32,867 nt of DNA from Roseospira visakhapatnamensis (lineage in GTDB: Bacteria; Pseudomonadota; Alphaproteobacteria; Rhodospirillales; Rhodospirillaceae): the NCBI RefSeq assembly GCF_014197915.1, contig NZ_JACIGK010000034.1, forward strand, positions 1 through 32,867, given 5' to 3'. The translations under genes and the position numbers were made by a program. Every line of letters begins with the position of its first letter. The stretch's first letter is position 1. A model generated the notes under the pieces. It was not told where the DNA came from. It searched no databases and was given only the letters and a program-made list of their open reading frames with translations. Below are positions 1 to 32,867 of the stretch, piece by piece.

Positions 1-197
1 GCCGCACGCCGGCGCTCGAAGTCGGCGACCACGCGCTGCGGGTCGCGCAGCACGTAGGGGCCGCGACCGTCCTTGCCGACCATGCGGCCGGCGGGGACGA
101 TCTCGATCCACTCGGGCGCGCCACCGCCCGCCGCCGCCTGGGGGGCGACGGCGAACGGGGCCAGCGGGGCCGGGGTCTGGGAGACTGTGGTGTCCAT
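1..197 (-). CDS. Mu gpI-like phage protease/scaffold protein (N-terminal part)
   Basis: The first 65 codons of a gene that continues off the left edge. In Mu, gene I encodes the head maturation protease, and an internal product serves as the scaffold. After an Ala/Pro-rich leader of about 28 residues comes EWIEIVPAGR, then a GRGPY motif and a segment ending VVADFERRRA. This matches the start of the Mu-like I protein family, where a WI.I.PAG strand precedes the protease domain. The position directly after the MuF gene is also as in Mu. The ATG at 197 is the first possible start after an in-frame TGA and has no clear Shine-Dalgarno sequence. A dyad element lies only 30 bases upstream. The catalytic part is outside the window. 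Confidence 0.8.
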   Translation of the reverse strand, partial: MDTTVSQTPAPLAPFAVAPQAAAGGGAPEWIEIVPAGRMVGKDGRGPYVLRDPQRVVADFERRRA

Positions 198-633
198 GAC
201 AGGCTGTGTGCCAGATCATGGACAGCGCGATCCCCCTGAAGACGTTCAGGTCGCGCTCGACCCGACGGCCTCGCGGGGCGCCCGGCCGGTCGACCCGGCC
301 GACCGCCTGCGGCGGCCGGATGGTGCCAGGGAAGGACCACGGACCATCCGGCAGGACCGCGCGGGGCGGTCCCGTTTTAAGAGGCCGATAAGAGCGTTTA
401 AGAGGGGGCTACATGCGCGCGACGCGCCAGGGGCGGCCCAAGGGGCCGTCGTGATGCCCTCGCGCATCCTGAGGCATCTGACGGAGTCGCATCGCTCCAG
501 GCGTGCGCCGGCGGGCCGGGTGTGCTAAAAAGAAGATGAGGGCGCGCGCGACACGGTGATCCTGCCTGCCGTAACCCGTCGCGATCGCGGCGGCGTGCCA
601 TGTGGGTGATCGGGCAGTCCCCACCGCGTGCCC
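198..633. other. 436-bp stretch without a convincing gene, between MuF and gene I
   Basis: Mu carries gene G (virion morphogenesis) at this place. No leftward reading frame here has protein-like composition, so G is absent, moved or decayed. The stretch holds three direct TAAGAG copies at 378-383, 389-394 and 399-404, spaced 11 and 10 bp (one helical turn each), and the 24-bp dyad element at 227-250. A TTCTTTTT run on the minus strand near 530-537 could end transcription coming from the MuF gene, but no clear stem precedes it. On the plus strand two tiny ATG frames (413-454 and 454-528) overlap as TGATG behind a purine-rich stretch. They are Arg-rich and I do not call them genes. Confidence 0.6.
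227..250 (-). promoter_or_regulatory. Dyad element CCTGAA-N4-TTCAGG, putative late-promoter operator (PI analogue)
   Basis: A perfect 6+6 dyad at 235-250 followed, in the direction of gene I, by GGGGATCGC. The same arrangement, including the asymmetric extension, recurs at 8155-8178. In Mu the activator C binds a 16-bp dyad at the late promoters, and one of these (PI) lies just upstream of gene I, as here. The operator role is therefore inferred from position and symmetry. No good -10 box is evident. Confidence 0.5.
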
Positions 634-1869
634 TCAGTCCTCAGGCCAAGCACCCCAGACCACCGCATGCTGCCGCATGCGGCCAAGAAACGTCGCGTCG
701 GCGCGGTACATGCTGACGACGTAGGGCACGCCGTGACGGTCCACCTTCAAGGCCACCACCACCTTGCCGCCGTCCTCCGTGGGCCGCAAAGCAAGAAAAC
801 TGTTCGGGCGGTTGCGCACGATCACCTGGGCGCCATGGATGCGCTCCGGCAGTACCCGATAATCGACCTGCCCCAGTTCCGGGTGGTTCCGGTGCTGCTT
901 CTGGAGCGTTTCCCCGGACAGGGTCACCACGGGCGACCGCGCCCCGATGGCCTGGGCGATGTCGTCGGCCAGACGGGCGATGGGATGAGCGCGGCCGTGC
1001 GTCGGGCGCTCCACGAGGCGCTGGAGCGACGGCCCGCGCGCCAGGTCATGGCACGCCGCCTGGCCGATGCGCGCCGGCAGGGCCGCGAGCCGGCCGTGCA
1101 GGGCATCGTCCAGCGCCCGCGCCCGCAGCGGCCCGCCGGAGCGCGACCAGGCGGGATCGACGGCCTCGGGGAGGGTCATGCGCTGGCCGGTCACCCTGTG
1201 CCGCACCGTCCGGGACGGCAGGGACACGCTGCTCCGCACGGTCAGGCCGCGCCGCGCGGCCTCGGCGGCCGTGATCTGGCGGACGCGGCATTTACAGCCC
1301 CACCCGTTCGGCGGCATGATCGTTTCCCACCCCGGATGATCCACCGCCATGGTCAGGCCCTTGAGCGTGACGTGCTCGGGCCGACGCTCACGGCTTGGTC
1401 CCAGCTCGTAGGTGAAGTACGGCAGCCCGGCCTTGGTGCGCTGGGCACGCTGGTACTGGCCGGCGGCGCGGGCCGAGCGCATGTTGCTGTCGTAGATCAC
1501 CCGCAGGCGCCAGGGCTGGCGCAGGTCTACGGTGCCCACCTGACCGGTGCGCGGGTCGATGACCTCCCGCCGCGCCCACCACCCCTTGGCCCTCAGCGTC
1601 GGTTCCAGGTCACGCGCCCAGCGGTCAAAGGGCGTGCCGGCCTCCAGGGCGGCCACGAGACTCTCGTGAAGGTCCCGCAGGATATCCAGCTCCATGATCT
1701 TGGCGGCCATGAAGCCGAAGGCGTGTTCTTCCGGCAGGACCTCATCGTAGTCCCAACGCGGCATCAGCCCCTTGGCGCGCAGGAACTCGGCCACGTTCGG
1801 ATCAACCAGGTGCCCGAAGCGATGGCCCGGCCGGTCGGGGAGCGGGTCCTGGCGGGCGCGCGGGGCCAT
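634..1869 (-). CDS. MuF-like head morphogenesis protein with C-terminal nuclease-like (PBECR-type) domain
   Basis: 411 aa. Minor head protein of the Mu F/SPP1 gp7 family, which sits inside or near the portal and can be ejected with the DNA. The MuF part covers about residues 1-270. It includes the family signature around 170-196, with an HPGWETIMPPNGWGCKCRV-type segment whose paired cysteines precede a conserved Arg. Residues about 305-400 form a second domain: a strand ending LSGETL, then NHPE (His329), a Leu-rich helix region, and strands with ALKV (Lys375) and VVSMYRAD (Ser386). This pattern resembles the phage Barnase-EndoU-ColicinE5/D-RelE-like nuclease domains known to be fused to MuF proteins. 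The nuclease activity is inferred. The start at 1869 overlaps the portal stop by one base (TGATG). No immunity gene is visible directly downstream. Confidence 0.85.
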   Translation of the reverse strand: MAPRARQDPLPDRPGHRFGHLVDPNVAEFLRAKGLMPRWDYDEVLPEEHAFGFMAAKIMELDILRDLHESLVAALEAGTPFDRWARDLEPTLRAKGWWARREVIDPRTGQVGTVDLRQPWRLRVIYDSNMRSARAAGQYQRAQRTKAGLPYFTYELGPSRERRPEHVTLKGLTMAVDHPGWETIMPPNGWGCKCRVRQITAAEAARRGLTVRSSVSLPSRTVRHRVTGQRMTLPEAVDPAWSRSGGPLRARALDDALHGRLAALPARIGQAACHDLARGPSLQRLVERPTHGRAHPIARLADDIAQAIGARSPVVTLSGETLQKQHRNHPELGQVDYRVLPERIHGAQVIVRNRPNSFLALRPTEDGGKVVVALKVDRHGVPYVVSMYRADATFLGRMRQHAVVWGAWPED

Positions 1870-3488
1870 CACCCGTCCCCGTCTGCATCTGGGGCGGGAT
1901 CGGGATCCGGGGCGTCGCCCAGCGCGCGGGCCAACAGGGTGGAGCGCGCCAGCCGGTCGGCCAGGGCCTGGCTATCGAGCCGGCCGTCCTCGACCAGGTG
2001 CGCCAGGCGTTCGACCAGGTCGTCGGGATCCTCGGCCTCGGCGGCCGTGTCCAGCACGGCGTTGACCGACGGCGCCATCACCTCCCAGTCGTCGTGATCC
2101 AGCGCCTCGGCGATCGCGGCATAGCCCGCCTCGACCGGATCACTATCGTCGTCCCCCTTGGCCGCCTGGCCGGCGCCGGTGGCCCGCTGCGGCGCCGGCG
2201 CCGGATCAGCGTCCGGCGGGGTGTCGGTGTCCGTGGGCATCGCCGCGCCCCCCAGCACCTCGTCATCGTCCTCGGGCGCGGCCCAGCCCAGACGCTCGCG
2301 CACGTCGTCGGCGCGGACCCGCAGACCCAGCGGCACCAGGCCGGTGAGCTGCTGGGTCACCGCCTGGGTGTCCTCGGGTTCGGTGATCGGCCAGGACAGC
2401 CAGGGGTAGACCTCCTGTGGTCCATAGTTCAGATCCACCTCGACCCGCACCAGATCCCGGTTGACCGGCCGCGCCACGTCGCCCGCGTCGGCCTGGGCCA
2501 CGTCGATCTGCACGCCGCGATGGACCTGCGCCTGCGACAGCGACGCGCCGTCGTCCGTGGTCATGGTCTGGCCCAAGACCGCCTTGCTGATCTGGCCGTC
2601 CAGGTATTCGGCCAGACGCTGGAACAACTCGGCGCCACCCCGGCCCTCCGAGATGCCCTGGAACTCGATCCGCATGGCCTCCGGCAGCACCGCCGCCGCG
2701 TCGGTGCCGATCCCGCTGACGGCCGCCACCAGCGTATCGATGTCCTGTTGCGTGGCGGACTGGCCGTACCGGCCCAGCCGCAGGGGCAGGCCGTAGACCT
2801 CGATGAACGCGACCCAGTCCTTCAGGGCAAACGCCTTGAACAGGTACGACCACGCCACCAGGCGGGCGAGCCCGCCGCGCACGGACAGGCCGCTCTTGAT
2901 GCGTGGCGCGTGGACGATGAACTTGCCGGGAGGAAGCTCGACACCCTTGGGTTCACCGTCGGCCGCCAGGCGCAGGGTGGTGCGCGTATCGTCGAGCACG
3001 AAATACCTGGGATCCCGCCACGGACAGGCCGATGGCGTCCACTGCTTGCCCGTCTCCCACAGAATTTCGCAAACGGCGTAGCCCTTGCCGAGGGCATCCA
3101 GCAGATCCATGACCATGCCGTTGAACCACGGCTGATCGACGATGGACCGCCTGACGAAGTCGGCGATCTCGCCGGCGCGGGGACTGTCGTCGCCTGGGGT
3201 CACGATGGGCTCGACCCCGGCCACCGCCCGCTTGCGGGTCCCCAGCACGGCCGCATAGTGCGGGTCGCGCTCCTCCATCTCCTCGGCCAGCGTCAGGTAG
3301 TCGGCGACACTGCCCTCGGTGGCCCGCTTGAGGATCCCCGCCAGCCACTCGGGCGTGAGCCCGGTGGCGATGGTGCCGCTGAACGGTCGTCGCACGCCGG
3401 TCACCGCTGGCGCCGCGACGGTCTGTGTCAGGGTGCCTCGCTCGATCGGCCGGCCGTCCGGTCCGAGGATCTGGGATGTGCGTGCCAT
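1869..3488 (-). CDS. Portal protein, DUF935 family (Mu gp29-like)
   Basis: 539 aa, close to Mu gp29 (512 aa). Members form the dodecameric portal at one capsid vertex, through which DNA is packaged and ejected. Recognisable family segments are the start MARTSQILGPDGRP, the LAEEMEERDPHYAAVLGTRK stretch near residue 70, an ALGKGYAVCEILWE segment in the first third, and a GQTMTTD segment near residue 305. The C-terminal quarter is Asp/Ala/Pro-rich and low in complexity. The gene sits between the large terminase and MuF, as in Mu. A purine-rich GAGGA lies about 12 bases upstream of the ATG. Confidence 0.9.
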   Translation of the reverse strand: MARTSQILGPDGRPIERGTLTQTVAAPAVTGVRRPFSGTIATGLTPEWLAGILKRATEGSVADYLTLAEEMEERDPHYAAVLGTRKRAVAGVEPIVTPGDDSPRAGEIADFVRRSIVDQPWFNGMVMDLLDALGKGYAVCEILWETGKQWTPSACPWRDPRYFVLDDTRTTLRLAADGEPKGVELPPGKFIVHAPRIKSGLSVRGGLARLVAWSYLFKAFALKDWVAFIEVYGLPLRLGRYGQSATQQDIDTLVAAVSGIGTDAAAVLPEAMRIEFQGISEGRGGAELFQRLAEYLDGQISKAVLGQTMTTDDGASLSQAQVHRGVQIDVAQADAGDVARPVNRDLVRVEVDLNYGPQEVYPWLSWPITEPEDTQAVTQQLTGLVPLGLRVRADDVRERLGWAAPEDDDEVLGGAAMPTDTDTPPDADPAPAPQRATGAGQAAKGDDDSDPVEAGYAAIAEALDHDDWEVMAPSVNAVLDTAAEAEDPDDLVERLAHLVEDGRLDSQALADRLARSTLLARALGDAPDPDPAPDADGDG

Positions 3489-3556
3489 GGTCAGGTGTCC
3501 TCAAATTGCGGTCGACCCGAGGCGGCCCAACGGGCCGCCGAAGGTTGTCGAGCGCA

Positions 3557-4939
3557 TCAATAACTGCCGCGCCGCGCCCGCAGGCCGGACGTCAGGCGCA
3601 CCTGCCGCGTGGTCTGTTCGGGGCGGACGGGGATGTAGGCATAGGGCTGATAGGTCCCGTCGGTGGCCGCGTGGACCGCGAGAAACCCGGCCCACGCCCG
3701 GTCGGCGTGGCCGGTGCTGTCGCTTTCGGCCACGAAGCGGGGCGTTCCGGTCGGGCTGGTCACCTTCTTCAGCTTGTGCAAGTCCGCGCGGAGGATCGGG
3801 TCGCCGGCCGGAACGCGGATGCGGCGATCCTCGAACGCTTCCTTGCCCGTCGTGGCCAGCATCAGCTTGTTGGCGGCCGTGAACAGCACGCCTTCCACGC
3901 GGCTGTCGCCGTAGCGGTGCTTGGCGTCCTCGACCGGCTTTTCGCCCATGCCGGTCTGGTCCATGCCTAGCCGGATCACGTGGTAGCGCTGGAACAGCTC
4001 GTCCATCACGGCGTCCTGTTCCGCGAAGGATGCCCGTTTCAGGGTGACGATCTCGCGCGTCCACAGCACGTCGCCCACGGCTTCGAGCACCCACGCCACC
4101 CACAGGTCATTGCGGGCGGCGATGTCATTGCCGATGAAGCACGGCCCACCCTGGTAGTGGGCTGGATCTCCGGCGGCCGGATGTTCGACGGCGCCGATCA
4201 GGTCGTAGGACAGCCAGGCGCTGGCCTCGTCCAGCCACTGCAGCTCGTACTCCTGCGCCCAGGCGTCATCGTCGGCCAGGGCCTCGCGCAGGGCATCGAT
4301 GTCCCGGGGCAGGCCCTCGGCGACGGCGCGGTGAATGTCCACGATGTGGCGGGACCAGCAGTCATCCTGCCCCGTGACCAGGTCGAAGAACTTGTTGCCC
4401 TTGCCGTTGGGCGTGCTGACCACGCGCAGGCGATAGCCGTTGGAGATGACGGGGAAGAGCGCCGCCCAGATGCGCCGGCTGTCGGCATGGAAGGCGAATT
4501 CGTCCAGGAAGACGTTGGCCGAGAAACCGCGCGCGGTGTCCGGGTTCGCCGGCAAGGCGGTGACCCGCGAACCACCGGGAAACGAGACCTCCAGCGCGTT
4601 ACACCGCACCTCCTGCCCCTGCCACTCGTACTCCCGGAACACGGGCTCGATCTTCAGGACGGCTTTGAACAGCTCTTGATAGGCCCGGCAGAACGGCTTG
4701 ATGGCCTCGTCCATGGCCTCCTTGGCTTGGCGCTCGCCCCGCGACAGGATCACCCACCGCGTGCGGCGCCCTTCCACCTCGGCCGCGAACACGTCGTCCA
4801 CCAGTTCCAGGCAGGTGGTGAAGGTCTTGCCCGTCTGGCGGGCGAACATGCCGATCTTGAAGCGGGACCGGTCCTCGAACCAGGCGCGCTGGTACGGGTA
4901 GAGCGTCAGGGCGGGCACGGGCGCGGGCGCGTCGGCCAT
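3557..4939 (-). CDS. Terminase large subunit (Mu gp28-like)
   Basis: 460 aa. This is the packaging motor: an ATPase that drives DNA into the prohead plus a nuclease that cuts it. An ATPase P-loop variant, ARQTGKT, lies at residues 33-39, and the Walker B motif VFLDEF, with Asp146 and Glu147, lies at 143-148. STPNGKGNKFFD, in the second third of the ATPase part, fits the coupling motif. The C-terminal RNase H-like nuclease shows the acidic strands GNDIA and GMDQTGMG. The ATG at 4939 overlaps the stop of the small subunit by one base; a GTG one codon earlier is possible. The 68-bp gap before the portal gene is the longest in this part of the chain. Confidence 0.93.
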   Translation of the reverse strand: MADAPAPVPALTLYPYQRAWFEDRSRFKIGMFARQTGKTFTTCLELVDDVFAAEVEGRRTRWVILSRGERQAKEAMDEAIKPFCRAYQELFKAVLKIEPVFREYEWQGQEVRCNALEVSFPGGSRVTALPANPDTARGFSANVFLDEFAFHADSRRIWAALFPVISNGYRLRVVSTPNGKGNKFFDLVTGQDDCWSRHIVDIHRAVAEGLPRDIDALREALADDDAWAQEYELQWLDEASAWLSYDLIGAVEHPAAGDPAHYQGGPCFIGNDIAARNDLWVAWVLEAVGDVLWTREIVTLKRASFAEQDAVMDELFQRYHVIRLGMDQTGMGEKPVEDAKHRYGDSRVEGVLFTAANKLMLATTGKEAFEDRRIRVPAGDPILRADLHKLKKVTSPTGTPRFVAESDSTGHADRAWAGFLAVHAATDGTYQPYAYIPVRPEQTTRQVRLTSGLRARRGSY

Positions 4940-5484
4940 CACGCCACCCCGAGATGCTGTCGCACCATGTCCAGGGCCTCGCGCATGGTGACGGTCTTGG
5001 TGGGCTCCGCCTCCCCGTCCAAGTCGTCCAGCTTCGCCTTGTTCTCCGCCGCGATCTCCTTGGCGAGTTGGGCCTTGATCGCCTCCCGATCCTTGGTGCT
5101 GGCCATCAGGTCGCGGATTGTCCGCGCGATATACATCAGCTCCTTGGCGTCTTCCTTTGCGTCGTCGTCCTTGATGCGATCCATGCCCGACCGCATCATC
5201 CGAGCCTGCAGCATCTGCACCAGCACCATGTGGGCTTCGCCTTCCGGCACAACGCCCAACTCGCGGGCGAAGCCGGCCGCCGCCACCTTGGTCTCGCGCA
5301 AGCGCGCGGCGACCTCGCGGAAGTCCGTGGCGTATCGTCCCAGGGCCGAGCGTGACACGCTGTCCGCGCCCAGGGTCCGCAGGTGGGCGAGGATTTCGTC
5401 GAGTGTGTGTTCCTGGCCCAGGAGGCGGTCGATCTCCTGGCGCACCTCGGCCGGCAAGCGGCGGATCGAACTCCTCCGGCCCAT
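4939..5484 (-). CDS. Terminase small subunit, DUF3486 family (Mu gp27-like)
   Basis: 181 aa. The DUF3486 family recognises phage DNA for packaging and hands it to the large subunit. The N-terminus MGRRSSIRRLP followed by EVRQEIDRLL and a helix-turn-helix-like region (LDEILAHLRTLG, then VSRSALGRY) is typical. A long, highly charged helical middle and C-terminal part probably mediates oligomerisation. The start at 5484 was chosen because the longer frame upstream is Arg/Pro-rich and overlaps the preceding gene. Confidence 0.9.
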   Translation of the reverse strand: MGRRSSIRRLPAEVRQEIDRLLGQEHTLDEILAHLRTLGADSVSRSALGRYATDFREVAARLRETKVAAAGFARELGVVPEGEAHMVLVQMLQARMMRSGMDRIKDDDAKEDAKELMYIARTIRDLMASTKDREAIKAQLAKEIAAENKAKLDDLDGEAEPTKTVTMREALDMVRQHLGVA

Positions 5485-5486
5485 GG

Positions 5487-5789
5487 TCAGCTCCCCGGCC
5501 GGGGGCGGCGAACGCCGGGGTGGCGGGCTCGGCCCTGGGCCACGTCCAGGCCCCGGCCGGTCAGGGTGGCGACGATCACCCGGCCGCCGGCCAGGGGCTC
5601 GACCGTCACCAGACCGGCCTCGGCCAGCCATTGAACATCGCCATCCACCACGTCACGACTCACGCCGTGCCCATAGCTGGCCAGCACGGTCTGGAGGATC
5701 GAGGTGTTCAGCGCATAGTCGATGTCCTCGGACAGAGTGCGCAGAATGACGAGGCGCCGGTCCTCGCGCAGCACGTCGACCAGGGTCAT
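5487..5789 (-). CDS. VpaChn25_0724-type phage protein (winged-helix-like)
   Basis: 100 aa. It resembles the small phage family typically found just before the small terminase in Mu-like phages, with LREDRRLVILRTL at the start, LNTSILQ, a GHGVSRDVV recognition-helix-like segment, then LAEAGLVTVE and a GRGLDVA.GRARHPGV tail. The layout suggests a winged helix like that of ArsR/MarR regulators. The actual role (regulation or packaging) is unknown. The ATG overlaps the upstream stop as ATGA. Confidence 0.8.
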   Translation of the reverse strand: MTLVDVLREDRRLVILRTLSEDIDYALNTSILQTVLASYGHGVSRDVVDGDVQWLAEAGLVTVEPLAGGRVIVATLTGRGLDVAQGRARHPGVRRPRPGS

Positions 5790-6220
5790 GAGGGTTCACC
5801 TCCATCCCGCCGGCCCTGGGCCAGCTCGTTTTCCATCAGCATGTCCACGGACCTCTCAAGACGCGTCGAGACGCGGGTCAGGCCGTCCAGCCGGCCGTTG
5901 AGTTCCCGCACCTGACCTCCCACCTCCGCCACCAGCGTGGTCAAGGCGGTCATGTCGGCGTGGGTCGGCAAGCCTTCGATCCTGGCTTCGAGGCGGGCGA
6001 ACCGCGCCTCGCCCCGATCCAGGCGTTGCGTGATCTCGACGTGCGCCCCGCCGTGGGCGTCCCGCCAGCGCCGCACATCCGTCGCCAGCGCCGACACATC
6101 CGAGCGCGGCGCGAACACAGGCCACAGGCGCCAAAGCACCACACCCAAGCCCGCCATGGTGATCAGACCCGCCCAGGCTCCCAACCCGGCCAGCCAGTCC
6201 AGCAGGCGCGCCCCATCCAT
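5786..6220 (-). CDS. DUF2730-type phage membrane protein (Mu gp24/25-like)
   Basis: 144 aa. One transmembrane helix at about residues 9-35 (WLAGLGAWAGLITMAGLGVV) is followed by a long helical, probably coiled-coil region with repeated LDRGEARFARLEARIE and LNGRLDGLTRVSTRLERS patterns. This is the layout of DUF2730 proteins found between lysis and terminase genes in Mu-like phages. The function is unknown. A holin-like role is conceivable, because no other holin candidate is visible, but a single helix with a large soluble part is not typical. The start overlaps the upstream stop by one base. Confidence 0.75.
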   Translation of the reverse strand: MDGARLLDWLAGLGAWAGLITMAGLGVVLWRLWPVFAPRSDVSALATDVRRWRDAHGGAHVEITQRLDRGEARFARLEARIEGLPTHADMTALTTLVAEVGGQVRELNGRLDGLTRVSTRLERSVDMLMENELAQGRRDGGEPS

Positions 6221-6459
6221 CACCACACCCCCGTCTTGCGATACCGCGCCGCGCGCACCTCGGCGGCGGCCTGGCAGCCGGCGCAGCGGGTGGCGCCGGG
6301 CCGCGCCTGGCGCCGCGCCGGCGGGATCGGCTGGCCGCAGCTCGTGCACCGGGTCGCCGGTGTCGGCGCGGTGGGGGCCGGGTATGCGCGGCGCCGGGCG
6401 ACGATGGCCTCCCGCTCGGCCTCGACCCGGTCGGCCGCGATGTCGACCAGGTCAGCCAT
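6220..6459 (-). CDS. DksA/TraR-type C4 zinc-finger protein
   Basis: 79 aa. A helical N-terminus (MADLVDIAADRVEAEREAIV) is followed by a four-cysteine zinc finger, C-x2-C (Cys38, Cys41) and C-x2-C (Cys59, Cys62), separated by 17 residues, with RCTSCGQPIP and RCAGCQAA motifs as in the TraR/DksA family. Short TraR-like proteins bind the secondary channel of RNA polymerase and mimic DksA plus ppGpp. This one lacks an obvious DxxDxA tip, so it may not act that way. The gene overlaps the lipase gene by eight bases. Confidence 0.8.
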   Translation of the reverse strand: MADLVDIAADRVEAEREAIVARRRAYPAPTAPTPATRCTSCGQPIPPARRQARPGATRCAGCQAAAEVRAARYRKTGVW

Positions 6460-7168
6460 CGGCGGCCTCCGAGAGGATCTCCGCATAGGTGTCCACGTCG
6501 TGGTGCCGGAGGGGCCAGATGCCACCCGGCAGGTGGTCCCACCGCCAGGCCGGGGCCGGCAGGCGGATCGCCGGGCCGGGGTGCGTCAGGCCCGGGATCG
6601 GCGGCCACAGCGGCGCCGGATCGCCGCGCACGACGTAGCGGCGCACCGGGCAGCCGATGGCGGCGGCCGCATCACGGTCGATGGATTTCGGGGCGCCGAA
6701 AGTCACAACCTCTGTGACATCATAACGACCCAAACTCTCTGTCTGCCGCCACGACCAGCGCGCGGCCAGCAGCGTGGCCAGCGCCCCGCCCATGGAATGA
6801 CCGGTCAGCACAGTGGAGGCGCCGCCGGTGGCGATGCAGGCGGACACCCGGTCGAGGATACGGTCGAGCTGCCGGCTATAGCCGGTGTGGGCGCGACCGG
6901 GACCGGCCCAGGGCGAGGGCGCACCCAGATTGGCGAGGACGTCCCGCCACTGACCCTCGGACACCTCGGTCCCGCGCAGCACGAGGGCCAGTCCCCCGCG
7001 CTCATGGTTCCGGACCAGCGCGGCCTCGCAGCCGCCCCACGCGATCCACTGCCACACCTCGCACCCCAGCGCCCGGATCGCGGCCTCGCGGGCGGTGCGG
7101 TCGCGCTCGTACACGGCCGAGCACAGCCCGGCCAGCACGGCGTCTCCCGTCACATGCGGCGCGATCAT
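6452..7168 (-). CDS. Class 3 lipase-like alpha/beta hydrolase in the lysis cassette
   Basis: 238 aa. It has the pattern of class 3 lipases: a LALVLRGTE strand, a long helical segment with HTGYSRQLDRIL, the nucleophile elbow GHSMGGALA with the catalytic Ser, VVTFGAPKS after the next strand, RGDPAPLWPP with the probable catalytic Asp, and a C-terminal RHHDVDTY segment with the probable His. No signal peptide is visible. It overlaps the preceding lipoprotein gene as ATGA and follows the endolysin gene, so it is probably made at lysis. A role in opening the outer membrane by cutting phospholipid or lipoprotein esters is inferred from context only. Confidence 0.85.
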   Translation of the reverse strand: MIAPHVTGDAVLAGLCSAVYERDRTAREAAIRALGCEVWQWIAWGGCEAALVRNHERGGLALVLRGTEVSEGQWRDVLANLGAPSPWAGPGRAHTGYSRQLDRILDRVSACIATGGASTVLTGHSMGGALATLLAARWSWRQTESLGRYDVTEVVTFGAPKSIDRDAAAAIGCPVRRYVVRGDPAPLWPPIPGLTHPGPAIRLPAPAWRWDHLPGGIWPLRHHDVDTYAEILSEAADG

Positions 7169-7377
7169 GGCGTGGCCTCCGGCGCACCGTCTGGGCAGTG
7201 GATCAGCGTGCGTCCGCCCGTCAACCGGTCGCGCACGGCCGCCTTGCCCGCGTCCGAGGCGCCCCCGCAATAGCGGTCGGCCGCGCCGGTCATGACGTCG
7301 GCGATGTCGTCGATGGACGCGCACCCGATCAGGGCCAGGGCGGCGGCGACCGGGATGGCGATACGGGATACGCGCAT
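7165..7377 (-). CDS. Small phage lipoprotein (possible spanin-like)
   Basis: 70 aa. The N-terminus MRVSRIAIPVAAALALIGC is a lipoprotein signal peptide with lipobox LIGC and the lipidated Cys at residue 19. The mature part is about 50 residues and holds two further cysteines. It lies two bases after the endolysin gene and overlaps the lipase start. Its size and place fit an outer-membrane o-spanin (Rz1-like), but it is not Pro-rich and no partner i-spanin is seen, so this is only a suggestion. Confidence 0.75.
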   Translation of the reverse strand: MRVSRIAIPVAAALALIGCASIDDIADVMTGAADRYCGGASDAGKAAVRDRLTGGRTLIHCPDGAPEATP

Positions 7378-7379
7378 GG

Positions 7380-8099
7380 TCAGGTCTCCCAGAGGGCTTG
7401 GATCACCGCCGCGCGCGGCGTGGCCGCCGGCAGGCCCAGGGCGGACCCCGCCGCCGCCAGACCGGCCGAGGTGCGCGGCCCCCACCGGCCGTCGATGGGT
7501 CCCGGGTCGTGGCCCAGGTCGGCCAGCCGCTGCTGGGTCAGGGCGGTGCGCGCCCGCTCCAGGCAGCGCACCCGGTCGGGCAGGCCGTTGGTGCCGCCAT
7601 TGATGCGCCGGGTGATGGCGCGGATGTCGTCGGCGTCGGCCAGCGGGTTCAGGCCCCGGTCGGTCCAGTAGGCGGCGGCGATGCGCAGCGACAGGCCGGG
7701 CTCGGCGGCGCGGTGCGGGTCGGCCTCCAGGTCGATCCCCAGCCGGCGGCCGAAGAGGGCGTAGTTGTACCGGCCGGTGAGCTGGATCAGGCCCCGACCC
7801 TTGTAGCGGCGGCCGTCGCCGGGCCGGGTGTTGCCCAGGTCGCGGCGGCCCTCGTAGGCGGCGCCAGACGCGTATTCCTCCGTCGTGCGGAAGTGGTCGG
7901 ATTCATGGGCCAGTTGCGCCAGCAGATGGGCGACGCGCGGGAGCGTCGCGATTTCGTGGGGCGGCAGCACCGACGGCGCCTCGGCGGCGATGATCGACAC
8001 GATCTCGACCTGACGGGTGCCCAGGCGTCCGCCGGCGGTGGCGAACAGAACGGCTTCTGTGGGTCGGATTGGGGTGGGTAGGACAGGCGGGGCCGGCAT
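7380..8099 (-). CDS. GH19-family endolysin with peptidoglycan-binding-like C-terminus
   Basis: 239 aa. It cuts the peptidoglycan glycan strand at lysis. The GH19 (chitinase class I-like) catalytic domain covers about residues 25-180. LAHESDHF holds the probable first catalytic Glu and TTEEYASG.AYEGR the second acid. These are followed by the family hallmark RRYKGRGLIQLTGRYNY and later RRINGGTNG. The last 50 residues (LADLGHDPGPIDGRWGPRTSAGL and onward) look like a PG-binding-1 repeat. There is no signal peptide, so a holin or similar is needed for export. The ATG at 8099 follows GGGAGGT. Confidence 0.9.
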   Translation of the reverse strand: MPAPPVLPTPIRPTEAVLFATAGGRLGTRQVEIVSIIAAEAPSVLPPHEIATLPRVAHLLAQLAHESDHFRTTEEYASGAAYEGRRDLGNTRPGDGRRYKGRGLIQLTGRYNYALFGRRLGIDLEADPHRAAEPGLSLRIAAAYWTDRGLNPLADADDIRAITRRINGGTNGLPDRVRCLERARTALTQQRLADLGHDPGPIDGRWGPRTSAGLAAAGSALGLPAATPRAAVIQALWET

Positions 8100-8107
8100 G
8101 CGGACCT

Positions 8108-8131
8108 CCCTCACACGGTGGAGCGTGAGGG
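8108..8131 (-). promoter_or_regulatory. Hairpin in the endolysin leader
   Basis: CCCTCAC (8108-8114) and GTGAGGG (8125-8131) form a 7-bp stem with a 10-base loop just before the endolysin start. The stem partly covers the GGGAGG ribosome binding site, so it could limit translation of the lysis gene. Its function is inferred. Confidence 0.4.
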
Positions 8132-8154
8132 CAGGATGCGCCTGGCGGCGGCCG

Positions 8155-8178
8155 GCGATCCCCCTGAAGGGGTTCAGG
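8155..8178 (-). promoter_or_regulatory. Dyad element CCTGAA-N4-TTCAGG, putative late-promoter operator (Plys analogue)
   Basis: A perfect 6+6 dyad at 8163-8178 with the same downstream extension GGGGATCGC as the element at 227-250. It overlaps the stop codon of the Mor-type gene and lies about 60 bases before the endolysin start, exactly where Mu has its C-dependent late promoter Plys. It could also act as a short hairpin. Binding by the Mor-type protein is inferred. Confidence 0.55.
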
Positions 8179-8635
8179 CCGGCGGCGGCACGATCAGGTC
8201 GAGAAGGTCAAGTTGGCGGTCATCGCCCGCCTGGTCCCGATCCCGGGCCAGGGCCAGGTAGACGGCCCGCTCGGTGATGCCCAGGGTGTGGGCGATGTCC
8301 TGGATGCGCCGGCCGTCGGCGCGCAGGGCGACGATGCGCCGTTGGCGGCGGCGCTGAAGCCAGCCGAACATGTTGGGGACATGGACCTCCAGGCCGTGGC
8401 GGTCCCGAAGACGGCGGGCGACGATGCGCGCGATCTCCGGGTCCACGTCCAGGGCCTGGTGCAGGTCCGATCCCTCCACCCGTGCGTCCGCCGGCACGGT
8501 GATCTCCAGGCCCCCCAGGCGCTGCACAAGGCGCAGGGCCTTTTCCTCGCCGACCACCTCCAGGATGGTCAGCAGAACCGCCGGCAGCGGCCCGTAGCGC
8601 TCGCGCAGGTCGGTGATGGAGGGCGGGCGGCCCAT
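8174..8635 (-). CDS. mor: Mor/C-family transcription activator
   Basis: 153 aa, near the size of Mu Mor (129 aa) and C (140 aa). These dimeric activators switch on middle or late phage promoters that lack a good -35 box. The N-terminus (ITDLRERYGPLPAVLLTILEVVGEEKALRLVQRLGGLEITVP) is the dimerisation region and matches Mor's G-G-x-x-x-x-V-P signature. The C-terminus has a helix-turn-helix, IVALRADGRRIQDIAHTLGI then TERAVYLAL. It lies between gemA and the lysis cassette as in Mu. Only one Mor/C-type gene is visible, so it may do both jobs. The start at 8635 is one base from the gemA stop. Confidence 0.9.
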   Translation of the reverse strand: MGRPPSITDLRERYGPLPAVLLTILEVVGEEKALRLVQRLGGLEITVPADARVEGSDLHQALDVDPEIARIVARRLRDRHGLEVHVPNMFGWLQRRRQRRIVALRADGRRIQDIAHTLGITERAVYLALARDRDQAGDDRQLDLLDLIVPPPA

Positions 8636-8636
8636 G

Positions 8637-9347
8637 TCACGGGCAGCCCTGCAGGTGTCGGGACAGCGGCGCCGCGATCCCGGCCGCGTCCATGGCATCG
8701 CGCAAGCGCTGGCCACGAGCGGCCAGCAGGCGATCGAGCGCCGCGTTGTCCAGGTCGGACGGCACGGGAGCCTGTCCGGCCGGCTCTACGCCCAACGCCA
8801 CCAGCCGCCGCGCCTGTTCGCGGGCCACACGAACCTTGGGCTGCTCGCGCTGGCCCCCAGGGTGATCCACCGGCCGGTCCGGTCGCCCCAGGGCTGGCGC
8901 CACCCGGCCCAGCCAGCCGCGCAGGCCCCGGATGACCCGGTCCAGATGGTCGCCGGCCAGCCATTCCAGGCGCGCCACCCCCTGGCCACCCTGACCCGGC
9001 GCGCCCTTGGTCATGCGGATCACATAGGCTTCCAGGGCACTCTCGGAGGCGTCCGAGACCTCTCCCAAAACCCACAGGTCCAGCCACAGCGCGCGGGCCT
9101 TGGCCAGGGCGTCCGGACCCTTGGCGATGGGACGGGCCGGACGCCGGCCGGTGTCCCGGGGCGCGTGGCCGTTCAGGTGGTCGAGGACCGCCATGAGTTG
9201 GCGCACGCCCATGTCGCGGCAGCTCTCGACGCCACCATGGGCGCGCAGCATGGCGCGGTAGGCGTCGTCGAACAGCCCGCGCGCCTTCGCCGCCGCGTGC
9301 ACGGCCGCGATCATCTTCCGGCGATCGGGGGCGCGGCGGGCGGTCAT
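8637..9347 (-). CDS. gemA: GemA-like regulatory protein (DUF1018; Mu gp16-like)
   Basis: 236 aa. The N-terminal half has the DUF1018 pattern: MIAAVHAAAKARGLFDDAYRAML, then a SCRDM.VRQLMAVLDHL helix pair with a conserved CRDM (CKDM in relatives), later LARALWLDLWVLGEVSDASE- and LEAYVIRMTKG-like segments, and a WLAGDHLDRVIRGLRGWL helix. In Mu, GemA affects host gene expression and DNA supercoiling. The C-terminal 90 residues are less conserved. The ATG overlaps the upstream stop as ATGA. It directly precedes mor, as in Mu. Confidence 0.85.
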   Translation of the reverse strand: MTARRAPDRRKMIAAVHAAAKARGLFDDAYRAMLRAHGGVESCRDMGVRQLMAVLDHLNGHAPRDTGRRPARPIAKGPDALAKARALWLDLWVLGEVSDASESALEAYVIRMTKGAPGQGGQGVARLEWLAGDHLDRVIRGLRGWLGRVAPALGRPDRPVDHPGGQREQPKVRVAREQARRLVALGVEPAGQAPVPSDLDNAALDRLLAARGQRLRDAMDAAGIAAPLSRHLQGCP

Positions 9348-9799
9348 GCGTGCCTCCCGGACCGCTTTTTCTCGACGGCGTGACGGGCGCGCCAACCACC
9401 CTCGGTGTCCATCGGCGGCGCCGTCACGCCCATCAGGTCCTCCAGCGCGCTGGTGCCGGCGGCGTGTCCCGGCGGACAGCGGGTGATCCGGCCGCCGCGC
9501 GCCTGGAACTCGACCAGCGCCGCCGCGCGGTCCGTGGCGGGGAAGGTCTGGGTCTCTGCCCGGTTGGACCGAAAGCCGCCAGGATGCGGACGCGGGCTCC
9601 GGGCCAGATCGGGCATGGGTGCCGGCGCGGTTACCGGTGCGCGGCCCTGCGCGGGAGCTGGTGGCGCCGGGTCGGGGGTCATGGCCGCGATCCGCGTCAC
9701 CACCACCCGCCAGGACACCTGACACCGCGCGGCGATCGAGGTGGCGTCATGGCCCCAGGCCAGCAAGGCGCGCAGGCGCTGGTCGGAGAGGGCGGTCAT
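9344..9799 (-). CDS. Small phage protein with N-terminal helix-turn-helix
   Basis: 151 aa. Residues 3-40 (LSDQRLRALLAWGHDATSIAARCQVSWRVVVTRI) read as a helix-turn-helix, somewhat like the N-terminus of GcrA, the alphaproteobacterial cell-cycle regulator. The middle is Pro/Ala-rich and disordered. The C-terminus has a basic, Gly-rich segment (FQARGGRITRCPPG) that may form a short beta structure. I do not recognise the family. DNA binding is inferred. It is coupled to both neighbours by ATGA overlaps. Confidence 0.65.
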   Translation of the reverse strand: MTALSDQRLRALLAWGHDATSIAARCQVSWRVVVTRIAAMTPDPAPPAPAQGRAPVTAPAPMPDLARSPRPHPGGFRSNRAETQTFPATDRAAALVEFQARGGRITRCPPGHAAGTSALEDLMGVTAPPMDTEGGWRARHAVEKKRSGRHA

Positions 9800-10029
9800 G
9801 ACCCGGCCTCGTGGTCGATGAAGCGCAGGCGGGAAATCGCCGTCATCAGGGCGGCATGATCGCCGCCGATCTCGTAGTAGAGCCGCACCAGCGCCTCGGC
9901 GTCGGGCGGGCCGTCCGGCGTGGGTGTCGCGCCGACCCTGGCCGGTGCCAGGGTGACCAGGGCGCGGCTGACGGCCACCAGCACCAGGTTCATGAGCGCG
10001 TCGCGGGGGTCCATCGCCGGGCGGGTCAT
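9796..10029 (-). CDS. Small phage protein, unknown function
   Basis: 77 aa. MTRPAMDPRDALMNLVLVAVSRALV suggests an amphipathic N-terminal helix, and the C-terminal half has a helical LVRLYYEIGGDHAALMTAI region. There is no recognised domain. It begins three bases after the DUF2786 gene and overlaps the next gene as ATGA, which supports it as a real member of the chain. Confidence 0.6.
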   Translation of the reverse strand: MTRPAMDPRDALMNLVLVAVSRALVTLAPARVGATPTPDGPPDAEALVRLYYEIGGDHAALMTAISRLRFIDHEAGS

Positions 10030-10032
10030 GGG

Positions 10033-10710
10033 TCAGCCCCTCCCGATCTGGCCGACGGGGCCACCGGTCAGGCCGTCGCGAAGCGTCACGCCGGCTCCGG
10101 CCCGGGCTCCGGCGTACAGGGCCGCGTTGCTGCGGCCTTTGTATGTCGGCGCTGCCTTGCCCTTGGTGAGGTCAGGAAAGGCCCGGTGCGCCGAGGCGCG
10201 GGCCTGATCAAGGGCTGCCTCGTCTGGTGCCCCAAAATGCTCGTACAGCGATCGACGCAACCGGAACGCCATCCCATGACGGAACGCTTCACAGGCACGA
10301 CGGCGGAGTTTCCCCTTCTTCTTCCGCTTGAACTCCGGCGTACGGCGATAGTCTTCGACCGCCGCTTCGACAACACGCCGCAAGAACGTGTGCATGTAGA
10401 CGGCGATGGTCGGGCCGGGCATCCGGCCGTGGAAGAGCCACTTCGTGCCCTCCCAGGTCTCCTGCCGGATCAGGTGGCAGCCAGTGACCGCCGCCAGGGT
10501 GAGCCACAAGGCATCCAGCGGCGTGGCGCGCGCGGTGCCTGCGATACTCTCGGACCCCATGACTAGATCGTCCTGATCCAGTCCGTGCTGGCTCATCAGC
10601 CGCGAGGCCGTGGCGGCCGCCGCCGTCGCCTCGCCCTCGGTACAGCCGCGCGCGACGGTCATATCGAGCATCGCGCGGACCTTGCGCTTGATGTCCTCAA
10701 TGTCGGCCAT
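10033..10710 (-). CDS. DUF2786 domain phage protein
   Basis: 225 aa. The N-terminal 45 residues (IEDIKRKVRAMLDMTVARGCTEGEATAAAATASRLMSQHGLDQDDL) match DUF2786, a helical domain common in phage and plasmid proteins. The rest has a segment with WLFHGRMPGPTIAVYMHTFL and a strongly basic stretch (FKRKKKGKLRRRACEAFRHG), then a C-terminal Ala/Gly tail. Binding to nucleic acid is plausible from the basic stretch. The actual function is unknown. The ATG overlaps the upstream stop by one base, and GAGGTG lies just upstream. Confidence 0.8.
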   Translation of the reverse strand: MADIEDIKRKVRAMLDMTVARGCTEGEATAAAATASRLMSQHGLDQDDLVMGSESIAGTARATPLDALWLTLAAVTGCHLIRQETWEGTKWLFHGRMPGPTIAVYMHTFLRRVVEAAVEDYRRTPEFKRKKKGKLRRRACEAFRHGMAFRLRRSLYEHFGAPDEAALDQARASAHRAFPDLTKGKAAPTYKGRSNAALYAGARAGAGVTLRDGLTGGPVGQIGRG

Positions 10711-11246
10711 CACATCACCTCAATGTCGGGCATGCCGCCGCAGGCGCGGTGGAGCACCAGGTCCAGGCGCGTCACCAGCCAGTTGGCATGGAAGGGGCTG
10801 GGAGCCACGATGGTCACCCCGCCGTCGGCCGTACCGTCGATCCGGCACGGCGCGATCCAATGATCCCAGGCCGACCGGGTCATCCCCGCGTCCCGGAACA
10901 CAGGCCACCAGTGGGCGTTCGGGCCGTCGTCCGTGGCGGCGCTACGCCCGGCGGCCGCCACCAGCGGGTCCTGGAACGCCTCGTCCTCGAAGCGACGCTG
11001 GCGCAACCACGTCTTGGCGTGGGCCACGTACACCACGTCGAGCCGCCGCTCGCGGCACTGATCGGCGTAGCGGCCGGCCGCCCGCACCAGGAACTCAGGG
11101 TCCACGCCCCCGGCCGGGCCGGTGTCGGCGGTCAGGATGGCGAACACCTCCCGGGCGGCAGCTTTACCCTCCTTCCGGGGGTACTCCGACCAGAAGGCGA
11201 CCCACGCCGCCGCGTGGCGCATTGGAAGATAGGCGGGGGCCTTCAT
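10710..11246 (-). CDS. Phage replication-type protein with C-terminal DnaA domain I-like region
   Basis: 178 aa. Residues 10-90 have a pattern common at the C-terminus of phage replication proteins: FWSEYPRKEGKAAAREVF, then a helix with AAGRYADQCRER, then HAKTWLRQRRFEDE. Residues 112-172 resemble DnaA domain I, the part of the initiator that contacts the DnaB helicase. They show HWWPVFRDAG, AWDHWIAPCR, a GGVTIVAPSPF strand-turn and HANWLVTRLD. There is no AAA+ domain. Together with the separate DnaA domain IV-like gene at 12196-12555 this suggests a split DnaA mimic. A link to helicase loading during replicative transposition is inferred. Confidence 0.75.
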   Translation of the reverse strand: MKAPAYLPMRHAAAWVAFWSEYPRKEGKAAAREVFAILTADTGPAGGVDPEFLVRAAGRYADQCRERRLDVVYVAHAKTWLRQRRFEDEAFQDPLVAAAGRSAATDDGPNAHWWPVFRDAGMTRSAWDHWIAPCRIDGTADGGVTIVAPSPFHANWLVTRLDLVLHRACGGMPDIEVM

Positions 11247-11437
11247 GCCGCGCCCTCCGCGTCCTTGATGAGTGCCTGCTGATACTCCTCCCACAGGGCG
11301 TCGCGCGCCCGGCGGGCCGCGTCTTCATCTCGCTCAGCCTTGTCCGCCGCGCGGCGGGCCTTAAGTGCCTTTACGTGCGCCTCGGCGTGCTTCAGGTTGA
11401 CGTCGGCCAGCCGCTCCGGGAATTGGTCTCGGGTCAT
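11243..11437 (-). CDS. Short charged helical phage protein
   Basis: 64 aa, nearly all predicted helix and highly charged (HAEAHVKALKARRAADKAER and onward), so probably a coiled coil. No domain is recognised. Its ATG at 11437 follows GGAGGG at good spacing, and its stop overlaps the next start as ATGA. Confidence 0.65.
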   Translation of the reverse strand: MTRDQFPERLADVNLKHAEAHVKALKARRAADKAERDEDAARRARDALWEEYQQALIKDAEGAA

Positions 11438-11450
11438 GCCTCGGCCCTCC

Positions 11451-12095
11451 CTACGCCGCCGCCAGATCGACGGTGATGGGTTCCCACTTCGCTTGCGGAT
11501 CAGCGCGGCGGTAGAAGCGGATGTAGCTTTTGCTGCCCACCACGCGGATGCTATCGGTGATCGCGTCCATCGCACGCCGCCAGCGGTCGTCGTCAATGTC
11601 GACCCGCCGAAGGGCCAGGACGGCGTCCCGGCTGACCTGACCCTGCTTGTCGACGCGGAAGGCATGCTCCACGAGCGCGCGGATTTCGGCGCGGACACCA
11701 TCGCTCCACTCGACGATGCACTCGTCGATCAAGGACTTCGCCACCTGCAACTCGGCGCCGAAGGTCAGGTGATCCGCGACCTGGATTTGCACCTTCCGGC
11801 AACCGTCGTAGCTGGTCAGGGTGACGTTGCCCTTGGCGCCGCCAATGGAGGCCCCGTACTGGTCGGCCGCCAGTTGCATGAACGAGGCGACATCGTCGAA
11901 GGAATGTCCCCGGAAGCGCCCGATCTGGGCGGAGATGTCCTCGGCATAGCCGATCAGCTTTTCAACCGTCTGGTCCATCAAGGCGTCCAGCGGGCGGACG
12001 AGTTGCTCAGGCACCAGACGGCCCTTGCTGTCCTTCATGTATCCCGGCGGCACGGTGGGGATCGGTAAGGTTTCGACAGGGGGGTAATCGGTCAT
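11451..12095 (-). CDS. DUF3164 family phage protein
   Basis: 214 aa. It matches DUF3164, widespread in Mu-like phages after the B gene: PPGYMKDSKGRLVPEQLV at the start, then a long helix region, ADQYGASIGGAKGNVTLTSYDG, VQIQVADHLTFGAELQVAKSLIDECI.EW, AFRVDKQG, LRRVDIDDDRWRRAM.AI and VGSKSYIRFY. The biochemical function is unknown. The start at 12095 overlaps the tiny upstream gene as ATGA and has GGAGGG seven bases upstream. Confidence 0.85.
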   Translation of the reverse strand: MTDYPPVETLPIPTVPPGYMKDSKGRLVPEQLVRPLDALMDQTVEKLIGYAEDISAQIGRFRGHSFDDVASFMQLAADQYGASIGGAKGNVTLTSYDGCRKVQIQVADHLTFGAELQVAKSLIDECIVEWSDGVRAEIRALVEHAFRVDKQGQVSRDAVLALRRVDIDDDRWRRAMDAITDSIRVVGSKSYIRFYRRADPQAKWEPITVDLAAA

Positions 12096-12199
12096 CGAAA
12101 GGCCCTCCAAAGGGTGTTTAAAAGCGCCTTGAGGAACCCCGGCCGACGCCTCGGCGCAGGCACCAGGGCACCGGTGGCGATCAGGCGGGCGGCGTTCAT
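12092..12199 (-). CDS. 35-residue phage microprotein
   Basis: MNAARLIATGALVPAPRRRP followed by an amphipathic, basic C-terminal helix (GFLKALLNTLWRAFR). It is supported by position rather than homology: its ATG overlaps the stop of the DnaA domain IV-like gene as ATGA, and its stop overlaps the DUF3164 start in the same way, so it is coupled at both ends. The C-terminal helix could contact membrane or nucleic acid. Its main role may simply be to couple translation across the gap. Confidence 0.5.
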   Translation of the reverse strand: MNAARLIATGALVPAPRRRPGFLKALLNTLWRAFR

Positions 12200-12555
12200 G
12201 AGGGCGGCCCTCGATCCGTGCTCGCGGTGCCGATGGTGGCCATCCGCGCCGCGAACACCTGCGCGGCGAGCGCGATGCGGGCCAGCGCCAAACGTAGGCA
12301 TGTGTCCGCGTCGGAGGCCGCGCGCGCGTGTGTGCGACGGATGGCATGGGTCACGGTGGTGCGGTCGCGATCGCCGATGGCCCGCCCGATGGTCGCGGCG
12401 GTGTGCGGTGTCAGGTCTCGGGCGAGAGCCATGGCGGCCTGACGGGCCGTCGCCGCCGGCTGACCGCACCGGCGGGATCGCAGTTCGGCCGGAGACACCC
12501 CCCACACCTCGGCCACCACGGCGACGATCTGGGCGATGGTGGGGTGATCGGTCAT
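12196..12555 (-). CDS. DnaA domain IV-like DNA-binding protein
   Basis: 119 aa. Residues 6-80 reproduce the C-terminal DNA-binding domain of the replication initiator DnaA: IAQIVAVVAEVWGVSPAELRSRR, the basic-loop equivalent ATARQAAMALARDLT, and the signature helix-turn-helix IGRAIGDRDRTTVTHAIRR (GGRDHTTV in DnaA). The remaining C-terminal helix is phage-specific. There are no AAA+ or N-terminal domains. It probably binds DnaA boxes or related sequence in phage or host DNA. Together with the DnaA domain I-like gene at 10710-11246 it forms a possible two-piece initiator mimic. Confidence 0.85.
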   Translation of the reverse strand: MTDHPTIAQIVAVVAEVWGVSPAELRSRRCGQPAATARQAAMALARDLTPHTAATIGRAIGDRDRTTVTHAIRRTHARAASDADTCLRLALARIALAAQVFAARMATIGTASTDRGPPS

Positions 12556-12851
12556 GACGCATCCTCGCCGACCGTCGTGGCCAGCAGGCCGACCGCCACC
12601 GCCAGCGTATCGCTGGTCACCGACATCTCACGGCCGGCGAGGATGCGGATCACGCTCTGTAATGCCTCCTGCGGATCGAATGGCCCGGCCCGGTGGGTCA
12701 CCGTACCGTCGCGCCCCTGATCGCAGACGTGATGACGGCCATCCGCCGTCAGTACCACCAGCACCAGGTCATGTGGTCGGGTCACCACGGCGATGGTGCG
12801 GGCGGCCTGACCGTCCAGCACCAGATCCCGCTTGGGCGTCATGGCGCTCAT
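12552..12851 (-). CDS. Small phage protein, unknown function
   Basis: 99 aa. Mostly short strands in the first half (DLVLDGQAARTIAVVTRPHDLVLVVLTADGRHHV), then a helical C-terminal half. It may be a small beta-barrel or sheet fold, but no family was recognised. It has ATGA overlaps with both neighbours. Confidence 0.6.
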   Translation of the reverse strand: MSAMTPKRDLVLDGQAARTIAVVTRPHDLVLVVLTADGRHHVCDQGRDGTVTHRAGPFDPQEALQSVIRILAGREMSVTSDTLAVAVGLLATTVGEDAS

Positions 12852-13225
12852 GCCGCGTCGCCTCCCGCCGGGCCGCCATTGCGGCGGTGCGTGGTGAGGG
12901 GGATGACCTCGGCGGCCGGCTCCAGGTGCCGCCGGCAGGCCGTCGTCACCGCCTCGATGATGGCGTCGGCGCGCGCCCGCTGGTCGGCGGGCAAGCCATC
13001 CAGCCACCGCCGCACGACCTCCTGGGCCGACTGGGTGTCGCGCACCGGGGTCGGGAGGTCGGCCGTCTCGGGCACCACCCCCTGTTCCAGCGCGCGGGCC
13101 ATCTCGGCGGCGGCGGCCAGAGCGGCCGCCATGTGGCCACACTCCGCGCGGGAGGGCATCAGCGCCGCGCCGCTGGCGGCGGCGGCCATCTCGACACTCA
13201 GGGCACTCAGATCCTGGCTCAGCAT
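12848..13225 (-). CDS. Small Ala-rich helical phage protein
   Basis: 125 aa, Ala-rich and helical, with an RRWLDGLPADQRARADAIIEAV segment resembling a short helical bundle. No domain is recognised. It starts 14 bases after the B gene stop behind AGGGAGGG, and its stop overlaps the next start. The longer reading frame upstream is an antisense artefact overlapping B. Confidence 0.6.
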   Translation of the reverse strand: MLSQDLSALSVEMAAAASGAALMPSRAECGHMAAALAAAAEMARALEQGVVPETADLPTPVRDTQSAQEVVRRWLDGLPADQRARADAIIEAVTTACRRHLEPAAEVIPLTTHRRNGGPAGGDAA

Positions 13226-13238
13226 GGCGCGGCCCTCC

Positions 13239-14195
13239 CTAGCTCGACGTGGACAGCCGCGCCCAGGCGGCCTTGTAGTGCGTGATGTCGGGGATCTCGG
13301 CGCCGGCGCCGGTGGCAAGCATCGCCGCCACGCGCATGGTCTTGACCATGCCGCGCAGGGCGCCGGGCTTCTGGGCGATGCGGCGCAGGAAATCGCGGCA
13401 GTCCTCGGCCGTGACCGCCCAGGCATCCAGTAGCGCGGGCGCGTCGCCCGGCTTGGGCTTCGCGGACACCATCCGCATCCCGACGCGACTGAAGAGCTGG
13501 GCGAATTCGGCCTGCCGCCCCTGGCCCTCGAGCCGCGTGTAGACGGTCTCGTTGCCCAGCAGGACCAGGCCGCACCCCGTGCGGTCGTGGATGGACCGCA
13601 GGGCGTCGAGCGCGTTGGGCTGCAGGTGCTGGGCTTCGTCGATAATCAGCAGGCCGGACTTACCTTTGACGTACCCGGCGATGGCGCGCGAGAACCCCTG
13701 CGGCGAGCGCTCGGTCAGCCCCAGCGCCAGGGCGATCTCGCCCAGGGCCGTGCTGACCACCCGCGTGGTCGGGTCCATGGTCGCGAGCCAGGCGTTCGGC
13801 GTGTCCTCGACATACTGGCGCGCCGTCGTGGTCTTGCCGCACCCGGCGCCCGTGGCGACGACGGCAATGTCCGGGGCGATGTGCGCGTATTGCAGGGTCT
13901 GCCAGATGGCCGTCGCGCTGTCCGTCCGGACGAAGCCAACGTCCTGGGGTAGGACGGCGGCGGCCGCCTGGCGCTCCTGCCGCGAGGCCAGCCAGCGCTC
14001 CACCTTGGTGGCCATCTTGTCGTTGTCGCCTTGGTACGTGCCCGTCAGCCAGGCGCTGAAGCTGCTGTAGCCGATCCCCGCCTCCGTGGCGGCGGTCTTC
14101 TGGCTGATCGCCTCGTCCGCCAGCAGGGCGCGAACCCGTTCGCGCAGGGCCTCCTGAAGTCCTTCAGGGTGTTGCATGATCATTCCGTCCGGCAT
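13239..14195 (-). CDS. DNA transposition ATPase, MuB-like
   Basis: 318 aa, against 312 for MuB. MuB is an AAA+ ATPase that polymerises on target DNA, stimulates transposase A, delivers the target and enforces target immunity. An N-terminal helix-turn-helix (ISQKTAATEAGIGYSSFSAWLTGTYQGDN, about residues 30-58) is followed by Walker A GAGCGKTT, Walker B LLIIDEAQ, a LLGNETVY sensor-type strand and an arginine-finger-like SRVG segment. The ATG at 14195 was chosen for its GAGGTGAAACT leader. It lies directly downstream of transposase A, as in Mu. Confidence 0.93.
   Translation of the reverse strand: MPDGMIMQHPEGLQEALRERVRALLADEAISQKTAATEAGIGYSSFSAWLTGTYQGDNDKMATKVERWLASRQERQAAAAVLPQDVGFVRTDSATAIWQTLQYAHIAPDIAVVATGAGCGKTTTARQYVEDTPNAWLATMDPTTRVVSTALGEIALALGLTERSPQGFSRAIAGYVKGKSGLLIIDEAQHLQPNALDALRSIHDRTGCGLVLLGNETVYTRLEGQGRQAEFAQLFSRVGMRMVSAKPKPGDAPALLDAWAVTAEDCRDFLRRIAQKPGALRGMVKTMRVAAMLATGAGAEIPDITHYKAAWARLSTSS
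14153..14168. promoter_or_regulatory. Third copy of the CCTGAA-N4-TTCAGG dyad, inside the B gene
   Basis: A perfect match to the 16-bp core of the two intergenic elements, near the 5' end of the B coding sequence. It lacks the GGGGATCGC extension. It encodes part of the stretch PEGLQE, so it may be accidental; a regulatory or protein-loading role is unproven. Confidence 0.25.
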
Positions 14196-14257
14196 AGTTT
14201 CACCTCGTTGCATAACGTCCGTCCGAGGGGCGTGTCCGGTGGCCGCCGGCGCGCCCC

Positions 14258-16231
14258 TCATTCATGGCTGGCGCGGTAGTCGGCCAGCCGGGCTACCCCA
14301 GCCGCGAAGGCGCGGTCGAAATCCGCGCCGGTCGCCGCCTGGGCGTCCTCATCCGCCTCCGGCGCCACGCGCCGGGCGGTGTTTCCGACAATGCGAATGA
14401 CCTTGGCGTCCGGGTCCGGCGCGTCGGCCGGCGTCGGCAACGCCGCCGCCACCTGGGCCGCCGTCAGGCGCTTCTCAGCCTCGGACATCTCGCGTACGGC
14501 GCGGCTGAACCGGCGCCGTTCGGCGGCGTGATCCTTGGCGGCTGCCTGATCGGCGAATCCGGTGTCGTCGATGCACGCGGCCTCGCACACGGCGGAGCCA
14601 TCCAGCAGCGAGACATGGATGGGCTGGCGCAGCTTGTCGGGGTCGAAGCGCACCACGACTTTCCGCCCGATCAGCCGGGCCAGAGCCGGGTCCCAGTACC
14701 TGTTGCCCATCAGGTGGATTTCCCCGGTCGGGGTCCGGCACGTCACCCCTTCGGCGGCCAACAACCACAGGCGCCGCATCTCCGGGGTGGCCCGGCGGAT
14801 GACGTTGTCGGGCGACTCGTAGCTCTCCTGGAACGTCTGGTTGAACGACCGCCCCCGGCAGGCGGTCGCCTTCCGCCCCGGCCGGGCGTTGTGGCGCCGC
14901 AGTTCGCGGTCCACGATGGTGATGAAATCGTCGATCGGGACGGCGCGTGAACCGTAGTTGTGCGGCTTGTGCTGGGGCGAGCGCCCGGTGTAGGCGCCCG
15001 CGCAGTCCGGCCCCTTCGACACCAGCTCGGCGATGTCCTTGAAGGCGCGTTCGATCGGCTTGCTTTGCCCATGGTACGGGGTCGTGAAATGCACCTCGCA
15101 CCCGAGCTGCTTGAACAGCCCGACCGGATCGTCATCCTTGATCTTGAACCGGAACCGGGTGGAGACCCCGCCGGTAAGCCATTTGCTGCTGGCGGCTCTC
15201 GTGTTGTCGAGCCAGATGTGTCCCGGTATGCCGTCCTCATCGCAGACGTCGCCGAACGCCAACCGGAACGCCGCCGCGTTTTCGGAGCGGTCGACCCGCC
15301 AACTCAGGACCTTACCCGAGTACAGGTCCTGGAACATTGCCATCATCGGGCGGCCGATCGTGCCGTCAGCCCATTCAACGAACACGTCGAACTTGTGCCC
15401 GTCGAAGTTCACGGCTTCCAGGGCCTTGAAGGCGGTTCGGTCGCGCCGCTGGGCAGGGAACTTGCGGGCCACGGCCTCGGGGCCTTCCCGGCACCAGGTC
15501 ACCACCAGGGGATCGACCTCGGCCAGGCGCCTTTGCAGGGTTCGGTCTGAGGGCAGGTCCCAATCCCGCTCCGCCGCCACGTCGCGCAACCGCGTGATGC
15601 AGGCATCCAATGCCGGCTGTTCCGGTCGGAGGTAGTCGTCCTTCAGGAATTGCAGCGCGTCCGGCGGGATATCCGTCGTGGTTACCCGCCCCGAGCGCTG
15701 GTCCACCAGCATGGGCAGCCAGTGTTCGCGCGGCGTGTTCCAGGTACGCCGCTCCAGGCCGTAATAGGTGCGCGGGCTCATGCCCGCCGGCCGGCAGGCC
15801 AGTTCCACGGCGGCCGTCTTGCTCATGCCGCCGGCGACCAGGTCGGCCACCTGCCTGAACAGGTTCAGGCGCTCCCGGGCCTTGTCCTTACGGGTCTCTG
15901 GCAGGGCCTCGAACCGCGCCCAGGCTTCCTTCCAGTCGGCCTGGTCGTTGGCCGCCCGGGGTGTCTCGGGGGGTGCCTCGGCGGCCGGCGCCGCCAGCCC
16001 CCGCCGCCGCAGGAACGCCGCTCGGGCACGCGGCGGCAGCACCGAATAGTGATACTCCACCCCACCACCCCGGCCGGCCCGCCGCCGCCACACGCCCTCG
16101 GCCCGGTTGTTCGACCACCGCCGGTCCGGGACTTGCCAGTCCCGCGCCCGGCGCGTGGTCGCCTCGCGCGTGCGCGGCATGCCCGGCAGCCGCAGGTCGG
16201 CGATCTCGGCGGCGGTGAGCCAGTCCGTCAT
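14258..16231 (-). CDS. Transposase A, MuA-like DDE recombinase
   Basis: 657 aa, against 663 for MuA. It cuts and joins the phage ends for integration and replicative transposition. The N-terminal Mu-type DNA-binding domain (residues 1-75) begins LTAAEIADLRLPGMP and includes the wing around RRWSNNRAEGVWRRR. The catalytic core has the three acids in family context: Asp277 (NFDGHKFDVFVEW), Asp342 (WLDNTRAASSKW) and Glu394 (SKPIERAF), against D269, D336 and E392 in MuA. A beta-barrel follows at about 480-570. The last 100 residues are helical and should contact B. The start at 16231 overlaps the upstream stop as ATGA; the longer upstream frame lies antisense to that gene. Confidence 0.96.
   Translation of the reverse strand: MTDWLTAAEIADLRLPGMPRTREATTRRARDWQVPDRRWSNNRAEGVWRRRAGRGGGVEYHYSVLPPRARAAFLRRRGLAAPAAEAPPETPRAANDQADWKEAWARFEALPETRKDKARERLNLFRQVADLVAGGMSKTAAVELACRPAGMSPRTYYGLERRTWNTPREHWLPMLVDQRSGRVTTTDIPPDALQFLKDDYLRPEQPALDACITRLRDVAAERDWDLPSDRTLQRRLAEVDPLVVTWCREGPEAVARKFPAQRRDRTAFKALEAVNFDGHKFDVFVEWADGTIGRPMMAMFQDLYSGKVLSWRVDRSENAAAFRLAFGDVCDEDGIPGHIWLDNTRAASSKWLTGGVSTRFRFKIKDDDPVGLFKQLGCEVHFTTPYHGQSKPIERAFKDIAELVSKGPDCAGAYTGRSPQHKPHNYGSRAVPIDDFITIVDRELRRHNARPGRKATACRGRSFNQTFQESYESPDNVIRRATPEMRRLWLLAAEGVTCRTPTGEIHLMGNRYWDPALARLIGRKVVVRFDPDKLRQPIHVSLLDGSAVCEAACIDDTGFADQAAAKDHAAERRRFSRAVREMSEAEKRLTAAQVAAALPTPADAPDPDAKVIRIVGNTARRVAPEADEDAQAATGADFDRAFAAGVARLADYRASHE
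15854..15869. promoter_or_regulatory. Fourth copy of the CCTGAA-N4-TTCAGG dyad, inside transposase A
   Basis: A perfect match to the 16-bp core within the transposase coding region, without the GGGGATCGC extension of the intergenic copies. No copy was found in the host part of the window. Its function is unknown and it may be coincidental coding sequence. Confidence 0.25.
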
Positions 16232-16686
16232 CGCACCGACCTCCGGGCCAGCCGCCGCGCCGCGTCGAAGGCGCGGTCGATCTCGTTCTTGGTGTCCGCA
16301 AGTTGCCCCACCTCGACCCAGGGCAGATAGCGGTCGCTGATGACCGCGTGCCCGAACAACTCGGCACCCAACTGGTACAGCCGGACGTCCCCGGTGGCAT
16401 GCCACAACGCCAGGACGCGCACGAAACTGATGGTGTGTTCCGTCTTCGCCTGACTGGCGTAGGCGTCCAGCATCGGCTTGGTCACCTCTTCGCCGAGCCA
16501 CGCGCTCATGGCCTCGGCGATCTCCTCGCGCGGTCTCTGGCACTCCTTCAGGGTGATCGCCACCGCCCGGCTGATCCGGTCCCGCAGGGTCGCGGCCCGC
16601 GTCTGCGCCGCCGCATACCGCACCACCGGATCAGTCGGTGCCCAGGCGAACAGGGGCAGAGCATCCAGGTCGCGGTGGGTGGACAT
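16228..16686 (-). CDS. Early phage protein upstream of transposase, unknown function
   Basis: 152 aa. Mostly helical: TRAATLRDRISRAVAITLKECQRPREEIAEAMSAWLGEEVTKPMLDAY has the look of a helix-turn-helix-like bundle, followed by FVRVLALWHATGDVRLYQLG and a charged C-terminus. Its position immediately before transposase A, with an ATGA overlap, suggests a transposition or early regulatory role, but the family was not recognised with certainty. Confidence 0.7.
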   Translation of the reverse strand: MSTHRDLDALPLFAWAPTDPVVRYAAAQTRAATLRDRISRAVAITLKECQRPREEIAEAMSAWLGEEVTKPMLDAYASQAKTEHTISFVRVLALWHATGDVRLYQLGAELFGHAVISDRYLPWVEVGQLADTKNEIDRAFDAARRLARRSVR

Positions 16687-16725
16687 GGCCTCAGCCCTCC
16701 CGTCCGTCAGCGCGCGGGACGACGC

Positions 16726-16947
16726 CTAGAAACTCAGGTGCACCGAAACACCCCGGGCCGGTGTCAACATGTCGTGCGACCACCGCCCGGCCTCGGTCAG
16801 CCCAACGTCGATGGTCGATGCCTCGGATACCCCGAGGGACACCATGAAGTGCCCCGGTTCCGGCGCATGAAGCGGCAAGCCGATGATGCTGCCGTCGCTG
16901 AACATCACCATCAGCGTTGGACCTTGGTGCGTCTGCTGTTCGGACAT
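16726..16947 (-). CDS. Small early phage protein, unknown function
   Basis: 73 aa. Beta-rich composition (LMVMFSDGSIIGLPLHAPEPGHFMVSLGV and a C-terminal GVSVHLSF), perhaps a small sheet domain. The ATG at 16947 with GTGGAGAG upstream is preferred over a GTG at 16959. No family is recognised. Confidence 0.6.
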   Translation of the reverse strand: MSEQQTHQGPTLMVMFSDGSIIGLPLHAPEPGHFMVSLGVSEASTIDVGLTEAGRWSHDMLTPARGVSVHLSF

Positions 16948-16973
16948 GTGACTCTCCACAAGAATGGATGGGG

Positions 16974-17870
16974 TCAGGACGCATCGTCGCCTCCTGGGTT
17001 GGCGCGGCCCTTCAGGGCGCCGGTCTCACGCAGATGGCCGAGGAAGGATTTGCGGGCCGCCCCGTTCGCCCGTTGCCAGGCCGACAACAGCTTGCCCAGG
17101 CCACCGTCATCGTCCGCCGCCGCCTGCGGTCCCTCGCGGCCATGCGCCCGCAGGGCCGCGCCCAGGTCGGGCGGCGCCTCGGCGGCGTCATCGGCCAGCA
17201 GGGCCTCGACCACGGCGGCCTGATCGCTGTGGGGGAGCTTGCTGAGGGCATACAACTCGCCCTCTTTCCAGTGACGGAATCGCTGGAGCTGCGCCCGCAC
17301 CTGGGGCGCGAGGCCGTTGGCCACCTGAACTGCCCGGAAAATGGTTCGTTCCGACAAGCCGATGCGCTCGCATGCCTCCCGGGCAAACCCAATTGCAGGC
17401 TTCGCGTCTGCGGCTGCAATTTTTGCAGCCGCAGCCTTCCCCTTGCCGCCGGCCGCGTGTTCCTTGGCCTCCGGGTGCATTGCCTCGTACACCGCCTTGC
17501 GCTCGGCCAGGAACACCGCGCGGTCGAGCGGCTCCAGTTCCCGCCGCATCAGGTTCTCGTCGATCTCGACCAGGCGCGCCGCTAGGTCATCCAGCTTGAC
17601 CACCACCACCGGGATCTCGGTCCACCCCAGGTCGTCTACCAGCGCCGCGAAGCGGTGCGCGCCCGCCACCAGGTCCCAGCCGTCGACGTCGGATTTGCTG
17701 CGCAGCCGCACCACCGGCGGCTCCATCACGCCCACCTGGCGCATGCTCTCCGCCAGCGCCGCCACCCAGTCCCGGTCCACCTGGCGCAGCCGGTCGCCCA
17801 CATGCACGGCCGCCGCCGGCACCGTCCGCCGCTCGCCCTGGGCGCTATGGTCTCTCTTCGCTCCTGTCAT
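16974..17870 (-). CDS. ParB-like N-terminal domain phage protein
   Basis: 298 aa. The N-terminal ParB/sulfiredoxin-like domain (about residues 15-110) has AESMRQVGVMEPPVVRL, the nucleotide-pocket motif GAHRFAA (GERR/GxxR in ParB) and EIDENLMRRELEPLDRAVFLAERK. A central Ala/Lys-rich linker is followed by a helix-turn-helix-like segment (ERIGLSERTIFRAVQVANGL). The C-terminus is helical. Such proteins occur without ParA in many phages, where they act as regulators, nucleases or DNA-loading clamps. The ATG at 17870 follows GGGGAGGG. No parA is present here. Confidence 0.8.
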   Translation of the reverse strand: MTGAKRDHSAQGERRTVPAAAVHVGDRLRQVDRDWVAALAESMRQVGVMEPPVVRLRSKSDVDGWDLVAGAHRFAALVDDLGWTEIPVVVVKLDDLAARLVEIDENLMRRELEPLDRAVFLAERKAVYEAMHPEAKEHAAGGKGKAAAAKIAAADAKPAIGFAREACERIGLSERTIFRAVQVANGLAPQVRAQLQRFRHWKEGELYALSKLPHSDQAAVVEALLADDAAEAPPDLGAALRAHGREGPQAAADDDGGLGKLLSAWQRANGAARKSFLGHLRETGALKGRANPGGDDAS

Positions 17871-17892
17871 GCTGCCCTCCCCGCCGAAAAGC

Positions 17893-17928
17893 GGGCGGGC
17901 GCCCGGCACGAGACCGAGTCGCCCGCCC
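17893..17928 (-). promoter_or_regulatory. GC-rich inverted repeat in the early operon leader
   Basis: GGGCGGGCG near 17893 and its complement CGCCCGCCC near 17920 could pair across a loop of about 18 bases. On the minus strand it lies just upstream of the ParB-like gene; on the plus strand it precedes the small rightward gene. It has no T-tract, so it is not a typical terminator. Confidence 0.3.
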
Positions 17929-17977
17929 AGGCGGTCCCTACACTCGGCAGCGCCACACCACCGAGGAGGGATTGGAG

Positions 17978-18181
17978 ATGGATGAACAGACCAGACTGGA
18001 AGTTCTGCGCCTGGCCGTGGACATGGCCAAGGGCATGGTGGCCGTAGGCGAAGGGCCAGCCCTCCGGGCTGTAGAGGGACGGCGCGGCCAGGACAGCAGC
18101 GATGTGATGAGGCACCTTGTGACGCAATACTATCGGCATCTCTGCGATCTCCTGGACCCTAACGCCGGAAATCCGGAGTGA
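17978..18181 (+). CDS. Small rightward gene inside the leftward early operon
   Basis: 67 aa, mostly helical (MDEQTRLEVLRLAVDMAKGM, later MRHLVTQYYRHLCDLLDPNAG), with balanced charge and protein-like composition. It has the strong Shine-Dalgarno sequence GAGGAGGG eight bases before the ATG. It fills the only sizeable gap in the early gene chain, and its last 23 bases overlap the end of the leftward gene at 18159. No family is recognised. A small phage regulator, or the source of antisense transcription against the early operon, are both possible. A weak TACACT -10-like box lies at 17939-17944. Confidence 0.6.
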   Translation: MDEQTRLEVLRLAVDMAKGMVAVGEGPALRAVEGRRGQDSSDVMRHLVTQYYRHLCDLLDPNAGNPE

Positions 18182-18428
18182 ACCACCCGGATCCGTGGTC
18201 TGGGTGGAGCGCCAGCATGGCCAAGGCCAGGACATGGGCGCCTTCGACGTCGGCGCGGTCGCCCAGACGCGCGCGCAGGGTGGCCAGAACATCCAGGGCC
18301 ACCTGCATGTGCTGGACAGGTCGCGCGAGCGCGGCTGTCGCGTCGGCCGCCGGGGCTGTGCCAACCTGGTCCGTCACCATCACCGGCTCATTGACTGGAA
18401 ATGCTTGAGCTTCCTGGTCCGCCGTCAT
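18159..18428 (-). CDS. Small early phage protein, unknown function
   Basis: 89 aa. A flexible N-terminus, then one helical region (MQVALDVLATLRARLGDRADVEGAHVLALAMLAL). It starts behind GGAGGG and overlaps the upstream gene's stop as ATGA. No domain is recognised. Confidence 0.6.
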   Translation of the reverse strand: MTADQEAQAFPVNEPVMVTDQVGTAPAADATAALARPVQHMQVALDVLATLRARLGDRADVEGAHVLALAMLALHPDHGSGWFTPDFRR

Positions 18429-18796
18429 GCCACCGCCCTCCGGTCACCGGGGGCGCCGGCCGCGAACCGCGCGATGAGGTCGGCCTCGGTGGCCGTCTCC
18501 AGCCAGCCCCGCTCCACCGGCGCGCCGCCCACCCACAGCGCGGTACCGTCGTCCAGCGCCGCGACCAGCCTGTCGCGCGCGGCGGTCAGGATGTCCGCCA
18601 TCCCGGCGCGGTGGGTGGTCGCCTCGCGCCAGGCATGCGCCCAAACGACCAGGTCCATCAGGTCGGCCAGTGCCCGCATGGCAGCCGTGGGCGACATATG
18701 CCGCGCGCGGAGGCTCATCTGGCAGTAGGTGGCGCACGCGCTCGCCCCGTCCTCCACCAACCGGACCGTGGCCAGGCTTCCTCGTCGCGTCGTCAT
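18425..18796 (-). CDS. Small early phage protein, unknown function
   Basis: 123 aa. Mainly helical, with three cysteine- and methionine-containing segments near the start (ACATYCQMSLRARHM) and a LADLMDLVVWAHAWREATTHRAGMADILTAARDRLV helix pair. It has a GGAGGA ribosome binding site. No family is recognised. Confidence 0.6.
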   Translation of the reverse strand: MTTRRGSLATVRLVEDGASACATYCQMSLRARHMSPTAAMRALADLMDLVVWAHAWREATTHRAGMADILTAARDRLVAALDDGTALWVGGAPVERGWLETATEADLIARFAAGAPGDRRAVA

Positions 18797-18834
18797 GCCG
18801 CGTCCTCCGTTTTGACAGGCGCGTTATCGCGCCA

Positions 18835-19494
18835 TTACGCCCGCCCTTCGGTCGTGCCGCGCACGGTGTCCAGGCGCTGGTACAGCCGACCAATGGCGGA
18901 GCGACTCGGCGTTCGCGCTTCCCCGAAGCGCTCCAGACACGCCGCGTGCACCCGGTCGATCGACATCTGACGGTGAGTGACGATCAGAAAGGCCCGCACC
19001 TCCCGGTCGTGCCAAAACCGGAAACGCCGGCCGTCCTTCCAGATCGGCAGGTACGTGACGCGTTCCTCAAGCCGGCTATCGTCCATGCCCAGGGCACGTT
19101 CGACCGCGTCCAGGCGGGCCGACATGGCGGCCCAGGGGTCCGGCGCCGATGTCGGCGCAGGCGGCGCCATGCCGCGCCGCCACGCCATGAACACCGTGAT
19201 CACTTCACGGCGCACCTGGGCGGCCACCCGGGTCCGGCTCAACATGCAGATGACCAGCGCCTGCCCCTCGTTGAGCCAGTACTCCGTGGCAGGGCGCCCG
19301 CCGGCCTCCGAGGTTTGCGCCACGGTGGCGCAAACCTCGCCGTGGTCGCTCAGTTCGGTCCTGTTGCGTTCGATCAGCTTTCGGACATCGCGCTCGCGCC
19401 GGAACCCCAGCCGTTCCGCCAGCCGCAAATCATGGATGCGCGGCTCGTTTTCCATCACGGACAGGTCGTCCGCGCTCAAAACCTGGCTGCCCAT
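18835..19494 (-). CDS. Antirepressor-like phage regulatory protein
   Basis: 219 aa. The N-terminal domain (IHDLRLAERLGFRRERDVRKLIERNRTEL, then GRPATEYWLNEGQALVICMLSRT and a VRREVITVFMAWRRG helix) has the pattern of phage regulatory domains of the Rha/antirepressor kind, with a strand-strand-helix core. A short linker leads to a C-terminal helix-turn-helix-like region (IGRLYQRLDTVRG). It would act in the lysis-lysogeny decision. The name is by resemblance, not certain family membership. The ATG at 19494 follows the ner stop by one base. A 29-bp perfect palindrome at 19310-19338 lies inside the gene. Confidence 0.65.
   Translation of the reverse strand: MGSQVLSADDLSVMENEPRIHDLRLAERLGFRRERDVRKLIERNRTELSDHGEVCATVAQTSEAGGRPATEYWLNEGQALVICMLSRTRVAAQVRREVITVFMAWRRGMAPPAPTSAPDPWAAMSARLDAVERALGMDDSRLEERVTYLPIWKDGRRFRFWHDREVRAFLIVTHRQMSIDRVHAACLERFGEARTPSRSAIGRLYQRLDTVRGTTEGRA
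19310..19338. repeat. 29-bp perfect palindrome inside the antirepressor-like gene
   Basis: GAGGTTTGCGCCAC, one base, then its exact complement GTGGCGCAAACCTC. It encodes GEVCATVAQTSE in the host gene. A perfect 14+14 palindrome is far longer than expected by chance in coding sequence. It could be a protein-binding site (an operator or a ParB-type site), a strong RNA hairpin limiting translation, or a scar of insertion. Confidence 0.8.
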
Positions 19495-19495
19495 G

Positions 19496-19792
19496 TCAAG
19501 CGGCCCTCTTGTTTTTGACTGCACGTCGCGTGCGTTCGCCTGTAGTGTGGTCCTTGCGGCGGCGGTCGATCCGCGTGCCGTCGAGCAGCCAGCGGTCCGG
19601 CCACAGCTCCCACAGGGGCACACCAAGAAACGCGGCGATGGCCCGCTCGGCGGACTGGATTTTGTGAACCAACGCGTTGCGGCAGGCTGGCTCCGCCAGG
19701 CCAGCGTTGATCGCGATGGCGCCCAGGGTTGACCCCCGGCGCTTCACCTCGGCCGCGATGCGATACCGATCCCAGGGCTCGCCCGACGTCAT
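19496..19792 (-). CDS. ner: Ner-like early regulator
   Basis: 98 aa, near Mu Ner (75 aa). Ner is a small winged-helix/lambda-repressor-like DNA-binding protein that turns down early transcription and repressor synthesis. The family core is clear: EPWDRYRIAAEVKRRGSTLG, a recognition-helix region AINAGLAEPACRNALVH, and AERAIAAFLGVPLWELWPDRW. The C-terminus is basic. The ATG at 19792 is preferred over an upstream one because GGAGGAGAGC immediately precedes it. It is the first leftward gene, divergent from c, as in Mu. Confidence 0.9.
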   Translation of the reverse strand: MTSGEPWDRYRIAAEVKRRGSTLGAIAINAGLAEPACRNALVHKIQSAERAIAAFLGVPLWELWPDRWLLDGTRIDRRRKDHTTGERTRRAVKNKRAA

Positions 19793-19810
19793 GCTCTCCT
19801 CCGCTCCAGG

Positions 19811-19830
19811 CACCGGGCGGCAACCCGGTG
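19811..19830 (-). promoter_or_regulatory. Hairpin in the early (ner) leader
   Basis: CACCGGG (19811-19817) and CCCGGTG (19824-19830) form a 7-bp GC-rich stem with a 6-base loop, between the putative early promoter and the ner ribosome binding site. It may serve as an operator half or as an RNA structure. Confidence 0.4.
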
Positions 19831-19854
19831 TCAAAAACCTACCTTCGAAATGAC

Positions 19855-19886
19855 AGTAGACCGGTTTTCTGTGGCATGACAACCGG
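19855..19886 (-). promoter_or_regulatory. Putative early promoter Pe with operator dyad
   Basis: Leftward: a -35 box TTGTCA (19882-19877), a 16-bp spacer and a -10 box TCTACT (19860-19855). The dyad CCGGTT (19861-19866) and AACCGG (19881-19886) has arm centres 20 bp apart, two helical turns, and lies over the spacer and -35 region. This fits binding of repressor c or Ner between the divergent genes c and ner, as in Mu's operator region. Confidence 0.5.
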
Positions 19887-19939
19887 ATTTTTGGGAATTC
19901 GGGTCAATCGGGCTGAAAAAATGAAACAAAAGGACAAAA

Positions 19940-20680
19940 ATGTGTGCTGATGGCCGCGATGGCGTAGGTGCTCGCATCCGGAAAGTTGGTGAGCGGTTCA
20001 AAAATCGAACCGAGGCCGCGTCTGCTGCAGGCGTTGCAAAATCAACTTTTCAGAACTGGGTGGACGGAAAATCGGATCCCTCGTTCGAGGGCATCATTAG
20101 GCTCGCGCAAGCCGCGAATGTTACGGTCGAGTGGATCGCGACTGGTCAGGGTCCAATGGACGTGGGCGACCAAGTTGCCAGCCAGCAACAGTCCATGGGC
20201 TCCACGCCATCGCCCGCGCCTTCGGCCCAGGCCGTGCCGGACGCCGAAACCCGGCTCGACGCCATTGAGAAAGGGCTCGGTGGGGAAGAGGTGCCTGTTC
20301 CGGTGACGGCCCTGCGGGAGAGGCCGGACCTCGACCGCACCCGCCAGGACCTGCTATGGGTCGCCCGCGACGAGACCCTGCCGCCCGAGACCCGCGCCCG
20401 CGCGGATATGCTGCTGGACCTGGGGTTCGGGGATAAGGCCGCCGCCCAACGGCGCGCGGCCGTGCAGGCCGTCATCGCCGACGACATCCGAGATCTAGGT
20501 CGCCGCCTTCAGGCCGCTGAGCACGAGGCTGGGTGGCGTGCCCCGCCCCTCGTGCGGGCCATGCTCAAGGAACTGCTGTACAGTCACCCTGATATCGCCG
20601 ATGACGAGCTTACCTCGCTTCTACGTGCCATGGATGCCGAACTGGCGCCAAAGCGGCCGGCCCCTCGCGACCCCGGCTGA
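19940..20680 (+). CDS. Phage repressor (Mu c-like) with N-terminal HTH
   Basis: 246 aa. The N-terminal helix-turn-helix (RIRKVGERFKNRTEAASAAG, then VAKSTFQNWVDGKSDPSFEGIIRLAQAANVTVEWIATG) is of the XRE/CI type. A Ser/Pro/Ala/Gln linker follows, then a long charged helical part from about residue 95. No LexA/S24-type protease domain is present, so RecA-driven self-cleavage is not expected, as with Mu c. The gene reads outward to the phage end, divergent from ner, as in Mu. AGGA at 19931-19934 is well spaced to the ATG. The base composition around its start is more AT-rich than the rest. Confidence 0.88.
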   Translation: MCADGRDGVGARIRKVGERFKNRTEAASAAGVAKSTFQNWVDGKSDPSFEGIIRLAQAANVTVEWIATGQGPMDVGDQVASQQQSMGSTPSPAPSAQAVPDAETRLDAIEKGLGGEEVPVPVTALRERPDLDRTRQDLLWVARDETLPPETRARADMLLDLGFGDKAAAQRRAAVQAVIADDIRDLGRRLQAAEHEAGWRAPPLVRAMLKELLYSHPDIADDELTSLLRAMDAELAPKRPAPRDPG

Positions 20681-20990
20681 CTGCGCCCTGAGGCCTCTTC
20701 ACCCCGGAAAACGCGTCACAGTTCGGCACCGTATAATATGTGAGGAAACAGGGTCTAACCCCTTGATTTTTCGTAACTGTGATGCCCGATACGGCGAAAA
20801 TGTGGCAGGTCACAGTTCGATCACAGTTCCAGACACCCGCGACGGGCCTTCCAGGCCCCTTTCCGGGGTCTGCCAGAATGGCCTAAGATGGCGGAAAGCT
20901 TGGCCTGCGGACCGTTTTAAGAGACCCCTGGAAGGGTTCGGAACCGCCAGCCCATTTTTGCAGGTTCAAATGGCGGACGGGCGCCGGAGA
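20681..20990. other. Non-coding region between repressor and phage end, with TCACAGTT repeats
   Basis: No gene with good composition is seen. Four of the five TCACAGTT copies of the window lie here: 20716-20723, 20775-20782 (inverted), 20810-20817 and 20821-20828, the last two spaced 11 bp. A TATAAT at 20732-20737 has no good -35 partner. A CCGTTTTAAGAG segment at 20912-20923 recurs at 372-383 in the other non-coding stretch. These repeats are candidates for repressor or transposase binding. Confidence 0.6.
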
Positions 20991-21118
20991 TCACAGTTCT
21001 GCAAACTCCAACGCCCGCCGCGATCGGCCAAATTTTTTAGATAGGAGTTTGTAATCCCGGTATTTTTCGGTATTCCTCCCAAAATCCCGGTTCCTGCAAA
21101 CTCAAGTGTCAGTCAACA
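20991..21118 (-). repeat. Prophage left-end (attL-like) transposase-binding region
   Basis: The reverse strand begins TGTTGACTGAC at 21118 (TG also possible at 21115). Three copies of a TGCAAACTCC-type site follow: 21093-21103 (CCTGCAAACTC), 21044-21054 (inverted, GGAGTTTGTAA) and 20997-21009 (TTCTGCAAACTCC), plus a TCACAGTT at 20991-20998 abutting the last. AATCCCGGT occurs at 21053 and 21083. The arrangement, three spaced sites within about 120 bases of the terminus, matches the L1-L3 sites of Mu. The exact terminus is inferred. Confidence 0.65.
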
Positions 21119-21140
21119 ACGGTCATTCTCCATGACCGTT
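21118..21140 (-). terminator. Inverted repeat at the def/prophage junction
   Basis: AACGGTCAT (21118-21126) and ATGACCGTT (21132-21140) form a perfect 9-bp stem with a 5-base loop. It spans the last codons of def. In the def direction it resembles the stem of a terminator without its T-tract. The prophage lies directly after the stem, so insertion may have separated stem and tract. Confidence 0.4.
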
Positions 21141-21698
21141 GGTATTAGTGGCGGATGAGTCAATCCGCTCGGCGTCGGCCTGGATCGCCAGACGCGCGCG
21201 CACCTCCTCGGCGAACCCGAAGGTTCCCAGGTCGGTCATGCGTTGAGGATACAGCACGCCGTCCAGGTGGTCGCATTCGTGCTGCAGGATACGGGCATGG
21301 AAACCCTCGGCCTCGCCCTCGGTCACCGACCCGTCGGCCGCCTGGCCGCGCCAGCGCAGGCGGGCGTGGCGCGGCACGCGCCCGGTCAGGCCGGGCAGCG
21401 AAAGGCAGGCCTCCCAATCCTCGGTCATCGCCGTTCCCAGCGGCTCCAGGACGGGATTGACGAGCACCCGCAAGGGAATCGCCTCACCGTTGTTGCGCTC
21501 GGCGGGCACGCGGTAGATTACCACCCGCAGGGGCACACCGACCTGCGGCGCCGCCAGGCCGATCCCCCCGCTGTCGTCGAGGGTCTCCAGCATGTCCGCC
21601 AGCAGTCTCTGGAGGTCTGGCGTGGTGGGGTCCGCCACCGGCCGGGCCGGCGTGGACAGGATCGGGTGGCCCATGCGGGCGATCGTGAAACTGGCCAT
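21123..21698 (-). CDS. def: Peptide deformylase
   Basis: 191 aa. It removes the formyl group from the N-terminal Met of new proteins, with a bound metal ion. The three family motifs are present: GGIGLAAPQ (44-52), EACLSLPG (96-103, with Cys98 as metal ligand; most relatives have EGCLS) and QHECDHLDG (139-147, with His140 and His144 as ligands and Glu141 as catalyst). The ATG at 21698 with AGGGG upstream gives the usual N-terminus (MASFTIARMG). The C-terminal tail after MTDLGTFGF is about 35 residues, and its last codons lie at the prophage junction, so the natural end may have been altered. Confidence 0.92.
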   Translation of the reverse strand: MASFTIARMGHPILSTPARPVADPTTPDLQRLLADMLETLDDSGGIGLAAPQVGVPLRVVIYRVPAERNNGEAIPLRVLVNPVLEPLGTAMTEDWEACLSLPGLTGRVPRHARLRWRGQAADGSVTEGEAEGFHARILQHECDHLDGVLYPQRMTDLGTFGFAEEVRARLAIQADAERIDSSATNTNGHGE

Positions 21699-22206
21699 GA
21701 CCCCTGGCATATATGCGCCGACGCCACGATGACAACAGGGACGCGACGATGCGACAAGGGCGAGACGCGCCGCGCCGGGGCTCCGGGCTTGACTGGGGGA
21801 TCCTGGCGGGTCCGCGCGCCGGCGGGGCCCTCGACCGCCCCGCCCCGATCGGCAGGCATGCCGTGACCGGTCGGTCGTCCGAATTCCGGGCCCCGCGCTC
21901 CACACGGCAAGCCTTCACAACCGCGCCTGCCCGTGGTAGCGTCCCTTCCCTTGGACGGCGTGGAAACACGCCGCTGCTTTTGTTTTGCCCGTCTGTGCGG
22001 CGGGCGGTGTGACCTTGCCCATCGTCTGTGGTCAAGCTCTGTTGGGGCAAGCCCCCAGAGAGCCGAGGCGTGTTGCGTCGCGTTGGACGCGACGAGGGTC
22101 TGGTCTACGCCGAAAGGACCGACCGGCGGGCCGGCGGACCGGTGTCACGGAGACAAGCGCATCGGGGGGAGATCCCCCGCATGGCGGACAGTAAGGAGGC
22201 ATTACC
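21699..22206. other. def-rpsU divergent intergenic region and structured rpsU leader
   Basis: 508 bp without a convincing gene. A promoter-like pair TTCACA (21914-21919), a 17-bp spacer and TAGCGT (21937-21942) faces rpsU. Downstream come several stable stems: CGGCGTG/CACGCCG (21956-21973), a CTCTG-TTGGGG...CCCC-CAGAG stem near 22033-22058, CGTCGCG/CGCGACG near 22077-22095, and CGGGGG/CCCCCG (22163-22179) just before the rpsU ribosome binding site. The transcript probably carries a long structured leader. I did not recognise a known riboswitch or small RNA. Confidence 0.5.
21956..21987 (+). terminator. Terminator-like hairpin upstream of rpsU
   Basis: A 7-bp stem CGGCGTG/CACGCCG closed by a GAAA tetraloop, followed five bases later by TTTTGTTTTG. 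This looks like an intrinsic terminator on the plus strand, yet no plus-strand gene precedes it. It may be an attenuator in the rpsU leader or the end of a small RNA. Confidence 0.5.
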
Positions 22207-22413
22207 CTGGTTCAGGTTCTCGTTCGCGACAACAATGTCGATCAGGCGCTGAAAGCTCTGAAGAAGAAGATGCAGCGCGAAGGTGTTTTCCGGGAAATGA
22301 AGCTGCGCCGCAACTTCGAGAAGCCCTCGGAGAAGCGCGCTCGTGAAAAGGCCGAGGCCGTTCGCCGCGCCCGCAAGCTGGAGCGCAAGCGGTTGGAACG
22401 GGAAGGCTTCTAG
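22207..22413 (+). CDS. rpsU: 30S ribosomal protein S21 (apparent CTG start)
   Basis: 68 aa, the usual size. S21 sits in the small ribosomal subunit near the anti-Shine-Dalgarno sequence and helps initiation. The sequence ([20 protein letters not shown], then [20 protein letters not shown] and a long Arg/Lys helix ending LEREGF) is unmistakable. No ATG, GTG or TTG is available: an in-frame TAA lies at 22192-22194, inside the region of AAGGAGG (22193-22199), and the first in-frame ATG is about codon 21. CTG at 22207 is seven bases from the ribosome binding site, the ideal distance; ATT at 22201 is too close. A non-standard start is therefore likely and may serve autoregulation. Confidence 0.92.
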
Positions 22414-22422
22414 GCCCGCGCC

Positions 22423-22439
22423 GCGACCGGTCCGGTCGC
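22423..22439 (+). terminator. Stem after rpsU, possible terminator
   Basis: GCGACCGG (22423-22430), T, CCGGTCGC (22432-22439), ten bases after the rpsU stop. It is a strong GC stem without a clear T-tract. The remaining 245 bases to the next gene show nothing else that I recognise. Confidence 0.35.
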
Positions 22440-22684
22440 TGTCCGGCCCTCCCCTGCTCTCTCTCCGTGGCCATCACCCGCCGACCCCGGTTGTCCGTCA
22501 CGGCGCCGGGACTGATGTCGTGCGGGTGATGGGTTCGGTGGACTCGACATCGGCCACTCTTCCGTGACCGTGAGCCCGCGCCCCTTCACCCACCGCCTGA
22601 CTCCCCGGCCTCCACCGGCGGGCGGGCGATTCCGCGTGCCGCCAGGGACGAGGTGGTGCGCACGGCGGTGCCGGAGGTCGGAGT

Positions 22685-23719
22685 TTGCGTGTCATGGCGG
22701 CTTCCCCGCGCTCTCTCTGGCGTCACCTGTCGGCGCTCCTGAAGGCGGCGCTGTCGCTGGGCCTGCTGGCGCTGATCCTGGTTGGCGTGGATCTCGGCGC
22801 GTTGTGGGCGCGCCTGGACGTGGCCTTGCTGCCGGCTGCCCTGGCGGCGCTTGGGCTGTTGCAAGTCCAGGCCCTGGGCGCGGCGCTCCGCTGGCGCCTG
22901 GTGCTCGCGGCCCATGACCGCCCCCTGCCCTACACGACCACCTGGCGCAACGTGCTGCTCGGCCTGTTCGGCAACCAGGCCATGCCGTCCACCATCGGTG
23001 GCGATGCGTTGCGCATCTGGAACGCCTGGCGGCTCGGTCTGCCGCTGGGCCTGGCCACCCGGTCGCTGGTGGTCGACCGGGTGTTCAGTTTCCTCGGCCT
23101 GATCCTGCTGTGCGCGGCCGGCCTGCCGGTGCTCATCGCGACCGCCGGCGATCCCCTGGTGACGCGTGGCCTGCTGGTCCTGGTGCTGGGCGGCCTGGGC
23201 TGTCTGGCGATCCTGCTGTCCCTGCGGTTCTTGCCAAGGGCGGTGGCGTCGTGGCGCGGCGTCGGCGCCGTCGTCGCCCTGTCCGAATCCACGTGGCGCG
23301 TGCTGGGGCATCGCCGTCTGGCGCCGCCGGTCCTGGGCCTGATGCTGCTGCCCCACCTCATCGACATCACCGTGACCTGGGGATTCGCCCGGGCGCTGGG
23401 CGCGGACATCCCCTGGGCCGAGATGGCGCTGGTGTTCCCGCCGGCCATCCTGGTCGCCGCCGTGCCGGTCTCCATCGCCGGCTGGGGCCTGCGCGAGGGG
23501 GCCCTGGTGCTGGGCTTCGGCCTGATCGGCCAGCCCGCCGACGTGGCGCTGGCGTGCTCGTTGTTCTACGGTGTCTCGGCGGTGATCACCGGCCTGATCG
23601 GCGGCGCGGTGTGGAGCCTGGGCGACCGGGACGGCCTGGCGTCGCTCAGGCGCGGCCGCGCCGAGGCGGCGGCCCTGACGGACACGCCGGCGCCGACCGA
23701 TCAATCTACTAGTAGATAG
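22685..23719 (+). CDS. Lysylphosphatidylglycerol-synthase-type transmembrane domain protein (UPF0104-like)
   Basis: 344 aa with about eight membrane helices. The family covers the flippase half of MprF and free-standing relatives thought to move lipids or lipid-linked molecules across the inner membrane. Typical features are the first helix ending ILVGVDLGALWARLD, the WRLVLAAHDRPLPYTTTWRNVLLGLFGNQAMPSTIGGDALRIW region with the conserved F-N-Q-x-x-P-S-x-x-G-G-D-x-x-R, the LVVDRVFSFLGL segment, and VPVSIAGWGLREGALVLGF near the C-terminus. There is no aminoacyl-transferase domain. TTG at 22685 lies seven bases from GGAGG; ATG at 22694 is an alternative start. The gene ends within the palindrome TCTACTAGTAGA. 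Confidence 0.85.
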   Translation: MRVMAASPRSLWRHLSALLKAALSLGLLALILVGVDLGALWARLDVALLPAALAALGLLQVQALGAALRWRLVLAAHDRPLPYTTTWRNVLLGLFGNQAMPSTIGGDALRIWNAWRLGLPLGLATRSLVVDRVFSFLGLILLCAAGLPVLIATAGDPLVTRGLLVLVLGGLGCLAILLSLRFLPRAVASWRGVGAVVALSESTWRVLGHRRLAPPVLGLMLLPHLIDITVTWGFARALGADIPWAEMALVFPPAILVAAVPVSIAGWGLREGALVLGFGLIGQPADVALACSLFYGVSAVITGLIGGAVWSLGDRDGLASLRRGRAEAAALTDTPAPTDQSTSR

Positions 23720-23728
23720 ACGGATCCA

Positions 23729-25009
23729 TCATTCCGGCCGTTCCCCGGGCTTCGGCGTCAAGCCGTAGGGCTCCACCAGCGTCCACACGTGCGGCGGGAT
23801 CATGGCTTTCATCCGCAGCGGCTGTTCGCGCCGCAGATGGATGACGGTCTCGGCGGCCTTCATCTCCAGTCGCGCGCGGGCGATCTCCAGGCCACGCGGC
23901 CCCACCCGGGGCATGAGAACGGCCATCAAGGGCCGCAGCCAGTTGGGCATGCCGCGCACGGGCATGCCGCCGGCGGCGCGTTCGGTGTTGGTGATGAACC
24001 CCTGCACCGAACTGGTCCGGTGTCCGGCACTGGTGAGCGGCTCAACCGCCACCTCGTCGCCCAGCAGCCCCAGCAGGTCCTCGCCACGCTCGTTGCGCAC
24101 CAGCAGCCACTGCTTCCCGCGCCCCGCCAGATAACCCACCGTGATGTCGGCCAGGGCGTTGGTGTAGTCCACGCAGGTCCGGCAGGGGAGCGGGAAGAAA
24201 TCGCGCGGCAGCTTGGAGATGGGCAGCTTGAGGAACGGGATCAGCCGCGTCGTGCCGTCCGTGAACCGAAGCTCCACACAGTAGTCGGCGCGGAACTCCA
24301 GGTAGGTGACCTCGGCCGGGCGCTCGGTGAGCAGCCCCAGGAACGTATGGAAGTTCTCGGTGGTGGTGTTGTCCGAGCAGGGCGTTCCGATGACGTACAG
24401 GCGCTCGAACCCCAGGTCCCGCTCCAGCACGCGCAGGGCGTGCACCTGGCAGGGAATGCCGATCACCGCCAGGCGGCGGATCCCGGCCTCCCGGGCCGGT
24501 TGCAGCAGGGCCAACAGGGGGGCGTAGCCCATGCGCATGCCCCGGCAGGCGGCCATGTCCTCGGCGCGCGTCACCAGCACCGGCCGCGGCCGCCATCTGT
24601 CGTCGGGATCGGCGGTCACGCACAAGACGGCGTCCACGGCATCGGTTTCCAGCAGACGCTGGCCGATGCGGGTGGTGATGCCGGTCCACTGGGCGCCCGG
24701 CCGGGGCTCCTTCAGGGCGGCGCGGACCATGCGCCGGAAGGGGCCGAAGAACACCTCGTCGGCGCGGCGCGGATCACGCGGGCGGCCGTGCACGCGCCGT
24801 TCCAGGGTCGCGTAATCGGGGCGGATGAACTGGCAGGCCCGGCCGCACGCCTTTTCCTGGTCGGTCCGGGACAGGCCGCAGTCCGTGCACAACAGGCGCG
24901 GCAGCGGCTCGCGAAGGGGCGGCGTCCACGGGGATGACGGACGAGATGGGTCCGTCGCCTGGTCAGGGTCGGCGGAGAATACGGCGGGGGAGCTGGTCTG
25001 GGTGGTCAT
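23729..25009 (-). CDS. bciB: 3,8-divinyl chlorophyllide 8-vinyl reductase, BciB type
   Basis: 426 aa. An iron-sulfur flavoprotein of the F420 hydrogenase/dehydrogenase beta-subunit family; BciB reduces the 8-vinyl group during (bacterio)chlorophyll synthesis. Cysteine motifs CTDCG and ACGRAC (Cys41, 44, 55, 59) and PCRTC (Cys276, 279) fit iron-sulfur clusters. Segments typical of BciB include GAQWTGI, a VIGIPCQVHALR strand-helix, YVIGTPCSDNTTTENFHTFL, and DYTNALADITVGYL followed by QWLLVRNERGEDLL. Related enzymes are 7-hydroxymethyl-chlorophyll reductase and true F420 hydrogenase subunits, but the match along the whole length favours BciB. The start at 25009 has AGAGGT upstream. It implies a phototrophic host. 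Confidence 0.85.
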   Translation of the reverse strand: MTTQTSSPAVFSADPDQATDPSRPSSPWTPPLREPLPRLLCTDCGLSRTDQEKACGRACQFIRPDYATLERRVHGRPRDPRRADEVFFGPFRRMVRAALKEPRPGAQWTGITTRIGQRLLETDAVDAVLCVTADPDDRWRPRPVLVTRAEDMAACRGMRMGYAPLLALLQPAREAGIRRLAVIGIPCQVHALRVLERDLGFERLYVIGTPCSDNTTTENFHTFLGLLTERPAEVTYLEFRADYCVELRFTDGTTRLIPFLKLPISKLPRDFFPLPCRTCVDYTNALADITVGYLAGRGKQWLLVRNERGEDLLGLLGDEVAVEPLTSAGHRTSSVQGFITNTERAAGGMPVRGMPNWLRPLMAVLMPRVGPRGLEIARARLEMKAAETVIHLRREQPLRMKAMIPPHVWTLVEPYGLTPKPGERPE

Positions 25010-25231
25010 GGGGACCTCTTGGCGTGGCCGGGGACGCGTCCGCCCCCCGGTGCCACGAAGTTACCACGGTCCGGTCATGCCGTGGCCATGCGGGCGAGCG
25101 ATCCTGAAAGTCGTGAACCGTGACGCTGAACCGATGTGCCCCGGCGGACATGTGATGGCCGGGGCGAACCGTCTTCTCCTCCTCCTTGACTGACCCGGGT
25201 TCGTGGTCATGGGATCTCGTCACGGGACGTC

Positions 25232-26353
25232 TCATGCGGCACGACCCGGGTTTCTTTTGCCCGGCGTGATCTTGTCGGCCGTGTGCGGACTGTCAAGGGA
25301 GGCGGGATCGTAGCTGGACAGCGCCACGGGCGCCTCATGCCCCTTGATCGGGACGGCCCCGACCTCGACCCGGGTCCACCCGGGCACGGTGGCGGGCAGT
25401 TGCGCCGCCAGCGCCGACGGCAGCAGCAGCCAGCGGTCGAGGCTCTTGGTGGTCTGCTCCAGGCGCGCGGCGGTGTTCACGGTATCCCCGAAGTAGACGA
25501 TCTCCAGCTTGCCGTCGCCGCACTCGCCGGCCACCACGGGTCCGCCGTTCAGCGCCGCCCGGATCCGTGGCGCGATGCCGTGGTGCCGCCGGTACCACGG
25601 CGCGCGCCGCTCCAGGAGGGTGCGCATCTCCAGGGCACAGCGCAGGCAGCGGCCGTCACGCACCGCCGCCTCCATCGGCCAGGTCACCACGACCTGATCG
25701 CCCACATAGCGGTGGACCTCGCCGCCATGGGCGGTGATCACCGCATCCAGGTCGAAAAACACGCGGCTGATCAGGGCGTGGGTGCGCACGTCGCCCAGGC
25801 ACAGGGCGATGGACGAGGACTCGGCAATGTCGGCGAACAGGAACACCCGGGTTTCCCGCGTCGGCCGCGCGTACCGGCCCATCACGATGTTCCTCAACAC
25901 CCGCCCGCCGATCATCCGCCGGGTCAGCATGACGAAGTGGATGACCAGCGCGATCATGAACGACACCAGGGCATCCAGGGGCAGGTAGTCCCGGATGTAG
26001 ACCCGGGGGTCGCCCCCGGAGTCGGCCAACAGCCAGGTGTTGTACGCCAACAGGGTCCCGACGATGATCCCCGTGTAGGCGATGGTCTTGATCACCAGGC
26101 GCACCGGGAACGGCAACCGCCGGAGCGGCACCCCGCGCGGCGCATGCCAGATCATGATTTCCAGAAGGCCGATGAGGGTGGTGATGGTGGCCCCGTTGAG
26201 CAGGCCGGCGCGCGCCGCCGTCAGGCTGAAGTCGAAGGGGAACAGGTTCAGCGTGGACAGCGCGGCCACATACCCCACGCCCGCGACCCCGCCGGCGAGG
26301 GTGATCCAGGCCAGGCTGACCAGCTTTCGGCTCAGGCGAGGGGGGCGGTTCAT
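25232..26353 (-). CDS. Membrane-bound class III adenylate/guanylate cyclase
   Basis: 373 aa. It makes cyclic AMP (or cyclic GMP) in the cytoplasm from an inner-membrane anchor. Four membrane helices occupy about residues 10-150. The catalytic domain follows: FLFADIAESSSIA with the first metal-binding Asp175, HRYVGDQVVV with the second, Asp219, and YFGDTVNTAARLEQ with the transition-state Asn and Arg region. No other sensor domain is seen. ATG at 26353 with AGGG upstream was chosen; an ATG at 26467 would add 38 unconvincing residues. Substrate choice cannot be settled by eye. Confidence 0.88.
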   Translation of the reverse strand: MNRPPRLSRKLVSLAWITLAGGVAGVGYVAALSTLNLFPFDFSLTAARAGLLNGATITTLIGLLEIMIWHAPRGVPLRRLPFPVRLVIKTIAYTGIIVGTLLAYNTWLLADSGGDPRVYIRDYLPLDALVSFMIALVIHFVMLTRRMIGGRVLRNIVMGRYARPTRETRVFLFADIAESSSIALCLGDVRTHALISRVFFDLDAVITAHGGEVHRYVGDQVVVTWPMEAAVRDGRCLRCALEMRTLLERRAPWYRRHHGIAPRIRAALNGGPVVAGECGDGKLEIVYFGDTVNTAARLEQTTKSLDRWLLLPSALAAQLPATVPGWTRVEVGAVPIKGHEAPVALSSYDPASLDSPHTADKITPGKRNPGRAA

Positions 26354-26495
26354 GAACGACCCTTTCACGGTGCCGGTCGTCCGGAGACCCCTGCCATCCC
26401 GTGCGCCGGCCAGGGCGACCCATCGCATCCGGCCCACAGCGTAGCCGGAGTCATCCATGGCGGGCAAACATAACCAAAAACGCCCATGGAGACCC

Positions 26496-27164
26496 CTACG
26501 CCACGGCCTGTTTCAAGGCCGCCGCCGCCGCCCAGGGACACAGGGCCAGGCCCCCCAGAAGCAACGCGCCCAGGATCATCAACTGCGGCGTCGCGTCCAG
26601 CCCCATGACCGCCGCCTCCACCGCCGAAACCCCGAACACCAGGATCGGCACGTACAGCGGCAACACCAGCAACGACAGCAGGACTCCGCCCCGCCGCGCG
26701 CCCAGGATCAAGGCCGCGCCGACGCCGCCGATCAGGCTGAGCGACGGCGTGCCCAGGGCCATGGCCGCCAGCAACACCCCGTAGCCCTCGGCCCGCATGT
26801 GCAGCAGCAGCGCCAGCACGGGCGAGGCCACCATGAGCGGCAGGCCGGTGGTCAGCCAGTGGGCCACCATCTTGCCGACCACCAGCACCAGGGTCGGCGT
26901 GGGGGTCAGGGTCAGGAGATCCAGGCTGCCGTCCTCGTAATCGGCCTGGAACAGCCGATCCAGCGACAGCAGGGCGGCCAGAAGCGCGGTCACCCAGACC
27001 ACGCCGCTGCTGATCCGCTCCAGCACCGCCTGTTCCGGGCCGACGCCGAAGGGAAACAACGTCACCGTGATGACGAAGAAAGCCACCACCATCAGGCTGT
27101 CGGCGCCCTGGCGCAAGGCCAGGCGCAGGTCGCGGCGCAACACCGCCAAAAGGGCCGTCATCAT
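26496..27164 (-). CDS. ccmB: Haem exporter membrane subunit CcmB
   Basis: 222 aa, the standard length, with six membrane helices. With CcmA it forms the ABC transporter of cytochrome c maturation system I, working with CcmC and CcmD to release haem-loaded CcmE. Family segments: LRRDLRLALRQGADSLMVVAFFVITVTLFPFGVGPE near the start, DRLFQADYEDGSLDLL and ALGTPSLSLIGGVGAAL. The start overlaps the ccmA stop as ATGA. ccmC would be expected downstream but the next gene to the left is the cyclase, so the rest of the ccm set lies elsewhere. Confidence 0.93.
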   Translation of the reverse strand: MMTALLAVLRRDLRLALRQGADSLMVVAFFVITVTLFPFGVGPEQAVLERISSGVVWVTALLAALLSLDRLFQADYEDGSLDLLTLTPTPTLVLVVGKMVAHWLTTGLPLMVASPVLALLLHMRAEGYGVLLAAMALGTPSLSLIGGVGAALILGARRGGVLLSLLVLPLYVPILVFGVSAVEAAVMGLDATPQLMILGALLLGGLALCPWAAAAALKQAVA

Positions 27165-27946
27165 GCCGGGCTCTCCGCCAGGTGGGCCGCGCGCATCTCC
27201 GGATCGGCGTGCAGATCCAGCGGATCGACCGCGAAGGCATCCAGATCCAGCACGCGCGCGCCCGGCAGGTCCACGGTCTGGTGCGTCGACAGGGCGATCA
27301 TGCCGCCCCGCGCCCGGTGTTCGGCCAGCAGGTCCTCCAGGATGCGGACCGAGGCCCGGTCCAGGGCCGTCGTCGGCTCGTCCATCAGCCACAGGGGCGC
27401 CGGCGCCGCCAGCAGGCGCGCCAGATTGAGCCGTCGCCGCTGTCCCGCCGACAGCATCCGCCCCGGGACATCGGCCAGCCGGGTCAGATCCAGCCGTGCC
27501 AGCGCCTCGGCGACGGCCGCGTCCAGGGCGGCGCGCGAGGGCGCCGTCTCGGCGCAGACACGAGCCCAGAAGCGCAGGGTCTCGGCGGCGGTCAGCACCG
27601 GCTTGACGGCGTCCGTGTGGCCCACATAGCGGGTCCGGGCGTGGTGGCGCTCCGGATCGGCGCGGACCGGACCATCGTGCCACCCCAGTTCGCCGGCCAA
27701 GGGGCGCAGCAACCCGGCCATCAGGCGCAGCAGCGATGACTTGCCCGAGCCATTGGGACCCAGCAAGAGCAGGGCCTCCCCGGGACCCAGGCCGAAGCCC
27801 AGATTGCCGAACACGATCCGCTCGCCGCGCAGGCACACCAGCCCGCGCCCCTCGAACCGCAGATCCGGGAACCGCAGATCCGTGGCGAAGGTGGTGGCGG
27901 GGGGGGATGGGGCGGTCGCGGATGCCGGCGGCGGATGATGACGCAT
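27161..27946 (-). CDS. ccmA: Haem exporter ATP-binding subunit CcmA
   Basis: 261 aa from this start. ABC ATPase with Walker A GPNGSGKSS, Q-loop region, signature LSAGQRRRLNLARL, Walker B LWLMDEPTT and an H-switch STHQ. It powers the CcmAB complex, which releases haem-loaded CcmE during cytochrome c maturation. The N-terminus is longer than usual by about 40 residues because of a Pro/Ala-rich leader, and a 15-bp direct duplication (27854-27867 and 27869-27882) gives a repeated DLRF. The true start may be further in. No good ribosome binding site is seen for ATG 27946 or 27961. Confidence 0.9.
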   Translation of the reverse strand: MRHHPPPASATAPSPPATTFATDLRFPDLRFEGRGLVCLRGERIVFGNLGFGLGPGEALLLLGPNGSGKSSLLRLMAGLLRPLAGELGWHDGPVRADPERHHARTRYVGHTDAVKPVLTAAETLRFWARVCAETAPSRAALDAAVAEALARLDLTRLADVPGRMLSAGQRRRLNLARLLAAPAPLWLMDEPTTALDRASVRILEDLLAEHRARGGMIALSTHQTVDLPGARVLDLDAFAVDPLDLHADPEMRAAHLAESPA

Positions 27947-28070
27947 GATGCGCGGGACCATACGCAACGCCGGCACGAATGGGAAGGCGGTGACGCGGGG
28001 TGGGTCGTGGCCGTCGCCGGCACCGGGGTGATGTCCTTGTCCCGGTGCCGTCCAGACGCGCCGGCCAGTC

Positions 28071-30422
28071 CTATCGTGATCCCCGCGTCCGGACGAAGGC
28101 CGCCACGCGCTGGCTCTCGGCCTCATCCAGGTCCAGGCGGATGTGCGTGGAGGTCTCCGTCCGCGCGACCACGACACCCGCCAGCGTCCCCAACTCGGGC
28201 ACGCTGACGCGGAATTCGCTGCCCCGCGCCGTGTCCACGGCCCGGTCCAGGGTGCCGACGCCGCTGGGGGCCAGATCCTGGAGCAGGCACGACCGCGACA
28301 ACCCGTCGGCCAGGGTGACCGTGACCGCCACGTTGACGGTGCGCAGGGCGTTGGACTGACGATCCTCACCCGTGCCCGCGTTGGTGATGCGGGTCAGGGC
28401 GGCCTGCATCTGTTCCACGCGCTGACGGACGTCCTGGGCCGAATCCTCGACCGAGCGCGCATGCTGTCCGGTGGTCTCGGCGCTGCGCGAGACGGCGCCG
28501 ATGCCCGACGTGGCCGCCTGGGTGCCCAGCGCGGCCTGTTGCGCACTCTGGCTGATCTCGCCCGTGGCGGCGGTCTGTTCCTCCACCGCCGCCGATATCG
28601 CCGTGGTGATTTCGTTGATCTCGCCGATCACCGACACGATCCCCTGGATCGCCTCCACCGCCTCGCTGGTCGCCGTCTGCATGCCGCCGATCTGGCCCTC
28701 GATCTCCTCGGTCGCGTTGGCGGTCTGCGAGGCCAGGATCTTGACCTCGTTGGCGACCACGGCGAAGCCCTTGCCGGCCGAGCCGGCGCGCGCCGCCTCG
28801 ATCGTCGCGTTCAGCGCCAGCAGGTTGGTCTGCTTGGCGATTCCGCTGATGAGACTGACCACCGCGCCGATCTGGTGGGCGGCCGAGACCAGGCCCTTGA
28901 TGCGGTCGTTGGTGGTTTCCGCCTGCCGGGCGGCGCGATGGACGATGGCCGAGGCACCGGCGACCTGGCGGCTGATCTCGCCGATGGACCCGGCCATCTG
29001 CTCGGCGGCGGCGGCCACGGCATCCACGCTGGTGGCGGCGTCGCGGGCGGCGCCGGCGGCGGACTCGGCCCCGTGCTCGGTGTGCCCCACGGCGTCCTTC
29101 ATGGCCACGGCGGCTTCGTGCATGGCGTGGGACTGTCGCTCCACCACGCCGATGGCGCTGCGCACCTCTTCCTCCAGGGCATTGGTCAAGGCGAACATCT
29201 CGCTCTTGACGCGGCGGGCATTGCGCCGGTGCAGGGCATCCTGTTCGGCCTGAAGGCGTTCGATTTCCTGGCTGTTTTCCTTGAAGACCGCCACCGAGCG
29301 GGCCAGGGCGCCGATCTCGTCAGGGCGCGTCGTGCCGGGGATGTCCTGGTGCAGGTCACCGGCGGCGATACGCTCGGTGACGCCGGTCACGGCCACCAGG
29401 GGCCGGGCAATGCTGCCGCCCACCAGCCACAGCACGAGCGCCGTTACCAGCACGCACAGCCCGGCGGCGACCACCATGGACAGCTGCAAGGCGTTGGCGC
29501 TGGCCAGGATTTCATGGGCGGGCGCATGGACCATGGCCACCCAGGTCGCGTCCTCGGTCGCGAACCGGACCGGCAGCATCACCACCATGTGCTCGTCGCC
29601 GTCGACATCCATATGACGAACCACGGTTTCGCCGCCGACGGCCTCGCGAAACATCGCGGACAGGGGGGACTCCGTCATGGTCTTGCCGAGGCGGGCGCTG
29701 TCCGGATGAGAGACCCACTGTCCGGCCTCGCTCAGCAGGGCGCCGGTCCCGGTTTCGAAGATCCGGACCTGGGCGATGCCCGCCTGCAAGTCGTCCAGCG
29801 CCAGGTCGATGGTGGTCACGCCCACCGGTCGGCCGTCCCGATACACCGGCGCGGAGGCCGTGGTCATGAGGACGTCCCGATCGCCGACCGGGTACAGGTA
29901 GGGCTCGGTCAGCACGTCGGCGCGGCGTGCGATCGGCAGGTCGTACCACGCCTCCGAGCCGGAGTCGCCGCCCATGACCAGGGGCTCCCACGAGACGCCG
30001 CCGCCGTCGCGGTAGAAGTACGGAACGAGGCGCCCGTCGGCGTCGCTGAATCCCGTCGCCTGATGGTCGGCATCGGCGCCGATGGTGTCGGGGGCCAGCC
30101 CCACACCGCCGCCGACGACCCCGGGATTGCGCCGAATGGTCTCCCGCACCACACCGCCATAGGCGTCACGATCAGACACCCCGGCGATGATCAGTCCCTC
30201 CAGCGCCGACGCCATGGTGCGGGCCAGGGCCAGGGCCTCGCCGATCCGGTCCTGCGTCAAGCCACCGATTTCCTTGGCCTGCCGGGTCAGGATCTCATGG
30301 CCCGTGTCGTTGGCGAAGGTGGTTTGCTGAACCGAGACGAAGCTGATGATGATGACGAAGCAGGCCACGACCACGGTGATCGCGGACAAGGCGATGCGTC
30401 GCGCAAGGGTCAGGGTGATCAT
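28071..30422 (-). CDS. Methyl-accepting chemotaxis protein with C-terminal PilZ-like domain
   Basis: 783 aa. Membrane helix 1 at about 11-31, a periplasmic Cache-type sensor region to about 310 (with [15 protein letters not shown].., WYDLPI and a later [20 protein letters not shown]), membrane helix 2 at 312-335, HAMP at about 335-390, then a long coiled-coil signalling domain. Its tip reads [36 protein letters not shown], which is diagnostic. The last 90 residues ([28 protein letters not shown] and on) resemble PilZ, a cyclic-di-GMP-binding domain, though the N-terminal RxxxR motif is not evident. This suggests cross-talk between chemotaxis and cyclic-di-GMP. Confidence 0.92.
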
Positions 30423-30810
30423 CGACGGAGCGTTCCTGTGCGGACCGTGGAGTCCCGTGATCCACGGTACGTTGGGCGGTTGGGCGGGATCGGACCCGGC
30501 CCGCCGGGCAGGCGGGCGAAACGGCGCGCCAGTATGAGACCGTTTATTGAGACGGGACAGTAGCCAAACGAAACAAGTAGAACAACCTTATATATATTTC
30601 ACCTGAACGAAAAGTGAAACGCGTGTGGGACGGCGCCACCCTCGCCCGCGCGCCACTCGGAAGACGCGACGCGACCGGCGGATCTCCCAGGCAAGTCTCC
30701 GCCACGGGGAGTCCAAGGCTTGCGGCACGCGCGTCAGTCGCGATCGGCGCCCCGTCGCCTCGTCCATCTCCCCTGGCGTTGGACGGCGTCCGTCCTTACA
30801 CTCCGCCGTC
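30423..30810. other. 388-bp divergent intergenic region
   Basis: It lies between the chemoreceptor and the fzlA-like gene, which are divergently transcribed, so it should hold both promoters. The middle (30560-30620) is AT-rich with TTATATATATTT, unlike the rest. An inverted repeat at 30444-30468 is listed separately. No gene is recognised. Confidence 0.5.
30444..30468. promoter_or_regulatory. Inverted repeat upstream of the chemoreceptor
   Basis: ACCGTGGA (30444-30451) and TCCACGGT (30461-30468), perfect 8-bp arms with a 9-base spacer, 22 bases before the chemoreceptor start. It may be an operator or a leader hairpin. Confidence 0.35.
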
Positions 30811-31479
30811 ATGCGAACGCTCTATCATCACTGGCTGCATCCCGGCGCCAGGCTGGCCCGTCTGGTTCTGGGCGAAAAGGGACTGGAGACCAAGGACCAG
30901 GTCCAACCTCCCTGGATTCGCGACGAAGCCTTCCTGGCCCTCAATCCGGCCGGCGAGGTGCCGGTCCTGGTGGACACCAACGGATCCACCGTGGCCGGAA
31001 CCCTGGCGGTGGCCGAGTACCTGGACGAGGTGTATCCGGATCCGCCGCTGCTGGGCACCGATCCGGTGACCCGGGCCGAGGTGCGGCGTCTGGTGGCCTG
31101 GTTCGACGACAAGTTCCGCCGCGAGGTCACCGACACGCTGGCCGGCGAGAAGCTGGTCACGCGCATCACCGGCAACGGCGCGCCCGACTCCCGCGCCATC
31201 CGGGCCGGTCGCGCGAACATCCATATCCACCTTCGCTACATTGCCTGGCTGACGGAGCAAACCCGCTGGCTGGTGGGGCCTCGCCCCACCCTGGCCGACC
31301 TGATGGCCGGCGCCCATCTGTCGCTGGTGGATTACGCCGGCGATGTGCCGTGGGACGACCATCCCACGGCCAAGGAGTGGTACACGCTGCTCAAGTGCCG
31401 TCCGTGCTTCCGGAGCCTGCTGGCCGATGCCGAGCCCGGGTTGCGGCCGGCCCGGCATTACGCCGATCTGGATTTCTGA
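30811..31479 (+). CDS. fzlA: Glutathione S-transferase-fold protein, FzlA-like
   Basis: 222 aa. The N-terminal thioredoxin-like half starts MRTLYHHWLHPGARLARLVLGEKGLE, has LNPAGEVPVLVD, and then VAGTLAVAEYLDEVYPDPPLLG. The helical C-terminal half has LRYIAWLTEQTRWLVGPRPTLADLMAGAHLSLVDY, HPTAKEWYTLLKCRP and a terminal HYADLDF. This overall pattern, including the tail, resembles the alphaproteobacterial FtsZ-binding protein FzlA, a GST fold without glutathione use that is essential for division in Caulobacter. A true GST cannot be excluded. ATG at 30811 gives the canonical N-terminus. Confidence 0.8.
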   Translation: MRTLYHHWLHPGARLARLVLGEKGLETKDQVQPPWIRDEAFLALNPAGEVPVLVDTNGSTVAGTLAVAEYLDEVYPDPPLLGTDPVTRAEVRRLVAWFDDKFRREVTDTLAGEKLVTRITGNGAPDSRAIRAGRANIHIHLRYIAWLTEQTRWLVGPRPTLADLMAGAHLSLVDYAGDVPWDDHPTAKEWYTLLKCRPCFRSLLADAEPGLRPARHYADLDF

Positions 31480-31502
31480 CGACGGCGGTATCCCGGCCCA
31501 GA

Positions 31503-31577
31503 CCCAAGGATCCCCGCCCCAAGGATCCCCGACCCAAGGATCTCCGACCCGGGGCACCCCGACGCCGGGATGCCCGG
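31503..31577. repeat. 15-bp tandem repeat between fzlA-like and DUF2189 genes
   Basis: Five units of 15 bp: 31503-31517, 31518-31532 and 31533-31547 nearly identical (CCCAAGGATCCCCGA type), then 31548-31562 and 31563-31577 degenerate. The period is a multiple of three, but the stretch lies outside the likely genes. It is probably a slippage-generated repeat. Confidence 0.85.
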
Positions 31578-31714
31578 GCCGACGCCGCGCCGGCAACGCG
31601 GTTGTCGCGGGACCGAAATGTCTTGTACTGTTTCTAAGTCAAAAGGAATCGATGCGGCGTCCGAGGGAGGTGCCGCCCGAGACCCGTGGGGCTCAGAGAG
31701 GGAGGAAACGCGCC

Positions 31715-32557
31715 ATGGTCGAGACTTCGGCCCATTCGCCGACGGATCCGTCCCCAGCGTCGGATCCACGTTTGGCCCCCGGTTCCGACCCGGCGCCGGG
31801 TCCGACCGTGCTCCGGGTCACCGTCGACGACTCAAGCCGCTGGGTTCACCAGGCCCTGGACGACTTCGAGCGGGCGCCCGTCAGCAGCTTGGTGTACGGC
31901 GCCGCGTTCGTCGTTCTCTCCTGGACGGTGGTGTCGTTCGTCCTGTTCAGCGGCATGGGCTCGGTGGTGCTGCCGCTGGCCAGCGGGTTCATGCTGGTGG
32001 GGTCCATGTTCGCCGTGCCGCTGCATGTGCTCAGCCGCGCCCATGAGAATGGCGAGCACATCGACCTGATCGAGGCTGTGCGGCGCAGCCGCGCCAGCAT
32101 CCCCGGCCTGGCCGTCGTGGGCGTGGCGGTCACCTTGATCATGATGACCTGGATGCTCCTGGCGCTTCTGATCTTCGCCGGGTTCTATGGGGAGTCGCCG
32201 CCCTCCCTGACCAACTTCACCATCGCCCTGCTGGGCAGCCCGCAGGCGGCCCTGTTTCTGACCACCGGCACGCTGGTGGGGGCGGTGATGGCGGCCGTCG
32301 CCTTTGCCGTCACCTTCCTGTCCATTCCCATTCTGGTGGACAGGCCGGACACGCTGCCCTACCACGCCATGGCGGTCAGCATGCGCGCGGTGGCGCGCCA
32401 GCCCGGCGTTCTGATCGGCTGGGGTGCCACGCTGGGCTTCATCACCCTTTCGGGCATGATTCCCGCCTTCCTGGGCCTCGCCGTCACCGTTCCCCTGGCC
32501 GGATACGCCTCGTGGCATGCCTATCGGGCCATGCTGCCGCGCGCTCGCCACGGCTAG
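31715..32557 (+). CDS. DUF2189 family inner-membrane protein (3' end altered by IS)
   Basis: 280 aa. A Pro/Ser-rich N-terminus of about 35 residues is followed by WVHQALDDFERAPVSSLVYGAAFVVLS, FMLVGSMFAVPLHVLSRAHENGEHIDLIEAVRRS, and several membrane helices, about six in all, including one with PYHAMAVSMRAVARQPGVLIGWG. This is the DUF2189 pattern; the function is unknown. ATG 31715 has GGAGG eight bases upstream, and the upstream frame through the tandem repeat is not credible. The stop TAG (32555-32557) is made of a TA in the gene plus the first G of the IS end, so the original C-terminus may have been longer. Confidence 0.85.
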   Translation: MVETSAHSPTDPSPASDPRLAPGSDPAPGPTVLRVTVDDSSRWVHQALDDFERAPVSSLVYGAAFVVLSWTVVSFVLFSGMGSVVLPLASGFMLVGSMFAVPLHVLSRAHENGEHIDLIEAVRRSRASIPGLAVVGVAVTLIMMTWMLLALLIFAGFYGESPPSLTNFTIALLGSPQAALFLTTGTLVGAVMAAVAFAVTFLSIPILVDRPDTLPYHAMAVSMRAVARQPGVLIGWGATLGFITLSGMIPAFLGLAVTVPLAGYASWHAYRAMLPRARHG

Positions 32558-32867
32558 GGCCTGTTGACAATCACCGACCTGCGATGATGGCTGCGACAAG
32601 GTACCAGTTTGCGGTGTAGCTGCTGTCGGTCTTGTCGTATCGTGTTGCGATGCCCCGGAACTCCTTGATCTTGGCGAAATAATTCTCGACGAGGTGGCGC
32701 CAGCGGTACATCGCGAAGTCGCAGGGACTCGGGTGTTTTCGGTCGGCCTTGGAGGGAATCACGGCCGAGGCACCCCGGTCGTCCAACTCGGCGCGGATCC
32801 AGTCGATATCGAACGCCTTGTCGGCGAGGAGCGCGTCAAAAGAGACGCCTTCTATCAACGGCTTGAC
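32557..32867 (-). mobile_element. IS5-family insertion sequence (partial, 3' end of transposase)
   Basis: It begins at 32557 with GGGCCTGTTGACAA, the kind of terminal inverted repeat seen in IS5-group elements, next to a TA that could be the target duplication. It holds the end of a transposase gene on the minus strand and runs off the right edge. Confidence 0.75.
32571..32867 (-). CDS. IS5-family transposase, C-terminal part
   Basis: The last 98 codons of a DDE transposase whose start lies right of the window. It shows DALLADKAFDIDWIRAELDDRG with the second catalytic Asp region, IPSKADRK.P, and YRWRHLVENYFAKIKEFRGIATRYDK with the YxxR(x3)E catalytic Glu signature of IS5 elements. The closest subgroup by pattern is IS427/IS1031. 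The stop at 32571 lies 14 bases inside the element end. Confidence 0.9.
   Translation of the reverse strand, partial: VKPLIEGVSFDALLADKAFDIDWIRAELDDRGASAVIPSKADRKHPSPCDFAMYRWRHLVENYFAKIKEFRGIATRYDKTDSSYTANWYLVAAIIAGR

Follow-up and report, generated by a model that had tools for sequence, protein, structure and literature searches.

Paired dyad elements at two late promoter positions of a Mu-like prophage and its relatives as predicted sites of a single Mor-type activator

Genes and dyad elements of the prophage

The window, which is the whole 32,867-nucleotide stretch of Roseospira visakhapatnamensis DNA analysed here, contains a prophage that met the criteria for a transposable (Mu-like) phage: a DDE transposase A, a B ATPase, a Mu-type portal and a MuF protein. 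All of its genes described below lie on the minus strand. The transposase A gene (14258 to 16543; Pfam PF02914, phrog_310) and the gene for transposition protein B (13239 to 14261; Pfam PF09077) are upstream of a gene for a 153-amino-acid Mor-type activator (8174 to 8635). The first gene past the latter encodes a GH19-type endolysin (7380 to 8099; phrog_181, E value of 3e-52; Pfam PF00182, 27.8 bits against a cutoff of 25.5); its start codon was chosen by eye and is preceded by GGAGG at 8105 to 8109. Then come genes for the terminase small subunit of the Mu gp27 type (4939 to 5631), the terminase large subunit (3557 to 4942), a Mu-type portal protein (1869 to 3488; Pfam PF06074, E value of 3e-100) and a MuF-like minor head protein (634 to 1872; Pfam PF04233, phrog_220). 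Gene I, for a head maturation protease, occupies 1 to 197 and is cut by the contig end; the 65 residues present matched phrog_328 (E value of 1.6e-6) and no Pfam family.

The Mor-type protein, with the recognition helix TERAVY, matched phrog_836 (late transcriptional activator; E value of 8.6e-22) and passed the curated cutoff of the Mor/C family in Pfam (PF08765; 26.7 bits, cutoff of 24.9). It also matched phrog_532, the best family of Mu C, at 4.1e-6; Mu Mor was not run. A sequence-based family profile found the structures of Mor (1rr7, 6.8e-5) and C (9l0x, 1.4e-4), with other helix-turn-helix proteins ranking higher. A single-sequence AlphaFold model of the protein was too poor for use (pLDDT of 52.8).

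Two exact copies of a 24-bp element were found precisely where an earlier sequence-only reading had placed them, at 227 to 250 (GCGATCCC followed by CCTGAA-GACG-TTCAGG) and at 8155 to 8178 (GCGATCCC followed by CCTGAA-GGGG-TTCAGG). Read in the coding direction of the operon (minus strand), each copy is a CCTGAA-N4-TTCAGG dyad and then GGGATCGC. At the Plys position, the dyad is CCTGAA-CCCC-TTCAGG (8163 to 8178) with its extension at 8155 to 8162; at the PI position, it is CCTGAA-CGTC-TTCAGG (235 to 250) with the same extension at 227 to 234. The Mor-type gene has its stop codon (TGA, 8174 to 8176) inside the Plys element, which stops 55 bases short of the likely ATG of the endolysin gene (8099); the PI element ends 29 bases before the ATG of gene I (197). 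That reading had missed two more exact copies of the dyad, at 14153 to 14168 inside the B gene and at 15854 to 15869 inside the transposase A gene. The flank is absent from both, and so far they have no fitting promoter role.

The number of dyad copies in the window was more than expected by chance: allowing up to two mismatches gave four matches, each of them exact, whereas 100 shuffles gave 0.58 on average. The 4.49-Mb genome holds five exact copies, and a host regulon was rejected as unlikely because only one of the five lies outside this contig.

Paired dyads in related phages

Relatives were collected in three samples. For the order, 60 of the 64 stronger matches were taken; for the class, 27 of 29 regions were analysed, as two (L137 and L140) were too short; for the phylum, 40 matches were chosen for room on the contig. 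An exact pair, that is, a perfect dyad just past the Mor-type gene with the same arms recurring 6 to 14 kb downstream, was present at 19 of 49 order loci and absent from the other 30. In the wider samples, it was present at 10 of 66 loci and absent from 56, with 10 of the 31 loci from the same class and none of the 35 from outside the class having one. Among control windows, 14 of 2,314 had an exact pair (8/882, 1/244 and 5/1,188). No pair was found in G035b, G011 was scanned only for CCTGAA, and G012 had CCTGAA-N3-TTCAGG past mor on a contig that stops 6.2 kb further on. A further 12 near pairs were picked by eye (6 of 25 and 6 of 40), the last 6 of them with the helix trend described below already known and the −10 match in view. 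These near pairs were excluded from the counts of 19/49 and 10/66, from the control counts, and from the 54/58 and 19/58 counts and the permutation test (p of 3e-5) given below.

The arms of the dyad varied from phage to phage, and the pair occupied the same two places in relatives with a Mor-type protein that was only 21 to 47% identical. All 10 second-site genes scanned (RR1-B not included) matched a head-maturation-protease PHROG, which was the second-best match for those of G024 and G211; three second-site proteases had no match in Pfam and did match PHROGs. Each phage's own dyad was rare elsewhere, with 3 extra copies in 651 kb from 29 phages, and in the four phages for which 25 to 44 kb downstream of mor was scanned, the dyad was not seen at other late genes. 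As a separate observation, the PI position of G004 holds two promoters in tandem, of which one is of G004's own type and the other of the G002 type, perhaps a fossil of a specificity switch.

We also compared the bases next to the dyad in 26 phages, with 3 near relatives of the 29 left out. After the dyad, seven bases tended to agree between the two sites of one phage (92% at +1 and 46 to 58% at +5 to +7), and the agreement between phages for these bases was 24 to 33%. The eighth base was not shared between a phage's two sites, and before the dyad only the last three bases were shared (62 to 77%). The asymmetric flank in the window fits this wider within-phage pattern.

Promoter geometry

A −10-like A...T was found at a fixed spacing from the dyad in 54 of the 58 promoters of the 29 phages, versus 33 of 406 background windows. 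This spacing places the centre of the dyad near a predicted −44. At Plys in the window, the −10-like box is CATCCT (8133 to 8138, minus strand), with A...T at the common offset and a predicted +1 near 8126. No sigma-70 hexamer pair was detected at this site, and its 16-bp dyad near −43.5, its −10 box and the lack of a −35 hexamer fit the type of the Mor-dependent middle promoter Pm of Mu. The PI site has the dyad and the spacing of the same type, but its candidate box, CACACA (205 to 210, minus strand; predicted +1 near 198), ends in A without the usual T and belongs to the 4 exceptions among the 58. The ATG coincided with the predicted +1 in 19 of the 58 promoters. For gene I, with a transcript start that is itself inferred, a leaderless transcript is predicted because the +1 near 198 adjoins the ATG at 197.

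Both dyads lie at operon ends. They might be intrinsic terminators, one closing the early/mor operon and the other the first late operon, with an RNA hairpin conserved instead of a protein site. The RNA of 227 to 250 does fold into the dyad hairpin, lengthened by GCGA/UCGC, and TTTT occurs within 16 bases past 17 of the 58 sites of the relatives and past both copies in RR1-B. However, no T run follows either copy in the window, no terminator-like site was found in positions 1 to 9000, the best fold of 8155 to 8178 is a different one, and neither copy is exceptional (z of −1.9 and −1.1). In addition, nothing about a terminator would call for identical arms at two places, a fixed −10 spacing or covariation with the helix of the activator. 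The missing U tracts, the unexceptional folds and the lack of any such site in 1 to 9000 led us to reject termination alone as the explanation, to which we give very little credence. Where a T run follows the dyad, the roles of terminator and activator site may overlap, by analogy with Mu.

Covariation of the dyad arms and the recognition helix

Across phages, the arms of the dyad covaried with the recognition helix of the Mor-type protein. Relatives with at least 50% identity were collapsed, and the GGCGCA class was omitted because its register was unclear. In the resulting tally of 33 lineages, helix residue 6 and half-site base 3 were Arg with G in 12, Tyr with T in 11, Glu with C in 3, Trp with T in 2, Arg with T in 2, and Val with G, Ser with T and Lys with T in 1 each. 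There is a readable trend in which Arg, Tyr/Trp or Glu at residue 6 goes with G, T or C at base 3, and His at residue 1 or 4 goes with C at base 6. A permutation test on 24 lineages, whose pairs had been identified without reference to the helix and from which the GGCGCA class and three near relatives were dropped, gave a p of 3e-5. The lysis leaders of the window, G003, G004 and G002 could be aligned by eye, yet their dyads track their own helices. The residue 6 rule failed in two of six testable new exact pairs (G520 and G450); other helix positions were associated with the arms as strongly as residue 6, and the lineages are not independent.

This covariation also bears on whether the dyad could be the operator of another regulator, such as a phage repressor, Ner or a host factor. 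No binding data exist, and two of the copies sit within transposition genes, which leaves room for such a regulator. Nevertheless, the arms vary together with the helix of the Mor-type protein, in a comparison made without repressor and Ner controls, the site adjoins mor, the dyad geometry is as for Mor at Pm, and the genomic copies argue against a host regulon. We regard an operator of this kind as scarcely plausible.

Discussion

We consider it very probable that the single Mor-type activator drives both Plys and PI directly through Pm-like promoters, in the absence of any binding or transcript data. The element would be the binding site of this activator at the two late promoters. A dimer of the 153-amino-acid protein is inferred to bind the 16-bp dyad centred near −44, where it would replace the −35 hexamer, and to activate by recruiting host RNA polymerase to the −10-like box some 24 bp farther downstream, in the way that Mor works at Pm of Mu. 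Plys would serve the lysis, terminase, portal and MuF genes, and PI the head protease gene and what follows. The late genes would be driven without the Mor-Pm-C relay of Mu, and in related phages activator and sites would have diversified together.

That no other activator takes part is likewise an inference. The Mor-type protein could work with a second, undetected late activator, and the cascade would still be two-tier. The window lacks the right part of the prophage, Mor/C proteins easily escape detection when distant, and two weak profile matches occur elsewhere in the genome (1.9e-4 and 5.7e-4; contigs C24 and C56). Against this, the same dyad is found at both late promoters, and in the complete record of RcapMu, a search with the phage's own Mor-type protein found a single similar place at an E value of 0.01. 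A second activator therefore seems unlikely.

The sequence-only reading had equated the two positions with Plys and PI of Mu; they do lie before the lysis genes (GH19 endolysin) and before gene I (phrog_328), as in the Mu record (AF083977). It had named the absence of further copies at late-gene starts in relatives as grounds for refutation. Such copies were not absent: relatives with Mor proteins 21 to 47% identical have phage-specific paired dyads at the same two places. Its proposal that one activator drives the late promoters directly is supported, at the level of sequence, by these pairs and by the helix covariation; we refine it in that the geometry is the one of Pm and the arms are phage specific. 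The term "rewired" holds relative to Mu only, with no claim on which state is older.

For a group of transposable phages in the host's class, we lean slightly toward a broader reading: a one-activator late programme with a phage-specific activator-operator language, concerted change of two sites about 7 to 8 kb apart, and about one-third of promoters leaderless. Our confidence in it was lowered somewhat, since further positions of the helix show associations with the arms that are just as strong.

Detailed knowledge of how Mu-like phages control their late genes comes chiefly from Mu itself, where Mor and C act in a two-step relay. The present analysis, from sequence alone, gives a map of promoters for over two dozen prophages and predicts how activator and site are related and which transcripts lack a leader. 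Natural matched activator/promoter pairs of differing specificity would serve as orthogonal switches, and would offer a clear example of a regulator changing in concert with its dispersed sites. Some of these phages are isolates that plaque on Rhodobacter capsulatus, according to the part of the source available (PMC8601537).

Comparison with known phages

In Pm of Mu, which has no −35 hexamer, Mor occupies a 16-bp dyad that spans −51 to −36 and is centred at −43.5, according to the available portions of PMC4390567 and PMC4287176. The promoters described here are similar in having a 16-bp dyad upstream of the −10 box, no −35 hexamer and a predicted centre near −44, and in the site lying directly past the gene of a Mor-family protein. 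In contrast, Pm has 5-bp repeats around a hexamer (PMC4390567, in part), whereas 6-mer half-sites with N3 to N5 spacers are found here. Mor drives Pm and not the late promoters in Mu (PMC4287176, in part), whereas in the present case both late promoters carry the dyad; the same partial source describes the C dyad as related to that of Pm. The two places, one between the activator gene and the lysis genes and the other ahead of gene I, are those of the C-dependent Plys and PI (AF083977). A scan of Plys and PI of Mu that allowed at most five mismatches in all detected no shared dyad of this form, and Mu differs in that its middle operon is separate and two additional late promoters, PP and Pmom, are present. 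In the Mu record, a predicted terminator (9179 to 9200) lies inside the Pm feature.

When Mu, B3, D3112 and RC1 were scanned for the dyad pair, none was counted; a "wide" match in B3 was set aside (score of 0, no −10 box, far from mor), as was a D3112 match with two mismatches. A tblastn search with the window Mor-type protein gave no match in the phage records. The search that found the single Mor-like place in RcapMu also matched Enterobacter phage Arya and Chromohalobacter phage YPCBV-1. A literature search found no such paired sites in the portions of the sources available, the papers on RcapMu (Fogg 2011) and B3 (Braid 2004) being outside its scope. The record of ESV4 is partial (10 kb); it shows an imperfect GCGGAC-type site past its Mor gene and stops short of the second place. 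The examined stretches of the RcapMu, RcWaterboi and Rhizobium phage RR1-B records list no promoter features, and the annotation of the RcapMu Mor-type gene notes similarity to Mu gp21, the C gene. In RcapMu, the two dyads are at 13949 to 13964 and 22370 to 22385 (JN190960). These three phages differ from the window in their arms (CCGGAC or CCGGAA), and RcapMu and RR1-B also in a T run past the dyad. They resemble it in that the dyad lies past the Mor-type gene and recurs before the protease gene, and their helices and arms follow the trend.

Results

The source genome amounts to 4.49 Mb in 99 contigs, and the window is the whole of contig C34 (32,867 bases), whose left half carries, on the minus strand, the left portion of a Mu-like prophage. 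Family matches on that strand identified genes for transposase A (14258-16543), transposition protein B (13239-14261) and a Mor-type protein (8174-8635), along with endolysin, the terminase subunits, portal and MuF; at the contig end, a head maturation protease is represented by its 65 N-terminal residues. A lipase class 3/esterase gene (PF01764; 6452-7324, minus strand) lies in the late operon between the endolysin and terminase genes. A 24-bp element had been reported from sequence alone at 227-250, before the protease gene (PI), and at 8155-8178, after the Mor-type gene (Plys), and it was confirmed there. Its exact dyad, CCTGAA-N4-TTCAGG, occurs five times genome-wide: four times in the window and once on contig C3, where the surrounding sequence looks coding by eye. 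Two of the window copies, lacking the flank, lie inside the B (14153-14168) and A (15854-15869) genes.

The element had been expected to recur at late-gene starts in relatives. When these were searched, paired dyads were found at the same two places, often with other arms. A Mor-type protein search of 60 genomes, the source included, matched nine (G numbers denote relatives' genomes; L numbers, single loci or phage records). In G035a, G017 and G024, the window's dyad directly follows mor and recurs 7 to 13 kb downstream; the arms at these places are CCGGAA in G004, CCTCAA in G018 and CCGGAC in G002. When the order was searched with a profile, 110 of 317 genomes gave matches at an E value of 0.001, many of these being weak. 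Of 64 stronger new places, 60 were retrieved, giving 69 loci in all, 49 with at least 7 kb downstream. Our pair test required a perfect 6-N3/4-6 dyad within 30 bases before or 120 bases after the mor stop codon, with identical arms and spacer length 6 to 14 kb on. By this strict test, exact pairs were present in 19 of the 49 order loci, compared with 8/882 downstream and 1/244 upstream control windows. Searches of the class (29/385 genomes matched at 1e-9) and the phylum (67/398) supplied 67 loci, 66 of them long enough; 10 had exact pairs, against 5/1,188 controls. Since 10 of 31 loci from the host's class, including two nearly identical prophages in G692, and none of 35 from elsewhere passed the strict test, the design is common in that class and, by this test, unseen beyond. 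G211, G282 and G102 (L097, L100 and L109) form a separate paired-dyad class with the half-site GGCGCAA and a TRRTIQY-like helix.

Isolated phages infecting Rhodobacter and Rhizobium also have paired sites. RcapMu carries CCGGAC-CTGT-GTCCGG at 13949-13964 and 22370-22385 (record L193), before the lysozyme and protease genes, and RcWaterboi has the same arms; Rhizobium phage RR1-B has a CCGGAA-N5 dyad at 1034-1050 and 8498-8514 of L196. A T run follows the dyad in the RcapMu and RR1-B sites, so a terminator and the activator site may overlap. Among 12 relatives from viral contigs, exact pairs fitting the expected type were present in four (L200, L203, L204 and L205, the last two being nearly identical), L209 had one of a new type (AGACCG, with the helix ARSTVI), and the scan showed none in the other seven. 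In L208, one of these seven, an imperfect CCGGAC site follows mor and an exact site lies 8.2 kb further along, but a third site, also exact, is located upstream, and chance alone would give 1.7 matches with two mismatches allowed. No pair was found in Mu, B3, D3112 or RC1 when scanned.

The genes at the second site were scanned in 10 phages (the window, RcapMu, G035a, G017, G018, G024, G004, G002, G255 and G211), and all 10 matched a head maturation protease PHROG (328, 976 or 15531). In G024 and G211, the protease PHROG ranked second to a family of unknown function, and the chosen frame starts over 330 bases past the site. The three proteases tried gave no Pfam match.

Promoter geometry was analyzed at 58 sites of 29 phages (19 order pairs, 9 distinct class or phylum pairs and RcapMu). 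An A and a T four apart (a TAnnnT-like box) were found at offsets 24 to 27 after the dyad in 54 of the 58 sites versus 33/406 other four-offset windows, with a distance of exactly 33.5 bp between this A and the dyad centre in 35. The exceptions were the window and G002 PI sites and both G1042 sites. An ATG falls at -1 to +1 of the predicted start, which for the window PI was set by the common offset, in 19 of the 58 sites, and 17 of these 19 open at least 50 codons; the remaining start codons are mostly 12 to 56 bases further on. Such frequent coincidence of +1 with a start codon lends support to the geometry, and leaderless late mRNAs are predicted, from sequence, for these promoters. Within a phage, identity between the two sites (26 phages) was raised for seven bases after the dyad and three before it; elsewhere, the -10 excepted, values scattered up to about 0.5 but mostly stayed close to background. 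The asymmetric flank described earlier, GGGGATCGC, proved to be the window version of this extension, which we guess is touched by the promoter-proximal Mor subunit or by polymerase.

The aligned Mor proteins share the recognition helix pattern x1-x2-R-x4-V-x6. We tabulated 33 lineages of less than 50% identity, counting in near pairs (imperfect, picked by eye). Residue x6 and base 3 of the half-site combined as R-G (12), Y-T (11), E-C (3), W-T (2), R-T (2) and V-G, S-T and K-T (1 each). His at x1 went with C at base 6 in seven of eight lineages; C also occurred with other x1 residues in six, four of them with His at x4. As x2/base 3, x4/base 6 and x7/base 6 likewise reached the permutation floor (2e-4, 50 tests), the contact cannot be assigned to a single residue. 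With 24 lineages having exact pairs found blind to the helix (RcapMu and RR1-B included), permutation p was 3e-5 for x6/base 3 and 5e-4 for His/base 6. These tests treat lineages as independent, though they are not: RcapMu and G1042 share one helix. Applied forward to nine distinct new exact pairs, the previously noted rule was correct at base 3 in four of six (G520 and G450 wrong), three pairs being outside the rule (E or K), and at base 6 in six of nine (G489, G450 and G692 wrong); it was correct at both bases in RcapMu and RR1-B. The relation, with helices assigned by alignment, is a strong tendency and no strict code.

The lysis leaders and -10 boxes of the window, G003, G004 and G002 are alignable by eye, and their dyads (CCTGAA, CCGGAA, CCGGAA and CCGGAC, respectively) change in step with the helices (TERAVY, SERWVR, TERWVR and TQRHVR). 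G004 (L029/L030, reverse strand) has tandem PI promoters with dyads about 100 bp apart, the first being its own CCGGAA dyad and the second, CCGGACATCCGTCCGG, identical to that of G002; ATGACCGACGCC follows each. They may record a past exchange of the activator. The first promoter opens a 34-codon leaderless frame.

Beyond the pairs, own-type dyads numbered three in 651 kb from the 29 phages, two being the window's A and B copies. In most phages, coverage upstream of mor reached no more than about 1 kb, so that A and B were covered in few relatives and rarity there is unsettled. Both copies remain unexplained. A CATAGT box (14193-14198, plus strand) lies at promoter spacing from the B copy, directed against A; a possible antisense promoter towards A is speculation.

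Discussion

Most likely, the single Mor-type protein switches on Plys and PI directly, binding and activation being inferred. The early operon would supply this protein, which would bind both dyads and recruit RNA polymerase to the two promoters, making C and a middle operon dispensable for the phage. In G035a, G017, G004 and G002, the 25 to 44 kb downstream of mor yielded no exact own-type dyad beyond the pair, so the tail genes would be transcribed from PI.

With the A of the box set at -11, the dyad centre lies at about -44. Mu Mor binds a 16-bp dyad from -51 to -36, centred at -43.5, at a promoter with a -10 and without a -35 hexamer (PMC4390567 and PMC4287176). Our literature search retrieved no account of such paired sites; an earlier remark in Fogg 2011 or Braid 2004 is not excluded. 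The protein family and the promoter type are already known; what sets this system apart is the inferred one-step control of late genes, together with sites that have diversified alongside the activator and the predicted leaderless starts.
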